NCBI GenBank assembly: GCA_902762955.1
Contig: CACWQH010000003.1
Coordinates: 17,990 to 81,989 of the forward strand
Source: an uncultured Lachnospiraceae bacterium
Lineage (GTDB): Bacteria > Bacillota > Clostridia > Lachnospirales > Lachnospiraceae
DNA: 64,000 nucleotides
Reading direction: 5' to 3'
In this document: positions 1 to 64,000 of the stretch, one piece after another
Layout of the letters: each line of letters begins with the position of its first letter
Position numbering within the stretch: the first letter of the stretch is position 1
Made by a program: the position numbers and the translations under genes
Notes under the pieces: generated by a model
Told to the model about the DNA's origin: nothing
The model's database searches: none
Seen by the model: only the letters and a program-made list of their open reading frames with translations

Positions 1-48
1 GTGCCGATGTTTATAATTATTGTATTGTAAATGTCGGCACTGTTTTTA
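1..48 (+). terminator. Possible terminator of the gene upstream of the window
   Basis: Seven-base arms GTGCCGA (1-7) and TCGGCAC (34-40) are exact inverted complements and are followed by a T-rich stretch (41-50). The loop is long (26 nt) and the left arm may continue beyond the window edge, so this is a weak call. Confidence 0.35.
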
Positions 49-74
49 TTTGTGAAAAAGGATAAGGATTAATT

Positions 75-1082
75 ATGGTAAATATTGATATAGGAATTGA
101 TTTAGGAACCAGCAACACAGTTATATACATAAAGGACAAGGGAATAGTAGTCAATCAGCCTTCGGTTGTAGCATACGAAGTTAAAACAAAAAAGATAATA
201 GCTGTTGGTGTCAAGGCTAAGAAAATGATTGGAAAAACTCCTGAAGGAATAGATGTGGTTTGCCCGATAGTTAAGGGAGTTATCTCTGATTATACACTTA
301 CAGAGAGAATGATAAAGGCATATGTTAGAAACGCTATAGAGCAAAGAAAAATATGGGGTAAGCCGACTATTTGTGTATGTGTTCCAAGCGGGGTAACGCA
401 GGTTGAAAAAAAGGCGGCGTGTGATGCTGTATTAAGAACCGGAGCAAGAAAGGTATATGTTTTGGAAGAACCTTTTGCTGCGGCTATAGGAACAAATGTA
501 GATATTGACGGACCTAAAGGGCATATGTTTGTGGATATAGGCGGAGGTACTACAGATATTGCTGTTGTTGCAAAGGGAGCGATAAGCATAAGTAAGTCGG
601 TTAAGGTTGCAAGCGGTGATTTTGATGAGGCGATTATTAAATATTTAAGAAGAAAATACAGTGTTCAGCTTGGCAATATGTCTGCTGAACAGTTGAAGAT
701 AGAGATTGGATCGGTTTATCCGAGAGAACAGGATGCAGTTGGCTATGCAAAGGGCAAGGAATTGATGAAGGGCCTTCCGACAAAGCTGCCTATCCACTCA
801 TCCGAGATAGAAGAGGCTACCGGAGAGGTTGCGGATATGATAGTTGAAGCAGTTAAGCAGGTTCTCGAGCAGACACCTCCCGAACTGGTAAATGATATAG
901 CTGAATTTGGTATAGTTTTGTCCGGTGGAGGAAGCAAAATCTACGGTATGGATAAGCTGATAGAGGAAAAAACAGGTGTAAGAGTAAGAAAAATGGAAAA
1001 ACCCGAGCTTGTTGTAGCTACAGGAGCGGGAACGGCAAGAAAATATGTGGCTGATGAAGTGGTTATTACATCCGATGTGTAA
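75..1082 (+). CDS. mreB: MreB/Mbl-family rod-shape actin homologue
   Basis: Actin-like ATPase that polymerises under the membrane and guides lateral cell-wall synthesis. The 335-residue length is normal for MreB/Mbl. Visible actin-fold motifs are the first phosphate loop GIDLGTSNT (residues 7-15), the second phosphate loop DIGGGTTDIA in the middle, and the adenosine motif LSGGGSKIYG near the C-terminus. The RBS is only a modest AAGGAT-like stretch. No mreC or mreD follows; the next gene starts a separate metabolic operon, so this copy is a stand-alone gene. That fits an Mbl-like paralogue, but MreB, Mbl and MreBH cannot be separated by eye. Confidence 0.9.
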   Translation: MVNIDIGIDLGTSNTVIYIKDKGIVVNQPSVVAYEVKTKKIIAVGVKAKKMIGKTPEGIDVVCPIVKGVISDYTLTERMIKAYVRNAIEQRKIWGKPTICVCVPSGVTQVEKKAACDAVLRTGARKVYVLEEPFAAAIGTNVDIDGPKGHMFVDIGGGTTDIAVVAKGAISISKSVKVASGDFDEAIIKYLRRKYSVQLGNMSAEQLKIEIGSVYPREQDAVGYAKGKELMKGLPTKLPIHSSEIEEATGEVADMIVEAVKQVLEQTPPELVNDIAEFGIVLSGGGSKIYGMDKLIEEKTGVRVRKMEKPELVVATGAGTARKYVADEVVITSDV

Positions 1083-1115
1083 TAAAAAAGTATAATAAAA
1101 TCAAGGTTTATGGTG

Positions 1116-1144
1116 TTGCTTTAAACCGTAAAATATGATATTAT
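1116..1144 (+). promoter_or_regulatory. Putative sigma-A promoter of the butyrate operon
   Basis: TTGCTT (1116-1121) and TATTAT (1139-1144) are separated by 17 nt, predicting a start near 1151 and a leader of about 57 nt. The leader contains a small inverted repeat CACT-gtcg-AGTG (1153-1164). A perfect TTGACA at 1175-1180 lies nearer the gene but has no -10 at the right distance. Confidence 0.5.
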
Positions 1145-1207
1145 CTATGTATCACTGTCGAGTGGTATGCACACTTGACAAAAAATTAAACAACGGAGGT
1201 TTTCAAA

Positions 1208-2407
1208 ATGGCAAAAAAAGTAGTTTTAGCAGGCGCATGTCGTACAGCAATCGGTACTATGGGTGGTTCATTAAGTACTACACCGGCAGCAGAGCTTGGT
1301 GCAATAGTAATTAAGGAAGCACTTAACAGAGCAGGCGTTGCACCTGAAAAGGTAGACCAGGTTTACATGGGCTGTGTAATCCAGGCAGGTTTAGGACAGA
1401 ACGTAGCACGTCAGGCATCAATTAAGGCAGGTCTTCCAATTGAGGTTCCTGCAGTTACCATCAACGTAGTTTGTGGTTCGGGTCTTAATTGTGTAAATAT
1501 GGCTGCACAGATGATTCAGGCAGGAGATGCTGATATCGTTGTTGCAGGTGGTATGGAGAATATGTCAATGGCTCCATTTGCACTTCCACAGGGACGTTAC
1601 GGATACAGAATGACTTGGCCAAGCCAGAGCCAGGGCGCTCTTGTAGATACTATGGTTAAGGATGCTCTTTGGGATGCATTTAATGACTATCATATGATCA
1701 AGACTGCTGATAACGTAGCTGAGCAGTGGGGACTTACAAGAGAAGAGCTTGATGAGTTTGCAGCAAACAGCCAGCAGAAGGCAAGCAGAGCTATCAAAGA
1801 GGAAGCATTCAAGAAGGAAATCGTTCCTGTAGAGATTAAGAAGAAGAAAGAGACAGTTGTATTTGACACTGATGAAGGAGTTCGTGACGGTGTTACACCT
1901 GAGTCTCTTGCAAAGCTTCGTGCTCTTTATCCGGACGGATATGTTACAGCAGGTAATGCATCAGGAATCAATGATGGTGCAGCAGCGGTTGTTGTAATGT
2001 CAGAAGAGAAAGCTAAAGAACTTGGCGTTAAGCCTATGGCTACATTTGTAGCAGGTGCTCTTGCAGGTGTTGCTCCTGAGATTATGGGTGTTGGTCCTGT
2101 AGCAGCTACTAAGAAGGCTATGGCTAAGGCAGATATGAAGATTGAAGACTTTGATATCATCGAAGCAAACGAGGCTTTTGCTGCACAGTCAGTTGCAGTT
2201 GGAAAGGATCTCGGAATAGATGTAGAAAAGCAGCTTAATCCAAATGGTGGTGCTATCGCACTTGGACATCCTGTTGGAGCTTCAGGCTGCCGTATCCTTG
2301 TTACACTTCTTCATGAGATGGAAGCTAAAGATGCTAAGACAGGTCTTGCTACACTCTGTATCGGTGGTGGTATGGGTTGTGCAACCATCGTAAAGAGGGA
2401 GGACTAA
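1208..2407 (+). CDS. thlA: Acetyl-CoA C-acetyltransferase (thiolase)
   Basis: Condenses two acetyl-CoA to acetoacetyl-CoA, the entry step to butyryl-CoA. It has 399 residues, standard for biosynthetic thiolases. The acyl-enzyme cysteine is C89 (VVCGSGLNC), the catalytic histidine is H354 in GHPVGASG, and the proton-shuttling cysteine is C384 in CIGGGMG. The RBS ACGGAGGT (1193-1200) is strong. It is the first gene of a six-gene operon; crt begins one base after its stop. The gene and those after it favour a restricted set of codons, which suggests high expression. Confidence 0.97.
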
Positions 2408-2408
2408 T

Positions 2409-3200
2409 ATGGAATTCATAACATACGAGCAGGATGGATTTGTTGGTGTTGTTACTATTAACAGACCACAGGCACTTAACGCTTTAAACAGCCAGGTGCT
2501 TGAAGAGATAGAAGCTACTTTCGATGCCATTGATTTAGATAATACAAGAGCAGTTGTTCTTACAGGTGCCGGAGAGAAGTCATTTGTTGCAGGCGCAGAT
2601 ATAGGAGAGATGTCAACTCTTACAAAAGCTGAGGGTGAAGCCTTCGGTAAGAAGGGTAATGACGTATTCAGAAAAATTGAAACCTTCCCTATCCCTGTTA
2701 TAGCAGCTGTTAACGGCTTTGCTTTAGGCGGCGGATGTGAGATTTCAATGAGCTGTGATATCAGAATTTGTTCTGACAATGCTGTATTTGGTCAGCCTGA
2801 GGTTGGACTCGGAATTACACCGGGCTTTGGTGGAACTCAGAGACTTGCCCGTCTTGTAGGCGCAGGTATGGCTAAGCAGATGATTTACTCTGCAAGAAAT
2901 ATCAAGGCTGATGAAGCATATAGAATCGGTCTTGTAAATGCAGTTTATACTCAGGAAGAACTTCTTCCTGCTGCTAAGAAGCTTGCAGCAACTATTGCAG
3001 CAAATGCTCCGATAGCAGTTCGTAACTGCAAGAAGGCAATTAACGAAGGTCTTGAGGTTGATATGGACAAGGCTATCGTTATTGAAGAAAAATTATTTGG
3101 TGACTGCTTCGAGACAGAAGATCAGAAGGCAGGCATGGGTAATTTCTTAGAAAAGGATAAGGAAAAGAAGCTTAAGGTTGTTCCTTTCCAAAATAAGTAA
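2409..3200 (+). CDS. crt: 3-hydroxybutyryl-CoA dehydratase (crotonase)
   Basis: Dehydrates 3-hydroxybutyryl-CoA to crotonyl-CoA. The 263 residues form a single enoyl-CoA hydratase fold. The oxyanion-hole segments are AGADIGEM (61-68) and NGFALGGG (102-109). The two catalytic glutamates expected of true hydratases are present at E111 (GGCE) and E131 (QPEVGLG). The RBS AGGGAGGA lies inside the end of thlA, so the pair is tightly coupled. Substrate preference for C4 is inferred from the operon. Confidence 0.95.
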   Translation: MEFITYEQDGFVGVVTINRPQALNALNSQVLEEIEATFDAIDLDNTRAVVLTGAGEKSFVAGADIGEMSTLTKAEGEAFGKKGNDVFRKIETFPIPVIAAVNGFALGGGCEISMSCDIRICSDNAVFGQPEVGLGITPGFGGTQRLARLVGAGMAKQMIYSARNIKADEAYRIGLVNAVYTQEELLPAAKKLAATIAANAPIAVRNCKKAINEGLEVDMDKAIVIEEKLFGDCFETEDQKAGMGNFLEKDKEKKLKVVPFQNK

Positions 3201-3205
3201 AAATA

Positions 3206-3255
3206 CACGTTGGATGAGCCAAGCGGATGTTTTTATCTGCTTGGCTTGTGGCGTG
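3206..3255 (+). other. Intra-operon stem-loop between crt and hbd
   Basis: Arms 3218-3228 and 3235-3245 pair over 11 bp with one G:U and a six-base loop. The stem can be extended outward through A:T and G:U pairs to CACG (3207-3210) and CGTG (3252-3255). No T-run follows, so it does not look like a terminator. An mRNA processing or stability element between cistrons is the simplest reading. Confidence 0.6.
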
Positions 3256-3299
3256 AAATACAAAGATGTTAGTAATACATTATTCAAGGAGGACTAAAA

Positions 3300-4139
3300 A
3301 TGATAGTAGGAGTTATTGGTGCCGGAACTATGGGTTCAGGTATTGCACAGGCTTTCGCGATGACTGACGGATATGAGGTTAGACTTTGCGACATTAAGGA
3401 AGAGTTTGCTGAGGGTGGAAAGGCTAAAATTCAGAAGAATATAGATTTCCTCGTTGGTAAAGAGAAGATTACAGCAGATAAGGGTGCAGAGATTATGAGC
3501 AAGATTACAACAGGTCTTAACAATATCTGTGCTGATTGTGATCTTATAATCGAGGTTGCACTTGAGAAGCTTGAGATTAAGCAGAATATATTCAAAGAGC
3601 TTTCAGGTATGGTAAGCAAGGATTGTATCTTTGCTTCAAATACTTCATCACTTTCTATCACTAAGATTGGTGAGGGCTTAGACAGACCGCTTATCGGTAT
3701 GCACTTCTTCAATCCGGCTGACAGAATGAAGCTTGTTGAGGTTATCAAGGCTGAGAATACTCCACAGGATATGGTTGATAAGATTAAGGCTATAGCAGTT
3801 GAAATCGGAAAGACTCCTGTAGAGGTTAAGGAAGCTCCGGGATTTGTAGTAAACAGAATCTTAATCCCAATGATCAATGAAGCAATCGGTGTTCTTGATG
3901 CAGGTACTGCTTCAGCTGAGGATATCGATATCGCTATGCAGCTTGGTGCGTCACATCCAATGGGACCTCTTCATCTTGGAGATCTTATCGGACTTGATAT
4001 CTGCCTTGCAATTATGGAGGTTCTTTATACTGAAACTAAGGATGAGAAGTATGCTCCACAGCCGCTTCTTAAGAAGATGGTTGCAGACGGAAAGCTCGGC
4101 AGAAAGACCGGCGAAGGTTTCTTTAACTACGCAAAATAG
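3300..4139 (+). CDS. hbd: 3-hydroxybutyryl-CoA dehydrogenase
   Basis: Reduces acetoacetyl-CoA to (S)-3-hydroxybutyryl-CoA with NAD(P)H. It has 279 residues, standard length. The Rossmann motif GAGTMGSGIA covers residues 7-16. Catalytic residues expected in the family are visible: S117, H135 in GMHFFNPAD, E147 in VEVIK, and N185 in VVNRI. The RBS is AAGGAGGA directly upstream. It is third in the butyrate operon and separated from crt by a 99-nt gap holding a stem-loop. Confidence 0.97.
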   Translation: MIVGVIGAGTMGSGIAQAFAMTDGYEVRLCDIKEEFAEGGKAKIQKNIDFLVGKEKITADKGAEIMSKITTGLNNICADCDLIIEVALEKLEIKQNIFKELSGMVSKDCIFASNTSSLSITKIGEGLDRPLIGMHFFNPADRMKLVEVIKAENTPQDMVDKIKAIAVEIGKTPVEVKEAPGFVVNRILIPMINEAIGVLDAGTASAEDIDIAMQLGASHPMGPLHLGDLIGLDICLAIMEVLYTETKDEKYAPQPLLKKMVADGKLGRKTGEGFFNYAK

Positions 4140-4181
4140 TATTTAAACTATAAAAACATATAAAATGGAGGAACAAAAATC

Positions 4182-5348
4182 ATGGATTTTACATTGAGCA
4201 AAGAACATGAGATGGCAAGAACTCTTTTCAAGGATTTCGCTGAAAATGAAGTTAAGCCGCTTGCTCAGGAAATCGACGAGCAGCACAGATTTCCAAGAGA
4301 AACAGTAGAAAAGATGGCTAAGTACGGATTCTTAGGAATTCCTGTACCAAAGGAAAATGGTGGACAGGGATGTGATCCTTTAACATATGTTATGTGTGTT
4401 GAGGAGCTTTCTAAGGTTTGCGGTACTACAGGCGTTATCGTATCAGCACATACTTCACTTTGTGTTGATCCTATTCAGACCTATGGTACTCCTGCACAGA
4501 AGGAGAAATATCTTCCTGACCTTGCGTCAGGTAGAAAGCTTGGTGCATTTGGTCTTACTGAGCCGGGTGCAGGTACTGATGCTCAGGGACAGCAGACTAA
4601 GGCTGTACTTGATGGAGATGAGTGGGTGCTTAATGGTTCAAAGTGCTTCATTACTAACGGTAAGGAAGCTGATGTATATATCGTTATCGCAGTTACAGGT
4701 ACTGTTGAGAAGCGTGGCAAGAAGATGAAGGAAATATCAGCATTTATAGTTGATAAGGGAACTCCTGGATTCACATTTGGTACTAAGGAAAATAAGATGG
4801 GTATCTGTGGTTCATCAACCTATGAGCTTATATTTACTGATTGCCGTATCCCTAAGGATGCACTTCTTGGACAGAAGGGTAAGGGCTTCAATATTGCGAT
4901 GCATACACTTGACGGTGGACGTATCGGTATCGCTGCTCAGGCACTTGGTATTGCAGAGGGCGCTCTTGAAACTACAATCAACTATGTTAAGGAAAGAAAG
5001 CAGTTTGGCAGAAGCATAGCTCAGTTCCAGAATACACAGTTTGTTTTGGCTGACCTTGCTACTAAGGTTGAGGCTGCTAAGCTTCTTGTATATAAGGCTG
5101 CTATGAAGAAGGCTGAGTTTGCTGTTAATCCTAAGGCTTCATATTCAGTTGAGGCTGCTATGGCTAAGCTTTGTGCAGCAGAGGTAGCTATGGAAGTAAC
5201 TACTAAGTGTGTTCAGTTACACGGTGGTTATGGTTACATCAAGGAGTACGATGTAGAGCGTATGATGCGTGATGCTAAGATTACTGAGATCTACGAAGGA
5301 ACTTCTGAAGTTCAGCGTATGGTTATCAGCGCAAACTTATTAAAGTAG
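4182..5348 (+). CDS. bcd: Butyryl-CoA dehydrogenase
   Basis: FAD-dependent reduction of crotonyl-CoA to butyryl-CoA. In anaerobic clostridia it works in complex with EtfAB and couples this step to ferredoxin reduction (flavin-based electron bifurcation). It has 388 residues. The signatures GAFGLTEPGAG and QLHGGYGYIKEYDVER are characteristic of acyl-CoA dehydrogenases. The catalytic base is E372 in the C-terminal IYEGTSEVQ motif, the short-chain arrangement. The RBS ATGGAGGA is good. The etf genes follow after 12 nt, supporting the complex. Confidence 0.97.
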   Translation: MDFTLSKEHEMARTLFKDFAENEVKPLAQEIDEQHRFPRETVEKMAKYGFLGIPVPKENGGQGCDPLTYVMCVEELSKVCGTTGVIVSAHTSLCVDPIQTYGTPAQKEKYLPDLASGRKLGAFGLTEPGAGTDAQGQQTKAVLDGDEWVLNGSKCFITNGKEADVYIVIAVTGTVEKRGKKMKEISAFIVDKGTPGFTFGTKENKMGICGSSTYELIFTDCRIPKDALLGQKGKGFNIAMHTLDGGRIGIAAQALGIAEGALETTINYVKERKQFGRSIAQFQNTQFVLADLATKVEAAKLLVYKAAMKKAEFAVNPKASYSVEAAMAKLCAAEVAMEVTTKCVQLHGGYGYIKEYDVERMMRDAKITEIYEGTSEVQRMVISANLLK

Positions 5349-5360
5349 GAGGAAGAGAAC

Positions 5361-6143
5361 GTGAAGATTATCGTTTGTATAAAGCAGGTACCTGATACAA
5401 AGGGCGGCGTTCAGTTCAACCCTGATGGTACATTAAACAGAGCTGCAATGCTTACAATCATGAATCCTGATGATAAGGCTGGTCTTGAGGCAGCGCTTAG
5501 ATTAAAGGATGAGTACGGTGCAGAGGTTACTGTACTTACAATGGGATTACCAAAGGCTGAGGATGTTCTTCGTGAGGCTATGGCTATGGGAGCTGATAAG
5601 GGAATCCTTGTAACAGACAGAGTTTTAGGTGGTGCTGATACTTGGGCTACATCTACTACAATCGCAGGTGCAATCAGAAATCTTGAGTATGACCTTATTA
5701 TCACAGGTCGTCAAGCTATCGATGGTGATACTGCTCAGGTTGGACCACAGATTGCTGAGCATCTCGGACTTCCTGTTATCTCTTATGCACAGGATATAAA
5801 GATTGATGGAGACAGCGTTATCGTTAAGCGTCAGTATGATGACGGTTATCATATGTTAAAGGCAAAGATGCCATGTCTTATTACAGCACTTTCAGAATTA
5901 AATGATCCAAGATATATGACTCCTGGTGGAATCTTTGATGCAGTTAAGGCTGAGATTACTACTTGGGGAAGAGCAAATCTTGTAGATGTTGATGATGCAA
6001 ACCTTGGACTTAAGGGCTCACCAACTAAGATTGCAAGAGCTTCCGATAAGGTAAGAAAGGGCAGCGGAGAAAAGGTTAACCTTGATGCCGAAGAGTCAGT
6101 TAAGTATATCGTAGATAAGTTAAAAGATAAGCACGTAATATAA
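5361..6143 (+). CDS. etfB: Electron transfer flavoprotein beta subunit
   Basis: Small subunit of the Etf partner of Bcd; in bifurcating Etfs it takes NADH electrons and passes them to ferredoxin and Bcd. It has 260 residues. The N-terminus MKIIVCIKQVPDT and the segment ITGRQAIDGDTAQVG are typical of EtfB. It begins with GTG at 5361, placed 6 to 10 nt after AGGAGGAAGA; no in-frame ATG fits better. It sits between bcd and etfA. Confidence 0.96.
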   Translation: MKIIVCIKQVPDTKGGVQFNPDGTLNRAAMLTIMNPDDKAGLEAALRLKDEYGAEVTVLTMGLPKAEDVLREAMAMGADKGILVTDRVLGGADTWATSTTIAGAIRNLEYDLIITGRQAIDGDTAQVGPQIAEHLGLPVISYAQDIKIDGDSVIVKRQYDDGYHMLKAKMPCLITALSELNDPRYMTPGGIFDAVKAEITTWGRANLVDVDDANLGLKGSPTKIARASDKVRKGSGEKVNLDAEESVKYIVDKLKDKHVI

Positions 6144-6167
6144 TATAAAGGAAAAGTGGTGAATAAA

Positions 6168-7211
6168 ATGGGATTAGAAGAATATAAGGGCGTATATGTC
6201 TTTGCACAGCAGGTTGATAACGTTTTAAGTAACATTTCCTTCGAATTAATCGGTGAAGGTAAGAGACTTGCTAAGGATTTAGATACAGATGTAACAGCAG
6301 TTTTAGTAGGTTCAGGTGTTAAGGCGCTTGCAGATGAGCTTGCTGCTTATGGTGCAGACAAGGTTATCGTTGTAGATGATCCTGAGCTTAAGAATTACAG
6401 AACTGAGCCATATGCACATGCACTTGCTTCAGTTATTAATGAGTACAAGCCTGAGATTTTCTTGGTTGGTGCAACTGCTATCGGTAGAGATTTAGGTCCT
6501 ACTGTATCAGCAAGAGTGGCAACAGGTCTTACTGCAGACTGTACTTCACTTGAGATAGGTGATTTCCCTATCAATCCAATTCCGGGACAGGAGCAGAAGC
6601 ATAATCAGCTTCTTATGACTCGTCCTGCATTTGGTGGTAACACTATAGCAACTATCGCTTGTCCGGATAATCGTCCACAGATGGCTACAGTTCGTCCGGG
6701 CGTTATGCAGAAGCTTGACAAGGTTGAAGGAGCTAAAGCAGAGGTTATCGAGTTCAATCCTGGATTTACTCCAAATAACAGATATGTAGAGATTCTTGAG
6801 GTTTCTAAGGCTGTTTCGGATATCAAGGATATCATGGATGCTAAGATTCTTGTATCAGGAGGACGTGGTGTTGGTTCACCTGAGAACTTCAAGCTTCTTG
6901 AGGATTTGGCAGAGGCTATCGGCGGACAGGTTTCATGTTCACGTGCCGTTGTTGATTCAGGCTGGAAGCCAAAGGAACTTCAGGTTGGTCAGACAGGTAA
7001 GACTGTTCGTCCAAATGTTTATTTTGCAATCGGTATTTCAGGTGCTATTCAGCACGTTGCAGGTATGGAGGAGTCTGATATCATCATCGCAATCAACAAG
7101 GATGAGGATGCTCCAATCTTTGATGTAGCTGACTACGGTGTAGTTGGTGACCTCAACAAGATTGTACCGGCACTTACTGAGGCAATCAAAGCAGAGATAG
7201 CTAATAAGTAA
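6168..7211 (+). CDS. etfA: Electron transfer flavoprotein alpha subunit
   Basis: Large subunit of Etf, binding FAD in its C-terminal domain. The FAD-domain signatures GGRGVGSPENF and VGQTGKTVRPNVY followed by GISGAIQH are present. I chose ATG at 6168, giving MGLEEYKGVYVFAQQ, because GTGGTGA (6156-6162) then serves as the RBS with 5-nt spacing. Two in-frame GTG codons at 6156 and 6159 would add up to four residues and cannot be excluded. It is the last gene of the operon and is followed immediately by a terminator. Confidence 0.95.
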   Translation: MGLEEYKGVYVFAQQVDNVLSNISFELIGEGKRLAKDLDTDVTAVLVGSGVKALADELAAYGADKVIVVDDPELKNYRTEPYAHALASVINEYKPEIFLVGATAIGRDLGPTVSARVATGLTADCTSLEIGDFPINPIPGQEQKHNQLLMTRPAFGGNTIATIACPDNRPQMATVRPGVMQKLDKVEGAKAEVIEFNPGFTPNNRYVEILEVSKAVSDIKDIMDAKILVSGGRGVGSPENFKLLEDLAEAIGGQVSCSRAVVDSGWKPKELQVGQTGKTVRPNVYFAIGISGAIQHVAGMEESDIIIAINKDEDAPIFDVADYGVVGDLNKIVPALTEAIKAEIANK

Positions 7212-7258
7212 AAAAACTATGTTCATCCGCACTTCGTGCGGATGAACATAGTTTTTTT
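7211..7258 (+). terminator. Strong bidirectional terminator after etfA
   Basis: A perfect stem of about 20 bp (arms 7211-7232 and 7236-7257) with a loop TTC and A-runs and T-runs on the two flanks. The stem is symmetric, so it can also end transcription of the convergent minus-strand gene whose stop codon begins at 7260. Confidence 0.95.
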
Positions 7259-8127
7259 TATTTCATTTGCAAATTTGTAATGTATTTCATATCCACCCAT
7301 TCGTCCGGGGTTAAGTGGTAGTATTTTATTCCGGAGCTCGAATGATTGATATAGAAGGTATTATCAGCATCTATATAGAGTATAAGGGGTTCTTCTTCGT
7401 TATCGTATATTAATTTTATGTAATTCATTTCATCAAAATTCACCTCATCGGGATAATCACAGTATCCGAATGTTGTATTTAGATTCTTCTGTAATGCATT
7501 AACGTCTTTTATTTCTGTCTCGGTATTATTATTTATATCCACGTAATAGGCACTTGATGGTGCTGGTATGTTTATTGTGTATGAACGATTAAATAAGTTG
7601 TTTAGTGATATGCTTTGTTTGTATTCATAGGATATGTTAAGGCTTTCATCGACTGTTACGCGATACACATGAATTTCATCCACATCACCGATTATTTTAA
7701 TTAGAATGTTTGTGGTACCTTGTTTTTTGGCAGTAAATAAAAATCCTGTTTTCTTGCCGATTTTAAATCTTTCCTTGGAAAATTCTTTTGATAGCTTTAT
7801 TACATCGGCATCTTCTATTATGCAATCACCAAATCCGAAATCTTCACTCGCAGATAGATTATTATTGGTATGAATAACATACAACTCTTTTCCGGATGAT
7901 TTTGTTTCGAGATTATTATAGCTGATTGAATTATATACACAGTAGATGAAAAGAGCGGTAAGCAGTGATATGTTTACTGCATTCCAGATACGACTTATAA
8001 TCAATAATATTTTTTTATTGTTTTTCTTGGCCTGTTTTGATAAAACTATGGGTATAATAATAGGTATAAGTGGGGTTAAAAATAAAACATATAAAAAGTA
8101 TCCGATTATAGTTACAAATTCTAACAT
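7258..8127 (-). CDS. Uncharacterised membrane-anchored protein with extracytoplasmic domain
   Basis: It has 289 residues and I do not recognise the family. Two hydrophobic helices (about 6-28 and 41-63) are separated by a lysine-rich cytoplasmic loop. They are followed by roughly 220 polar residues that would lie outside the cell. ATG at 8127 follows a good RBS, GGGAGGT (8136-8142 on this strand). It is 69 nt downstream of the other minus-strand gene and probably co-transcribed with it; both have an N-terminal membrane anchor plus an outside domain rich in Asp, Tyr and Ile. No enzymatic motif is visible. Confidence 0.75.
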   Translation of the reverse strand: MLEFVTIIGYFLYVLFLTPLIPIIIPIVLSKQAKKNNKKILLIISRIWNAVNISLLTALFIYCVYNSISYNNLETKSSGKELYVIHTNNNLSASEDFGFGDCIIEDADVIKLSKEFSKERFKIGKKTGFLFTAKKQGTTNILIKIIGDVDEIHVYRVTVDESLNISYEYKQSISLNNLFNRSYTINIPAPSSAYYVDINNNTETEIKDVNALQKNLNTTFGYCDYPDEVNFDEMNYIKLIYDNEEEPLILYIDADNTFYINHSSSGIKYYHLTPDEWVDMKYITNLQMK

Positions 8128-8196
8128 TATATATGACCTCCCAAGCGAAAAATCTTATCTGATTATTAGATAAAAAAGAATCTGTTTTGGTCGATT

Positions 8197-9003
8197 TTAT
8201 TTGTTACCCTCAATAAATTCTCTTACTTCGTCAGGATTGTTTCCAATTAAAAGAGGCTCAACATTGTTTTTTGTAGAAAATAGCCTGTAACCTTCGATAC
8301 TGCCGTATTCAAGATAAAAGTTTTCGTCTATAGGATAGTAATCGTGCACTATGCCGAAACCTGTTGTTGAGAACAAATAATATGAGAAATATAATTTTGC
8401 AGTTATGCTTTCAGATACTTCTTTAGGCAGACTGTTTCTTACAGCGTCAGTGCTTGTGGCAGTATCGTTTTTCCATGCTTTAGATATAGCATCGTTTATT
8501 GTGTCTTTATCTTCGCCGGCATAGGTGATGATATCATCTATTGTAAGTGTGTGTAATGTAATGTATTCTTTTAGTGCATCAAGTCCTTCTGTATTGTATT
8601 CTTCGCTGTCAATTACTATGTTGTCGCCGTGAAACTGAAAGGTTATTCTGTCGGCAGGGTAGGTTGGTATATATGTTATGTCAAAGCTTTTTTCGTCGTC
8701 AGAGTTCTTTTTTACTTTTGATTTTATTTTTATATCACCAAGAAGCTTATATATTTCTTCGTTTGTCTCGCCAAATATATACATGCCGTATAGTATGTCC
8801 TGCTCATAGTCGTAATAGTTATTGAGCGTTCCATAGTAATAAGAACCGTCCTCAGAAGTTGGATTTACGGTTTTGTATGAGTCAAGCTCGCGCAGGTAGT
8901 GATTGTTATATTTGTTTTGAGCTGTAAAATATATAGCAAAAAATATTATCAATATAAGAATTACAGCGAGTATAGATAAGAATTTTATTTTTTGTTTTTT
9001 CAT
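8197..9003 (-). CDS. Uncharacterised protein with N-terminal membrane anchor
   Basis: I chose the start at 9003 (MKKQKIKFLS), preceded by AAAGAGG, rather than an upstream ATG at 9033 without RBS; this gives 268 residues. Residues 8-27 form one hydrophobic helix after a Lys-rich N-terminus, without a lipobox cysteine, so it is probably a signal anchor. The rest is acidic and Tyr-rich with no recognised domain. Transcription is probably from the minus-strand promoter at 9056-9084. Confidence 0.7.
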   Translation of the reverse strand: MKKQKIKFLSILAVILILIIFFAIYFTAQNKYNNHYLRELDSYKTVNPTSEDGSYYYGTLNNYYDYEQDILYGMYIFGETNEEIYKLLGDIKIKSKVKKNSDDEKSFDITYIPTYPADRITFQFHGDNIVIDSEEYNTEGLDALKEYITLHTLTIDDIITYAGEDKDTINDAISKAWKNDTATSTDAVRNSLPKEVSESITAKLYFSYYLFSTTGFGIVHDYYPIDENFYLEYGSIEGYRLFSTKNNVEPLLIGNNPDEVREFIEGNK

Positions 9004-9055
9004 TTTGTATACCTCTTTATTTTTCAAAATCAAATGTTATTTCATATATTAGATT

Positions 9056-9084
9056 ATTATATATCAAAAATCATATTTGAACAA
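9056..9084 (-). promoter_or_regulatory. Minus-strand sigma-A promoter for the 9003 gene
   Basis: On the minus strand TTGTTC (9084-9079) and TATAAT (9061-9056) are exactly 17 nt apart. The -35 box lies within the first copy of an 18-bp repeat (9076-9093). Confidence 0.7.
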
Positions 9085-9140
9085 TCAAAACAAAGCGTAT
9101 TTTGACTATAAAACAAATTGTGTTTGAACAATCAAAACAA
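9076..9140 (+). promoter_or_regulatory. Duplicated 18-bp operator-like repeat
   Basis: The sequence TTTGAACAATCAAAACAA occurs twice on the same strand, at 9076-9093 and 9123-9140, 47 nt apart start to start. Each copy contains the inverted core TTGA-acaa-TCAA. Copy 1 covers the -35 of the minus-strand promoter and copy 2 ends 4 nt before the -35 of the plus-strand promoter. This placement fits a regulator binding site shared by both genes; the protein is unknown. Confidence 0.6.
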
Positions 9141-9144
9141 CTGA

Positions 9145-9173
9145 TTGATTTAGAAAAGTTGCTTTGCTATAAT
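9145..9173 (+). promoter_or_regulatory. Sigma-A promoter of the YunG-Nudix gene
   Basis: TTGATT (9145-9150), 17 nt, then a perfect TATAAT (9168-9173). The predicted start is near 9180, giving a leader of about 75 nt. Confidence 0.75.
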
Positions 9174-9256
9174 GAACGCATGGGCAATGAACATATCTTC
9201 TTTATAAATAAGCATTGCCTTAAGGCTTTAATTTGTGTTGAAGGGATTAAATTTAA

Positions 9257-10183
9257 ATGAAAGAATATAATTTCTACGGATGGGAGCAGGCAGATGTGCC
9301 GGCTTTGATTGATACATATAAGGGAATAAGTACACCGCGTGATTTATATGATGTGTTATCAGATATTTGGTGTGAATATACTTGTGCGCCACGTTTGAGA
9401 AAAGAGTGGTCAGCTGACAATAAAACTCTTGGTCAGTGCTCGATTACGGCATTTCTGGTACAGGATATATTTGGCGGTGAGGTATATGGCATACTTCGTC
9501 CGGGTGGAAATTATCACTGTTATAATGTAGTCGGTGATAAGAAGTTTGATCTGACAAGTGAGCAGTTTGGGGATGAGGTACTTTATTATGACGATAATCC
9601 CATACAGACGCGAGAGGTTCATTTTGCCAGGGAAGAGAAAAGATTAAGATATGAATATCTGAAAAAAGAATTATTGAAAACTACAAATGCATATAACACA
9701 AGTGTCAAAAGCCCAAGTGCAAAAAGTGAGCATACAACCCTTTGCTACATAATTAAGGATGGCAAGGTGCTTATGATGCTTCGCAATAAGAAAAAGCAGG
9801 ATATCAATCAAAATAAATGGATAGGCGTGGGAGGACATTTTGAACACGGCGAAAGTCTGGATGAATGCCTTCTAAGAGAGGTTAAAGAGGAAACCGGACT
9901 TGTGCTTACAAGCTATAAGGCAAGGGGCATCGTTACATTTTGCTATAAGGATGTGGTGGAATATATGCATCTTTATACTGCCGATCAATATGAGGGCGAG
10001 CTTTCTGTCTGTAATGAGGGAGAGCTTTCCTGGATTGATAAGGATAAGGTTATGGACTTGAATATCTGGGAGGGTGACCGGATATTTCTAAAGCTTTTAC
10101 TTGAGGATGCAGGATATTTTTCGCTAAAGCTTGTCTATGATGATGAGGGAAGGCTTATAGATAAGCATCTCGTTATTAATTGA
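9257..10183 (+). CDS. YunG-like domain fused to a Nudix hydrolase
   Basis: It has 308 residues in two parts. The N-terminal ~125 residues resemble the YunG family of Firmicutes: GQCSITAFLVQD (C61), then HCYNVVGDKKFDLT (H87, D98). The C-H-D order recalls a papain/transglutaminase-like fold; that is inference. Residues 158-290 form a Nudix domain with a complete Nudix box, G193 to L215: G-x5-E199-x7-R207-E208-V-x-E211-E212-x-G-L. MutT-like hydrolysis of an oxidised or damaged nucleotide is expected from the family, but the substrate cannot be read. It is transcribed from the regulated promoter at 9145-9173. Confidence 0.85.
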   Translation: MKEYNFYGWEQADVPALIDTYKGISTPRDLYDVLSDIWCEYTCAPRLRKEWSADNKTLGQCSITAFLVQDIFGGEVYGILRPGGNYHCYNVVGDKKFDLTSEQFGDEVLYYDDNPIQTREVHFAREEKRLRYEYLKKELLKTTNAYNTSVKSPSAKSEHTTLCYIIKDGKVLMMLRNKKKQDINQNKWIGVGGHFEHGESLDECLLREVKEETGLVLTSYKARGIVTFCYKDVVEYMHLYTADQYEGELSVCNEGELSWIDKDKVMDLNIWEGDRIFLKLLLEDAGYFSLKLVYDDEGRLIDKHLVIN

Positions 10184-10216
10184 CGGTTTACATAACTTTT
10201 TGTTTCGGAGGATGCT

Positions 10217-10951
10217 ATGTTTAGAGAAGTTACCATGGAGGAAATTTCCGATGGAAGAACCTATGAATTAAATGACATGGTTAAATGCGATACCGGCGAC
10301 TGTAAGAATTGCCATAAGTGCTGCACCGGAATGGGTTCATCGGTGATAATAGATCCATTTGATGTCTGGAGATTAAAAAATGAACTTAAGCTTGGCTTTG
10401 AGGAGCTTTTGCAAAAGGGATATATTGAGCTTAATATGGTAGATGGTTTGATTCTCCCGAATCTTAGAATGAATGAGAAGAATGCCTGTTCATTTTTGGA
10501 TGATAACGGAAGATGCAGCATACATAAGGCCAGACCCGGGATTTGCAGGATATTTCCGCTTGGAAGGGTTTATGATGATAAGGGCTTTAAGTATTTTGTT
10601 CAAAAAGGACAGTGCTTTAAAGAAAAAAGTCTTGTAAAAATCAAGGTTAAGAAGTGGATTGATACGGATGGACTTTCAAAAAATCAGGAATATGTTTTAA
10701 AATGGCATGATTTTATAAGAGCTGTCGGAGAAAAGATGATTAAGCTCAGGGACAGTGGCAGAGGTGAGATGCTTAATGATATAGCCATGTACGTTCTAAA
10801 TGAGTTTTTTGTCAAGGATTTTGAAATTGATGATAAAAATATAACTGATGAAAATAATTATAGAAAAGGTGATGATTGTGACATTACAGATATTTATTAT
10901 ATAATTTCAAACAGAATTGAAGTTGCCTATGAAAATATATTGAAAGTATAA
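10217..10951 (+). CDS. YkgJ-family cysteine-cluster protein
   Basis: It has 244 residues. Cysteines C24, C29, C32, C35 and C36 form a dense N-terminal cluster. A second group follows in CSFLDDNGRC and ARPGICRIFPLG, with another cysteine in KGQCFKE. This is the YkgJ/UPF0153 pattern, thought to bind zinc or an Fe-S cluster; the biochemical role is not established. The C-terminal third is acidic and unrelated to the core. The RBS is CGGAGGA. It follows the Nudix gene after 33 nt and is probably co-transcribed. Confidence 0.85.
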   Translation: MFREVTMEEISDGRTYELNDMVKCDTGDCKNCHKCCTGMGSSVIIDPFDVWRLKNELKLGFEELLQKGYIELNMVDGLILPNLRMNEKNACSFLDDNGRCSIHKARPGICRIFPLGRVYDDKGFKYFVQKGQCFKEKSLVKIKVKKWIDTDGLSKNQEYVLKWHDFIRAVGEKMIKLRDSGRGEMLNDIAMYVLNEFFVKDFEIDDKNITDENNYRKGDDCDITDIYYIISNRIEVAYENILKV

Positions 10952-11033
10952 TGCGAGCGAAGGTTAATAAATTTTATATAATAGATATAACTATGAACAA
11001 GAAAAAAATAATAATAAAAAGTGAGGATGAAAT

Positions 11034-11726
11034 ATGCTTGGAATAATCGGTGCAATGGATGAAGAAGTAAGCAAGTTAAAAGAGGCTATGGAAGAGGTTG
11101 AAATAACTAAAAAGGCTTCAATGGATTTTTATAAGGGCAAGATGTCCGGAAAGGATGTAGTTGTGGTTCGTTCGGGCATAGGCAAGGTAAATGCCGGAAT
11201 GTGTACTCAGATTCTTTCAGATTTATATGGCGTTGATGCAGTTATCAATACAGGTATAGCCGGAAGTTTAAATGCTGATATAGATATAGGTGATATAGTT
11301 CTTTCCACTGATGCACTTCAGCATGATATGGATGCAACAGGCTTCGGGTATGAGCCGGGAGTTATACCGCGTATGGAAACATCGACATTTATAGCTGATG
11401 AAAAATTAAGAAGTATAGCAAAGGAATGTTGTGTGAGGGTTAATCCTGATATTAATGTGTTTGAAGGAAGAGTAGTAAGCGGAGACCAGTTTATCTCAGA
11501 TAAGGCGGTTAAAGACAGAATTGTAAAAAGCTTTGCGGGCTTTTGTACTGAGATGGAGGGTGCAGCTATAGCTCAGGCAGCTTATCTCAATAAAATTCCT
11601 TTCCTTATTATAAGAGCGATATCGGATAAGGCGGATGACAGTGCTACAGAGGATTATCCGACCTTTGAAAAGAAAGCTATAGAGCACAGCGTTAAATTGG
11701 TTAAAGCCATCGTGGAAGAATATTAA
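11034..11726 (+). CDS. mtnN: 5'-methylthioadenosine/S-adenosylhomocysteine nucleosidase
   Basis: Cleaves adenine from S-adenosylhomocysteine and methylthioadenosine, first step of the activated methyl cycle in bacteria with LuxS. It has 230 residues. GIIGAMDEEV carries the family's N-terminal catalytic glutamate (E11). TEMEGAA gives the ribose-binding E175, and RAISDKAD gives the catalytic acid D198. It starts at ATG 11034 after GTGAGGATG. luxS lies 102 nt downstream, so the two steps are encoded side by side. Confidence 0.96.
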   Translation: MLGIIGAMDEEVSKLKEAMEEVEITKKASMDFYKGKMSGKDVVVVRSGIGKVNAGMCTQILSDLYGVDAVINTGIAGSLNADIDIGDIVLSTDALQHDMDATGFGYEPGVIPRMETSTFIADEKLRSIAKECCVRVNPDINVFEGRVVSGDQFISDKAVKDRIVKSFAGFCTEMEGAAIAQAAYLNKIPFLIIRAISDKADDSATEDYPTFEKKAIEHSVKLVKAIVEEY

Positions 11727-11828
11727 ATTAACTGCTTTTTTATATATAGCTAAAAACAATAATGATTTTAATAGCTTATTATGTTATACTTGAAAAAGAA
11801 AATTATTTAGTTGAAGGGAGATAATGAA

Positions 11829-12353
11829 ATGGACTTAATTCCAAGTTTTTCCGTTGACCACACTAAGATTGTTCCGGGAATATTTACCAGCAGGGTGGAC
11901 GTTCTTGGCGATCAGAAGGTTACTACCTATGACGTGAGAGTCACAAGACCTAACATAGAGCCTGCCGTTGAGGTGGCAGCGATGCATACACTGGAGCATA
12001 TTATCGCTACATACTTAAGAAATGATCCTGATTGGAAGGATGAGATTATCTACTGGGGACCTATGGGATGTCTGACAGGATTTTATCTTATCATGAAGGG
12101 TAACCGTGAACCAAAGGATATCTATGATTTGGTTCTTAGAGCCTTTAAATCGGTTGAGGAATCAGAGGAGGTTCCGGGTGCTTCGGCAGTAAACTGCGGC
12201 AATTACCTGATGCACAATCTTGAGATTGCCAAGTGGTATGCACGTAAATTTGCCGGTTATCTCTCTGAAAACGAAGGCAAGTCTGAAATCTTTGAGTATC
12301 CAAGGTCAGAAAGATTCGTGACTGAGGACGGTCGTCAATTCTTTGATTCTTAA
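11829..12353 (+). CDS. luxS: S-ribosylhomocysteine lyase (AI-2 synthesis)
   Basis: Converts S-ribosylhomocysteine to homocysteine and DPD, the precursor of autoinducer-2. It has 174 residues from ATG 11829, preceded by GAAGGGAGA; a TTG 18 nt upstream is in frame but overlaps that RBS. The metal ligands H53 and H57 are in the HTLEH motif (53-57), with C123 in AVNCGNY. The catalytic cysteine is C81 in GPMGC. All hallmark residues are intact, so it should be active. It works directly after MtnN. Confidence 0.97.
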   Translation: MDLIPSFSVDHTKIVPGIFTSRVDVLGDQKVTTYDVRVTRPNIEPAVEVAAMHTLEHIIATYLRNDPDWKDEIIYWGPMGCLTGFYLIMKGNREPKDIYDLVLRAFKSVEESEEVPGASAVNCGNYLMHNLEIAKWYARKFAGYLSENEGKSEIFEYPRSERFVTEDGRQFFDS

Positions 12354-12438
12354 AAAAGAGTATAAGGATAAAGGCAAATTATTTTAGAAAGTATGAATTG
12401 CATAACTGTTTAGTTATTATAATAATATGTGGTGAATT

Positions 12439-12485
12439 AAAAGGACAAAATTTGGTTTATTAACCTGATTTTGCCCTTTTTGGTT
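12439..12485 (+). terminator. Terminator after luxS
   Basis: Arms 12439-12457 and 12462-12481 pair over 19 positions with a few mismatches around a TATT loop, and the right arm ends in a run of five T. A and T on the two sides also allow weak function in reverse. Confidence 0.7.
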
Positions 12486-12511
12486 TACATAACCAATGTT
12501 GGTTTACATAA
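12480..12511 (+). repeat. Direct repeat in the luxS downstream region
   Basis: TTGGTTTACATAA is present at 12480-12492 and 12499-12511, a 19-nt period. The 11-bp core GGTTTACATAA also occurs at 10185-10195, just after the Nudix gene. The 340-nt gap 12354-12693 otherwise holds the luxS terminator and a possible promoter at 12546-12572. Confidence 0.5.
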
Positions 12512-12545
12512 AAATGATACTATTTGTGTCATTTTGGAAAAAATC

Positions 12546-12572
12546 TTGACTAAGAATATAAAATTATATAAT
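12546..12572 (+). promoter_or_regulatory. Possible promoter for the small protein at 12694
   Basis: TTGACT (12546-12551) and a perfect TATAAT (12567-12572), but with only 15 nt between them, shorter than the usual 16 to 18. Confidence 0.4.
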
Positions 12573-12693
12573 CTTAAATTATAGATGTGTATTGAAATTG
12601 TTAAAAAGCAAGTCGCATCTACAGTTGAAGGGTGTGTTAAAGGGTATGAAATAAGTAATGTAAAATGTATGTGACAATTTGGAGGTTAAAATT

Positions 12694-12900
12694 ATGGAGG
12701 AGAAAAAAGAAAAATATACTAAAGACAATGAAACAAATGAAAACAGTCAGGAGGATAATAAAACTGACAAAAAAAAGAAGAAACTGAATTACAGTGCATA
12801 TTATAATGATATTATAGTAAGAGAGCAGCCTTTTTATAATTCTGATAAATCTATTAAAGGTAAATATACTCCTTTTGGGAAACAGGAGTGGTTTAAATAA
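12694..12900 (+). CDS. Small highly charged hypothetical protein
   Basis: It has 68 residues from ATG 12694, which has a well-spaced RBS GGAGG (12681-12685). The first half is almost only Lys, Glu, Asp and Asn and would be disordered. The second half, after a five-lysine run, has aromatic residues (YSAYYNDI, EQPFYN, GKQEWFK). I recognise no family. It has its own flanking non-coding regions and is likely monocistronic. Confidence 0.5.
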   Translation: MEEKKEKYTKDNETNENSQEDNKTDKKKKKLNYSAYYNDIIVREQPFYNSDKSIKGKYTPFGKQEWFK

Positions 12901-12965
12901 CTTTACTATTCATATTTTCATTAAAATATCCGATATATCCGTTGGAGATTTATATTTTTAAATTA

Positions 12966-13031
12966 TTTTTTTGTTCAAAATATTGCAAAATAATTTCAAT
13001 AATACAAAATGCACCACTTTGAACAAAAAAA
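12966..13031 (+). repeat. Perfect 14-bp inverted repeat with 38-nt gap
   Basis: TTTTTTTGTTCAAA (12966-12979) and TTTGAACAAAAAAA (13018-13031) are exact inverted copies. They lie in the 339-nt AT-rich gap 12901-13239. As RNA this could form a large hairpin, but no T-run follows arm 2, so a terminator is unlikely; a paired protein-binding site is an alternative. Confidence 0.5.
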
Positions 13032-13064
13032 ATACCATATTTTGTAGAATTTTATAAAAAAGTA

Positions 13065-13093
13065 TTTTATTTTTATTAATAATGTGGTATAAT
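13065..13093 (+). promoter_or_regulatory. Extended -10 promoter of the large surface protein
   Basis: TGG-TATAAT (13085-13093) is an extended -10 element with a perfect hexamer. The -35 (TTTTAT, 13065-13070) is weak. The predicted leader of about 140 nt contains no riboswitch I recognise. Confidence 0.6.
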
Positions 13094-13239
13094 TCCTTAT
13101 ATTATGGCGTAAAAGACGTATTTTTATGCCTAAAAACCATGAGAATCAAACATGCTTTTTTAGAGAATGCAGAAATTTTAATAAATGTAGCTGTTAAACG
13201 TTTTATCAGGTAAATTAATTAAAATAATGAGGTGAAGAG

Positions 13240-16200
13240 ATGAATTTCAAAGACAAATTAATTAAAAGGTTAGTTGATGTCGGTAAAAAACATAGGATAC
13301 TGGTTTATCCTATGCTTGTTCTTGTTGCAATTATAAGTGCAATTTCCCATGCAATATATTGGGGAAAGGGGAACGGCAGGAAGCTTGTTGCTTCTGTGGT
13401 TATAGTTGCGCTCTTAATTACCCAGTCTCTTTTCCTCACTTCATCTGCGGATACAAGCGAAAATGATCCGGTCGTCGGAACAGAACAGGAAGAAGGAACG
13501 GAAGTAGGAGTTGAACCTCAGGAAGACAATACAGATGGAAATCCATCAGATATAAATGCTGCGGATGGAAGTACTGATGATGGTGCAACTTCGGATGGAA
13601 ACGTTGATGACGGAATATCTGCAGATGTAAATACAGAAAATGTAAATTCAAATGGTGAAGAAACACTAAATCAGGCTTCTTCAAATGAATCTGATGGTGA
13701 TGATGAAATTATTGATGACAATAACCTTCTTGGTGATGGTGAGAGTTCTGAATTACAAAATATTAACTATTATATTGTATATACAGACGCTACAGGTTCT
13801 AAAGTAACCAATATGATTACCAGTTCGGCAATTGATGAAAACGGAACAGCAACCGTTTTGAGTGGCGATGAAGTAGTATCGGACTGGTCCGGATATGCGG
13901 GAACCGGAGCATTTTCGGTAGAGGGACCATATTTACATAGCACCGGAACTGCAATTTCGGGAAATGATGTAAATGCATGGGCAGATGACAAAGAAATAGA
14001 AGGTAATGTTGTAAAGCTGTATTATAATGTATCAAGAACAAGCTATACAATAACCATAGATGGAAATGGCGGAACAGCAGGTGAAAGCTCGACAGTTACA
14101 AGAACAGTTAATACTACAACAGGGGCAGTTGATGAAATTGTAAGCTATACTCCGGAAGAAGAAGGGTATGGATTTAAAAAGACGGGTTATATATATAAAG
14201 GTGTAGGTACAAGCCCTATTGATGTATCCCTTTCAAATCTTACATTATACGCCCAGTGGGAGGGGCAGCCTTATACTGTTATATATAATACTATTGATCC
14301 AAGATATGCTGATAAAATAGATGATAATGGTGAAACTTCGATTCAGAAGGAATATAAGTTTGGTGATTCTGTTGATCCTTTGACGGATTCCGATATTAAA
14401 GCAACAAGTGCCGGATATGTATTGGATGGATGGAAAGATACAGATGGAGTCTTTTACAGTAAAGGTATCACACTTGCCAATAATGAGTTGGCAATACAGG
14501 ATACGGAAAGTGAAAGTGGTATTTCATCAACCGGTAAGACTCTTACAGCAGTATGGAAGTACAGAGACGTTAACCTTAGCTTTAGTGATGGTTCTAAAAC
14601 AATTACCGCACAGTATGGTGACACAATTGATCAGAGTATTGTGACTATATATGCGGATGAAACAGCAGGAAATAATAATTTTTCATATACAATGGCTGAT
14701 GCCAGTAGTTCTGCACTTGAAGGCTTAGGTATCAGTGTTCAGGTAACCCAAACAGGCGGAAATGTTACAGGATTTAAATTAAGCGGTACTCTTAGTGATA
14801 TAGACGAAGAAGGAGTTTCTATAGTAATTACCATTTCTGATTCAAATAAAGCAGAAGGTGATACTTCAGGCGCTATGACTCAGACCCTTACTCTTATATC
14901 AAATAAGAGACAGGTTACTATGGATCCGTCTACTGTAAAGGATGCTACAGGTAATCCGATTGAGAAAAATTATAATGGATTGACATCCATATCTACATCG
15001 GGAACATGTGATGTTCTTAACAAGGTCGGAAGTGATAAAGTTAATGTTACTTTTGCTCAGGCGGCAGAACTTTATGATCCGAATGTCGGAACAGGAAAAC
15101 CTGTTATTTTAAGTAATGTTAATCTTGCGGGAGATGATGCAGGAAAATATGTATTGTACAATAACAGTGCTCCTGTAGCAGCAAATGCATCTGTTACCTT
15201 GGACGGTGTCGCAACGGTTAATGCAAGTGGTGTTCCGGTTACAATCAGATTGGCAGATGATTCTGCAAGTACACTTTTTGGCGCGGCTACACCTGTATAC
15301 ACACTTGAAATAACTGATACAAGCAAGTTGTCATCAGAGGACGCAACCATCTATGCAGGATGTTCCACAGATTCTGAAAGGGAGTCCTTTATAGCAAGCA
15401 AGATGGGCTTTTCCGGTTGGAGCTGTGCAAGAACTATATACAGCCCGGTTAAGTCGTATGATATAACACCGGTATTTAGTACCGGCGGTACATACAATTA
15501 TACTGCAAATGTTTCTCCATCTAAGGAAACCTTTACTGTAACAAGAGATAGTGGAGAAGGACATTATGAATTTGACAGAGATGCTGTAAATGGAATTTAT
15601 CCGGGACTGAATATCACTGCTACATCCGGTTATGATAAAGTTAGAATCGTAACTGATGGTGATATATCAGAAGGTGCTGATAAGGGAACGGTTGAAGGTA
15701 AGTTTAAAACTTCGGTAAATGTTCCGGATGGAAAAAATCAGACAATTCAGCTTCAGATGCTTAATTCTGCGACAGGCGCTATAACTGAGATAGTAACACT
15801 TACAGGAATAAGCGTTGATTCCAGTTGCCCTGAACTTAAGAGCTTTTCAGTTACACCTAATAAAACATTGATTAATGAACCGATATTCAATGGAATACCA
15901 TTTGGAGCATATTACCATACTCAGACGGTAGAAGGTTCCAATGTTGAGAGTGTAAGTATAAATTTTGTATATTCATCAAAGGATAGTGATTGTAAGACAC
16001 TTTATTATACCTTTACTGATGAAAATGGAAATGAATTAACAAGCGGTTCAAAGCAGATGACCAAAAATGCAGCGGGTGATTATGAAGCATCCATGACCAT
16101 TGGTACAGGTGTATACGGTAAGCTTAGTGTATATGCTGTAAATGAGCCTGGAATTAGTTCGGCTATAAGCTATATAAGACTCAATGACTCACTGACAAAG

Positions 16201-19107
16201 ATGGATAATTACTATGAGTGGATGGTTGAAAACAGTATAACAAGTTCAGACATTGTTGTTACAGATTCCGATGGTGCTGCAGCTTCATTGAATTCTGTGT
16301 GGTATAACAGTTTGACATACAGTACTGCTGCAACTGATAATGAAAGTGGATTACAGAAGATTGATTGGCATATATCAGGACCTTCGGGAAATGTTTCTCA
16401 TGAAGAGAATGCAGGATATGAGCTTGCAAGTTCAAAGACAGAATACGGAAAGGTTATAAGCTATACCTTCTCAGGAAAGCTTGATTCGGAGGAACTTGCG
16501 GCAGGTAGCTATTATGTATCCGGAACATTATATGACAATGCAGGAAATAGTATTGAGCTTTCTAGCAAAGGTCCGTATCTTCTTGATTGTAAAAAGCCTG
16601 TTATTATTGATAATACAAGCTATTCACCGAGTGGATATGATAATACCATAAACTTTACTTTTACAGCAACAGAGGGCGAAGATGAAAGTGGTATTGCAAC
16701 AGTAAAATTATATAAGATAGAAGGTTCTGAAAAGAAAGAGCTTAAGAGCTGGGGAGATGAACCGAGTTATTCATATGAGATTACCGAAAATGGTACATAC
16801 CAGATTGAAGCAACCGACATAGCAGGAAATGTAAATGATTCATTTACAAAGACTATAACCAATTTATCAACGGTTGTTCCTGATACTCCTGTCATTACTG
16901 TTGATGGTGAAAAGGGCAATGATCCTTGGTACATAACAAGTAGTCCTAAGGTTAATATTAAATCACAGACTCAGACCTCTGATGGTGTGCATGTTACAAC
17001 ATATTACAGTATAGCTAAGGAAGGCACTACCAATAACGGAACAACCAATGGCAATGGTGATTATACTTTTGATTTGACAGACAGAGGAGAAATAACTATC
17101 ACTGCATGGAGTATGAGTGATTCAGGTATAAAGAGTGAAGAGGCTAAGAAGACGGTTTATGTCGATACAGAAAAACCGGATTTGTTTATAACTGAATCTT
17201 CAGCAGATGAATCAGGTAATTTGACGATTAACTTTAAGGTTACTGATACATTAAGTGGTGTAAATACCTCAAAGATATTTATAAATGGAAAACTGGCAGA
17301 TGTTACAAATAATGATGGAGTTATAAGCGGAAGCTTTTCAGCAAGCAGTGCATCATCATTTGAGATAACAGCAGAGGATATTGCCGGAAATAAAGCTGAT
17401 ACACTTAAGTTTGTTCCAATGGGACTTGAAGTTAGTCCTGTTATGGATATCGAAGATACATCAGCATACCTCACTGCTCAGGTTGTTAAGGGTACATATG
17501 ATATAGCAGAGTGTTATATCCAGTACAAGAAATCAACGGCATCCACTTATGAGACTGCACTTGCCAACAAATATGATAATGAAAGAGGTAAGCAGATTGA
17601 TTATACATTCAAAAATCTTACTCCGGATACAGTATATGATTATAAGGTGTATGCATCTACACTTACTTCAAAGGAAGTAAAGACCTATGAGGGTAGCTTC
17701 AGAACCAGCAGTAAACAATCGACGGGAGTTGTATATGGTTCTGCTTCCTATGATTCAAATCTTGCCGATGGTTCAAAAACATATCCGATATATGTAGCTC
17801 TTTATAGTGGTAATACATATATCAAGTCTGCAAAGATTGATTCTGCAGATGATAATGATTATAAGTTTACTGATATAGCAGACGGATCTTATAGAGTTGT
17901 AGCAACAAATGGCGTTCTTTCAAAGGAAACCTCAGTTACTCTTGAAAAAGGAACAGTAACATATCCATCAACATATGCAGCTGATGGCGGAATAAACTTA
18001 GTACTTAGCGGCCTAAGCACAGAGGTTGTTCTTCAGGATGACACAGTTGCACTTACTGTTGACGGTCTCGAGAAGATTTATAATACCGGCTTATATAACG
18101 GAAATGTTACACCTGCTGATATGGAGGTAGTTCGTCAGGGCGGTACAATCAAGATAACACTTTATGCAAGCTATATGGATGTAAGCAGCGTATCAGATAC
18201 TACTGAAACAATATTTGAGGACAGACTTGGAAATGAAGCAGTTATAGAAAGATACATAAACATCGAGGTTGTTAAGGAAGTTAGAAATACAGAGGGTGAA
18301 CTTGTAAACGGAACACCTTCAAACATTACAACACTTGCCGAGCCTGTTACATTATCCTTCCCGCTTGGAAGTCTTGCAGGACAGAATATACATGTTGCAT
18401 CACTTCATGGTTCAGGTTCGGATTACTCATTTAAGTCTTGGGTAAATGGAAGTGAAGCAGTACTTAGTACAAACTTTATTACAATAACAACTGACAGATT
18501 CTCAGTATATGCACTTTACAGATACGAAGTAAAGGATATATATTATACAGTTAAGTGGCTTGATGGTGATGGAAATGTAATGAAGACAGAAACCGTAAAG
18601 AGCGGCGAGTCGGCAACACCTCCAACCGCAACGCCTACCAAGAAGGAAACAGACAAGTACACTTATGCATTTGAAGGCTGGGATACAGATTATTCAGCGA
18701 TCACAGGTGATACAATTATTTCTGCATGGTTTACCGCAAATAAAAAAGTTGATGATACAGATAACAAAAACGGCAATAACAACGGAAATGGAGATAATAA
18801 CGGCGGAAACACTGACAACGGAAATAACAATAACAACAATAACAACAGTGGCAGTGGAAACAAGAATAATGATAACGGAAATAAGACCAACCCTACACCT
18901 ACTACTGTAAATCCTGGTACATCAACCACACCGTCAGGTGATGGAGCAGGTGATATAAGTACATCACCTGTAAGATATACTTATATGGGTTCTGCATCTT
19001 CACCTAAGACAGGAGATGCAACACCGATAGCAGTTGTTATGGTAGTTATGCTTACATCAGCTGCCGGAATGGTTGTTCTTAGAAAAAAGGCTAAGGAGAA
19101 CGAATAA
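13240..19107 (+). CDS. Giant cell-wall-anchored multidomain surface protein
   Basis: It has 1955 residues. The N-terminus has two hydrophobic segments (about 20-42 and 49-66), the second ending like a signal peptide (LTSSA-DTS). An acidic Ser/Asp/Asn-rich stretch follows (about 70-170). InlB B-repeat-like (Listeria-Bacteroides) modules lie at about 268-343 and 345-440, each ending in a YAQW or AVW pattern, and a third near 1768-1832. The middle is a series of Ig-like strands with repeated AGN-type turns. A fibronectin-III-like module covers about 1396-1490, followed by a CnaB-like segment. Residues 1838-1884 are nearly pure Asn/Gly/Asp. The C-terminus is a sortase signal: SPKTGD (1921-1926), a hydrophobic helix, then RKKAKENE. 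No enzymatic domain is visible; an adhesin or matrix role is inference. Confidence 0.88.
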   Translation: MNFKDKLIKRLVDVGKKHRILVYPMLVLVAIISAISHAIYWGKGNGRKLVASVVIVALLITQSLFLTSSADTSENDPVVGTEQEEGTEVGVEPQEDNTDGNPSDINAADGSTDDGATSDGNVDDGISADVNTENVNSNGEETLNQASSNESDGDDEIIDDNNLLGDGESSELQNINYYIVYTDATGSKVTNMITSSAIDENGTATVLSGDEVVSDWSGYAGTGAFSVEGPYLHSTGTAISGNDVNAWADDKEIEGNVVKLYYNVSRTSYTITIDGNGGTAGESSTVTRTVNTTTGAVDEIVSYTPEEEGYGFKKTGYIYKGVGTSPIDVSLSNLTLYAQWEGQPYTVIYNTIDPRYADKIDDNGETSIQKEYKFGDSVDPLTDSDIKATSAGYVLDGWKDTDGVFYSKGITLANNELAIQDTESESGISSTGKTLTAVWKYRDVNLSFSDGSKTITAQYGDTIDQSIVTIYADETAGNNNFSYTMADASSSALEGLGISVQVTQTGGNVTGFKLSGTLSDIDEEGVSIVITISDSNKAEGDTSGAMTQTLTLISNKRQVTMDPSTVKDATGNPIEKNYNGLTSISTSGTCDVLNKVGSDKVNVTFAQAAELYDPNVGTGKPVILSNVNLAGDDAGKYVLYNNSAPVAANASVTLDGVATVNASGVPVTIRLADDSASTLFGAATPVYTLEITDTSKLSSEDATIYAGCSTDSERESFIASKMGFSGWSCARTIYSPVKSYDITPVFSTGGTYNYTANVSPSKETFTVTRDSGEGHYEFDRDAVNGIYPGLNITATSGYDKVRIVTDGDISEGADKGTVEGKFKTSVNVPDGKNQTIQLQMLNSATGAITEIVTLTGISVDSSCPELKSFSVTPNKTLINEPIFNGIPFGAYYHTQTVEGSNVESVSINFVYSSKDSDCKTLYYTFTDENGNELTSGSKQMTKNAAGDYEASMTIGTGVYGKLSVYAVNEPGISSAISYIRLNDSLTKMDNYYEWMVENSITSSDIVVTDSDGAAASLNSVWYNSLTYSTAATDNESGLQKIDWHISGPSGNVSHEENAGYELASSKTEYGKVISYTFSGKLDSEELAAGSYYVSGTLYDNAGNSIELSSKGPYLLDCKKPVIIDNTSYSPSGYDNTINFTFTATEGEDESGIATVKLYKIEGSEKKELKSWGDEPSYSYEITENGTYQIEATDIAGNVNDSFTKTITNLSTVVPDTPVITVDGEKGNDPWYITSSPKVNIKSQTQTSDGVHVTTYYSIAKEGTTNNGTTNGNGDYTFDLTDRGEITITAWSMSDSGIKSEEAKKTVYVDTEKPDLFITESSADESGNLTINFKVTDTLSGVNTSKIFINGKLADVTNNDGVISGSFSASSASSFEITAEDIAGNKADTLKFVPMGLEVSPVMDIEDTSAYLTAQVVKGTYDIAECYIQYKKSTASTYETALANKYDNERGKQIDYTFKNLTPDTVYDYKVYASTLTSKEVKTYEGSFRTSSKQSTGVVYGSASYDSNLADGSKTYPIYVALYSGNTYIKSAKIDSADDNDYKFTDIADGSYRVVATNGVLSKETSVTLEKGTVTYPSTYAADGGINLVLSGLSTEVVLQDDTVALTVDGLEKIYNTGLYNGNVTPADMEVVRQGGTIKITLYASYMDVSSVSDTTETIFEDRLGNEAVIERYINIEVVKEVRNTEGELVNGTPSNITTLAEPVTLSFPLGSLAGQNIHVASLHGSGSDYSFKSWVNGSEAVLSTNFITITTDRFSVYALYRYEVKDIYYTVKWLDGDGNVMKTETVKSGESATPPTATPTKKETDKYTYAFEGWDTDYSAITGDTIISAWFTANKKVDDTDNKNGNNNGNGDNNGGNTDNGNNNNNNNNSGSGNKNNDNGNKTNPTPTTVNPGTSTTPSGDGAGDISTSPVRYTYMGSASSPKTGDATPIAVVMVVMLTSAAGMVVLRKKAKENE

Positions 19108-19172
19108 AATAATTTAATTAAAAAGTTATAACATATTAAATATCAATATTTGATATTGGAATTATGATTAAA

Positions 19173-19217
19173 TATAGCCGGTAGATTATTTCCATAATTT
19201 ACCGGTTATATTTTTTG
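19173..19217 (+). terminator. Terminator after the surface-protein gene
   Basis: Arms 19173-19188 and 19195-19210 pair over 16 bp with two G:U pairs around TTTCCA, followed by six T. Confidence 0.9.
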
Positions 19218-19281
19218 TTATCGGAATAATAATATACCTAAGACAACAAAATGTCTTTTAAATAAACGGAGGTATGTTATT

Positions 19282-19491
19282 ATGACAAATTCAAATTCAA
19301 ACAGCTATGCAAGTGGTGCAGAAGCTAAGGATGCTATGAACAGATTTAAGATGGAAGTTGCTAACGAGCTTGGTGTAAACCTCAAGCAGGGTTACAACGG
19401 AGATTTAACTTCTCGTGAGTCAGGTTCAATCGGTGGCGAGATGGTTAGACAGATGATCAAGAAGCAGGAGCAGCAGATGTCAGGTAAGTAG
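19282..19491 (+). CDS. Alpha/beta-type small acid-soluble spore protein
   Basis: Alpha/beta SASPs coat DNA in dormant spores and protect it from UV and heat. The 69-residue protein carries both conserved blocks: RFKMEVANELGV (the region containing the germination-protease cleavage site) and GYNGDLTSRESGSIGGEMV. The RBS ACGGAGGT is strong. It is monocistronic between two terminators, as usual for ssp genes. Expression by the forespore sigma factor G is expected from the family; I could not identify its promoter with confidence. Confidence 0.93.
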   Translation: MTNSNSNSYASGAEAKDAMNRFKMEVANELGVNLKQGYNGDLTSRESGSIGGEMVRQMIKKQEQQMSGK

Positions 19492-19538
19492 TTACCGGAC
19501 AAGCAGTTATTTTGATATAATTGTAAAAGCTGTTACTA

Positions 19539-19591
19539 AAGGTCTGTTTATATATGTTAATGCATAATATATAAACAGACCTTATTTTTTT
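19539..19591 (+). terminator. Terminator after the spore protein gene
   Basis: Perfect 17-bp arms (19539-19555 and 19567-19583) followed by ATTTTTTT. Shortly downstream GACCTTATTTTTT recurs (about 19603-19615), a partial duplicate of the right arm with its T-run. Confidence 0.93.
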
Positions 19592-19645
19592 GCAAAAAAA
19601 GAGACCTTATTTTTTATTAAAAATATGGACGAAAAATATTTCTTG

Positions 19646-19654
19646 TGTTATAAT
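19646..19654 (+). promoter_or_regulatory. Extended -10 promoter of tig
   Basis: TGT-TATAAT at 19646-19654 is an extended -10 with a perfect hexamer; no good -35 is present. It gives a leader of about 38 nt to tig. Confidence 0.6.
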
Positions 19655-19698
19655 CTGATGAATAGTGTGTATTTATGCAACATAAGGAGGAAGAACAA

Positions 19699-20985
19699 AT
19701 GAGTTTATCAGTAGAAAAATTAGAAGGAAGTATGGCCAAGCTTACCATAGAAGTACCGGCTGAGGAGTTTGTAAAGGCAACAACAACTGCATACAATAAG
19801 CAGAAGAGCAAATTTTCAGTACCGGGCTTTAGAAAGGGTAAGGTTCCTCAGGCATTTATCGAGAAGATGTATGGACCTGAAATCTTTTATGAGGATGCTG
19901 CCAATGCACTTATAAATGAGTATTATCCAAAGGAAGTTGAAGCATGTGAGGAAGAAATTACTTCAAATCCTGAGATAGATGTTGAACAGATTGAGAAGGG
20001 CAAGCCTTTCATATTTACAGCACTTGTTGCAGTTAAGCCTGAGATTAAGCTTGGTGAATACAAGGGAATTGAAATTGAAAAGGTTGATACAGAGGTTTCT
20101 GAAGATGAGATTATGGCTGAAATTCTTAAGGCACAGAAAGAAAACTCACGTTCAGTACCTGTAGAGGACAGAGCTGCAAAGCTTGATGATGAGGTTACTA
20201 TTAACTTTGACGGATATATGAATGATGAACCGTTTGAAGGCGGTAAGGGTGAGAACTACAAGCTTACTCTTGGTTCACATACCTTTATCGAAGGCTTTGA
20301 GGATCAGATTGTTGGTAAGAACATCGGAGATAAGTTTGATGTAAATGTAACCTTCCCTGAGGATTATCAGGCTGCTGACCTTGCCGGAAAGCCTGCTGTA
20401 TTTAAGTGTGAGCTTCTTGGAATCAATGCTATCGAGCTTCCTGAGTTAGACGACGAATTTGCAGGTGAGGTATCAGAATTCGATACATTTGATGAATACA
20501 AGGAAGACACTAAGAAGATGCTTCAGGCTAAGAAGGAAAGAAGCGCAAAGACAGAGAAGGAAAACAAGCTTGTTGATAAGATTGCTGAGAACTCAGAGGT
20601 TGAGATTCCTGAGGCTATGATTAAGTACAATCAGGAGCAGATGTTTGATGAGACTGCACAGAGCATGATGTATCAGGGACTCAATATCGAGCAGTATCTT
20701 AAGCTTACAGGTACTACAAAGGAAGAGCTTATGGAGAGAATTAAGCCGGATGCTATCGCAAGAATTAAAGCCGGTCTTGTTCTTGATGCAGTTGTAGAGG
20801 CTGAGAAGATTGTTCCAACTGAAGAGGCTATTGATGAAGAGATTAAGAGAATGGCTGAGAACTATCAGATGGAGGTTGACAAGCTTAAGGAATTAATGGG
20901 CGATAAGGAGATGGATACTCTTAAGCGCGATATAGCAGCTAAGGAGGCTCTTAAGCTTATCGTAGATAATTGTAAGGAAGTTTAA
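19699..20985 (+). CDS. tig: Trigger factor, ribosome-associated chaperone
   Basis: Binds at the ribosome exit tunnel and assists folding of new chains. It has 428 residues from ATG 19699 with RBS AAGGAGGA; an in-frame ATG 24 nt upstream overlaps that RBS. The ribosome-binding N-terminal domain contains the signature FRKGKVPQ (about residues 45-52). An FKBP-type prolyl isomerase domain follows at about 150-245 (DDEVTINFDGYMNDEPFEGG), and the rest is the long helical C-terminal arm. It heads the tig-clpP-clpX-engB cluster. Confidence 0.97.
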   Translation: MSLSVEKLEGSMAKLTIEVPAEEFVKATTTAYNKQKSKFSVPGFRKGKVPQAFIEKMYGPEIFYEDAANALINEYYPKEVEACEEEITSNPEIDVEQIEKGKPFIFTALVAVKPEIKLGEYKGIEIEKVDTEVSEDEIMAEILKAQKENSRSVPVEDRAAKLDDEVTINFDGYMNDEPFEGGKGENYKLTLGSHTFIEGFEDQIVGKNIGDKFDVNVTFPEDYQAADLAGKPAVFKCELLGINAIELPELDDEFAGEVSEFDTFDEYKEDTKKMLQAKKERSAKTEKENKLVDKIAENSEVEIPEAMIKYNQEQMFDETAQSMMYQGLNIEQYLKLTGTTKEELMERIKPDAIARIKAGLVLDAVVEAEKIVPTEEAIDEEIKRMAENYQMEVDKLKELMGDKEMDTLKRDIAAKEALKLIVDNCKEV

Positions 20986-21025
20986 TAACAGGCATATTAT
21001 TTATTTCATTTAGGGAGGTAAAGTT

Positions 21026-21607
21026 ATGGCATTGGTACCTTATGTCATTGAGCAGACCAGCAGGGGCGAGCGCTCTTATGATATCTACTCAAGATTATTA
21101 AAGGAAAGAATTATATTTTTAAGTGATGAAGTAAATGATCAGACAGCAAGTCTTGTAATTGCACAGCTTTTATTTCTTGAATCAGAGGATACAACTAAGG
21201 ATATAAGCTTATACATTAACAGCCCGGGCGGCTCAGTAAGTGCAGGACTTGGTATATATGATACAATGAAGTATATCAAGTGTGACGTATCAACCATCTG
21301 TGTTGGTATGGCTGCAAGTATGGGTGCATTTTTACTTGCCGGCGGTACAAAGGGAAAGAGATATGCTCTTCCTAATTCAGAGATTATGATTCACCAGCCT
21401 CTTGGCGGTACAAAAGGTCAGGCAACTGATATAAAGATTCATGCTGATCATATTATCAGAACAAGAGCAAGACTCAATCAGATGTTAAGTGAAGCAACCG
21501 GAAAGCCGCTTGAAATTATTGAGCAGGATACTGAGAGAGATAATTTCTTAAGCGCTCAGGAAGCTTTGGATTACGGTTTGATTGATCATATTATGGAAAG
21601 TAGATAA
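21026..21607 (+). CDS. clpP: ClpP protease subunit
   Basis: Serine peptidase that forms the two-ring barrel of ClpXP/ClpAP. It has 193 residues with the triad S98 (GMAASMG), H123 (MIHQPLGG) and D172 (TERDNF) at the canonical positions. The N-terminus [16 protein letters not shown] is typical. The RBS is AGGGAGGT. clpX starts 18 nt downstream, so the peptidase and its unfoldase are co-expressed. Confidence 0.98.
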
Positions 21608-21625
21608 TTTTTAAAGAGGTGTCAT

Positions 21626-22918
21626 ATGGCAAGTCGTATTGACGATAGAAAAAAATTAAGATGTTCATTTTGCAATAAGAGTCAGGAACAGGTTAGAAAG
21701 CTCATTGCAGGTCCTAATGTTTACATATGCGATGAATGTATAGATATATGTTCAGAGATAATTCAGGACGAGTTTGACAATGAAACGATAGATACTGATA
21801 TCAATCTTCTTACCCCTAAGGAGATTAAGGATTTTCTTGATGACTATGTAATCGGACAGGAAACTGCCAAAAAGGTTCTTTCTGTAGCAGTTTATAATCA
21901 TTACAAGAGAATTCTTGCAGAAAAGGATTTTGATGTCGAGCTCCAGAAGAGTAATATAATCATGATCGGACCTACAGGTTCAGGTAAGACATATCTTGCA
22001 CAGACACTTGCCAAGCTTTTAAATGTTCCGTTTGCTATAGCAGATGCGACTGCCCTTACTGAAGCCGGTTATGTAGGTGAGGACGTAGAAAACATCTTGC
22101 TTAAGCTTATACAGGCTGCAGATTATGATATTGACAGAGCTCAGTATGGAATAATCTATATTGATGAAATTGATAAGATAACCAAGAAGTCTGAAAATGT
22201 ATCGATTACCAGAGATGTATCAGGTGAGGGCGTTCAGCAGGCTTTACTTAAGATAATCGAAGGAACTGTGGCTTCTGTACCTCCTCAGGGCGGACGTAAG
22301 CATCCACAGCAGGAGTTCATACAGATAGATACTACCAACATATTATTTATTTGTGGCGGTGCCTTTGAGGGCATGGACAAGATTATTGAAAGCAGAATAG
22401 GTCAAAAGTCTATCGGATTTAATGCTGACCTTAATCTTGATTATAAAGAAAATCCAAGTGAGATACTTAAGAAGGTCCTTCCTGAGGACTATGTAAAGTA
22501 TGGACTCATACCTGAGTTCGTAGGACGTGTACCTGTTTCGGTATCTCTTGATATGCTTGATGAGGACGCTTTGGTTAAGATTCTTTCAGAGCCGAAGAGT
22601 GCTATATGCAAGCAGTATATCAAGCTCTTTGAACTTGATGGTGTCGAGCTCGTATTTGAAGACGAAGCGTTAAGAGAGATAGCTAAAGAAGCTATGACAA
22701 GAAAAACCGGTGCCAGAGGCTTAAGAGCTATCATTGAAAAGGCAATTACTGATCTTATGTATGAGATACCTTCAGATGAATACATTACAAAATGTATTAT
22801 CACAAAGGATGTTGTGGCTGAAGGTGCAGAACCTATCATTACATACTCTGATGAGCCAAGAACCAAAAAGGCTAACTTCAGACGACATGTAAGACATAGT
22901 ACAGATAGCATCGCATAA
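21626..22918 (+). CDS. clpX: ClpX ATP-dependent unfoldase
   Basis: AAA+ unfoldase that feeds tagged substrates to ClpP. It has 430 residues. The N-terminal C4 zinc domain begins CSFCNKSQ and ends ICDECIDIC. Walker A is GPTGSGKT (about 115-122), Walker B is IIYIDEIDK, and the ClpP-docking IGF-type loop appears as KSIGF. Sensor 2 lies in TGARGLR. Its 3' end abuts a hairpin repeat element that probably serves as terminator. Confidence 0.98.
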
Positions 22919-22960
22919 AAAAGTGTCACCGGGGGAACGGACCTCGGTGACACACTTTTT
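22917..22960 (+). repeat. GC-rich hairpin repeat (copy A), probable clpX terminator
   Basis: GTGTCACCG (22923-22931) pairs with CGGTGACAC (22945-22953), flanked by a run of A on the left and ACTTTTT on the right. The core resembles copies B (23000-23038), C (31069-31120) and D (58650-58685). The T-run makes it usable as a terminator. Confidence 0.7.
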
Positions 22961-22999
22961 ATGTATTATTCAACTGCATGTAAAAGTTTTTATATAAAA

Positions 23000-23038
23000 G
23001 TGTATCACCGAGAACCGTCCATGGTAACACATTTTTTT
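23000..23038 (+). repeat. GC-rich hairpin repeat (copy B)
   Basis: GTGTATCACC (23000-23009) and GGTAACAC (23023-23030) are degenerate arms around GAGAACCGTCC, followed by seven T. It lies 40 nt after copy A and just before engB; the centre CACCGAGAACCGTCC is shared exactly with the second half of copy C. Confidence 0.65.
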
Positions 23039-23064
23039 GTGAGGAAAAGAGAAGAGAGAAAGAA

Positions 23065-23646
23065 ATGGTTATTAAGAGTGCTGAACTGGAAACAGTTTGC
23101 GGAATTACAAGTAAATTACCGGACAATGAGCTGCCGGAGATAGCTTTTGCAGGAAAATCAAATGTTGGAAAGTCATCCCTGATAAATGGCCTTTTAAACA
23201 GAAAGTCACTTGCAAGAACATCGTCATCACCGGGAAAAACACAGACGATTAACTTTTATAATATCAATAAATCGCTATATTTTGTTGATCTTCCCGGATA
23301 TGGCTATGCCAAGGTATCGCAGGAGATACGTAATAAGTGGGGCAAGATGATAGAAAGGTATCTTCATAAGTCTAATCAACTTAAGCTTGTATTTTTATTG
23401 GTTGACATAAGACATGATCCCGGCGAAAATGACGTTACCATGTATAACTGGATAGTGGAAAATGGTTTTGAACCTGTAATTATCGCAACTAAGCTTGATA
23501 AAATAAAAAGAAGTCAGCTTTTAAAGAATCTGAAAGCAATCAGAGTAAAGCTTGGCATGAGTACAGAAGATACAATAATCCCATTTTCATCAGTAACCAA
23601 ACAGGGCGTAGATGAAATCTGGGAACTAATCAACAGCCGTATATGA
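23065..23646 (+). CDS. engB: Ribosome biogenesis GTPase EngB (YsxC/YihA)
   Basis: Essential GTPase for late 50S subunit assembly. It has 193 residues. The P-loop GKSNVGKS is at 30-37, G3 is DLPGYGYA, and G4 is TKLDK. ATG 23065 has only a purine-rich GAAGAGAG-type RBS. In many Firmicutes a lon gene sits between clpX and engB; here only the two repeat elements do. The gene ends 2 bp from the stop of the convergent DUF4364 gene. Confidence 0.95.
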   Translation: MVIKSAELETVCGITSKLPDNELPEIAFAGKSNVGKSSLINGLLNRKSLARTSSSPGKTQTINFYNINKSLYFVDLPGYGYAKVSQEIRNKWGKMIERYLHKSNQLKLVFLLVDIRHDPGENDVTMYNWIVENGFEPVIIATKLDKIKRSQLLKNLKAIRVKLGMSTEDTIIPFSSVTKQGVDEIWELINSRI

Positions 23647-23648
23647 TA

Positions 23649-24167
23649 TCATTCGGAACTCCAGAGTTCATTTACGAGATAGTCGTATATTCCGGAGCTT
23701 TTTGCCCGCCAGTTGTTGCATATTGTCTCTGCCTGGGATTTGGCAGGTACATCAAATTTAAGATCTATAAGAGTTTCACGTCTGTCTTTGATTACACACT
23801 TGACCGTGTACCAGTTCGTATCATTGAAATAGTAGTCAGCGTAAATCTCTGATTCATTCTTTACATTTATTTTTTCTTTCTTTAAATATTCAAGAATATC
23901 CTGTTTAATTGCATACGGAAGTCTGTTCTCGAAGTATGAGAGCGCTTCCTCGCCGGAATTTGTAATCTTGTAGTGGATTGTATCGCGAATTGTATCTGTT
24001 GATATAAAATTGCTGTCGATAAGCTCGCTTAGAGATTCATGGAGATTGAAAACATTGGTATACTCTTTGCCAACTATAAAATCAGATATCATAGTGTTGG
24101 TCATGGTATAATCTGTTCTGTCAAGCATAAAAAGAATTATTAATTTATATAACAGTAAACCTTCCAT
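23649..24167 (-). CDS. DUF4364 family protein, probable transcriptional regulator
   Basis: It has 172 residues from the ATG at 24167, chosen because GGAGG lies 11 nt upstream and family members begin near LYKLIILFMLD. ATGs at 24185 and 24227 lack an RBS. The N-terminal ~80 residues look like a winged helix (TNTMISDFIV, FNLHESLSELIDSNFI, HYKITNSGEEAL), followed by an alpha/beta region (YTVKCVIKDRRETLIDLKF). Similarity to DUF4364 of clostridia is by eye. The promoter and a palindrome upstream suggest autoregulation. Confidence 0.85.
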   Translation of the reverse strand: MEGLLLYKLIILFMLDRTDYTMTNTMISDFIVGKEYTNVFNLHESLSELIDSNFISTDTIRDTIHYKITNSGEEALSYFENRLPYAIKQDILEYLKKEKINVKNESEIYADYYFNDTNWYTVKCVIKDRRETLIDLKFDVPAKSQAETICNNWRAKSSGIYDYLVNELWSSE

Positions 24168-24199
24168 ACTAAATGTAACCTCCATGTACTGTCGAAAAT

Positions 24200-24211
24200 T
24201 TTGTCGACAAA
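24200..24211. promoter_or_regulatory. Palindromic operator candidate before the DUF4364 gene
   Basis: TTTGTCGACAAA is a perfect 12-bp palindrome located just downstream of the minus-strand -10 box. CGACAAAT recurs at 24222-24229, inside the promoter spacer, and GTCGAAAA lies at 24191-24198. Placement fits repression by a dimeric regulator. Confidence 0.5.
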
Positions 24212-24215
24212 TAGA

Positions 24216-24244
24216 ATAATACGACAAATGCTTATAAAAAGCAA
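24216..24244 (-). promoter_or_regulatory. Promoter of the DUF4364 gene
   Basis: On the minus strand TTGCTT (24244-24239) and TATTAT (24221-24216) are 17 nt apart, giving a start near 24209, inside the palindrome. Confidence 0.6.
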
Positions 24245-24263
24245 GAATTTATTAAATTTTTAG

Positions 24264-24292
24264 TTTACGTTCTTAAAAAAATGTGTTAATAT
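24264..24292 (+). promoter_or_regulatory. Possible promoter of rho
   Basis: TTTACG (24264-24269), 17 nt, TAATAT (24287-24292). The leader to rho would be about 120 nt, long enough for attenuation, but I found no convincing hairpin in it. Confidence 0.45.
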
Positions 24293-24421
24293 ACATTTAT
24301 CTAAAAGACAAGTGGTCATAATATTTCGTACGTCCGCTTATACCCGGAGACAAATTATTATAGGATTTATTTGGTGATTTAATTTAAGTGAAAAATTATA
24401 TTTAGTCAAAAAGGAGAAAAT

Positions 24422-26101
24422 ATGGATTTTAGAAAAGCATCGTTAGCAGAGTTAAGACAGTATGCAAAGGATAAAGGTATAAGAAATATATCAACCTTAA
24501 AGAAGGGTGAGCTTGCGGAGCTTCTCGAAAATGTCGAGATACTTACATCAAAAAAATCTGCTCCAAAACAGGAGGAGCCTAAAACAGAAGCTTCAAAACC
24601 TGAAGAGGTAAAACCGGTAAAGGTTAAAGTAAAAAGAGCAAAACCGGAAGAATCCCAAACAGATAAAGATAAATCGGAAGAGCCTAAATCAGGAGCTAAG
24701 GGTCCTTTAAAAGTAAATAAGCATGTCGTAAAGAAGGAAAGCGGCGAAGGTGAACAGGCAGAAAGAAAGTCTGTGGCAAATGCAGCTAAGACTGAAGTTA
24801 AGCCGCAAGCTGCTGAGAAGAAGGCTGCCACAGCACCGGTTGAGAAAAAAGAAAGTACAACAAGTGATATAAAAGAAGAAAAAAATGATACTGTAGCTGA
24901 GCCGGAGGAAACTCAGGAGGTCGAGGAAAGAATCGAAGTATATGATACTCAGGAGTTTGATGCCAATCTGGACAGTGGTGAAAGCGCAGATGGTATCCTT
25001 GAGGTTATGAATGAGGGCTATGGCTTTATAAGAAGCGATAATTATCTTCCGGGTGACAGAGATATATACGTATCACCACAGCAGATTAGAAAATTTGGCC
25101 TTAAAAAGGGAGATATAATCGGAGGACCGATAAGAGCAAAGACTCAAGGTGAGAAATTCAGTGCACTTTTATATATAAAGCATATAAATGGTCTTTTACC
25201 GTCAGAGGCGGCAAAGAGAACTCCGTTTGAAAATCTTACACCGATTTTCCCAAATGAAAGAATAAGCCTTGATACACCGGGAGCACCGGTATCCATAAGA
25301 ATAGTTGATCTTTTATCACCTATAGGAAAAGGTCAGAGAGGTATGATTGTTTCTCCTCCAAAAGCAGGAAAAACTACACTTCTTAAGGCGATTGCAAAAA
25401 GCATAAGCAGAAATAATCCCGATATGCATCTTTTGGTTTTACTTATCGATGAAAGACCGGAGGAAGTAACAGATATCAGAGAATCAATAGAAGGATCAAA
25501 TGTAGAGGTTATATATTCAACCTTTGATGAGCTCCCTGAGCATCATAAGAGGGTATCGGAGATGGTAGTCGGAAGAGCTAAGAGACTTGTAGAGCACGGA
25601 AAGGATGTAGTAATCCTGCTTGATAGTATTACAAGACTTGCAAGAGCCTATAACCTTACAGTTCCGCCAAGTGGCAGAACTCTTTCCGGCGGTCTTGATC
25701 CTGCAGCACTTCATATGCCTAAAAAATTCTTTGGTGCTGCCAGAAATATGAGAGAGGGCGGAAGCCTTACGGTTCTTGCTACAGCTCTTATAGAGACAGG
25801 AAGCAGGATGGATGACGTAGTATTTGAGGAATTTAAGGGTACGGGTAATATGGAGCTTGTACTTGACAGAAAGCTCTCTGAAAAGCGTATATTCCCGGCT
25901 ATAGACATAGCCAAATCAGGCACAAGAAGGGATGATTTACTTCTTACTCCCGATGAGCAGGATGTTGTAAACGGAATCCACAAGATGCTTTCAGGATCAA
26001 GGGCAGACGAGCAGTCTGAGGATATACTGAAGCTCTTTGTCAGAACCAAAAACAACAAGGAATTTGTTGAATATATGAAGAAATCAATGATTAGAAGATA
26101 A
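24422..26101 (+). CDS. rho: Transcription termination factor Rho
   Basis: Hexameric RNA-dependent ATPase that releases RNA polymerase. It has 559 residues, longer than the ~420 of E. coli Rho. The N-terminal helical domain (1-40) is followed by a Lys/Glu/Pro-rich insert of about 130 residues (45-175). Then come the cold-shock-like RNA-binding domain ([15 protein letters not shown] onward), the P-loop SPPKAGKTT near residue 315, Walker [13 protein letters not shown], and the secondary RNA-binding region. Such charged inserts are common in high-GC and clostridial Rhos. The RBS is AAGGAGA. Confidence 0.97.
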
Positions 26102-26117
26102 TATTTTAAAAAAGTAC

Positions 26118-26146
26118 TTGAATTTAAGCTTGTGCTATGTTAAAAT
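26118..26146 (+). promoter_or_regulatory. Promoter of rpmE
   Basis: TTGAAT (26118-26123), 17 nt, TAAAAT (26141-26146). The 70-nt leader contains AGGC-ATTT-GCCT nested between GAGTATGA and TTCTCAT segments, which could be an L31 autoregulatory leader structure; that is conjecture. Confidence 0.6.
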
Positions 26147-26225
26147 AGCTATCGTTGTGAGTATGAAGAATCAAGGCATTTGCCTGTTCTCATAGAGATT
26201 TTTATTTAAAGAAGAGGTGAAAAAC

Positions 26226-26432
26226 ATGAGAGAAGGAATACATCCGGATTATTATCAGGCAAAGGTTGTATGCAACTGTGGTAATGAGTTCGTAACAGGT
26301 TCAACTAAGCAGGACATTCACGTAGAAATCTGTTCAAAGTGCCATTCATTCTATACAGGTCAGCAGAAGGCTGCTCAGGCTCGTGGTAGAATTGATAAGT
26401 TCAATCGTAAGTATGGTGTACAGCAGGCATAA
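26226..26432 (+). CDS. rpmE: 50S ribosomal protein L31
   Basis: It has 68 residues from ATG 26226 with RBS AGAGGTGA; an in-frame GTG at 26217 lies within that RBS and is rejected. It begins [10 protein letters not shown], and the zinc ribbon is complete (C16, C18, C36, C39), so it is the zinc-containing C+ form rather than the zinc-independent paralogue. Position after rho is standard in Firmicutes. Confidence 0.97.
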
Positions 26433-26458
26433 TTAAACTTAGACAGTAAAATTATATT

Positions 26459-26501
26459 GACTTGTTGCGTGATGGTTAGTTACGTAACAAGTCGATTTTT
26501 T
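26459..26501 (+). terminator. Terminator after rpmE
   Basis: Arms 26459-26470 and 26482-26493 pair over 12 bp with one G:U, loop of 11, then GATTTTTTTT. Confidence 0.88.
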
Positions 26502-26515
26502 TTAAAGGAGTATAT

Positions 26516-27418
26516 ATGGCAGATGTCAGAATAGGCGGACAAGCGGTTATCGAGGGCATAATGATGAAAAATAAGGAAAAGTACGCCATAGCCGTAAGAA
26601 AGCCGAATAAGGATATAGAAGTTAAAATTGAAACCTACAAGCCTGCGGCTGATAAAGGCTTATTTTTCAGACTGCCTATAGTTAGAGGCGTATTTAACTT
26701 TGTTGAGTCGCTTGTAATCGGAGTAAAGACGCTTACTTATTCTGCGTCCTTTTATGATGATGAGGAAGATAAAAAATCTTCTTCAAAAGAAAGCTCTGAT
26801 TCGATTATGCTTTTTTTTACGGTAGCATTTTCAATAGTACTGGCTGTCGGATTATTTATGCTTTTACCGGCATTTTTGGTTTCACTTTTGGATAAGTATA
26901 TAAGCAGTCATATAGTGCTTGGACTTATAGAGGGCGTGATAAGACTTGCCATATTTTTATTGTATGTCTTTCTTATATCACGTATGGAGGATATAAAGAG
27001 GACATTTATGTACCATGGTGCAGAGCATAAGTCCATAAACTGCCTTGAAGCAGGAAATGAGCTTACAGTAGAAAATGTAATGAAGGCCTCGAGGTTTCAC
27101 AAAAGATGCGGAACAAGCTTTTTATTTATAGTTATGATAGTAAGTATACTGGTGTTTATGTGCATTGACTCAAGAACGCTCTGGATAAGGCTTTTGCTCA
27201 GGGTTTTGCTTGTGCCGGTTATAGCAGGTATCTCATATGAGTTTATCAGATATGCAGGCAATCACAATAATGTCTGTGCCAATGTGTTAAGCAAGCCGGG
27301 ACTCTGGGTACAGAGACTTACAACCATTGAGCCGACCTCTGACATGGCAGAGGTTGCGATTAAGGCTGTTGAGGGAGTCTTTGACTGGAAGGAGTATCTG
27401 GATAATAAGGAAAAGTGA
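26516..27418 (+). CDS. DUF1385 (YqhQ-like) membrane protein
   Basis: It has 300 residues. The start MADVRIGGQAVIEGIMMKN is the highly conserved opening of the DUF1385/YqhQ family. Two to four membrane helices are visible (about 98-130, 138-160, 200-245). Between them lies the conserved YHGAEHKSINCLEAG motif, whose His, Glu and Cys residues could bind metal. Function is unknown in any organism I can cite. It belongs to the rho-rpmE-yqhQ-prmC-prfA neighbourhood conserved in clostridia. Confidence 0.9.
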   Translation: MADVRIGGQAVIEGIMMKNKEKYAIAVRKPNKDIEVKIETYKPAADKGLFFRLPIVRGVFNFVESLVIGVKTLTYSASFYDDEEDKKSSSKESSDSIMLFFTVAFSIVLAVGLFMLLPAFLVSLLDKYISSHIVLGLIEGVIRLAIFLLYVFLISRMEDIKRTFMYHGAEHKSINCLEAGNELTVENVMKASRFHKRCGTSFLFIVMIVSILVFMCIDSRTLWIRLLLRVLLVPVIAGISYEFIRYAGNHNNVCANVLSKPGLWVQRLTTIEPTSDMAEVAIKAVEGVFDWKEYLDNKEK

Positions 27419-27469
27419 TACAATAAGGCAAAATGATACAATAAGGCGAATTGATACATTAAAGAAAAA
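27416..27469 (+). repeat. Three 18-bp tandem repeats overlapping the DUF1385 stop codon
   Basis: TGATACAATAAGGCAAAA (27416-27433) is followed by near copies at 27434-27451 and 27452-27469; the first copy begins with the TGA stop of the preceding gene. Units 1 and 2 differ at two bases and unit 3 is more diverged. Confidence 0.75.
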
Positions 27470-27519
27470 GATGAATTGACATAAACTTTAGGCTTTAAGG
27501 TGATATTTGGAGAGATAAT

Positions 27520-28383
27520 ATGACTCTGAGAGATTGGATAATTAAAGGTCAGGATATACTCAAGGATTCCGGTATCGAGGATTATGAAAATGACACAAGA
27601 GTCCTTGCCATGTTTGCATTTGACATATCTTATACCGATATGTTTATGAAGATGACAGAGGAAATGCCGGATGAGGATGCGGAGTTTTTTATGGATTGCA
27701 TTAACTTAAGGGCAACCCACATGCCGTGCCAGTACATTACCGGAAGTCAGGAATTTATGGGATATGAATTCGGTACCGAGGATGGTGTCCTGATACCTCG
27801 TCAGGAAACCGAGCTATTGGTTGAAAAGGCACTTGAGCTTACAAGCGGTAGGAAGTCTGTAAAGGCGCTTGATATGTGCACCGGCTCGGGCTGCATAGGT
27901 ATAAGCTATGAACTAAAAAGGCGCGAGAATAAGTATAAGGATGATGAGGTACATCTTGCCGATATATCCGACGATGCGATTTATGTAGCTGAAAAAAATA
28001 AGTATAAGCTTGGCGCCAAATGTAGTATAATAAAAACAGATTTATTTGAAAATATTAAAGACAGATATGATATAATAATGTCAAATCCGCCATATATAAG
28101 AACCTCTGATATAGATGATATCATGGAGGAGGTAAGGGAGTTTGAACCGCGAATTGCTTTAGACGGCGATTTGGACGGACTAGCCTTTTATAAGAGAATT
28201 GCATCGGAAGCAGGCGAGTATCTATATAAGGGCGGAATTCTGATTATGGAAATCGGATTTGATCAGTATGAGGATGTGAGAAAATTGTTAATTGATAATA
28301 ATTTTAATAACATAAGTGTGATAAAGGACTACGCGGGCCTCGACAGAATTGTTGTGGCTTATGCGACGGAGCATGATTATTAG
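27520..28383 (+). CDS. prmC: Release factor glutamine methyltransferase PrmC
   Basis: Methylates the glutamine of the GGQ loop of release factors using SAM. It has 287 residues: an N-terminal helical substrate domain (1-75), the SAM motif DMCTGSGCIGISY, and the catalytic NPPY at 189-192. The RBS is TTGGAGAG. Its substrate RF1 is encoded immediately downstream, 99 nt away. Confidence 0.95.
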   Translation: MTLRDWIIKGQDILKDSGIEDYENDTRVLAMFAFDISYTDMFMKMTEEMPDEDAEFFMDCINLRATHMPCQYITGSQEFMGYEFGTEDGVLIPRQETELLVEKALELTSGRKSVKALDMCTGSGCIGISYELKRRENKYKDDEVHLADISDDAIYVAEKNKYKLGAKCSIIKTDLFENIKDRYDIIMSNPPYIRTSDIDDIMEEVREFEPRIALDGDLDGLAFYKRIASEAGEYLYKGGILIMEIGFDQYEDVRKLLIDNNFNNISVIKDYAGLDRIVVAYATEHDY

Positions 28384-28482
28384 CGGAGCAATTATTCTTT
28401 ATATTTTAAAGGATAATTTGAAATTTAGATTGTTCTTTAATGTGACTGTTAACTAAGTATAAATGATTATTTGGAGGAAATT

Positions 28483-29559
28483 ATGTTTGACAGATTAGAA
28501 GATTTAGTTGCACGTTTAGACGAATTGCAGAGTGAATTAAGTGACCCGTCGGTGGCTTCAAATCCTGAGAGATTTAAGCAGCTTATGAAGGAGCAAAGTG
28601 AGCTTTCACCTATAGTTGATAAATATCAGGAATATAAGGGTGCAAAGCAGACAATAGAAGACAGTATCGCAATGCTTGATGAGGAAAGCGATGAGGAAAT
28701 GAGAGAGCTTGTAAAGGAAGAGTTAAATGATGCCAAGGCTCAGGTGGAAAAATGTGAGCAGGAGCTTAAGATTCTTCTTTTACCAAAGGATCCTAATGAT
28801 GATAAAAATGTAATCGTTGAGATAAGAGCCGGTGCCGGCGGAGACGAGGCAGCACTTTTTGCGGCAGAGATTTATCGTATGTATGTACATTATGCCGAAG
28901 GAAGACGCTGGAAGGTTGAAACCATGGAGGTTGAAGAAATCGGCATAGGCGGTATGAAATCCGTTACATTTATGGTAACGGGAAAGGGCGCGTATTCCGT
29001 ACTTAAGTATGAGAGTGGTGTACACCGTGTTCAGAGAGTTCCTGAAACTGAATCAGGCGGACGTATCCATACTTCAACCATAACCGTTGCGGTTATGCCT
29101 GAGGCAGAAGAGGTTGATATCAAGATTGATGAAAAGGATATACGTATCGATGTAATGCGTGCATCGGGAAATGGTGGACAGTGTGTCAATACTACCGATT
29201 CGGCTGTACGTCTTACACATTATCCTACCGGTATAGTAATATACAGCCAGACCGAAAAATCACAGCTTCAAAATAAGGAAAAAGCATTTGCCTTACTTCG
29301 TGCCAAGCTCTATGATATGGAGTGCCAGAAGCAGCATGATGCTGAGGCTGAAGCACGTAGAAGCCAGATCGGTACAGGAGACCGTTCCGAGAAGATAAGA
29401 ACCTATAACTTCCCACAGGGACGTGTAACCGACCATAGAATCGGACTTACGCTTTATAAGCTTGATAAGATAATGGATGGTGATATCCAGGAAATCATCG
29501 ATGGTTGTATAATTGCCGATCAAAATGCAAAGCTGGCAAAGATGAATGAAGTAGCATAA
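28483..29559 (+). CDS. prfA: Peptide chain release factor 1
   Basis: Recognises UAA and UAG and triggers peptide release. It has 358 residues from ATG 28483 with GGAGG at 28473-28477; an in-frame TTG at 28471 overlaps the RBS. GGQ is at residues 231-233 ([13 protein letters not shown]), and the RF1-type surroundings [15 protein letters not shown] are present. The paired PrmC gene is upstream. Confidence 0.98.
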
Positions 29560-29582
29560 AATTTTTATGTGGGGGTGGCAAT

Positions 29583-30479
29583 ATGTTAGATAATGATAAT
29601 ATGGCTGGTAAAAGTAAAATAGATGATACCATCTTAAATATTTTAAAGGGTAACATCAAAGCTGAGGATGCCATCAGAGAAGAGCAGATGGAGAAGGTTG
29701 CACAAATCTTCGATGATGACGAATCAGTATCTGAAGGTTCAGATAACTATGATAATTCAGAGGATGAAGATTTAGATGATATAGGACTTATCAATTTTGA
29801 TAATTATGGTGACAGAAGCGAGCTTGGTGGAGGAGATTCATTTAGAGGCGACTCCTTCGGAAGTGATTCTTACGGAAGAGATGATTATTCCGCAGGGCTT
29901 TCTTCCGGAGATGATTATCCGGAGTCAAATTACGGAGCAAGAGGCAGGGATAACGATTTAAAGTATGGACTAAGAGACAGATCGGAATTTGATGATATAG
30001 ATGATGAAGAGGATAGACCAAGTCTTGGACTTAATTTGGATTTTGGTGGCGGCCTTCATAGCAATGATTTAGGCCTTGGTGAAAAGACCGGCTATATCAA
30101 GGATGATTATGGTGCGAGAGACAGTAATTTCAGAGTCACCTTAAGTAATCAGGACAATGATAATTCAGGTGGAAGAAGACTTGGTGAGCCTGAACCGGGA
30201 ACAGGCGGAAGACTCGGAGAACAGCTTCTTAACGCATGGGATTATCGTACTCTTCCTAACAAGATGTTGGAGCTTGTTAAAAATATGGGCAATATGAAGC
30301 AGGAGGGTACAGGTTATTTTGCGGACAGTGAGTCTGAGATGCTTACGGTTCTTGCATATCTTAATTACGGAGAAACCACCGGTACCACAGAATCTATGCG
30401 TGAACAGATTGATGAAGCCTGCAAACAGCTTGAAAACAGAGTTTTATCGGAGCGTGACGACGCTGACAGATATAAGTAA
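29583..30479 (+). CDS. Uncharacterised acidic, largely disordered protein
   Basis: It has 298 residues. Residues 1-45 form a helical, charged segment (TILNILKGNIKAEDAI). Residues 46-205 are low complexity, rich in Asp, Gly, Ser and Tyr with many RDD, DDY and GGG runs. The last ~85 residues (from about 212) look folded and helical (GEQLLNAWDYRTLPNKMLELVKNMG and beyond). No signal peptide or membrane helix. RBS GGGGGTGG. It starts 24 nt after prfA, so it belongs to that operon. I do not recognise the family. Confidence 0.75.
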   Translation: MLDNDNMAGKSKIDDTILNILKGNIKAEDAIREEQMEKVAQIFDDDESVSEGSDNYDNSEDEDLDDIGLINFDNYGDRSELGGGDSFRGDSFGSDSYGRDDYSAGLSSGDDYPESNYGARGRDNDLKYGLRDRSEFDDIDDEEDRPSLGLNLDFGGGLHSNDLGLGEKTGYIKDDYGARDSNFRVTLSNQDNDNSGGRRLGEPEPGTGGRLGEQLLNAWDYRTLPNKMLELVKNMGNMKQEGTGYFADSESEMLTVLAYLNYGETTGTTESMREQIDEACKQLENRVLSERDDADRYK

Positions 30480-30558
30480 AGAAAAAAATTTTGAGTAGTA
30501 TTATTTTGAAATGAGCTATATATCAGGATAGAATTTTATAACAGATTAGGAAGATAAA

Positions 30559-31065
30559 ATGAACAGATACTGTGCTAATTGCCAAAAGGAATATGATTTT
30601 AAGATTAAGAGCATGGACGACCTTGACAAGCTGATATGTCCGGTCTGTGGTGCAAAGATTGATAAAAACAGCCGTAAACCGGATCCTGTCGGTAAGAACG
30701 GCAAAACTGCCGATGAAACCATAGGAAATGTAGTCGGAGGATACTTTACAATCAAATATTATCTGCATTTTGTCCTTGCGATAATTGGACTTATAGCATT
30801 TTTCCTACATATGAACGGATTGCTGTATTTTATGGCTTCTGCCTGTGTGATTACATGGCTTTCACAATTTCTTTTTGGACGCATCAGCTTTTTAAGCGGT
30901 TTTTTGTTTATACCGCTTGGTGCGATAATCGGAGCCGTAGTCATCAAAGGACTATTTAGAGGAATCTGCCTTGGGGTCGTTGTTGTATTCATATTACGAC
31001 ATTTAATACGTGGATTTAATTATTTTATACTCGCAAAGCTGATTAAGCTTGGAAACAGTAAATAA
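30559..31065 (+). CDS. Zinc-ribbon membrane protein
   Basis: It has 168 residues. The N-terminus has a CxxC...CxxC ribbon (YCANCQ at 4-9 and CPVCG at 27-31). Three or four membrane helices follow (about 66-84, 88-105, 110-130, 133-150). A cytoplasmic zinc ribbon ahead of a small membrane domain is common among uncharacterised Firmicutes proteins. Function unknown. It precedes repeat copy C and is convergent with bioB. Confidence 0.75.
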   Translation: MNRYCANCQKEYDFKIKSMDDLDKLICPVCGAKIDKNSRKPDPVGKNGKTADETIGNVVGGYFTIKYYLHFVLAIIGLIAFFLHMNGLLYFMASACVITWLSQFLFGRISFLSGFLFIPLGAIIGAVVIKGLFRGICLGVVVVFILRHLIRGFNYFILAKLIKLGNSK

Positions 31066-31068
31066 AAT

Positions 31069-31120
31069 AGTGCCACCGGGAACTGTCCCGATGAAACACC
31101 GAGAACCGTCCCGTGACACA
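31069..31120 (+). repeat. GC-rich dispersed repeat (copy C), double core
   Basis: Two tandem cores are present: CACCGGGAACTGTCCCG (31074-31090) and CACCGAGAACCGTCCCG (31097-31113), then TGACACA. GGGAACTGTCCC and GAACCGTCCC are small hairpin-forming segments. It lies between convergent genes; no T-run follows on the plus strand. Confidence 0.65.
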
Positions 31121-31132
31121 TGGGGGATTGAC

Positions 31133-32107
31133 TTATTTCCATACAGGAGTTATATCACGGCCAAGTCGTGTGAGCATCTCCTTGTCACTTTTGATGGTGG
31201 AGCCTGATGTGGTGAGCATATTGCCGGTTATACTGGCACTTGCACCGGATGTAAAGGTTTCTTCGCCATCATTTTTCATAAGTGCTCGTCCGCCTGCAAG
31301 TCTTATGCCGGAGGTTGGATTGATATATCTAAATATCGCAATTGTTCTGATAATATCTGCTTCTGTTAGTCTTTCCTTTTCATATAATGGTGTACCCGGT
31401 ATAGGCATAAGTGAATTGATAGGGATGGAGGATATGTTTAACTCAGAGAGAGTAAGTGCCATATCGATTCTGTCCTCCCAGGTTTCGCCCATTCCGATTA
31501 TGCCGCCGGAGCAGACATAAAGACCTTCTGCCTGAGCACGCTTTATATTTTCTATCTTTTCATCAAATGTATGTGTAGAGCAGATGTGTGGGAAAAACCT
31601 CCTTGAGGTTTCTATATTGTTATGTATGCTTGTAACACCTGCATTTTTGAGCCTTTTAAACTGCTCACTGGTAAGGAATCCGAGTGATGTACATAGTTCA
31701 AGCTTACATTCCTTATTCATACGTTCAAAGGCGTGTATTATCCTTTCGAAATCAGCTTCGGAAGGGTGGTGTCCCGAACAGACTATGGCAAATCTGTCTA
31801 CGCCTTCGGCTTCATTGGCCTTTGCCTGATTGACGATAGTATCCTCATCAAGTAAATCATATATTTCACATGAGGTGTGATAGTGTGCTGACTGGGCACA
31901 GAATTTACAGTTTTCACTGCATCGGCCGCTTCTGCCGTTTATGATAGTGCAAAGATCGACCTTTTCTCCTACAAGGGCAGCTCTTATCATATCAGCTCCC
32001 TTTTTTAGATTTTCCAAATCCGTATCTATAAATTCTGATAAAAAATCATCATTTTTAGTAATTCGTCTTCCGGAAATGATTTCTTTTGCAAGCTTGAGTG
32101 TGTCCAT
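31133..32107 (-). CDS. bioB: Biotin synthase
   Basis: Radical-SAM enzyme that inserts sulfur into dethiobiotin. It has 324 residues from the ATG at 32107 (MDTLKLAKE), preceded by AGGGG; longer starts lie inside the promoter. The radical-SAM cysteines are C63, C67 and C70 (CSENCKFC). The biotin-synthase signatures GIIGMGETWEDR and the late Arg motif GIRLAGGR are present. No other bio gene is in the window, so it is an orphan here. Expression is probably controlled by BirA at the overlapping operator. Confidence 0.96.
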   Translation of the reverse strand: MDTLKLAKEIISGRRITKNDDFLSEFIDTDLENLKKGADMIRAALVGEKVDLCTIINGRSGRCSENCKFCAQSAHYHTSCEIYDLLDEDTIVNQAKANEAEGVDRFAIVCSGHHPSEADFERIIHAFERMNKECKLELCTSLGFLTSEQFKRLKNAGVTSIHNNIETSRRFFPHICSTHTFDEKIENIKRAQAEGLYVCSGGIIGMGETWEDRIDMALTLSELNISSIPINSLMPIPGTPLYEKERLTEADIIRTIAIFRYINPTSGIRLAGGRALMKNDGEETFTSGASASITGNMLTTSGSTIKSDKEMLTRLGRDITPVWK

Positions 32108-32147
32108 TATTTTTCCCCTACTTTCTGATATAATCTGTAACATGAAT

Positions 32148-32176
32148 ATTATATAATTGTATTTTGCTATTGTCAA
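32148..32176 (-). promoter_or_regulatory. Consensus promoter of bioB
   Basis: On the minus strand a perfect TTGACA (32176-32171) and a perfect TATAAT (32153-32148) are exactly 17 nt apart. Such a consensus promoter would need repression, which the overlapping palindrome can supply. Confidence 0.88.
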
Positions 32177-32210
32177 CACTGTTCGATAATCAAGTTGACA
32201 ATGTCGAACA
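32170..32210. promoter_or_regulatory. BirA-type operator with a second interleaved inverted repeat
   Basis: TTGTCAAC (32170-32177) and GTTGACAA (32194-32201) are perfect 8-bp inverted arms 16 nt apart, the layout known for BirA sites at biotin genes in Firmicutes. One arm contains the bioB -35. A second inverted repeat, TGTTCGA (32180-32186) and TCGAACA (32204-32210), is interleaved with it. Regulator assignment is inference from spacing, arm sequence and target gene. Confidence 0.75.
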
Positions 32211-32228
32211 TAATAAAACACTGGTATA

Positions 32229-32257
32229 TTGATTTTTTTAGAGTTTTTTAATATAAT
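32229..32257 (+). promoter_or_regulatory. Promoter of the YhaO/YhaN-like pair
   Basis: TTGATT (32229-32234), 17 nt, perfect TATAAT (32252-32257). It is divergent from bioB and lies outside the BirA-like palindrome. Confidence 0.75.
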
Positions 32258-32319
32258 TTCATAATGATGCTTATATTATATTTTAGAAAATAAAATTGTA
32301 TGAAAGGAAAGGAAAAAAT

Positions 32320-33420
32320 ATGAAGATAATTCATTGTGCCGATCTTCATCTTGACTCGCAGATGACTGCGAATCTTGACCGCAAGAAGGCAAAGGAACGA
32401 AAAATTGAATTATTTAATACCTTTGGTAATATGGTAAAGTATGCCGCTGAGCACGATGTAGAGGCTATTATAATCGCAGGCGATTTATTTGACAAAAAAA
32501 CCGTAACCAAGATGGCTTCAAATACCGTGTATCAGGCATTTATAGATAATCCGGATATAGATTTTTATATATTGAAGGGTAATCATGATGAAGATATGTT
32601 CTTGGATAATCTTGAAGAGATACCTGATAATGTTAAAACCTTTGGAGAAAGCTGGACAAGCTATCGAACCGGAAAAAATGATAGTATAGTTATCACGGGT
32701 GCCGTACTTACCAAAGAAAACAAGGTGAGTCTTTTCAATGAGCTTGTATTGGGCAATGATGATTTCAATATAATGACTCTACATGGACAGGAGAGTGCCG
32801 GACAGACTAAGGATAAGACGGTTGTTATACCGCTTAGAAGTCTTAGAAATAAAGGAATAGATTATCTTGCTTTAGGTCATATACATACATATAAGGAGGC
32901 AGAGCTTGACAAGAGAGGTGTATATTGTTACTCGGGATGCCTTGAAGGAAGAGGCTTTGATGAGTGCGGAGAGCATGGCTTTGTATTACTTGATATAGAT
33001 GAGGATAATAAGACCTGCACAAGGAAGTTTGTGCCTATAGCTAAGAGGAGACTTTATACGGTTGATGTCGATGTAAGCGGACTTGACAGCTCGGCGGAGA
33101 TAATCAGCAGGATAAAAAGCGTCCTCGATAAAGAAAAATATTCTGATGAAAGCTTGATAAAGATTGTACTGACCGGAGAGGTCGATGCCTTTTGTGAAAA
33201 GGATACAGATTATATACTTAAGCAGTTTGAGGAAGATTATTATTTTGTAAAGCTTTATGATGAAACCAAGCTTAAGGTAGCCTATGAAGATTTTGCGCTT
33301 GATGAGTCTCTTAAGGGTGAGTTTGTAAGAATTGTTCTTTCAAAAGAAGATATATCTGAGGAAGAAAAGGCAGAAATCATAAGATACGGTATAGGTATTC
33401 TTTCCGGCGAAGAGGTTTAA
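32320..33420 (+). CDS. SbcD/YhaO-family metallophosphoesterase (DNA nuclease subunit)
   Basis: It has 366 residues from ATG 32320 (RBS AAGGAAAGGAA). Five metallophosphoesterase motifs are visible: DLH (8-10), GDLFD, GNHDE, LHGQE and GHIHTY. The C-terminal ~120 residues carry a capping domain. Domain and pairing resemble Mre11/SbcD-like YhaO of Bacillus, partnered by the large coiled-coil ATPase encoded 80 nt downstream. A role in DNA-end processing is expected from the family. Confidence 0.88.
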   Translation: MKIIHCADLHLDSQMTANLDRKKAKERKIELFNTFGNMVKYAAEHDVEAIIIAGDLFDKKTVTKMASNTVYQAFIDNPDIDFYILKGNHDEDMFLDNLEEIPDNVKTFGESWTSYRTGKNDSIVITGAVLTKENKVSLFNELVLGNDDFNIMTLHGQESAGQTKDKTVVIPLRSLRNKGIDYLALGHIHTYKEAELDKRGVYCYSGCLEGRGFDECGEHGFVLLDIDEDNKTCTRKFVPIAKRRLYTVDVDVSGLDSSAEIISRIKSVLDKEKYSDESLIKIVLTGEVDAFCEKDTDYILKQFEEDYYFVKLYDETKLKVAYEDFALDESLKGEFVRIVLSKEDISEEEKAEIIRYGIGILSGEEV

Positions 33421-33500
33421 AGTGTAAATGCTATTAGATATAAAAATCGGTCAGATGATATAAAAAGTGCAAATCAGATACTGTATGAGGTTGGGACTAT

Positions 33501-35972
33501 ATGAAGATAATAAGATGCCACATAGAAAATTTTGGTAAATTCAGTGATTTTACCAAAGAGTTTGATGTCAACAGTAAAAATGTAATATGTGAGGATAACG
33601 GCTGGGGTAAGAGTACTCTTGCAGCCTTTATTAAGGCCATGCTTTACGGCTTTGACAATGATACTAAGAAGGATACCTATGAAAATGAAAGAAAAAGATT
33701 CAATCCATGGCAGGGTGGAGTCTACGGAGGACAGCTTATATTTGAGGCAGGCGGAAAGGTATATGAGGCATCAAGAGTATTCGGTGCAAAGGAAAAGGAT
33801 GATGTTTTTGTTTTAAAGGACGAAGCGACAGGTCTTTCATGCGACGATTATTCAAGCAGACTGGGTGAGGAGCTTTTCGGTCTTGACAGCAAATCCTTTT
33901 CAAGAAGTATATTTGTATCGCAAAATGCCTGTGATACAAGTGTTACTGATGGTATAAGTGCGAAGCTCGGTAATCTTACCGACAGTACTGATGATATAAG
34001 TAATTATGAAAATGCAAGCAAGAGACTTACCAATATACTCAATGCCATGAGTCCCAAGCGCTCCACGGGAGAGATCTTTAAGCAAAAGGATAAGATGACA
34101 GAGCTTAAGCAGGTTATATCTCAGGGCAATGATCTGGAAGGTTCATTGGATAATCTTACAGCTCTCAATAAGAAAGAAAAGGCAGCTATAGAAGAATTAA
34201 AGGAAGAACAAAATATATGGAGCAAAAGACAGCAGGAGACAAGTGTATATAAGGATTTAGAGCTTAAGAAGAAGGAATATGAGAGAATAAATAATTCTTT
34301 AAATGAAAAAAAGGATAGCTACGAGAAGGAAAAGGCTATATTTAAAAAGGGCATACCCAATAAGGACGAGCTTGATGCAAAGCTTGAAACGGCATATTCT
34401 CTGTCAGAAAAAAAGAGTGCTCTTAATATATATAAGTTAAGCGATGACGAAGAGGCAAAGCTTTCCGGTATTGATAAGGTTTTGGAGGATGAAGCAGGTA
34501 AGCTTGAGGAAGAAAAACGTGAAGCGGATTTGCTCGAAAAGGAAATCACGATAGATGAAGAAAACCTTAAAAAAGAACTTGATATTTTAAAGAAAGAGGA
34601 GTCGGAAAATAAAACCGGAGCAGATACGGATAATACAGATAATTCAAAGGATAAGATAAAGGATAGTACAGAAAATGAAGCCGGAGGAATTAAGGATACT
34701 AAAAGCTTAAAGTCAAAAAAAGAGTATGGAAGACTGGTTTTAAAGGATATTGTTTATCTTATAATCGGAATAGGCTGCCTTATTCTTGTTTTAAATTTAA
34801 AAAAGATTATTCCGGCACTTGTTTTTGTTATGGCTATTGCACTGCTTGTGATAATAGTCGGATTATTTGTAAATGTTTATAATTATTTAAGTCTTAAAAA
34901 CGATACTAAATCCTCAGATGGGGATGATAACGGACCGGCTCAACAGTTATCAGGCAATCAAAACAAGATGATCACATATGTGCCTAAAAAGCAGGAGATT
35001 GAAGTATCGTATGAGGAAAAAGAAAAAGGCTTAAATAATAAAAAAGAAAAGCTCAGTGATAAGAAAGAAAGAATTAATGAGCTGGAAAAACTTCGTGAAC
35101 AAAATCTTTATATAAAGAATAATCTGACGGATAAAAAGAATAATTATATAAAGATAAGCGATGAATATAAGAGTACATTTGATGAGATAAAAAGCTATCT
35201 TATCAGTATAGGATTTGAGCCTGAAGAAGATATGTACAGGCAGCTTGACTATCTGGAGGAAAAAACAAGAGATATCGAAGAATTAAAGGCTGCGGTTGAA
35301 AAAGCAGCGAAGGAAAAAGATATATTTGAGATAAATAATGATGTGGACTCGATTTTAAATGCCAAAGAGACAGAATCAAAATATTCTTTAACAGAAATTG
35401 ATGAAAATTTAAGAAGAATAGGTATTGAGATAGAAGGTCACAATAAAAATATCTCGGGTTATAACCGTCAGATAGACGAGTTAGAGGAAAAACTTGAAAA
35501 TATTTATGAATGTGAAAATGAACTCGGGGAATTAAATGAAAGCTATGAGGAAAAGCTTCATAAGTACAAAATGCTCAAAGAAACCGGTACGTTACTTGAA
35601 GAAGCAAAGGCAGAGTTTACCGCTAAATATACAGCACCTATAAAAAACGGTTTTGATAAATACTACGGAATGATTACCGGTAAAGCAGACAATACATACA
35701 GACTTGATGCCAATATTAATCTGTCCCATAAAGAATTGGGACTTGACAGGGAGACAAAATTCCTTAGTATGGGATATAAGGATCTGGTTGGAGTATGCAT
35801 GCGTATGGCTTTGGTGGATGCTATGTTTGAAAAGGAAAAGCCATTTATAATATTTGACGATTCTTTTGTCAATCTTGATAAGGATAAGGTTGATGCGGGA
35901 CTTGGACTTATTGATAAAATAGCAGGGGAATATCAGATTATATATTTTACCTGTCATGAAAGCAGAGCTTAA
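33501..35972 (+). CDS. SbcC/YhaN-like coiled-coil ATPase with internal membrane segment
   Basis: It has 823 residues. Walker A is NGWGKST (33-39), in the YhaN-type form. The C-terminal half-site has a signature-like LSMGYKDL and Walker B PFIIFDDSFVNLD (about 780). Between them are two long heptad-rich arms (about 185-390 and 490-710). In place of a Rad50 zinc hook at the turn, residues about 410-465 hold two hydrophobic helices, and no CxxC is present there. That suggests the tip of the coiled coil is in the membrane. Partner of the preceding phosphoesterase. Confidence 0.87.
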   Translation: MKIIRCHIENFGKFSDFTKEFDVNSKNVICEDNGWGKSTLAAFIKAMLYGFDNDTKKDTYENERKRFNPWQGGVYGGQLIFEAGGKVYEASRVFGAKEKDDVFVLKDEATGLSCDDYSSRLGEELFGLDSKSFSRSIFVSQNACDTSVTDGISAKLGNLTDSTDDISNYENASKRLTNILNAMSPKRSTGEIFKQKDKMTELKQVISQGNDLEGSLDNLTALNKKEKAAIEELKEEQNIWSKRQQETSVYKDLELKKKEYERINNSLNEKKDSYEKEKAIFKKGIPNKDELDAKLETAYSLSEKKSALNIYKLSDDEEAKLSGIDKVLEDEAGKLEEEKREADLLEKEITIDEENLKKELDILKKEESENKTGADTDNTDNSKDKIKDSTENEAGGIKDTKSLKSKKEYGRLVLKDIVYLIIGIGCLILVLNLKKIIPALVFVMAIALLVIIVGLFVNVYNYLSLKNDTKSSDGDDNGPAQQLSGNQNKMITYVPKKQEIEVSYEEKEKGLNNKKEKLSDKKERINELEKLREQNLYIKNNLTDKKNNYIKISDEYKSTFDEIKSYLISIGFEPEEDMYRQLDYLEEKTRDIEELKAAVEKAAKEKDIFEINNDVDSILNAKETESKYSLTEIDENLRRIGIEIEGHNKNISGYNRQIDELEEKLENIYECENELGELNESYEEKLHKYKMLKETGTLLEEAKAEFTAKYTAPIKNGFDKYYGMITGKADNTYRLDANINLSHKELGLDRETKFLSMGYKDLVGVCMRMALVDAMFEKEKPFIIFDDSFVNLDKDKVDAGLGLIDKIAGEYQIIYFTCHESRA

Positions 35973-36010
35973 TATTTTCAATATAAAAAATACATCATGG
36001 GAGAGTAAAT

Positions 36011-37576
36011 ATGGGAGTATTAGATGGTTTAGAACCAAAAAAAGTTTTTAAATATTTTGAAAGGATTGCTTCGATTCCGCACGGATCAAGAAATACAAGG
36101 ATGATAAGCGATTGTCTAGCAGCTTTTGCCGAAGAAAGAGGTCTTCGATATATACAGGATGAGGCCGGAAATGTAATAATCTTTAAAGATGGAACAAAGG
36201 GCTATGAAAACTCACCGGCTGTAATTATTCAGGGTCATATGGATATGGTGTGTGAAAAGACTCCGGATTCTTGTATCAATTTTGAAAGGGATGGGTTAGA
36301 GCTTGCCAAGACAGACGAGTATATCTATGCCAAGGGTACAACTCTTGGTGGAGACGATGGCATAGCGGTTGCTTTTGCGCTTGCAATACTTGATTCAGAG
36401 GATATACCGCATCCGCCGCTTGAGGTGGTTATAACTGTTGATGAGGAGATTGGTATGCTTGGGGCTTCTGCACTTGATTGTTCAAAGCTTAAATCAAAGA
36501 TTATGCTCAATCTTGATTCGGAGGATGAGGGGCAGCTTTTAGTAAGCTGTGCAGGAGGAGCGACTGTTACACTCAGATATCCTGCACCGGTTCAGCCGGT
36601 TAAACCGTCGCATGACGGATTGTTAAAGGGAATTATTGACGATGACAGTTATTTTAGGGTTAAGCTCAGTGTTACCGGAGTTACAGGCGGTCATTCGGGC
36701 ATTGAAATTCATAAGCAGGGAGCAAATGCCGATATGGTGCTTGGCAGAGCCCTGAATTATCTCAACAAATCCGAGGATGTATATATAAATCTTGTTGAGG
36801 TATGGGGAGGACTTAAGGACAATGCTATACCTAAGGAAGCGTATGCTGTAATTGATGTATATCTTGATGAGGATACTCCGGAACAGATTGAGTTTGTTCA
36901 AAGGGTGGTTTTTGATAAGGTTGCTGCACTGGATAAGATTCTAAAGAACGAATACAAAAAAACCGATCCGGATATAAAGCTTAGTGTTGAGAGGATAATG
37001 GTTACTGATGAAACACCTGATGATGAGATGGTCAACTTCAGTGCCGATTATAAAAATCCTACAGATGAGTTTGTAACTATTTTAGCAGCCGTTCCAAATG
37101 GTGTAAAAAAGATGAGTCAGGATATAGACGGACTTGTGCAGACATCACTTAATCTTGGAATTATGAGTACTGAGAAGATAGCTTTAAACAGAGAAATCAA
37201 GATGGTATTTTCTGTAAGAAGCAGTGTGAGCTCGGAAAAGGAAGAGCTTATCGATATTATAGGAGCTCTTGCTAAAATCTTTGATGGAACCATCAAGGTT
37301 ACCGGTGAATATCCTGCATGGGAATACAAAGAGGATTCTAAGCTGAGAGAGATAATGTATGATGCGTATGTGGATTTATTTGGAGAAAAACCTACCATAG
37401 AGGCTGTACATGCGGGCCTTGAATGTGGTATATTTGCAGGAAAGATAAAAGATCTCGACTGTGTATCCATAGGACCTCGCATGGAGGCTATTCATACAAC
37501 GGATGAAAAGCTGTATATAGAAAGTACTAAGAAATATTGGAATTACGTACTTGAGATATTGAAGAGATTAAAGTAG
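36011..37576 (+). CDS. pepD: Beta-Ala-His / aminoacyl-histidine dipeptidase, M20 family
   Basis: Zinc dipeptidase with broad specificity for Xaa-His and other dipeptides. It has 521 residues. Metal and catalytic residues of the family are present: H76 and D78 (QGHMDM), D115 (GGDDG), catalytic E145 with E146 (VDEEIG), D169 (NLDSED), and late H467 (AVHAGLECG). GGHSGIEIH marks the dimerisation (lid) domain. It probably supplies amino acids from imported peptides. Cytoplasmic; no signal peptide. Confidence 0.94.
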   Translation: MGVLDGLEPKKVFKYFERIASIPHGSRNTRMISDCLAAFAEERGLRYIQDEAGNVIIFKDGTKGYENSPAVIIQGHMDMVCEKTPDSCINFERDGLELAKTDEYIYAKGTTLGGDDGIAVAFALAILDSEDIPHPPLEVVITVDEEIGMLGASALDCSKLKSKIMLNLDSEDEGQLLVSCAGGATVTLRYPAPVQPVKPSHDGLLKGIIDDDSYFRVKLSVTGVTGGHSGIEIHKQGANADMVLGRALNYLNKSEDVYINLVEVWGGLKDNAIPKEAYAVIDVYLDEDTPEQIEFVQRVVFDKVAALDKILKNEYKKTDPDIKLSVERIMVTDETPDDEMVNFSADYKNPTDEFVTILAAVPNGVKKMSQDIDGLVQTSLNLGIMSTEKIALNREIKMVFSVRSSVSSEKEELIDIIGALAKIFDGTIKVTGEYPAWEYKEDSKLREIMYDAYVDLFGEKPTIEAVHAGLECGIFAGKIKDLDCVSIGPRMEAIHTTDEKLYIESTKKYWNYVLEILKRLK

Positions 37577-37639
37577 TTTAAGCAGTAGAATTAAAAATAG
37601 TATCTTTTAAAGAGAATTAACTTAGTTAGGAGGAAAGCT

Positions 37640-38686
37640 ATGTCGGCTTGGGAGGCAAATGTAAGAAGGGTTGAACCGTATGTACCGGGAGAACAGCCTA
37701 AGGAAAAGAACATAATAAAATTAAATACCAATGAAAATCCATATCCACCGTCACCGAGGGTTTTGGCAAAGGCAGTTGAACTGGAAAAGCTAAGACTTTA
37801 TCCGGATGATAAGGCGACTCTTTTGGTAGATGAGATAGCCGGATATCATGGTTTAAAGAACAGTCAGGTTTTTGTTGGTGTAGGTTCTGATGATGTACTT
37901 GCCATGGCATTTATGACATTTTTTAATTCCAGTAAAAATATACTTTTTCCGGATATAACCTATTCATTTTATGATGTATGGGCTGAACTGCTTGGTATAC
38001 CTTATGAGAGACCTGAGCTTGATGAAACATTTAATATAAAGGCAGAAGATTATTACAAGGAAAACGGCGGAGTTGTAATTGCCAATCCAAATGCACCTAC
38101 AGGTATAGCAAGACCTCTTTCATTTATCGAAGATATAGTAAAGCACAATCAGGATGTGGTTGTTATCGTAGATGAGGCATATGTTGATTTTGGAGGAGAG
38201 AGTTCGCTTCCTTTGATTGATACATATGATAATCTTCTGGTAGTAAGAACCTTTTCAAAATCACGTTCCATGGCCGGACTTCGTATAGGTTATGCTATGG
38301 GTAGTGAAAAGCTTATAAAATACATGAGTGATGTTAAATTCTCATATAACTCATATACCATGAATATGCCTTCGATTATACTTGGCGCAGAAAGCTTAAA
38401 GGATGATGAGTATTTTAAAGAGACTGTGGCAAAAGTTGTTGCTACGAGAGAGTGGTTTAAGCAGGAGATAGAAGGGCTTGGATTTAAGGTGCTTCCGTCA
38501 TCAACTAACTTCCTTTTTATAACTCATGAAAAAATATCTGCCAAAGAGATATTTGAAAAGGCAAGAGAAGAAAAAATATTTGTTAGATATTTTAATAAGC
38601 CGCGTATTGATAATTATTTAAGAGTAACCATCGGAACAGATGATGAAATGAAAGCATTTTTAGAGCTCTTGAAAAAAATTGTATAA
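37640..38686 (+). CDS. hisC: Histidinol-phosphate aminotransferase
   Basis: PLP enzyme of histidine synthesis, transferring the amino group between glutamate and imidazole acetol phosphate. It has 348 residues and is a class I/II fold. The PLP lysine is K207 in TFSKSRSMAGLRIGY, with NPNAPTG and DEAYVDFG upstream. The RBS is TAGGAGGA. No other his gene is nearby, so related aminotransferase activity cannot be excluded. It is followed by a terminator. Confidence 0.9.
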   Translation: MSAWEANVRRVEPYVPGEQPKEKNIIKLNTNENPYPPSPRVLAKAVELEKLRLYPDDKATLLVDEIAGYHGLKNSQVFVGVGSDDVLAMAFMTFFNSSKNILFPDITYSFYDVWAELLGIPYERPELDETFNIKAEDYYKENGGVVIANPNAPTGIARPLSFIEDIVKHNQDVVVIVDEAYVDFGGESSLPLIDTYDNLLVVRTFSKSRSMAGLRIGYAMGSEKLIKYMSDVKFSYNSYTMNMPSIILGAESLKDDEYFKETVAKVVATREWFKQEIEGLGFKVLPSSTNFLFITHEKISAKEIFEKAREEKIFVRYFNKPRIDNYLRVTIGTDDEMKAFLELLKKIV

Positions 38687-38726
38687 ATTTTTATATTTTT
38701 ATAAAGCAAGTAAATATAATGCTTTA

Positions 38727-38768
38727 AAAGCATCGTTGTAAACTTTCGGATACAATGGTGCTTTTTTT
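38727..38768 (+). terminator. Terminator after hisC
   Basis: Arms 38727-38740 and 38751-38764 pair over 14 bp with two G:U pairs, loop of 10, then a run of T. Confidence 0.88.
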
Positions 38769-38772
38769 ATAC

Positions 38773-38801
38773 TTGCATTGCAACAACGTCGAGGATATAA
38801 T
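38773..38801 (+). promoter_or_regulatory. Promoter of the DUF5688 gene
   Basis: TTGCAT (38773-38778), 17 nt, perfect TATAAT (38796-38801). It begins immediately after the hisC terminator. Confidence 0.75.
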
Positions 38802-38876
38802 TTATTTGTCTTTGTAAAATCTTTATTTAATTCCGTTTTTCCCATTTATAATTTTATAATGGATAGGAGAAGCAAT

Positions 38877-39758
38877 ATGGATTTAAATGAATTTACTTTA
38901 ATGGTGTGTGACAATATCAGAGAATATCTTACGGCATATGATGTCGATGAGATATATGAAAGGGAAGTGGTTAAAAACAACGGTGTAATTTATAAGGGGA
39001 TAGTGCTTTCAAAAAATGAAAGGGATTCAGCTCCGACCATTTATATGGAGTACTATTATGACCTTTATAAGAAGGGAAAAAGTATCGAAGATATTACGAA
39101 GCTTATACTTGAAAACTATAGGGATTCAATTGATAAGCTTGAGGTTTTGGAGGAGCATGCAAATAATCTTGATGACTATAAGGATAAATTATTTATCAAG
39201 GTTGTTAATTACGAAAAAAATAAATCCAATCTTGAGGATTGTCCGTTTATTCCGTTTCTTGATATGGCTATAACCTTTAGATATCTGGTACATAAGGATG
39301 AAAAAAATGTATCCTCCACCATTGTTAAAAATGTGTTGATGGATAGCTGGGGACTAAATACGCATACTCTCTATAAGATTGCATATGACAATACCAGGGT
39401 GCTTTTTCCTCCGCTTTTGAAAAAGATGTCGGAGATAATAAAGCTTTGGTCTGCAAGAGATGTATATATTCCGGAAAATGACATATATGTGCTTACCAAT
39501 GAATGTGGAATAAACGGTGCGGCATATATAACGTATAAGGAAATATTGGAGGAATTTAGTCAAAATAAGTCGAAGGAGTATTATATCATACCGTCGAGCA
39601 TACATGAGCTTATTTTGATACCCAAAGAAATGGAAGAGGATACAGATTCGTTAAAGATGTTTATAAAAGAGGTCAATAAGCATGCTATTCCCAAGATAGA
39701 TTTTCTGTCTGACAATCTTTATTTTTATAATAGAGAAAATGGCATAAAACTTGTCTGA
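38877..39758 (+). CDS. DUF5688 family protein
   Basis: It has 293 residues from ATG 38877 with RBS AGGAGAA; a 33-codon upstream extension contains the promoter and is rejected. Family features seen by eye are VVKNNGVIYKGIVLS, the APTIYMEYYYDLYKKG block and the RDVYIPENDIYVLTNECGINGA block. It is soluble, with no membrane helix or known catalytic motif. DUF5688 proteins occur in many copies in Lachnospiraceae genomes and have no known function. Confidence 0.85.
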   Translation: MDLNEFTLMVCDNIREYLTAYDVDEIYEREVVKNNGVIYKGIVLSKNERDSAPTIYMEYYYDLYKKGKSIEDITKLILENYRDSIDKLEVLEEHANNLDDYKDKLFIKVVNYEKNKSNLEDCPFIPFLDMAITFRYLVHKDEKNVSSTIVKNVLMDSWGLNTHTLYKIAYDNTRVLFPPLLKKMSEIIKLWSARDVYIPENDIYVLTNECGINGAAYITYKEILEEFSQNKSKEYYIIPSSIHELILIPKEMEEDTDSLKMFIKEVNKHAIPKIDFLSDNLYFYNRENGIKLV

Positions 39759-39785
39759 TTTGTATTATAAAAATAATTAAACGTC

Positions 39786-39814
39786 TTGACTAAAATAAAA
39801 CAATGTGCTATTTT
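39786..39814 (+). promoter_or_regulatory. Promoter of the cold-shock gene
   Basis: TTGACT (39786-39791), 17 nt, TATTTT (39809-39814). The leader is about 42 nt, short for a cold-shock gene, so no long thermosensor leader is present. Confidence 0.55.
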
Positions 39815-39862
39815 ATAGTAGCATAAAAATATGCGAGATTTTATATTTGGAGGGGCTTTATC

Positions 39863-40066
39863 ATGGCAAAAGGTACAGTAAAATGGTTCAATAACCAGAA
39901 GGGCTTTGGATTTATCACAGACGAGAACGGACAGGATGTATTCGTTCATTTCACAGGTCTTAACATGGAAGGATTTAAGACTCTTGAGGAAAATCAGTCT
40001 GTAGAATTCGAAGTTGTTGAAGGTGCAAAGGGACCTCAGGCAACCAATGTAACTGTTATAAAGTAG
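39863..40066 (+). CDS. Cold-shock protein (CspA family)
   Basis: Single-stranded nucleic-acid chaperone of 67 residues forming one five-stranded OB fold. The RNA-binding motifs KGFGFIT (RNP1, 13-19) and VFVHF (RNP2) are intact. The RBS TTGGAGGGG is strong. It is monocistronic, with its own promoter and a terminator about 110 nt downstream. Confidence 0.97.
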
Positions 40067-40176
40067 TTACAACTTAATCACGTAACATCGTACCTATTTA
40101 AATATATTCTGTAGTATTTTTTAGTACAAAATTATGAATTGGGATTTGTTATATCATTGAGTTAAAGCTTGAAATG

Positions 40177-40205
40177 GCTGTCACGTTTCGTGACAGCTGT
40201 TTTTA
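40177..40205 (+). terminator. Terminator of the cold-shock gene
   Basis: GCTGTCACG (40177-40185), TTT loop, CGTGACAGC (40189-40197), then TGTTTTTAG. Confidence 0.88.
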
Positions 40206-40238
40206 GTTTCAAAATAATTTGGATAACTGACACAAAAA

Positions 40239-40291
40239 GTGCCTAAAATATAGTAATCATATTTGACAAAAACAGGTAAATGGCATACAAT
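40239..40291 (+). promoter_or_regulatory. tetR promoter with upstream 24-bp motif
   Basis: A strong promoter, TTGACA (40263-40268), 17 nt, TACAAT (40286-40291), is directly preceded by a 24-bp motif (40239-40262). That motif matches arm 2 of the hairpin before rarA (41418-41441) at 21 of 24 positions. Confidence 0.65.
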
Positions 40292-40343
40292 TATAAGCAG
40301 TTGTATGGGGAGATTATAACCGAAGAGAGAGGGGGACTTTTTT

Positions 40344-40955
40344 GTGGCAGAAAACTTTGTTTCAAGAAAGTATAGAATAGTATCCTCTGCTATAGATTTA
40401 ATCAGTGAATTGGGTCTTTCTGCATTGACCACACACAATCTTGCGGAAAAAGAAAACACTTCTGAAGCACTTATGTACAAATATTTCAGTGGCATCGATG
40501 AGGTTTTGGTTGAGGTTGTGGATTACTATTCTAGCTTTGATGAAGGTATCAGAAAAACAGTAAGCTCAAAAGATATTTCTTATGTAGAAAAGATAAGAAT
40601 GTATTTTAATGATTATGCAACCTACTATGATAATTATTATTCGTTATCGACACTTATGCTTCAGTATGAAGAATTGTTGCATAATATAAATACCAGAGAT
40701 AAGATTTCACTTTGCATCACACAGCGTAGACAGTTTGTCGAAGATATGTTTAAGGGTGCGATAAAAGAGGGTGAGATTGTTAAAACCTTTACACCGGAGG
40801 AATTGGCAAACAATGCAACCGGTATGCTTATGACACATATTTTAGTCAGAAGAATTACCTATCATAAAAAGACATTTAAACAGGAATTCATGGAAAACCT
40901 TGATAAATGGCTTGATTTATTAATAATTTCGGATCGGAAAGGAGAAGAGGATTAA
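40344..40955 (+). CDS. TetR-family transcriptional regulator
   Basis: It has 203 residues, beginning with GTG 8 nt after a run of G (AGAGGGGG). Residues 8-55 form the TetR helix-turn-helix (IVSSAIDLISELGLSALTTHNLAE then EALMYKYFSGIDEVL). The C-terminal ligand/dimer domain is helical and unspecific. The stop overlaps the ATG of the next gene by one base, so the two are translationally coupled. Ligand and targets are unknown; the motif at its promoter recurs before rarA. Confidence 0.88.
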   Translation: MAENFVSRKYRIVSSAIDLISELGLSALTTHNLAEKENTSEALMYKYFSGIDEVLVEVVDYYSSFDEGIRKTVSSKDISYVEKIRMYFNDYATYYDNYYSLSTLMLQYEELLHNINTRDKISLCITQRRQFVEDMFKGAIKEGEIVKTFTPEELANNATGMLMTHILVRRITYHKKTFKQEFMENLDKWLDLLIISDRKGEED

Positions 40956-41344
40956 TGAAGGTTTTGGTAGCAGAGGATGATATAGCAAGTGGAAAGTTCA
41001 TGGAGAAGCTTTTATCAAAGTATGGTGAGGTAGTACTTGCCAGAGATGGTATAGCAGCCGTAGATGAATTTGTCAATGCTGTCAATAATAATGAAAAATT
41101 TGATCTTATCTGCATGGATATCATGATGCCAAAGATAGATGGGTATAAGGCGCTTGCATCTATAAGGGATGCAGAGAGAAAGCTTGGTCTTGCAAGAGAT
41201 TCAAGATGTAAGGTTATTATGATAAGTGCTCTTGATGAAGGCTTTGATTCAAGCTATGCAAGTGATGATTACGAGGAGTACATGTGTAAACCTATCGATA
41301 TAATAAAATTCGATGAGATTATAAAGAAACTGGGACTACAATAA
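40955..41344 (+). CDS. Stand-alone response-regulator receiver (CheY-like)
   Basis: It has 129 residues, one receiver domain and no output domain. The acidic pair D8/D9, phospho-acceptor D55 (CMDIMMPKIDG), S91 and K112 (CKPID) are all present, so it should be phosphorylatable. No histidine kinase lies nearby. Coupling to the preceding TetR gene suggests the two act together; how is unknown. Confidence 0.92.
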   Translation: MKVLVAEDDIASGKFMEKLLSKYGEVVLARDGIAAVDEFVNAVNNNEKFDLICMDIMMPKIDGYKALASIRDAERKLGLARDSRCKVIMISALDEGFDSSYASDDYEEYMCKPIDIIKFDEIIKKLGLQ

Positions 41345-41350
41345 TATTAT

Positions 41351-41452
41351 CATGGGATGTATATAATTAACAAATTTTAGGCACTAAGCATGGCGTTAAG
41401 TAACACGTGCCATGCGTGTGCCTAAAATATGTTAATTATATATGTTCCGTGG
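41351..41452 (+). other. Long near-perfect stem-loop upstream of rarA
   Basis: Bases 41351-41395 pair with 41407-41451 over about 43 positions with only a few mismatches near 41373 and 41385-41388, and about 11 unpaired bases at the tip. Several pairs are G:U, which favours an RNA-level structure. The stem base touches the GGGGAG ribosome binding site (41451-41456) of rarA. Confidence 0.85.
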
Positions 41453-41463
41453 GGAGACTGGCT

Positions 41464-42798
41464 ATGGATTTGTTTGATTATATGCGTGAGAATAGCAAAG
41501 AAAAGGATTCTCCGCTGGCAAAGAGACTTAGACCGACAACGCTCGATGAGGTTGTTGGTCAAGAACATATATTGGGAGCCGATAAGCTTTTATACCGTAT
41601 AATCAAAGCGGACAAGCTTAGCTCCATAATACTTTACGGCCCGCCCGGAACGGGCAAAACAACATTGGCTATGGTCATAGCCAATTCTACAAGTGCTAAT
41701 TTCAGAGAGATAAATGCAACCACCTCCGGTAAGAAGGACATCGGAGAGGTTGTAAACGAGGCACAGGATAATCTTAAAATGTATGGTAAAAAGACCATAC
41801 TTTTTGTTGACGAGATTCACAGATTCAACAAAGCACAGCAGGATTATCTTTTGCCTTTTGTTGAGGATGGAACAGTTATACTTATTGGTGCGACTACCGA
41901 AAATCCTTATTTTGAGGTCAATAATGCGCTTGTATCACGTTCAACGATATTTCAATTAAAACCGCTTTCAAAAGAAAATATTGAAGTGCTTATAAGACGA
42001 GCCGTATCTGATGTGGAAAAGGGTATGGGTTCTTTTGATGCTGTTATCACGGATGAGGCAGTAAGCTTTCTTGCCGATGTTTCTGAGGGAGATGCCAGAA
42101 CTGCCTTAAATGCGATTGAGCTTGGTATACTTTCTACGGAAAGAGATGAAAAAACCGGCAAGATTGTCATAGATTTATCTGTAGCGGAGGAATGTGTTCA
42201 AAGGCGCAATATAAAGTATGATAAGGATGGGGATAATCACTATGATGTGATATCGGCATTTATAAAAAGTATGCGGGGTTCAGATCCCGATGCGGCGGTC
42301 TACTGGCTTGCCAAGATGCTATACGCAGGTGAGAGCGTAACCTTTATAGCAAGACGAATTATGATTTGCGCATGTGAGGATGTGGGAAATGCCGACCCGC
42401 AGGCTATAGTTGTTGCAACGGCCTGTGCCCAGGCGGTCGAAAGAGTGGGAATGCCGGAGTCACAGCTTATACTTGCTCATGCAGCCATATATGTTGCCTG
42501 TGCACCTAAAAGCAATTCGGTTACCAACGCCATATATGCAGCCATGGATGCTGTAAAAAACACGGCAAATGCAGCAGTTCCCAATCATTTGAGGGATGCG
42601 CATTATTCGGGTTCCAAAAATCTTGGAAATGTGGGCTACAAATATGCACATGATTATCCAAAGCATTATGTAGAACAACAATATCTGCCGGATAATCTGA
42701 TGGGGAGCGTATTTTATGAGCCGGGAGATAACGGCTATGAGAAGGACATCAAAAAATGGTTTAATTTTATAAAGGATGATGATAAAAAGCCTGAATAG
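41464..42798 (+). CDS. rarA: RarA/MgsA replication-associated AAA+ ATPase
   Basis: Acts at stalled replication forks, related to clamp-loader ATPases. It has 445 residues from ATG 41464 (MDLFDYMREN), with GGGGAG as RBS; an upstream ATG at 41407 lies inside the hairpin and is rejected. Visible are RLRPTTLDEVVGQEHI, Walker A GPPGTGKT (about 60-67), Walker B FVDEIHRFNK, sensor GATTENP, and the C-terminal RarA tetramerisation region (RDAHYSGSKNLG). Confidence 0.95.
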   Translation: MDLFDYMRENSKEKDSPLAKRLRPTTLDEVVGQEHILGADKLLYRIIKADKLSSIILYGPPGTGKTTLAMVIANSTSANFREINATTSGKKDIGEVVNEAQDNLKMYGKKTILFVDEIHRFNKAQQDYLLPFVEDGTVILIGATTENPYFEVNNALVSRSTIFQLKPLSKENIEVLIRRAVSDVEKGMGSFDAVITDEAVSFLADVSEGDARTALNAIELGILSTERDEKTGKIVIDLSVAEECVQRRNIKYDKDGDNHYDVISAFIKSMRGSDPDAAVYWLAKMLYAGESVTFIARRIMICACEDVGNADPQAIVVATACAQAVERVGMPESQLILAHAAIYVACAPKSNSVTNAIYAAMDAVKNTANAAVPNHLRDAHYSGSKNLGNVGYKYAHDYPKHYVEQQYLPDNLMGSVFYEPGDNGYEKDIKKWFNFIKDDDKKPE

Positions 42799-42905
42799 TT
42801 TTTAATTTTAATAAAATCTTAAAAGTTTAAGCTATATATTTATAATTATATTTTTTATATAATCAAATAGTCGGAAGAAATCATTATAAAAACGGGAGAG
42901 GCGTT

Positions 42906-44258
42906 ATGAAAAAGAAAATTAAAATCATAATCACAATTATTATTTTTCTTGCTATAGCAGGTGGTATTACTGCCTATTTCTTATTGAGAGATAAGGAGGA
43001 TGATGATTCGGGCGAGGTCGTTTACGTAGAATCAGTCTGTAATATCATGGGATATGGTGTAGCTGTTGACAGCAGATATGTGGGAATAGTTGAAGCCCAG
43101 GAAACAAAAAAGGTCAATCCCGATAGTGACAAGAAGGTAAAGACTTTGTATGTCAGTGTAGGGGATGAGGTAAAAAAGGGTGATATTTTATTTGAGTATG
43201 ACACCGAGGAGATGCAGCTAAAGCTTAGACAGCTCCAGCTTGAGCTTCAAAATATCAATAATGGCATAACTACAACCAATCAGCAGATAGCAGAGCTTGT
43301 TAAGGAAAGAGATGAGGCGCCGGCTGACAGAAAGATAGAATATACGGCGCAGATACAGAATCTTCAGGCCGAGGTTAATCAGAGCAATTATAATGCAAGT
43401 TCAAAGCAGCTTGAGATAGACAGACAGCAGGCAGCTATGGAAAACAATAAGGTTATTGCTCCTATGGATGGAATTGTAAAGGAGATAGATGAGTCAGTTG
43501 CTGAAAATAACAGTTCTCTTGGAGGCAGTGACTATAGCTACGGATATGGATATGATTCTGGAAGTAGTAGTGATAAGGCATATATAACAATTATGGCTGT
43601 GGGAGAATACAGAATTAAGGGTACTGCAAGTGAGCTTAATGTAAGAAGCATGTCAAAGGGAGATGCCGTTATAGTTCATTCAAGATTGGATGAAAGCATA
43701 ACCTGGAGTGGTACGATTCAAAGTATCGACCTTGAACATACGGAAAGTAATAATAGCGATGGTAGTGGCGGTTCCGATACAACAAGCAATTATCCGTTTT
43801 ATGTGACTCTGGACAATACAGACGGACTTATACTTGGAGAGCATGTATATATCGAGCCGGACTATGGTCAGGGCGAGGTTAAGGAAGGTGTATGGTTAGG
43901 CGAGTTTTATATAGTTCAGGATGCGGGAGACTCCTATGTCTGGGTTGAAAACTCAAAGGGTAAGATTGAAAAAAGAACGGTTACTCTTGGAGCTTATGAT
44001 GAGCTTATGATGGCGTACGAGATTACATCAGGACTTTCAAATGAGGATTATATCGCTTTCCCTGAAGCAAGAATCAAGGAAGGTATGAAGACAACTCATA
44101 ATTTTGAGGATGTAATGATAGATGAAGCTACCGGAACTGATGGAATGATGGAGGATTTTGGTGATATAGATGAATCCGGAGAGTATGATAATATAGACGA
44201 ATCCGGTATGGATGGAGTAACAGAGGACGCTGGCTTTTCAGGAGAGGAGGCAGAGTAA
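42906..44258 (+). CDS. HlyD/MacA-like efflux adaptor (first copy)
   Basis: It has 450 residues. One N-terminal membrane helix (about 5-27) is followed by a biotinyl-lipoyl half-motif (VSVGDEVKKGDILFEYD), a coiled-coil hairpin (about 98-182), the second half-motif NKVIAPMDGIVKEID, and beta-barrel regions. The tail is acidic. It should bridge the permease to the cell surface. The stop overlaps the ATPase start by one base. A second adaptor is encoded after the ATPase. RBS GGGAGAGG. Confidence 0.87.
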   Translation: MKKKIKIIITIIIFLAIAGGITAYFLLRDKEDDDSGEVVYVESVCNIMGYGVAVDSRYVGIVEAQETKKVNPDSDKKVKTLYVSVGDEVKKGDILFEYDTEEMQLKLRQLQLELQNINNGITTTNQQIAELVKERDEAPADRKIEYTAQIQNLQAEVNQSNYNASSKQLEIDRQQAAMENNKVIAPMDGIVKEIDESVAENNSSLGGSDYSYGYGYDSGSSSDKAYITIMAVGEYRIKGTASELNVRSMSKGDAVIVHSRLDESITWSGTIQSIDLEHTESNNSDGSGGSDTTSNYPFYVTLDNTDGLILGEHVYIEPDYGQGEVKEGVWLGEFYIVQDAGDSYVWVENSKGKIEKRTVTLGAYDELMMAYEITSGLSNEDYIAFPEARIKEGMKTTHNFEDVMIDEATGTDGMMEDFGDIDESGEYDNIDESGMDGVTEDAGFSGEEAE

Positions 44259-45040
44259 TGTTACTTGAATTAAAAAACATTTATAAAAATTATATTCAGG
44301 GTAATATGGATGTTCCGGTTCTTAAAAATATCAATCTCTCCATAGAAGAGGGTGAGTATGTAGCCATTATGGGCCCTTCGGGTTCGGGCAAATCTACGCT
44401 TATGAATATAATAGGCTGTATAGATAAGCCTACTGCCGGCACATATTTTCTGGATGGTCAGGAGATTAATACACTTAAGGACAGAGAGCTTTCCTTTGTG
44501 CGCAACAAGCAGATAGGTTTTGTATTTCAGACCTTCAATCTTATGCCGAGGCAGACAGCTCTTGACAATGTAGGTCTTCCGCTTCAGTATGCCAAGGTTC
44601 CTAAAAGGGAAAGAAAAAAAATGTGCCTTGAAGCACTTGACTTGGTAGGACTTTCAGACAGAGTAAGCTTTAAACCGACTCAGCTTTCAGGTGGACAAAA
44701 GCAGAGAGTTGCTATAGCAAGAGCTATGGTTAACCAGCCTAAGATATTGCTTGCGGATGAGCCTACCGGAGCGCTTGATTCAAAATCCGGTATACAGGTT
44801 ATGGAGCTATTCAGAGAGCTTCATGAGCGCGGTACGACCATCATAATGATTACCCACTCTGATGAGATAGCTTCTCATGCTGACAGAATGGTCAAGATAA
44901 TAGATGGTGAGCTTATTATGGGTGACGGTTTATCAGACAACGCAACAGATATAAGCAGTGAACAGCCTGAATCAGAGATAATGCACACATATGACGGAAT
45001 AAATGCAGATTCTGTCGGACAGGAGGTGCGATATGAGTAA
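44258..45040 (+). CDS. MacB/LolD-type ABC transporter ATP-binding protein
   Basis: It has 260 residues. Walker A GPSGSGKST (39-47), Q-loop VFQTFNLMP, signature LSGGQKQR, Walker B ILLADEPTG and the switch histidine in MITHSDE are all intact. The C-terminal ~30 residues are an acidic extension. Its end overlaps the second adaptor by 8 bp. It powers the FtsX-like permease encoded at 46483. Confidence 0.95.
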   Translation: MLLELKNIYKNYIQGNMDVPVLKNINLSIEEGEYVAIMGPSGSGKSTLMNIIGCIDKPTAGTYFLDGQEINTLKDRELSFVRNKQIGFVFQTFNLMPRQTALDNVGLPLQYAKVPKRERKKMCLEALDLVGLSDRVSFKPTQLSGGQKQRVAIARAMVNQPKILLADEPTGALDSKSGIQVMELFRELHERGTTIIMITHSDEIASHADRMVKIIDGELIMGDGLSDNATDISSEQPESEIMHTYDGINADSVGQEVRYE

Positions 45041-46463
45041 GGCAAAGAAGATAATTATTGGTTTAATTGTAACTCTTGTCGTAATTGGTATAACCGTTAC
45101 TGTGTTACATTTTCTTAAGAAAAAGAATGCGAACAGCAAAACCATAGATGTATATCCTGTAAATGAGATAGGTCAGGACGGAAGCTGGTTTGGAAGCTAC
45201 AGCTCTATAGGCGGTTCTGTTCAGATCAATATGGAGCAAAAGATTTATGCTATCTCCTCGCAGAGAATTAAAGAGATTCATGTCAAGGAGGGAGATGAGG
45301 TAAAAGTAGGAGATGTAATAGTCGAGTATGATGTAACATCTCAAAATCTTGCTCTTGAAACAAAAAGAACAGAGGTCGAGCTGGCAAGGACTTCCATTTT
45401 GGCTGCTCAAAGAGAGCTGGAGGAATTAAAGAAGATTACTCCTATCGAGGATATGCCTCAGCCGGAGCCTGAACCAACCACTGAAGCACCTACGACAGAA
45501 GCACCGACAACAGAAGTACCAACTACCGAGGAGCCGGATATTCCGATAAGCACGGATACGGATGCTGATACCGATACGGACACTTTCGATGAAGCAGGTC
45601 AAACAGATGCTTCAAATGCTGATGATAGTACTGGACTCGGACAGTCTGACATGGCTGATACACAGCAAAATTATGATGCTTCAGCCGGTAATCAGGATAT
45701 GGATTCCTTTGATGAAGGTGACTTTGAAGAAACCTATACCCGAGAGGAATTAAAGAAGGCTATCACGGAAAAACAAAATGAAATAACCAGTCTTAATACA
45801 GCATATCAGCTTGCAGAGATAGAATATGAGATTATGGAATACCAGCTTTCAAGCGGTCAGGTAACGGCTAATTTTGACGGAGTTGTTAAGACTGTTTTGG
45901 ATGAAGAGGAGGCTTTAAACAGCAATACCGCTATGATAGTTATAAGCGGTACCTCGGGTTATACTGTTCAGGCATCAATCGGAGAGCTGTCCCTTGATAA
46001 GGTTACACTTGGAGAAAATGTTGATTTGTATTGCTATGATACCGGTATGTATTATACCGGAACAGTAACTGACAAATCCCTTATACCGGCAACAAACAAT
46101 TATTCCTATAGCGAGAAGATGGAAACCTTTTATCCTGTATCCATAACTATTGAGGATGCAGAAGGTCTTGAAAGGGGAATGTATATGGAGATTACACTTC
46201 CCGACAATAATGCAGACTCAAATGGTTCCATGTATCTTCCTATGGCATTTGTAATGAGAGACAATGATAATTTCTATGTCATGAAAGAAGAAAGCGGCAA
46301 GCTTAAAAAGGTGTATGTTGAGACAGGAAAGATTATGTGGGGAGAACTTATAGAGATTAAAAGAGGCGTTTCCTACAATGACTATATTGCATTTCCGTAT
46401 GCAAGTGACGTTGAAGAGGGCATAAAGACCAAGCATGCCCGTACAGACAGTCTGTATTATTAA
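45033..46463 (+). CDS. HlyD/MacA-like efflux adaptor (second copy, Thr/Glu/Pro-rich insert)
   Basis: It has 476 residues from ATG 45033 with AGGAGGTG inside the ATPase gene. The N-terminal helix is about 6-25, and a lipoyl half-motif (VKEGDEVKVGDVIVEYD) and a coiled coil follow. Between the coiled-coil strands is a disordered insert with TTEAPTTEAPTTEVP repeats and acidic TDTDADTDT runs, then the second half-motif and barrel. It differs clearly from the first adaptor, so the two may form a mixed hexamer; that is inference. Confidence 0.85.
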   Translation: MSKAKKIIIGLIVTLVVIGITVTVLHFLKKKNANSKTIDVYPVNEIGQDGSWFGSYSSIGGSVQINMEQKIYAISSQRIKEIHVKEGDEVKVGDVIVEYDVTSQNLALETKRTEVELARTSILAAQRELEELKKITPIEDMPQPEPEPTTEAPTTEAPTTEVPTTEEPDIPISTDTDADTDTDTFDEAGQTDASNADDSTGLGQSDMADTQQNYDASAGNQDMDSFDEGDFEETYTREELKKAITEKQNEITSLNTAYQLAEIEYEIMEYQLSSGQVTANFDGVVKTVLDEEEALNSNTAMIVISGTSGYTVQASIGELSLDKVTLGENVDLYCYDTGMYYTGTVTDKSLIPATNNYSYSEKMETFYPVSITIEDAEGLERGMYMEITLPDNNADSNGSMYLPMAFVMRDNDNFYVMKEESGKLKKVYVETGKIMWGELIEIKRGVSYNDYIAFPYASDVEEGIKTKHARTDSLYY

Positions 46464-46482
46464 AAAGGGGAGGAAAACATAT

Positions 46483-47781
46483 ATGATTGAAAATATAAGA
46501 TTATCTTTTCAGGGAATATGGGCTCATAAGATGCGTTCCTTCCTTACCATGCTGGGAATAATCATAGGTATAGCCGCCATAATTGCCATAGTATCAACTA
46601 TTAAGGGAACCAGTGAGCAGATTAAGGAGAACCTTGTAGGTACAGGTACAAATGTGGTCAAGGTTGAGCTTTATCAGGGTGATTGGAATTATACCTCCGG
46701 AGATAGCCAGGGAGGAAATAAGCTGCCTGTTTTTGACGACACTTTAAAAGACCAAATCCTTGATTTGGATGAGGTAACTGCAGTTGCTTCATACAGAATG
46801 GGTTCTCTTTACAGCGGAATTATGTATGGTGACAATATTGTAAACAATACAACCTTTGTTGGTGTGGATGAGGATTATTTTTCCGTAATGGGCTACAGTG
46901 TAAAAAAGGGAAGACTGTTTACGGAGCATGACAGAAAGAATTTTAATAAATTTGTAATTCTTGATACGGTTGCTGCGGATGTGCTTTTTGCCGGAGAAAA
47001 GGATTATATCGGAAAAACCGTTATTATAAAAAATGATGCTTACGTTGTAATAGGCGTGGTTGAACAGCAGGATTCCTTTAGTCCTAAGGTTGAAAACCTA
47101 AATGACTGGTATACCTATTACTACAATGATGCTTCGGGAAAATATTTCGTAACCGATGATATCTGGCCTATGCTTTTTGGATTTGATGAGCCATATAACG
47201 TGGTTGTTAAACCAAGAAGCACGGAGGATATGACAAAGGCAGGAAGAAAGACGGCAGACATTTTAAATGATTATATCGGTGCCAATGACAAAACCGGCGG
47301 TGATATGAACGAAGAAGAGTCAATGGGCACTTCATTAAAATACAGAAGCGAGGATCTTCTTGAAAAGGCTAAGGCACTTCAGGAGGTTAGTGCTTCCACC
47401 AGTAAGCAGCTTATATGGATAGCAAGTATATCGCTTATAGTAGGTGGTATCGGTGTTATGAATATAATGCTTGTGTCTGTAACCGAAAGAACCAGAGAGA
47501 TAGGTCTTAAGAAGGCACTGGGTGCAAGAAAGGGCGTTATACTGGCGCAGTTTCTGACAGAGGCAGCAGTTCTTACAAGCCTTGGCGGTATGATAGGTGT
47601 CGGCGCAGGTATAGGTCTTGCATATATCATATCCGATGTCGCCAAGACTCCGGTTGCCATAAGCGGTGCAGCCATAGTTGTATCCGTTGTATTTTCAATG
47701 GTAATCGGTATTGTATTTGGATTTATCCCATCGGTTAAGGCTGCGAACTTAAATCCGATAGATGCGTTAAGATATGAGTAG
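46483..47781 (+). CDS. MacB-like FtsX-family ABC permease
   Basis: It has 432 residues from ATG 46483 (RBS GGGGAGGA). The N-terminal helix is about 18-40 (MLGIIIGIAAIIAIVSTIKG), followed by a large extracytoplasmic MacB_PCD domain. Three C-terminal helices follow (about 305-330, 360-385, 395-420) with the typical TERTREIGLKKALGA motif and the ending NPIDALRYE. It completes the adaptor-ATPase-adaptor-permease cassette; substrates could be peptides or antibiotics. Confidence 0.94.
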   Translation: MIENIRLSFQGIWAHKMRSFLTMLGIIIGIAAIIAIVSTIKGTSEQIKENLVGTGTNVVKVELYQGDWNYTSGDSQGGNKLPVFDDTLKDQILDLDEVTAVASYRMGSLYSGIMYGDNIVNNTTFVGVDEDYFSVMGYSVKKGRLFTEHDRKNFNKFVILDTVAADVLFAGEKDYIGKTVIIKNDAYVVIGVVEQQDSFSPKVENLNDWYTYYYNDASGKYFVTDDIWPMLFGFDEPYNVVVKPRSTEDMTKAGRKTADILNDYIGANDKTGGDMNEEESMGTSLKYRSEDLLEKAKALQEVSASTSKQLIWIASISLIVGGIGVMNIMLVSVTERTREIGLKKALGARKGVILAQFLTEAAVLTSLGGMIGVGAGIGLAYIISDVAKTPVAISGAAIVVSVVFSMVIGIVFGFIPSVKAANLNPIDALRYE

Positions 47782-47848
47782 TATAGCTTAAAGAATGAAA
47801 AAAGATTTGATGTTATTTGTATATTGTGTTTTGATGTGAGAGGTAAAA

Positions 47849-48142
47849 ATGGCTAAAGATTTAAGGGAAGAAAATATAGAATATTTATCTAATCTTTCTA
47901 AAAGAAAGTTTTCAAGGGCTTTGGCATGGATCTGTTTGATTATAATCGCAGCTCTTATCATAGCGACCTTTATTACCGGAATTATGGGAAGTAAGCTTTT
48001 TATGCCATTTCTTGCTCTTACCATCACTATACCGTTTTTTATGTACATCGCACTATGGCTGGGCAAGGTTCTAAGCGGAGCCGGCAAAGGTGCTGAATAT
48101 GAAAAAGATAACGAGTCTGAAAAAGATGAAAAGTCTGAATAA
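47849..48142 (+). CDS. Small two-helix membrane protein
   Basis: It has 97 residues: a charged N-terminus, membrane helices about 24-46 and 50-73, and an acidic Lys/Glu tail (EYEKDNESEKDEKSE). RBS GAGAGGT. It follows the permease by 67 nt and may be an accessory of the cassette. Not recognised. Confidence 0.65.
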   Translation: MAKDLREENIEYLSNLSKRKFSRALAWICLIIIAALIIATFITGIMGSKLFMPFLALTITIPFFMYIALWLGKVLSGAGKGAEYEKDNESEKDEKSE

Positions 48143-48317
48143 GAGATTATGATTTTATAAAAAATAATGATGATTAGTCTTAAAAGAAAATCGTTGAAAT
48201 AAACACATATTTTTGATATACTATCCTTTGGTTGGCATGAAGCATTTTATCGTATGATAGATGGTGGATATGACAGCCTGTGTCAGTTTAAAAATTATGA
48301 AATACAAGGAGATAAAT

Positions 48318-48824
48318 ATGAGTTTATTAAAGGAATGGCGTGATCACGCATACGGACTTGACGAGAGAACACCGGAAGGAAATAAGTTCTGGCTTGATTA
48401 TTTTCAAAGAGAAAAGGCTATATATGAGCAGCTTTTAGAGGAGCCTGCAAAGGAAGTTAAGGGAACTGTTAAGGAGCTTGCTGAAAAGTATGATATGCCG
48501 ATTGAGCTTATGGTAGGTTTCCTTGATGGTATAGAGGAAAGCCTTATAAAGCCAAATGATATTGATAATTTAACTGAAGATAGTGAGGTATCACTTCTAT
48601 TTGATCCTGAAAAGCTTTACATGAATATGGTTGGATGCAATGCAGAGTGGTTATATACACTTCCACAGTGGGATAAGATTTTTTCAGAAGAAAAGCGTAA
48701 GGAATTATACAAGGTTCAGAAGTCTTCAAAGACTGTAGTTAAGCCTCCAAAGGTTGGACGTAATGATCCATGTCCTTGCGGAAGCGGTAAGAAGTATAAG
48801 AAGTGCTGCGGAGCTAATGCATAG
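48318..48824 (+). CDS. SEC-C zinc-motif protein
   Basis: It has 168 residues from ATG 48318 with AAGGAG; earlier in-frame starts lack an RBS. The C-terminal 23 residues form a SEC-C metal-binding motif ([19 protein letters not shown]), like the one at the end of SecA that contacts SecB and ribosomes. The rest is helical and acidic, unlike SecA. Function unknown; the SEC-C motif suggests binding to ribosomes or proteins. Confidence 0.88.
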
Positions 48825-48908
48825 TGATTATATGTATATGTAAGCTTTTAGCTAATATATAAATGAACTTTGTTAATGCTGTGGAACTAATTGTATAGGA
48901 GTTTGTTT

Positions 48909-50720
48909 ATGAATTACAGTAAGGAACAGGAGCATGCGATAAAGCATGTAGATGGGCCGTGTATGGTTATTGCAGGGCCGGGTTCCGGAAAGACAGCAGT
49001 CATTACAGGTAGAATAAAGTATTTAATAGAATCTGCGGGTGTTTCGCCCGCAGATATTCTTGTTATAACCTTTACCAGAGCGGCAGCCCGCGAGATGGAA
49101 CAAAGGTTTAAGGCTATGACAAGAGGGAAAAACCATCAGGTAAGATTCGGTACATTTCATTCGATTTATTTTTGGATTATTAAGACAGCATACAATCTAA
49201 ACAATTCCAGTGTGATTTCAAATGATGAAAAGAGAAAGTTAATAGATAAAATTCTTTTGGGGATGTCTCTTGAATATGAAAATAAAGAGGATATCATATC
49301 AAGTATTATATCGCAGATAGGGCTCGTTAAATGTGATATGATAGACATAGAAAACTATTACAGCAAGGATATGCCCGAGGATGAATTCAGGGAGATTTAT
49401 AAGAGATTTAATCATGAGATGAAACGGTTCGGCAAAATTGATTTTGACGATATGATGGTTATGTGCTATGAGCTTTTAAATAAAAGACCGGATATACTTA
49501 AACGCTGCAGGGAAATATTTAAGTATATAATGATTGATGAATTTCAGGACAGTAATAAAATTCAATATGAGATATTTAAGCTTTTGGCAAAGCCTTTGGA
49601 TAATGTATTTGTAGTCGGCGATGATGACCAGTCGGTTTACGGCTTTCGCGGAGCGAGACCTGAGATAATGTTTTTGTTTGAGAAGGATTTTGAAAACACC
49701 AGGAAATATTATCTGGTAGAAAACTACAGATGCGACAGAGTGATTACGAAGGTATCGTCCAAGCTTATTGCAGACAATAAAAAGAGATTTGATAAGAAGC
49801 TGGTTTCAAAAAATGCCGCAGAGGGCAAGTTTGAAATAATTGAAACAGAAGATACCAATTTTGAAAATGATGCGATTATTTCAAGTGTCAGAGAGCATTT
49901 TGCTGCAGGCATACCTTACGAAGAACAGGCTGTGCTTTATCGAACCAATATCGAGCCAAGGCGTCTTGTATATAAGCTTAATCAGTTTAACATACCTTAT
50001 ACCATAAGCGATGCATTGCCCAATATATTTGAGCATTTTGTCGTAAAGGGTGTGCTTAATTATATGCGCTTTGCCATGGGTGACAGAAGTAGGTCGGTTT
50101 TCCTGCAGATAATGAATAAGCCAAGCAGATATATAAGCAGAAATCTTCTGCTTGAGGAGGAGATTGATTTTAATGCTCTAAGATATCGTGCAAGGGATAA
50201 AGAATACGTGGTGGAAAGAATCGACAAGCTTATCGCTGACTTAAGACTTATAAGCAAGATGCGTCCATATCCGGCGCTTAATTTTATAAGAAATGCAGTC
50301 GGCTTTGATGATTACATAAAGGACTACGCCGAGTTCAGACAGCTTGATAAAGATGAACTGTATGAGGTCTTGGATGAATTTGCAAGCATGATAGTTGACT
50401 TTAAAAGCTACGGCGAGCTTTTTGAATTTATTGAAGAATATTCAGAGGTCTTAAAGAAGCAGCAGATAGAGGAAAAGGACAAGAAAGGTCTTCGCCTTAT
50501 GACCATGCACAGTTCAAAAGGACTTGAGTTTGACTGTGTATACATCATGAATGTAGTCGATGGCTGTATACCTTACAGAAAGGCAAAAACCTCAGGTAAG
50601 ATAGAGGAGGAGCGCCGTATGCTATATGTTGCCATGACACGTGCCCGCCACGAGCTTTATATATATACCCCAAAAGAAGTATCAGGAAAGCCTAAGAATA
50701 AGAGCTCTTTTCTGGAGTGA
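48909..50720 (+). CDS. UvrD/PcrA-family ATP-dependent DNA helicase
   Basis: It has 603 residues from ATG 48909 (RBS TAGGAG), shorter than the ~730 of PcrA. Superfamily 1A motifs are in order: Q-motif QEHAI, Walker A AGPGSGKT (22-29), motif II IDEFQDSN, motif III GDDDQSVYGFRGA, motif IV-type ENYRCDR, motif V TMHSSKGLEF, and motif VI YVAMTRARHELYIY. The missing length is in the C-terminal tail. DNA repair or replication restart is expected. Likely transcribed on its own. Confidence 0.92.
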   Translation: MNYSKEQEHAIKHVDGPCMVIAGPGSGKTAVITGRIKYLIESAGVSPADILVITFTRAAAREMEQRFKAMTRGKNHQVRFGTFHSIYFWIIKTAYNLNNSSVISNDEKRKLIDKILLGMSLEYENKEDIISSIISQIGLVKCDMIDIENYYSKDMPEDEFREIYKRFNHEMKRFGKIDFDDMMVMCYELLNKRPDILKRCREIFKYIMIDEFQDSNKIQYEIFKLLAKPLDNVFVVGDDDQSVYGFRGARPEIMFLFEKDFENTRKYYLVENYRCDRVITKVSSKLIADNKKRFDKKLVSKNAAEGKFEIIETEDTNFENDAIISSVREHFAAGIPYEEQAVLYRTNIEPRRLVYKLNQFNIPYTISDALPNIFEHFVVKGVLNYMRFAMGDRSRSVFLQIMNKPSRYISRNLLLEEEIDFNALRYRARDKEYVVERIDKLIADLRLISKMRPYPALNFIRNAVGFDDYIKDYAEFRQLDKDELYEVLDEFASMIVDFKSYGELFEFIEEYSEVLKKQQIEEKDKKGLRLMTMHSSKGLEFDCVYIMNVVDGCIPYRKAKTSGKIEEERRMLYVAMTRARHELYIYTPKEVSGKPKNKSSFLE

Positions 50721-50766
50721 AACAATTCATATGACTTGTAGTTGCCGTAACTCATAAAAAAGTTAG

Positions 50767-51090
50767 AATTTACCTATAAGATGAGCAGTAACAGAGCTCT
50801 TATAGGTAATTTAAGTGACTTGACAGGCTGAAATTTTGAGAATTTACCTATAAGATGAGCAGTAACAGAGTTCTTATAGGTAATTTAAGCGATTTGACAG
50901 GCTGTATTTTTAAAAATTTACCTATAAGATGAGCAGTAACAGAGCTCTTATAGGTAATTTAAGCGATTTGTCATGCTGTAATTTCAAAAATTTACCTATA
51001 AGATAGTTGAAAAGTAGTATGCTTATAGGTAAAATAATAAGATGATTAGAATATAGAAGGTTTGTTTTACCTATAAAATAATTTGATTAT
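50767..51090 (+). repeat. 74-bp tandem array of hairpin-forming repeats
   Basis: Units begin at 50767, 50841, 50915 and 50989 (exact 74-bp period), with a degenerate fifth at 51064 that ends near the RBS of the next gene. Each of the first three holds TTACCTATAAGA, a 16-nt loop, and TCTTATAGGTAA. In unit 4 the loop is completely different but the 11-bp arms still match. Inter-hairpin sequence is also conserved (AAGYGAYTTG then RGCTG), so the spacers are not unique. The array fills most of the 385-nt gap 50721-51105. Confidence 0.95.
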
Positions 51091-51105
51091 CACAGGGAGA
51101 TAGCT

Positions 51106-52530
51106 ATGCTGTTTTCAAGCATTACATTTTTGTTTGCGTTTTTACCTGCGGTTTTGCTGGTATATTATATAAGCCCAAGGGCAATTAAAAATTTCGTGCT
51201 TATGTTTTTTTCTCTTATTTTTTATGCATGGGGAGAGCCTAAGTACGTTTTTGTGATGCTTGCATCTATAATAGTCGGTTATGTTATGGGACTTTTGACC
51301 GATTATTATATGAAAAAGGAAAAGATAAAAGCGGCAAGGTGGATGGTTGCGCTTGCGGTTATTATCAATCTCGGTATATTGTTTTTCTTTAAGTATATGG
51401 GCTTTTTTACGGAAAATATCAATAAGATTCCGCATATTCATATAAAGGCGTTAGAGCTTTCACTACCTTTGGGTATATCCTTTTATACCTTCCAGATTCT
51501 TACTTATTCGGTAGATGTATATAGACAGACTGCAAAGCCACAGAAAAATATAATAAATCTTGCAACCTATATCACACTTTTTCCGCAGCTTATCGCAGGA
51601 CCGATAGTAAGATATGAAACTGTAGCAAAGCAGCTTGAAGAACGTAAGGAAAACATAGACGATTTTGGCGAGGGTGTAAGAAGATTTGTTACCGGACTTG
51701 GTAAAAAGGTGCTTATAGCCAATATGGCAGGAGAGATATTTGATACGCTTTCCAAGCTTCCAAATGAGCAAAATACGGTTTTATTATCGTGGATTTGTTC
51801 GGTGGCATTTACGCTACAGATATATTTTGATTTTTCGGGATATTCGGATATGGCGATAGGACTTGGACGGATGTTTGGCTTTAGATTTCTTGAAAACTTT
51901 GATTATCCTTATATATCAAAGAGCCTTACGGAGTTTTGGAGAAGATGGCATATATCTCTTTCGTCATGGTTTAAAGATTATGTTTATATACCTCTAGGGG
52001 GTAACAGGAAGGGTAAGGCAAAGACCTACAGAAATCTTTTTGTAGTATGGTTTTTGACAGGCTTCTGGCATGGTGCATCATGGAACTTTATCATATGGGG
52101 GCTTTATTACTTTGTGCTTCTTATGATTGAAAAAACATGGCTTTTAAAGAAACTGGAAAAAGCACCTAAGTTCTTGTCACATTTATATGCTCTTTTCTTT
52201 ATCAATTTTGGCTGGGTAATATTTGCTTATGATAAGTGGGGAGCTTTAAAATCTGCAGTAAAAAATATGTTTGGCTTTGGAGGACTGACTGTTTTTAACA
52301 GATATACAGCATATATGCTTTTATCATATGGATTGTTCCTGATCATTGCTTTTGTAGCGGCGACACCTTATCCGAGGTTGCTTGCAGGAAAGTTTATAAC
52401 AAAGATTGAAGATAAAAAGAGTTCCATAGCAGGAGTAGTTGAAGGAGTATTCATTATATGTGTTATGCTTTTGTCGACGGCATTTCTTGCAAGTGAAGCA
52501 TTTAATCCGTTTTTATATTTCAGGTTTTAA
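51106..52530 (+). CDS. MBOAT-family O-acyltransferase (AlgI-like)
   Basis: Membrane-bound acyltransferase of the AlgI/PatA/DltB type that moves acyl groups to a surface polysaccharide. It has 474 residues and about 10 to 11 membrane helices. Conserved blocks are YPYISKSLTEFWRRWHISLS, VYIPLGGNR and GFWHGASWNF, where H322 is the catalytic histidine. The RBS GGGAGA lies just after the hairpin array. It pairs with the DHHW protein downstream, as algI does with algJ/algX. Confidence 0.94.
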   Translation: MLFSSITFLFAFLPAVLLVYYISPRAIKNFVLMFFSLIFYAWGEPKYVFVMLASIIVGYVMGLLTDYYMKKEKIKAARWMVALAVIINLGILFFFKYMGFFTENINKIPHIHIKALELSLPLGISFYTFQILTYSVDVYRQTAKPQKNIINLATYITLFPQLIAGPIVRYETVAKQLEERKENIDDFGEGVRRFVTGLGKKVLIANMAGEIFDTLSKLPNEQNTVLLSWICSVAFTLQIYFDFSGYSDMAIGLGRMFGFRFLENFDYPYISKSLTEFWRRWHISLSSWFKDYVYIPLGGNRKGKAKTYRNLFVVWFLTGFWHGASWNFIIWGLYYFVLLMIEKTWLLKKLEKAPKFLSHLYALFFINFGWVIFAYDKWGALKSAVKNMFGFGGLTVFNRYTAYMLLSYGLFLIIAFVAATPYPRLLAGKFITKIEDKKSSIAGVVEGVFIICVMLLSTAFLASEAFNPFLYFRF

Positions 52531-52606
52531 ATTATAATTATTGGGTTTTAAGTTATAAGTTACAGGTTTAAAAAAATTATTATTGGGTTTTAAATTATAA
52601 GTTTTA
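52522..52606 (+). repeat. Imperfect AT-rich direct repeats between algI-like and DHHW genes
   Basis: The motif GGTTTTAARTTATAA occurs three times, starting near 52523, 52544 and 52586, in two instances preceded by ATTATT. The first copy includes the end of the acyltransferase gene. The rest of the gap to 52675 is AT-rich and shows nothing else. Confidence 0.6.
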
Positions 52607-52675
52607 GAATCCAAAATATTAGTTTATGATGTTATATAAATGAGTTTGTGATATTAAATTTTACCGGAGAGTAAT

Positions 52676-53851
52676 ATGAGAAATAAAATTATAACAATTA
52701 TTTTCATAGTTTATATTCTAATTTTTACCATAGGTACGATTGTGGCTAAAGATAGAGCCTTTTCTGATATGGAAAACCGAAATCTTGCGCAGTTTCCTGC
52801 TGTTAGTGTAAAGAGTATTTTTTCAGGCGATTTTTCCGATGGATTTGAAAGCTATATGAGCGACCAGATTATTTTCAAGGATTTTCTTGTTAAGCTTAAG
52901 GTTGGTGAAAACAGAGTACTTAATCAAACCTATATCAATCAGACTTATTTTGCTGATGGAAGATATATAAGGGGTTATAAGGAAAACTTTATACAGATAG
53001 ATAGAAATCTGGGATTTGTTAATGAATTTGCGGAGAATAATCCGGAATTAAATATTACATGGCTTATGGTTCCAAATGCCTGTTATGTATATAATGATTC
53101 TTTGCCTCCATATGCCGATGTGGACGATCAGGCAATGACTATTAAATATATAGAGAAAAATGTATCTGAAAGGATTAATTTTGTGGATGTGTCTGATGAG
53201 CTTGTATCGGCAAAAGGTGATTATATATACTATAATACAGACCACCATTGGACTATGAACGGAGCTTATATCGGATATAAGAAATTGTGTAAAGAACTTG
53301 GAATAAAAGCTATGTCAAAGGATACTTATGATATAGAGACTGTAAGAGAGGATTTTTACGGAACCCTGTATTCGGATGCACCGGTATTTGGAACCGAGCC
53401 TGACGATATAATTCTTTATAAAAATGATACCGGAAAATACACTGTAAATTATGTGAATGAAGACTTTACCCAGGATAGTTTATATAACTATGATAAGCTA
53501 AATATAAAGGATAAGTATCAGGTTTATCTTGATGGAAATCATGCAATTATAAGGATTAAGAATAATTCATATTATGACGATAACAGGGGTTTGGATACTG
53601 GAGAGAGAGAGTCGGGAGATGCTGATAAGTCTGCTTCCTCTGACCGGGTAATAGTTGTCAAAGATTCCTATGCTCACAGTCTGCTTCCCCTGCTTGCAGA
53701 TAACTATGAGGAGATTATAGTTGTGGATCTTAGATACTATCACGAAAAGACTGTAAGTGATCTTGCTAAAGAAGAGGGAATAACTGATATCATCATGATC
53801 AATAACATAGATTTCTTTAATTCTGATGATAACTTCCTTTGGCTTATGTAG
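52676..53851 (+). CDS. DHHW-family protein (AlgJ/AlgX-like SGNH fold)
   Basis: It has 391 residues with an N-terminal signal anchor (about 4-24). The DHHW motif is D189-H190-H191-W192, in YYNTDHHWTMNGAY. VVKDSYAHSLLPLL near residue 325 looks like the serine block of an SGNH-type esterase/transferase. This class works with MBOAT partners in acetylating surface polysaccharide. Position directly after the AlgI-like gene supports that. RBS CGGAGAG. Confidence 0.9.
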   Translation: MRNKIITIIFIVYILIFTIGTIVAKDRAFSDMENRNLAQFPAVSVKSIFSGDFSDGFESYMSDQIIFKDFLVKLKVGENRVLNQTYINQTYFADGRYIRGYKENFIQIDRNLGFVNEFAENNPELNITWLMVPNACYVYNDSLPPYADVDDQAMTIKYIEKNVSERINFVDVSDELVSAKGDYIYYNTDHHWTMNGAYIGYKKLCKELGIKAMSKDTYDIETVREDFYGTLYSDAPVFGTEPDDIILYKNDTGKYTVNYVNEDFTQDSLYNYDKLNIKDKYQVYLDGNHAIIRIKNNSYYDDNRGLDTGERESGDADKSASSDRVIVVKDSYAHSLLPLLADNYEEIIVVDLRYYHEKTVSDLAKEEGITDIIMINNIDFFNSDDNFLWLM

Positions 53852-53983
53852 GGAGATGGGTTTTTTCTTACATAGTTAAAACAGGAGAAGCTTATATATA
53901 GCATATTATGAATTTACTTTTTAAAAATTACTATGATATTATTAGCGCGTAGTAAGTTTTTTTACATAAATGGAGGGATTTTT

Positions 53984-54973
53984 ATGAGAAAGATAATGAA
54001 GAGACTTGCAATCTGCTCATGTGCTTTTGTACTTGGCTTATCTATGACAGCATGTGGCAAGAAAGAGTCTGAAAAGAAAGATACGACAGAAGAAACAGAG
54101 ACTGAAGAAGAAACAAATGCTGATACAGAGGAAGAAGTATCCGGAGAGGAAGAAACCGTAACATGGGGCTTTTATACGATAACTGTTCCTGCCGGCTTTA
54201 CATTTGAGGGCGGTGGTTTCATGGATGAAAATGACACTAGATATTTTAAAGTGAAAAAATCCGATTTTACTTACTTTGATTTTAAAGCGGAAGATTCAGA
54301 AGACAATATGATGAGTGCATATAATTATAATAAGGATACATATACCAACGAACAAAAGGATGTAAGTGGCACCTTTGGCGGTATTAAATGGACAGGTTTC
54401 CAGTATGGTGACGGATTTGGAGAAAATGGCTTTGAATTATATGCGACTATAAATGGAAAATATATAAGAATATCTTCAGCAGGATATGCGTTTGATGATC
54501 CTATGGTAGAAAAGGTACTCGGTTCACTTATCATAAGTGATGGGGATTCATCTGATGATGCTACGGATGACGCATCTGTTACGGATGCTGATGAAGACGA
54601 AGCAGAAGAAGTCATCAATTATATCCAGGTAAATGAAATGAAAGGAGTCAGAGTAGGTATACCTGAAGGATATACGATTGTTAAGGAAAATACTTCGCAG
54701 GTTGTATTGAATAATGAAGAAACAGGTTATAAAGTTTCATTTTGGACAGGAAGTGACAATGCAGCTGAACAGATAAGAAAATCTATCGGCGAGGGTGGCT
54801 ATGATACAGAAGAATGGGATATAGGTGATATTCACTGGCTAGGATACATACCTTATGATGGTTCATATGTCATAGCAACAGATACTCCGGAAGGAAATTT
54901 TTTAATAAATATGGAATATGGAAGCATGGAAGAACTTGAAATGCTTATTAAGGGTGTGGAACTCGCAGAATAA
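53984..54973 (+). CDS. Lipoprotein with two related domains
   Basis: It has 329 residues from ATG 53984 (RBS TGGAGGGA). A type II signal peptide ends in the lipobox SMTAC with C24 as the lipidated cysteine. An acidic Glu/Thr linker follows (27-60). Two segments resemble each other in layout: about 63-185 (TITVPAGF, WTGFQYGDG) and about 208-329 (RVGIPEGY, HWLGYIPYDG), joined by an Asp-rich linker. The repeat suggests an internal duplication. Function unknown; surface-exposed. Confidence 0.82.
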   Translation: MRKIMKRLAICSCAFVLGLSMTACGKKESEKKDTTEETETEEETNADTEEEVSGEEETVTWGFYTITVPAGFTFEGGGFMDENDTRYFKVKKSDFTYFDFKAEDSEDNMMSAYNYNKDTYTNEQKDVSGTFGGIKWTGFQYGDGFGENGFELYATINGKYIRISSAGYAFDDPMVEKVLGSLIISDGDSSDDATDDASVTDADEDEAEEVINYIQVNEMKGVRVGIPEGYTIVKENTSQVVLNNEETGYKVSFWTGSDNAAEQIRKSIGEGGYDTEEWDIGDIHWLGYIPYDGSYVIATDTPEGNFLINMEYGSMEELEMLIKGVELAE

Positions 54974-55070
54974 ATGAGACAGAAAAGTTTCTTATGGTCA
55001 TATGCATGACATAAGGATGGTTTTGATTTGCAAATATCATGAAGATTGCTCATATTAAGTAAAATAATAT

Positions 55071-55112
55071 GTGACAGGGGTAAAGCCCCTGTCACTGCCA
55101 TATGTACATATT
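55071..55112 (-). terminator. Terminator hairpin between convergent genes
   Basis: GTGACAGGGG (55071-55080), TAAAG, CCCCTGTCAC (55086-55095) is a perfect 10-bp stem. On the minus strand it is followed by ATATTATTTTA, fitting the DUF1292 gene. On the plus strand a small palindrome ATATGTACATAT (55100-55111) leads into seven T. Confidence 0.8.
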
Positions 55113-55115
55113 TTT

Positions 55116-55427
55116 TTATTCTTCAATGTTATTGAACTCTTCCTCGTCAAGAAGCTCGTCAAATGCGTCTGCTACAGCTTCGTATTCTTCATCGCTTTCT
55201 ATCTGACCAAGATCAATGTCGTCACCTTCAAGCTCAGCGTAGCGATAAAGAAATACTTCATTTTCTTCGTAACCTTCGACAGGCTTATTTGGTAAAAGCG
55301 CGATATAGTCACGTCCGTTTACAGGAAAGATAGCGATTACATCACACTCGAGCTCGGTACCGTCTTCAAGAGTCATGGATACGGTTGGCTCGTCAAATTC
55401 TTCATTTTCGTTTATGTTTTCACTCAT
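55116..55427 (-). CDS. DUF1292 domain protein
   Basis: It has 103 residues, very acidic (tail EEYEAVADAFDELLDEEEF). The conserved core is VSMTLEDGTELECDVIAIF followed by YIALLPNK, as in the DUF1292/YrzB family of Firmicutes. RBS GAGGAAAA. No known function; family members are often near yrrK or alaS, which is not the case here. Confidence 0.92.
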   Translation of the reverse strand: MSENINENEEFDEPTVSMTLEDGTELECDVIAIFPVNGRDYIALLPNKPVEGYEENEVFLYRYAELEGDDIDLGQIESDEEYEAVADAFDELLDEEEFNNIEE

Positions 55428-55569
55428 AAGTTTTTCCTCGTTCTTTCATAAGATGTGTATAGTTTAAATGATATGGTTGGAATAAGCAACTGAAATTTCA
55501 GAAAAAAAGTCTTTTTCTATGATTAGATATGAAAGTTGCAATGCTTAAACAATTAAAAGAATAATAATT

Positions 55570-57039
55570 TTATATATTTAAAATCAACATAAGAATAACA
55601 AAAACGGCTACAACAGAGAAAAATGAGGTTATAAATCTTATAACACCTATGCTTTTGCGCTTTTTCACGACTATGTACCAAACTGCAAGCACCAGTATAT
55701 TGACTATAAAGGAGAGGATGCAGGTCATCGACATATCAAAGCAAAGTATTGTATAAAGTATCGAAAAGAATGCAAGCACCGGAGCACCTGATACAAAATT
55801 GTCCTTGCTTATGGAGTCGATATCCTTGGCTAGAGGCGAATCCGCAGAAAACCAAAGATATGAGTAAGCTGCAAGAATCATTATCAAAAATGATGAATCC
55901 AAAGAGTCAGGAGTAGCGTATGAGCTGCTGATTCTGAAAAGTAAAAATGCAAACAAAAGTCCACAGCTTACGGATATAGAAAATGTAAGCCAGAAGAAAT
56001 TAAAAAATGCGTGAGCTCTGGTTAGTATGTAATTGTGATTGTTTCTGATTGGTACATACTTGGTTTGAAGCATATAGTTATTGTAAAGAGCAACAAATAT
56101 AGCTGCAAAGGTTATAATAAAAAGAGGCGTATTCATACTGCTTTTTGATATATATGTATCAAAATTCGGTATTCTTTTGACAAAAAGTATCACAGTAGCA
56201 GTAGTGATAGCGCCTGTAAGGTTGCAGATTGCAAAAAATGAAACGTGCTGCTTAGATAAATCAAATCGTTCTTCTTCGTGCGTTACTATATGATAATATT
56301 CAGAAATATCAGCTTTTTTACCTGTTTTTATATGTTTTGATATAATTGCATATGGTGTATCGATTATAAGTCCTGCCAGAACCGGAAGTATGCCACCGAG
56401 TATGCATATTAAAAAGCTTGTTTTAAGCGGAAGCTTTATAAGATGCATAAAAAGCTGTCCGAAACTTATATCATTTGCCTTTAGGATAAACAAAAGCATA
56501 AGTATTATATAGCTTATTATAAATAGCATAAACCAGTTCTTTGAGACATAAGAAAAGGATTTTTCATCGTAGGAATTATCTGATTTATCAGCATAAGTAT
56601 CAATACTTGCAGCAGTCATGTCATCTTCTGATGCATCAACATTTGACAAAACAGCATCAGAAGTGATGAGTTTATAGCCCATCTGGCCATTTATCCTGTG
56701 CTTGTCGATTATCAGATTATATAAATCCGAAGCCTTTTCTTTATTAAATTCCGGATTTAAAGCCTTCAATACGCTGGCTTTGATAGAGGAGATGCTTTTT
56801 GGCAGATCAATAGAGTTAAGCTCCTCTGTGAGATTAATCTGTGTCCCGGTGATGTACTCTGTGGAGTGCTCAAGGAGATATTTTATAATCTGGAGCTTTT
56901 TAAATTCAATTCTTTCAGGTGCATTTTCTCTGTATCCGATTTCCTGATATTTAAAATCAATATATAAACCTTCAAGCTCACCGCTTGTCCATATTAATTT
57001 GTAGTGGTTTTCGTTGTAGTCGATATTGGTAAAAGACAT
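55570..57039 (-). CDS. Membrane protein with N-terminal winged-helix-like domain
   Basis: It has 489 residues. Residues 45-125 look like an OmpR/CadC-type winged helix: FKKLQIIKYLLEH, SSIKASVLKALN, then a wing-like RINGQMGYKLI. An Asp/Ser-rich linker follows (130-165). From 169 on there are about eight membrane helices with no recognisable transporter motif. This order (DNA-binding-like domain then membrane domain) resembles CadC/ToxR-type or BlaR-like one-component sensors. It is divergent from a response-regulator-like gene. RBS ACGGGAG at 57039. Confidence 0.75.
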   Translation of the reverse strand: MSFTNIDYNENHYKLIWTSGELEGLYIDFKYQEIGYRENAPERIEFKKLQIIKYLLEHSTEYITGTQINLTEELNSIDLPKSISSIKASVLKALNPEFNKEKASDLYNLIIDKHRINGQMGYKLITSDAVLSNVDASEDDMTAASIDTYADKSDNSYDEKSFSYVSKNWFMLFIISYIILMLLFILKANDISFGQLFMHLIKLPLKTSFLICILGGILPVLAGLIIDTPYAIISKHIKTGKKADISEYYHIVTHEEERFDLSKQHVSFFAICNLTGAITTATVILFVKRIPNFDTYISKSSMNTPLFIITFAAIFVALYNNYMLQTKYVPIRNNHNYILTRAHAFFNFFWLTFSISVSCGLLFAFLLFRISSSYATPDSLDSSFLIMILAAYSYLWFSADSPLAKDIDSISKDNFVSGAPVLAFFSILYTILCFDMSMTCILSFIVNILVLAVWYIVVKKRKSIGVIRFITSFFSVVAVFVILMLILNI

Positions 57040-57234
57040 AAAAAACTCCCGTAAAAATTATTATTCGACCGCTTATTACCAAATTTGTCATTAATCGGAC
57101 GTAAGGACATTTTAGCAAAGAAAAATGAGCAATTCAACACTTCCGAGAAGAAAAAATGAATTTATCTTGAACGCAAAAAAACGACTTTTGGATAAAATGT
57201 AGGATGGATTTTAGAGAAAGGACGTGTGATTGCT

Positions 57235-57915
57235 ATGAATGAAATAAAAGTAATCATTGCTGATGAGTCAAGAATTATAACAGAGTGGCTTTGTGACAAG
57301 CTGGCATCGGATGATGGCATCAGTATTGTGAAGGTTTTAGGAGATTTGAGTGAGGTAAAGGAAGCGTGCAAGGACGAGGAAGCGGATGTTCTATTTATAA
57401 ATGCTTATATGAGATATGGACTCTCAAGCATAGGACTTGCCGGAGAGATTAAAAATGAGACAAAAATACGAGTAATTATCATGTCGGATTATCCTATATA
57501 TCCTATGTCAAGAAGCTACATAGATACGGAAAATATGTATTTTTGGAATAGAAATAAGGATACCAGAGAGGTATCAAAGATAATAAGAGAGGTCTATAAC
57601 GAAAGTCGTTACGGAGAACTGACGGATGACGAGAGCAAAAAGCTTGAAAAGTACGATATCAGGTACAATACCGTGATGGGTAACTGCAAAAGCTCTGAAT
57701 TTACAGATATGGATATAGCGGTCATAGAGCAGCTATCAAACGGATGCTCCTATGCTGATATAGCCAAAAGGCTTGATTTAAAGATTAACACAGTTAAATA
57801 TCTGATAAGCAGCATGCTCAAGAAAACCGGCTATAAAAATGCCATAACACTTGTAGCAAATGCAGTTGTAAAGAAGCTTATCGTTCCTGAAAATTCAGAT
57901 GAATATCGAAAGTAA
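57235..57915 (+). CDS. NarL/LuxR-type regulator with degenerate receiver
   Basis: It has 226 residues from ATG 57235; an in-frame GTG at 57226 is possible but too close to the AAAGGA RBS. The N-terminal domain keeps receiver layout (VIIADESR, VRVIIMSDYP), but the phospho-acceptor position is Asn (N56 in LFINAYMRYG), and the usual MPGMDG loop is lost. The C-terminal LuxR helix-turn-helix is intact (FTDMDIAVIEQLSNGCSYADIAKRL then NTVKYLISSMLKKTGYKN). It probably acts independently of phosphorylation. Confidence 0.88.
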   Translation: MNEIKVIIADESRIITEWLCDKLASDDGISIVKVLGDLSEVKEACKDEEADVLFINAYMRYGLSSIGLAGEIKNETKIRVIIMSDYPIYPMSRSYIDTENMYFWNRNKDTREVSKIIREVYNESRYGELTDDESKKLEKYDIRYNTVMGNCKSSEFTDMDIAVIEQLSNGCSYADIAKRLDLKINTVKYLISSMLKKTGYKNAITLVANAVVKKLIVPENSDEYRK

Positions 57916-58085
57916 GTTCGGAAATTGTCCGTTTGTTAAATGGTTTCGCTGTTTTTGATGTAAAAATTTTGTCCGGTAGGGTAGTGAAACAGAGTGATAA
58001 ATATATTAATATTATTATTTGGTGTCAAAATATGTTAATATAAGTTAATATATGAAAAAATACTATAATTTTAAGGAGGTAAAAA

Positions 58086-58589
58086 ATGGGTTTGGCATGG
58101 GCATTAATAATAGGTGCAATCGTTGTAGGAACTGTGGTAGGTTTGATTATTGCAAATGGTAATAAAAAGTTATTTGAAAGTGGAGTCGCAAATAAAAACA
58201 GACCACATGATTTCTATGAGCAGGTACATACATTTAAGACGATAGTTCCGGATCTTGATACAATGTTAAATGCACTTGACAGAGGAATCTTAAGTCAGGA
58301 GGGTATAAGCATAAGTAAGGGAACAAACAGTCTTGTTTTTAAAAATTCTGCCGGAACCTTTACTGCATCTATTAAAGCGGCAGGTAACAGTAAAATCGAG
58401 GGTGTTCAACTATATAAATTCAGTTTAAATCAGTGGAAAGAAAGAAACGGCATTATAGAAATGTCTGCCAGAATGGATTCAAATGTGCTTCTTACAGCTA
58501 TTGAAAAGGCATTTCTTATGCTTGATTTTAATGCTGTTGTTGAAAGAACCTACGCAACTGACTTAAAGACCAAGTCATCTTTTTTTTAA
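58086..58589 (+). CDS. Hypothetical protein with N-terminal membrane helix
   Basis: It has 167 residues. The N-terminal helix is about 4-24 (Gly/Val/Ile-rich). The remaining ~140 residues look like a small alpha/beta domain with no known motif. RBS AAGGAGGT is strong. It is first in a run of five same-strand membrane-associated proteins. Confidence 0.7.
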   Translation: MGLAWALIIGAIVVGTVVGLIIANGNKKLFESGVANKNRPHDFYEQVHTFKTIVPDLDTMLNALDRGILSQEGISISKGTNSLVFKNSAGTFTASIKAAGNSKIEGVQLYKFSLNQWKERNGIIEMSARMDSNVLLTAIEKAFLMLDFNAVVERTYATDLKTKSSFF

Positions 58590-58599
58590 GATGATTTTA
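58575..58599 (+). terminator. Weak terminator overlapping the end of the 58086 gene
   Basis: TCATCTT (58575-58581) and AAGATGA (58588-58594) form a 7-bp stem; the right arm includes the TAA stop, followed by TTTTATG. Confidence 0.35.
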
Positions 58600-58649
58600 T
58601 GATGATTATGAATATGATTTATATAATTGGAAAGTGCTTCATGGGATAT

Positions 58650-58685
58650 GGGGAAATGTGACAAGGTGCCTGTCCCAAAGTCACA
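58650..58685 (+). repeat. GC-rich dispersed repeat (copy D) in a 5' leader
   Basis: TGTGAC (58657-58662) and GTCACA (58680-58685) flank AAGGTGCCTGTCCC. The element ends 4 nt before the AGGAGG of the next gene, so in RNA it would sit beside the ribosome binding site. It shares TGTGAC/GTCACA ends and a GTCCC core with copies A to C. Confidence 0.6.
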
Positions 58686-58700
58686 AAAAGGAGGAAAAAT

Positions 58701-59699
58701 ATGTTTTGCACTCAATGTGGAAGTAATATACCTGATGGAAGCAGATTTTGTCATGTATGCGGAACCGAGCAAATCAGACCGAATGCAAATTTACAGTCGC
58801 TTCAGCAGGAACAACAGGTAGGAACAACGCAACCCTATGCTGGATATAACGATATTAACCCGCAGGTCTATGAGGATAATACACAGTTTGTCGAACTAAA
58901 AAAACCGACAGGTGTTGATTTGAATGACAAAAAACAGTATGCTTCCAAATCAGGAAATAAAGGGCTGATTATAGGTATAAGTATAATTGCGACACTTATT
59001 GTTGCAGTAGCAATTGTTTTAATTGTATTAAATCCATTTAAAAAGAATGATAAGGATAAAGCTTCCGAAACGAAAACTGATGGGGTAGCAGTTGATATTG
59101 AAAATAGTACTGCAGTTGGTAATGATGATAGTAATGATGAGGAGTCTTCCGGTACAGCTGGTACTACAACAGTTCATAATACTGTAGCAATTACAGAAAA
59201 TACTACAGAATCAGAAATAAAAAAAGATAACGGTGGCTCATTTGGAGTTGTAAATGGTATACTTACAGTTGACAACAGTCTTTTTGGTATGTCTTATGCT
59301 GAATTAAATTCATATTTTAACAATACACTGCCGGCAACGGAGTATTGGGAATGGTCTGATGTTCCGTTGGATTATCTTAATTATGTGTATTCAGATGGCA
59401 ATAATTATGTGCTTTATTTTGAGAATAACACCTTGGTCGCTGTAAGATACGGATATGAGATAAGTGAAAATGTAATTCCTGACAATTTGCTTAATGATGC
59501 TATAAGTAAGTTTGGGGATTACGATATGTACTGGTATTATGAGGATACACTTCAAAATTTTGAATATGACTGGGATTATAAGATAAAAAGCCGAACGGGA
59601 GAGTATGCGATATTTTTAAATTCTTATGACGGATTATATCATTTGGAGCAGCAGTATACTTCTGCGGATTATTCCGGAGAGGCTATTCAAACACATTAA
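58701..59699 (+). CDS. Zinc-ribbon membrane protein (first of two)
   Basis: It has 332 residues. The N-terminal ribbon is CxxC-x10-CxxC (FCTQCG, then RFCHVCG). A Gln/Tyr/Asn-rich linker follows, then one membrane helix (about 93-115), a Thr/Ser/Glu-rich linker and an extracytoplasmic domain of about 140 residues (FGMSYAELNSYF onward). RBS AAGGAGGA. It shares layout and ribbon with the next gene, so they are probably paralogues. Function unknown. Confidence 0.8.
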   Translation: MFCTQCGSNIPDGSRFCHVCGTEQIRPNANLQSLQQEQQVGTTQPYAGYNDINPQVYEDNTQFVELKKPTGVDLNDKKQYASKSGNKGLIIGISIIATLIVAVAIVLIVLNPFKKNDKDKASETKTDGVAVDIENSTAVGNDDSNDEESSGTAGTTTVHNTVAITENTTESEIKKDNGGSFGVVNGILTVDNSLFGMSYAELNSYFNNTLPATEYWEWSDVPLDYLNYVYSDGNNYVLYFENNTLVAVRYGYEISENVIPDNLLNDAISKFGDYDMYWYYEDTLQNFEYDWDYKIKSRTGEYAIFLNSYDGLYHLEQQYTSADYSGEAIQTH

Positions 59700-59746
59700 A
59701 TGCGGCTTAGGGGTTACATACTTTGTCATATATAAAGGAGGAAAAA

Positions 59747-61822
59747 ATGTTTTGTAATGAGTGTGGAGCAAATCTTCCTGAGGGGAGTAAATTTTGTAAT
59801 GTATGCGGAGCAAAGATTTTAGTTCCGAAGATGAGTGAAGAGAATGTGCAGATGGACTATGGTCAGCAGAATCAAAATAATGTACAGCCTGATTATGGTC
59901 AGCAGAATCAAAATAATGCACAGCCGGATTACGGTCAGCAGAATCAAAATAATGCACAGCCGGATTACGGTCAGCAGAATCAAAATAATGTACAGCCTGA
60001 TTATGGTCAGCAGAATCAAAATAATGCGCAGCCGGACTATGGTCAGCAGAATCAAATAAATGCTCAACCCGACTATGCGAAGCAGTATCAGCAAAATAAT
60101 ATACAAGAATCACAACCTTCAATTAATGATAGCAGTAAAATTAAAAACACTTCAAAAAAGAAGCTTCCAACCTGGGCTAAGATTTGGATTGTTGTATGTG
60201 TGCTTGCTGTTATAGGTATAGGTACATTTTTAACCATACATTTTATAAAAGGAAAAAAGAACAGTGGTTCGTATGTTACCATAAATGGTACACGTTGCGA
60301 TATAACCTATGAGGACGGACTATCTAATTTAAGTAAGATTAATGATGGAGTTATATTTAAATCAAATGATATTAATCCTAAATATGATTATTATAAGGAT
60401 GGAGAGCTCGTGTCTTCTTCACAGGGAGAAGGAGATAAACAACCGGATGTAGTGGTTACAAGACCGATGTTTAATTTGGGATTTGATTTGGTTGAACATA
60501 ATGGCGCAATCAGTATATTTTTTTATAAAAATGCTAATTTTAAATTTGCTGATGGTACAAGTGCTAAATCTTCACCTGCTGAGCTTGAAAAAGCAGGCTA
60601 TTATTGTGATGGTTCAAGTTGCTACAGCAAGCTTTATGATAAAAACGGAGAGATATCTCTTGATGAAGTAGAGTCGGATTATGACAAGTTTTTACAGGAT
60701 GGTTTTGAAGGGCTCGATTATCCGGCACGAGTAGCATTTCCGGATAGGTTTTATTCGGGCTTTTTTAAAGGAACTAAGGAGGAAAACAAGCAGGCTTTAA
60801 AAGAATTATATAACGATACACCTTTAAAAGCCGGAAATTTTGATGATTTGGTAATGTCAAGACTTTTGCTTGCAAAAGAAATCAGCAAGCTTACAGGTAT
60901 GAATAAAGATGGTGAATATGTAGGCAGTACAAATGATTTTCTTGTAAAGGTTGACTATTGGTATTCAAATAATGGTTATATAAATACAACCATTACTATA
61001 TATGGATCAAGGGAATTGCTGAATGGTTATATGACCAAGTGGGGATTACCCGATTCTTTGCTTTTCAAAGTGGAGAGCAGGATGACAACTGAGGATTATG
61101 ATCAGATTCCTGAAGCAACAGATGGTGTTGAAGAACCTAATCAGGAGATAGATGATGGCGCTGATATCTTTGATGCAGATGATGTACCGAAAGAACCATG
61201 GGAGATATCCGTATCGGATATACCCGAGTATGATGCGTTAGTACATTTTTTTGATTGTTTGGATATATACAGAGATGGTAATTATGAACGTTATTATGAC
61301 AGCGAGGAAGTATTAAGCGGAGATTTTGATATATTGTATTATCTTATTTCTCCTTTTATCTGCGTTGACAGACAAGGCTTATATCCTTTATATGACATTG
61401 AAACTGTATGGGGTGAAGTGGAAGATCCTCGTGGATATATATCAGATGAAAATTCACCATGGCACAATATGGGATATAATCATGTATCATTAGAAGGACT
61501 TAAGTGGGTTGCTGTCAATATTTTTAATGTAAAAGAAGTGGATTATGATATTCTTTTAAATAAACTTCTGGATGAAAATGAGAGTTATATAGAAAATGGA
61601 CGTTTGTATTTTTCGATTGGCGGAATAGGCTGGATGGGAGACTTGTTTGAAATAGAAACAGTTAAAACGGATGGTACATTTTATTATATAACATATAATA
61701 AAGTTCCGGATCCTGAGTACGGTTTTGAAGAAGAAATAGAAACATACGAAGCCAAGATGCAACTAAAAAATATAGACGGCGTAAATTACTGGTCTATGTA
61801 TTATAATCATAAGGCAGAATAA
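59747..61822 (+). CDS. Zinc-ribbon membrane protein with 12-residue repeats
   Basis: It has 691 residues from ATG 59747 (RBS AAAGGAGG). The ribbon (FCNECG, KFCNVCG) occupies residues 1-25. Residues 37-108 are six copies of DYGQQNQNNxQP, with a partial seventh. A membrane helix lies at about 144-166. The ~520-residue outside part holds at least two alpha/beta segments (around 195-400 and 475-691) that I do not recognise. The ribbon and repeats would be cytoplasmic if the single helix is oriented N-in. Confidence 0.82.
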   Translation: MFCNECGANLPEGSKFCNVCGAKILVPKMSEENVQMDYGQQNQNNVQPDYGQQNQNNAQPDYGQQNQNNAQPDYGQQNQNNVQPDYGQQNQNNAQPDYGQQNQINAQPDYAKQYQQNNIQESQPSINDSSKIKNTSKKKLPTWAKIWIVVCVLAVIGIGTFLTIHFIKGKKNSGSYVTINGTRCDITYEDGLSNLSKINDGVIFKSNDINPKYDYYKDGELVSSSQGEGDKQPDVVVTRPMFNLGFDLVEHNGAISIFFYKNANFKFADGTSAKSSPAELEKAGYYCDGSSCYSKLYDKNGEISLDEVESDYDKFLQDGFEGLDYPARVAFPDRFYSGFFKGTKEENKQALKELYNDTPLKAGNFDDLVMSRLLLAKEISKLTGMNKDGEYVGSTNDFLVKVDYWYSNNGYINTTITIYGSRELLNGYMTKWGLPDSLLFKVESRMTTEDYDQIPEATDGVEEPNQEIDDGADIFDADDVPKEPWEISVSDIPEYDALVHFFDCLDIYRDGNYERYYDSEEVLSGDFDILYYLISPFICVDRQGLYPLYDIETVWGEVEDPRGYISDENSPWHNMGYNHVSLEGLKWVAVNIFNVKEVDYDILLNKLLDENESYIENGRLYFSIGGIGWMGDLFEIETVKTDGTFYYITYNKVPDPEYGFEEEIETYEAKMQLKNIDGVNYWSMYYNHKAE
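59855..60085 (+). repeat. 36-bp in-frame minisatellite
   Basis: Six units start at 59855, 59891, 59927, 59963, 59999 and 60035, with a partial seventh at 60071. Most differences are silent or change one residue (Val or Ala before Gln-Pro). Units 1 to 5 are nearly identical at the DNA level, which points to recent expansion. Confidence 0.93.
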
Positions 61823-61848
61823 TAATCAAATAAAAAAGGAGAAACGAT

Positions 61849-63027
61849 ATGGATCAGGGATTAATTATAATTATTATTGCAGTTGTCTTTGTTTTTGGAA
61901 TATATTTTCTTAGATATATTTTGAAAAATTTAATGAATAAAGGTTTTGATGCCATAGAAAATTCGGCACGAAAAAATAAAAATATAAAGAAAGGTCCGGA
62001 GATTATACGTCTTGCAGATATGTATCCTGACCTTGCTGCAAGACATTATCAGGCAGGTACAGCTTATGAAATAAATCCAATACTTTTAACTTCGGAAGGT
62101 GTAAACCTACAGCCTGCCGCAAATCCTTATATACAGTCTGATATGTATGAACAGCAGGGAATAACCGCAGAACAGCCCGGTGCAAATCCTTATGTACAGC
62201 CAAATGCCGGTATTCAGAGTAATCCATATATGGCATCGGGTCCATATATGCAGGGAAATCCATATATGGCAGCGGGACCGTACGTTCAAGCTAATCCTTA
62301 TATGGCAGCAGGACCGTACGTTCAGGGCAATCCGTACCTTGATCCTTCCGTACAGGAAGAGTATAAGACTATGAAAAGAGAAAGACGTACAAAACGTCTG
62401 AAAGTAGCTGCGAAAATTTTTACAATACTCGGAATACTTATAAATATTATACCGTTTATCGGATTTGTTTTTATGGTGTCGCCAAGATACAGAGATGATA
62501 CTGATGATTTCAATGGCATTTATGAAAATGGTATGTTTAAAATTGTTTTGATTTTGATAGGTGTTTCTCTTGCGGCATATATAGTGCTCTTAATTTCAAA
62601 ACGTATCCTTTATACCGCTTTTTATCCTGTATTTACTGTATTGCTGAGTGTACTGTTCTTAATTATAACAAATAATTTTGTTTCTGCTTATAGAGAAGAT
62701 AATTTAAAAAGATTTGGATATGAGGGTGTATCGGGATATATAAAGCGTGCGCAGGATGCATGTGTAATATTGGTTGTACTTTCAATATTGATATTTATAT
62801 GTATGTTGTTATATAATATCAAAGGCTTTAAATGGGTATTGTGGCTTAACCTTTTATTTGGAGCAGGAGCAGTACTTTTCGGAGCTATTGCTATAGGTCA
62901 GATAAGCAATATTGCCGATGGTATGTTCTATATGGCTGGCAATTACTTTGGTTACAGTCTTTTAGTACTTTTATATGCATTTGCGTATAAAGAAAATAAT
63001 AAACCTTTGATAAATGGCAGGGCATGA
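61849..63027 (+). CDS. Membrane protein with Pro/Tyr/Ala-rich repeat linker
   Basis: It has 392 residues. An N-terminal helix (about 3-25) is followed by a basic stretch, and residues about 80-165 form a linker with NPYMAAGPYVQ-type repeats. The C-terminal half has about six membrane helices (between 185 and 385). RBS AAAAGGAG. No enzyme motif. The repeat-bearing linker parallels those of its neighbours. Confidence 0.78.
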   Translation: MDQGLIIIIIAVVFVFGIYFLRYILKNLMNKGFDAIENSARKNKNIKKGPEIIRLADMYPDLAARHYQAGTAYEINPILLTSEGVNLQPAANPYIQSDMYEQQGITAEQPGANPYVQPNAGIQSNPYMASGPYMQGNPYMAAGPYVQANPYMAAGPYVQGNPYLDPSVQEEYKTMKRERRTKRLKVAAKIFTILGILINIIPFIGFVFMVSPRYRDDTDDFNGIYENGMFKIVLILIGVSLAAYIVLLISKRILYTAFYPVFTVLLSVLFLIITNNFVSAYREDNLKRFGYEGVSGYIKRAQDACVILVVLSILIFICMLLYNIKGFKWVLWLNLLFGAGAVLFGAIAIGQISNIADGMFYMAGNYFGYSLLVLLYAFAYKENNKPLINGRA

Positions 63028-63091
63028 TGAGTGGTACATCTTATTTTCAAATGTATTTTTACAGATAAAAGAGAGAGGAAGGTAAAGGAAC

Positions 63092-64000
63092 ATGCAACAA
63101 TCTTATGCGGGAAAGGATATTGTTAAGTTTATAGCAGCAATTTTGTGGCTTGTTATGGGCATCATTTATTTAACATATGTATTTGATGCTTTTGATGCAA
63201 TGGGGGATCTTAAACCATATAAACAATATGGTGGCAGTTATTATAAACAGGCTATGGGACTTTATTGGATTATGGCTGCCATATATGCTTTGGCAGCGGT
63301 TATAACTATAGCAGCCATGATTTATATGATAAAAGAAGATGTAGATAAATTTGGTACTGTTATGTATTTATATGCAACAGGATATATCCTTGCGGTTGTA
63401 ATTATACTGGCTTATGCAAATTCTATATCTAACGGTTCGATTTTTGCATCATTTAAGTATCTTGATGTATCTGTGACAAAATATATTGTTGTTATAAGTC
63501 TGGCAGCCATACTTGTCGTGGCATCTATATATGCTGAGGGGATAAATTATAAAAAGGCAGGCAGAGGAGAACTGATCGCAGGAAAATCTTTTATACCGAT
63601 TGGAATATATTTATCAAGTTTTATCTGTATCCTGATTTTATCAAGTATGTTAAAGCATGATCTGGGTGATTATGTAGATGTTTCCGAGCTGTTTGGAAAT
63701 GCATTCAGATCACAAAGCGGTGGTGGAATAGCCCTTATAATAGGAATTCATGTAAGCTGTGGGTTATATATATTCTTAAGAGAAAAATATTTTGTCGGTG
63801 GTTCTTATGGCAGTATGGGTTATGGCGCCGGAGTCTATGGCATGTCACCTTACGGAAGAACAGGTTATGGAGCAGGTGCTATGGGTGTGCCTCCTTACGG
63901 TCAGACAGGATATGGTATGCCGCCTTATGGAGGAACAGGCTATGGAGCAGGTGCTCCGGGTATGGCTCCTTATGGTCAGACAGGATATGGTATACCACCT
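63092..64000 (+). CDS. Membrane protein with Gly/Tyr/Pro-rich tail (3' end outside window)
   Basis: An uninterrupted frame runs from ATG 63092 (RBS GGAAGGTAAAGGAA) to the window edge, 303 codons without a stop. It encodes six or so membrane helices (about 11-31, 55-78, 88-108, 124-143, 158-180, 204-223). The tail is repetitive and rich in Gly, Tyr and Pro (YGQTGYG, PPYGGTGYGAG). Not recognised. It continues the pattern of the preceding gene: hydrophobic domain plus Tyr/Pro repeats. Confidence 0.8.
   Translation, partial: MQQSYAGKDIVKFIAAILWLVMGIIYLTYVFDAFDAMGDLKPYKQYGGSYYKQAMGLYWIMAAIYALAAVITIAAMIYMIKEDVDKFGTVMYLYATGYILAVVIILAYANSISNGSIFASFKYLDVSVTKYIVVISLAAILVVASIYAEGINYKKAGRGELIAGKSFIPIGIYLSSFICILILSSMLKHDLGDYVDVSELFGNAFRSQSGGGIALIIGIHVSCGLYIFLREKYFVGGSYGSMGYGAGVYGMSPYGRTGYGAGAMGVPPYGQTGYGMPPYGGTGYGAGAPGMAPYGQTGYGIPP

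Follow-up and report, generated by a model that had tools for sequence, protein, structure and literature searches.

The closest described systems are the REP elements and BIMEs associated with RAYT (TnpA-REP) proteins. In the available portions of two papers (PMC8266576, PMC3733652), these are presented as dispersed intergenic inverted repeats, often clustered, whose enzyme and repeats co-evolve, RAYT being a dedicated DNA-processing enzyme encoded beside some REP copies. The available portion of the latter describes the REP form as a short stem-loop of 20-40 bp with a GTAG or CGTC tag, and describes the CGTC-tagged REPs as elements without a dedicated transposase that have 8-9 bp stems and 4-5 bp loops and rarely form clusters (PMC3733652).

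The arrays reported here resemble the REP/RAYT systems in being dispersed, intergenic, inverted and clustered, and in the presence of an enzyme gene beside the array (35/60 genes). However, the enzyme is predicted from a structural model to be PD-(D/E)XK-like rather than Y1/HuH, each unit consists of two half-sites set wide apart, the spacing from unit to unit is quantised by helical turns, and the motif differs between proteins of one family, with no common tag recognizable by eye. Like the CGTC-tagged REPs, they are palindromic dispersed repeats that lack a Y1 partner, but the units (about 35-43 bp overall) have arms of about 9-12 bp that flank loops of about 18 bp and are organized in regular arrays, which sets them apart from those elements as far as the available text describes them. 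A CRISPR-type array was also considered and rejected: the arms alternate in orientation, and loops and linkers are often alike between units and loci. Within the open literature, a scope that leaves out most subscription papers and all bioRxiv preprints, the matches listed included neither a description of such arrays nor a paper on PDC-S68, the candidate defence proteins that have a C-terminal domain homologous to that of the partner protein. The motif TTACCTATAA is present, as close direct repeats, in primers for a Sulfurospirillum two-component-system promoter in the available part of one report (PMC7755780); this occurrence has a different layout and is probably unrelated to the arrays.

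The window array and its dispersed relatives

The window, which is the whole 64,000-nucleotide stretch that was analysed, contains an array (C3) of four inverted pairs TTACCTATAAG-N18/19-CTTATAGGTAA with starts exactly 74 bp apart, followed by a lone half-site. The array and its neighbours are arranged as follows:

48891..50720, + strand: UvrD-type helicase gene, a neighbour outside the system, ending 49 bp 5' of the array
50770..50809, no strand assigned: unit 1, 40 bp, inverted pair TTACCTATAAG-N18-CTTATAGGTAA
50810..50843, no strand assigned: linker 1-2, 34 bp
50844..50883, no strand assigned: unit 2, 40 bp, loop of unit 1 with one change
50884..50917, no strand assigned: linker 2-3, 34 bp
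50918..50957, no strand assigned: unit 3, 40 bp, loop identical to that of unit 1
50958..50991, no strand assigned: linker 3-4, 34 bp
50992..51032, no strand assigned: unit 4, 41 bp, arms unchanged, different 19-bp loop
51067..51078, + strand: lone half-site TTACCTATAAAA, 75 bp after the start of unit 4
51106..52530, + strand: MBOAT (AlgI-like) gene, a neighbour outside the system and the first gene after the array

The end of the half-site and the MBOAT ATG (51106) are separated by 27 bp. Tandem Repeats Finder detected the array with period 74 and score 406. The arm TTACCTATAAGA, allowing one mismatch, occurs 9 times in the window, every time inside the array, while 100 shuffles of the window gave a mean of 0.64 and a maximum of 3 occurrences. 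A first-pass annotation of this DNA had described four 74-bp units plus a degenerate fifth; the four units and their exact 74-bp starts stand, while the fifth is a single half-site. The annotation was right in that unit 4 combines another loop, one base longer, with a perfect 11-bp stem; the stem is perfect in all four units. Unit 4 is nonetheless no exception, since loops vary between loci, and often within one array, across the whole family. Copy number, in which the annotation had considered change, does differ between relatives at the matching site, with four units plus the half-site here, five units in RGIG4472 (L072), and at least three in RUG14549 (L055), where the contig ends 88 bp past the array. 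Several other MAG contigs end in or near arrays (e.g., L225, L229, L233, L042 and L092), and therefore copy numbers may be lower bounds; the arrays may also explain some of the contig breaks in rumen MAGs.

The genome that includes the window (G000; 2.65 Mb in 81 contigs, 88.9% complete), hereafter the own genome, has five arrays with these arms, located on contigs C3 (the window, 4 units), C10 (4), C14 (4), C31 (5) and C32 (7). Their start-to-start spacing is 73-75 bp in five of five cases, and loops and linkers vary by locus. A 41-bp pattern with up to two mismatches matched 19 times in the own genome and once in each of 4 of 298 other genomes of the family; these four single matches are at chance level, because the reversed control had one match in each of 16 genomes. 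When the species-genome collection was scanned for exact matches to the pattern, 70 stretches were identified, 50 of them with two or more units. The latter are found, as labelled, in MAGs of Lachnospiraceae, other Clostridia, Fibrobacter or Fibrobacterales, several of which derive from rumen, omasum, abomasum or horse faeces. Viral contigs had two matches to the array pattern, both lone single units.

A nuclease-like partner family and its motifs

Comparison of the genes beside arrays picked out one protein family that is encoded directly at the array in distant lineages. The member in the own genome (G000:C32:27940-28776, about 280 aa) is encoded 72 bp after its own seven-unit array, and homologues that are 36-40% identical adjoin arrays in a Fibrobacter (at 22 bp) and in another Clostridiales genome (at 10 bp). 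ABC transporters, GGDEF proteins, Na+/H+ antiporters and EamA transporters also recur across array loci; this was taken as chance recurrence and they were rejected as partners.

Pfam and NCBIfam searches of the partner protein produced no match of acceptable score. Its C-terminal region of about 110 residues matches the C-terminus of PADLOC PDC-S68 (best model E 5e-22 to 6e-28 for 6 proteins), and these C-terminal domains are homologous, although the PDC-S68 models have about 1200-1270 positions versus about 280 aa. Residues E176, D207, E222 and K239, which we take to be catalytic, are invariant in an 11-sequence alignment in which 7 of the 11 rows are viral domain pieces; in a 26-sequence family alignment E176 and D207 are invariant, while conservation is at least 90% for E222 and below 90% for K239. 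In the AlphaFold model (mean pLDDT 81.5, pTM 0.51) the N-terminal part consists of a helix, a beta-hairpin and a long helix. The best Foldseek matches include the PD-(D/E)XK nucleases Bax1, DrdV, R2 endonuclease, Hjc and MunI with probabilities up to 1.00, the best E value being 0.0031 and the TM-scores of the listed matches being below 0.3 by query length. On this model the C-terminal domain looks PD-(D/E)XK-like; the predicted C-terminal fold would be shared with Bax1, DrdV and Hjc, but no match reaches E 0.001 and the N-terminal part is unmatched.

Homologues (E 1e-40 or better) were present in at least 115 of 397 sampled genomes of the host family, a count made with at most 6 candidates scored per genome, and in 43 of 150 genomes from the phylum of the Fibrobacter genome G302. 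Thus, about 29% of the sampled genomes in both groups carry homologues of a protein for which Pfam and NCBIfam gave no acceptable match. Among 398 genomes sampled from the host phylum, 25 matched at E 0.001, but only 5, all in the host family, did so over nearly the full length. Three plasmid records and three phage records matched at E 1e-5 or better, covering 39-55% and 33-78% of the query, respectively; the best phage match is a 4.2-kb record labelled 'Bacteriophage sp.' (78% of the query, 31% identity). In 9 viral contigs the match is limited to the nuclease domain and is located inside longer reading frames.

Of 60 homologue genes, 35 have a detected array of at least three inverted pairs no more than 750 bp away, upstream in 32 cases and downstream in 4, one gene having arrays on both sides. 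The de novo detector used 9-bp arms, each within one mismatch of a word, and gave 0 of 82 positives with tiles of the window (those of the array itself left out) and 0 of 142 with tiles of 20 control loci, all tiles being unmatched for intergenic status. The remaining 25 genes had no detected array, and some of their loci are cut by contig ends. Markov shuffles equalled the observed unit count for L224 and came near it for L131 and L122. By the motif rule L194, L196 and L206 have no gene, and L135 and L137 were omitted from one analysis step. Eight of ten further genes from the phylum of G302 have 4 or 5 units upstream, in a set that overlaps the earlier loci (L303 is L128, and L307 resembles L122).

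A search of 30 genomes with a 5-sequence profile showed the partner family in 15. It is present in 13 of the 14 genomes with TTACCTATAA arrays of at least two units versus 1 of the 15 lone-match genomes (the lone-match record L089 was left out), and also in the congener G180, which has its own motif. The exception among the 14, RUG10802 (G306), may be a binning error because one of its loci is almost identical to a RUG14549 locus. Eight of the 14 showed a gene accompanied by a cis array of the matching TTACCTATAA type; G300, G303, G306, G309, G310 and G311 had none among the matches that were given a locus. Overall, we consider it nearly certain that array and protein are associated. The near-identical loci L058 (RUG10802) and L087 (RUG14549) belong to MAGs labelled Ruminococcus flavefaciens and Lachnospiraceae, respectively, possibly as a consequence of a binning error or a recent transfer.

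Cis arrays at other homologues have different arm motifs, for example TTACTTGCTGA, CCGGTAACAAA, TGACGGATAA, AAATGGGGAT, ACGGAC and TACGGTT. In a tree of 60 proteins the motif agrees with phylogeny at short range (the GGTAACAA/GGCTAACA, ACGGAC and TACGGTT clades), and the TTACCTATAA-type proteins are scattered (polyphyletic). This repeated arrival at TTACCTATAA is partly a sampling effect, as these genomes were found through that motif.

The relation between motif and resident allele was followed in the own genome and its relatives. A second nuclease gene of the own genome (C26:66417-67196) is accompanied by a cis array of the GGTAACAAA motif. Exact GGTAACAAA pairs number 38 in the own genome, 5 in G300, 1 each in G299 and G303, and 0 in G180 and G305. 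Pairs of the GGCTAACA..TATAGCC type number 15 in G299, 14 in G300, 33 in G303, and 0 in the own genome, G180 and G305; the reversed controls of both patterns gave 0. At the place matching C26, the gene of G299 encodes a protein 60% identical (251 aa) within DNA that is 91.7% identical nearby (823 bp), the gene of G300 one that is 57% identical (271 aa; nearby DNA 93.3%, 504 bp), and G303 has a broken gene between flanks 79.6% and 95.6% identical. The motif at this place in the sister genomes is GGCTAACA..TATAGCC. Beside its GGCTAACA arrays G300 also carries GGTAACAA-type arrays, with 8 and 7 units of a GGTAACAAT-like variant (L042, L053), and the allele rule is therefore not clean. G180 has 59 ACGGAC pairs (control 5), including some on both sides of its nuclease gene, while six other genomes have 1-4 (controls 1-5).

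Motifs also differ at matching sites. The C73 site has a five-unit GGTAACAAA array in the own genome, GGCTAACA units in G303 and G300, and none in G299, and the bases around the right arm are closely similar between the own genome, G303 and G300. At the C27 site the own genome and G303 differ in motif within matching flanks. Comparison of such sites revealed no mechanism of insertion, and no target-site duplication was demonstrated at the C73, C51 and L281 sites, where one was looked for; G299 resembles a deletion at C73, and the overlap at the L281 site falls in low-complexity DNA. The C27 site (L228 on G000:C27, L258, L254) has a single ACGGACTAAAT..ATTTAGTCCGT unit in the own genome, G299 and G300. 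At L284 (G303:C8) several such units are seen by eye in a row, and G303 has a nuclease with a GTACGGACTA cis array; this row would fit array growth where the cognate gene is present. A second, longer dispersed repeat, composed of an AT-rich stretch followed by a CGAAGCGTGTCGATTATAGAG-like part, adjoins several GGTAACAAA arrays (L009, L226 and L227; G000:C10, C19 and C23).

Arm conservation and helical spacing

A comparison of 108 related unit pairs, with loops of equal length and 55-97% identity in the non-arm sequence, showed 27/2160 differences in arms, 532/2256 in loops and 859/3672 in linkers. The arms are thus about 18-fold less variable than loops or linkers, a figure that is somewhat overstated because units were found with at most 3 arm mismatches and because the pairs overlap, some coming from one genome and single units recurring in several pairs. 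Pairs between the window and L072 failed the filter. The strong constraint on the arms, together with the turnover of the loops, favours one of the options listed in the first-pass annotation, DNA or protein sites.

The 280 dyad-to-dyad spacings analysed are 51-54, 62-64, 71-76, 83-86, 94-96 and 106 bp, with none between. These classes, near 53, 63, 74, 84, 95 and 106 bp, correspond to whole turns of B-DNA, and the best-fit repeat in a scan from 9 to 13 bp is 10.54-10.60 bp. None of 5000 random sets drawn from 50-110 bp reached the observed fit in a test on 64 entries, in which each combination of motif spelling and spacing counted once and which are not all independent of one another. The set comprises spacings below 130 bp and, outside the TTACCTATAA set, arrays of at least three pairs; it treats spellings of one motif as separate families and counts a few arrays twice, as the cis loci L112-L115 repeat L041, L012, L079 and L075. 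Another 25 spacings, obtained later at genes from the phylum of G302, are near 63, 85, 95 and 105 bp, i.e., 6, 8, 9 or 10 turns, even where they are mixed inside single arrays (95-85-95, 63-95-85 and 63-64-106.5-63.5). Whole turns would place proteins on one face of duplex DNA, and the pattern is hard to explain otherwise.

These data bear on the possibility that the units act as an array of RNA hairpins, such as an attenuator, a small-RNA precursor or RNase sites. Four tested units fold as RNA at -13.2 to -14.8 kcal/mol (z -4.1 to -5.2). Among 192 distinct units, arm changes are two-sided in 7 cases (5 compensatory) while about 1.5 are expected by independence, and inner positions 11 and 13 pair above expectation (62% versus 46% and 43% versus 30%). 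This slight excess could reflect a symmetric dimer site or some pairing. However, the same units have 57 one-sided arm changes, 15 of them G-T wobble; the spacings step by turns of the DNA helix, and an Rfam search of 50600-51200 returned 4 matches, all far below gathering scores. Since arm changes are mostly one-sided, the units are very likely DNA half-sites rather than RNA stems, the RNA reading is highly improbable, and the earlier idea that pairing itself is selected finds little support in spite of the excess of two-sided changes.

Proposed mechanism and alternatives

The results suggest that gut and rumen bacteria have a two-part system that has gone unrecognised. Our preferred reading, which we regard as probable for the system as a whole, is that the array in the window is a trans, or orphan, copy: the protein cognate to its binding sites is encoded elsewhere in the genome, at G000:C32:27940-28776. 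As judged from the sequences, a family of proteins of about 280 aa is paired with arrays whose arm sequence varies by lineage and paralogue. The protein may bind the two arms of a unit in dimeric form, and dimers on consecutive units would line up on one helix face as a regular multimer. With less certainty, nuclease activity aimed by the arrays might drive their copying and homogenisation at intergenic sites, by which a genome's arrays would come to match its resident nuclease. By analogy, the working mode would be like that of REP with RAYT, except that the enzyme is unrelated and the sites are double-stranded and helically phased. This drive or conversion step is proposed on account of the site swaps at C73 and C27, the motif counts and the diverged alleles; independent insertion at favoured sites is possible as an alternative to conversion. 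We place the notion that the putative nuclease drives the spread or rewriting of arrays just short of an even chance. A fuller version, in which a PD-(D/E)XK-like enzyme and its chromosome-wide phased arrays co-evolve and a change in specificity is followed by the rewriting or replacement of arrays through array-to-array conversion, is offered more tentatively still; if true, bacteria would have in it a counterpart of concerted evolution or gene drive, with binding sites as the target.

A different explanation is that the arrays are operators through which a PD-(D/E)XK-fold protein mainly represses its own gene (cis) and neighbouring genes, here the MBOAT gene next to an orphan array. The upstream position of arrays at 32 of 60 nuclease genes, the 27 bp that separate the last half-site from the MBOAT start, and a helical phasing suitable for cooperative repressors would agree with it. 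However, the acidic nuclease residues are conserved. The TTACCTATAA arrays (n=37) comprise 16 between convergent genes, 17 in tandem gaps, the window array among them, and 4 between divergent genes, compared with 7, 104 and 28, respectively, for 139 other gaps of the same loci (Fisher p 6e-8 for the convergent excess; plain reading frames of at least 110 aa, orthologous arrays counted apart, L087 omitted). This preference argues against a general promoter role. In addition, comparison of the neighbours of the five own-genome arrays found no recurring gene. On the same grounds an attenuator of the acyltransferase gene, which the annotation had entertained, is unlikely as a general role, and we regard the operator reading as unlikely, though it is the strongest of the alternatives. 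Poorer prospects are given to a role in self-marking or defence, in which the nuclease would act on foreign DNA and the chromosomal arrays would hold it, titrate it or inform it about self. The match of the C-terminal domain to PDC-S68 and the different arm sequences of diverged alleles are compatible with this role, but it has no positive support beyond the shared domain, and the viral relatives match the nuclease domain only, apart from the short phage record covering 78% at 31% identity. The chance that a Y1 (RAYT) transposase mobilises the arrays as a REP/BIME family is practically negligible. Their dispersed, intergenic, inverted and clustered repeats, with an enzyme gene adjoining one copy, recall such a family, but the arm motif differs between nuclease alleles, and Y1_Tnp (PF01797) was not found in 10 of the 11 genomes searched, including the own genome, only G313 having one, while 5 of 14 control genomes matched. 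Membership fails because no such transposase was found in these 10 genomes and the units lack the REP form; for these genomes the reading counts as refuted unless their assemblies have missed a Y1 gene.

The arrays look like ordinary tandem repeats until they are compared. As a physical signature the DNA-turn rule is clear, and it opens the binding geometry to direct testing. Site and protein appear to diverge together, which provides a natural series for the evolution of DNA specificity, and the arrays are possibly new orthogonal DNA-binding arrays.

Other repeats are present in the window. Between the MBOAT and DHHW genes (52521-52603) there is an AT-rich 21/42-bp repeat without the array arms. 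A 36-bp repeat with 6.2 copies (59854-60077) encodes a repeated YGQQNQNN-type linker in the ORF 59723-61822 (+), and two frames of the other strand are likewise open across it; the protein has, by eye, a zinc-ribbon-like CxxC pattern at its start. Further repeats at 62213-62333 and 63836-64000 have periods of 36 and 75 bp and are possibly coding, as these periods are multiples of three.
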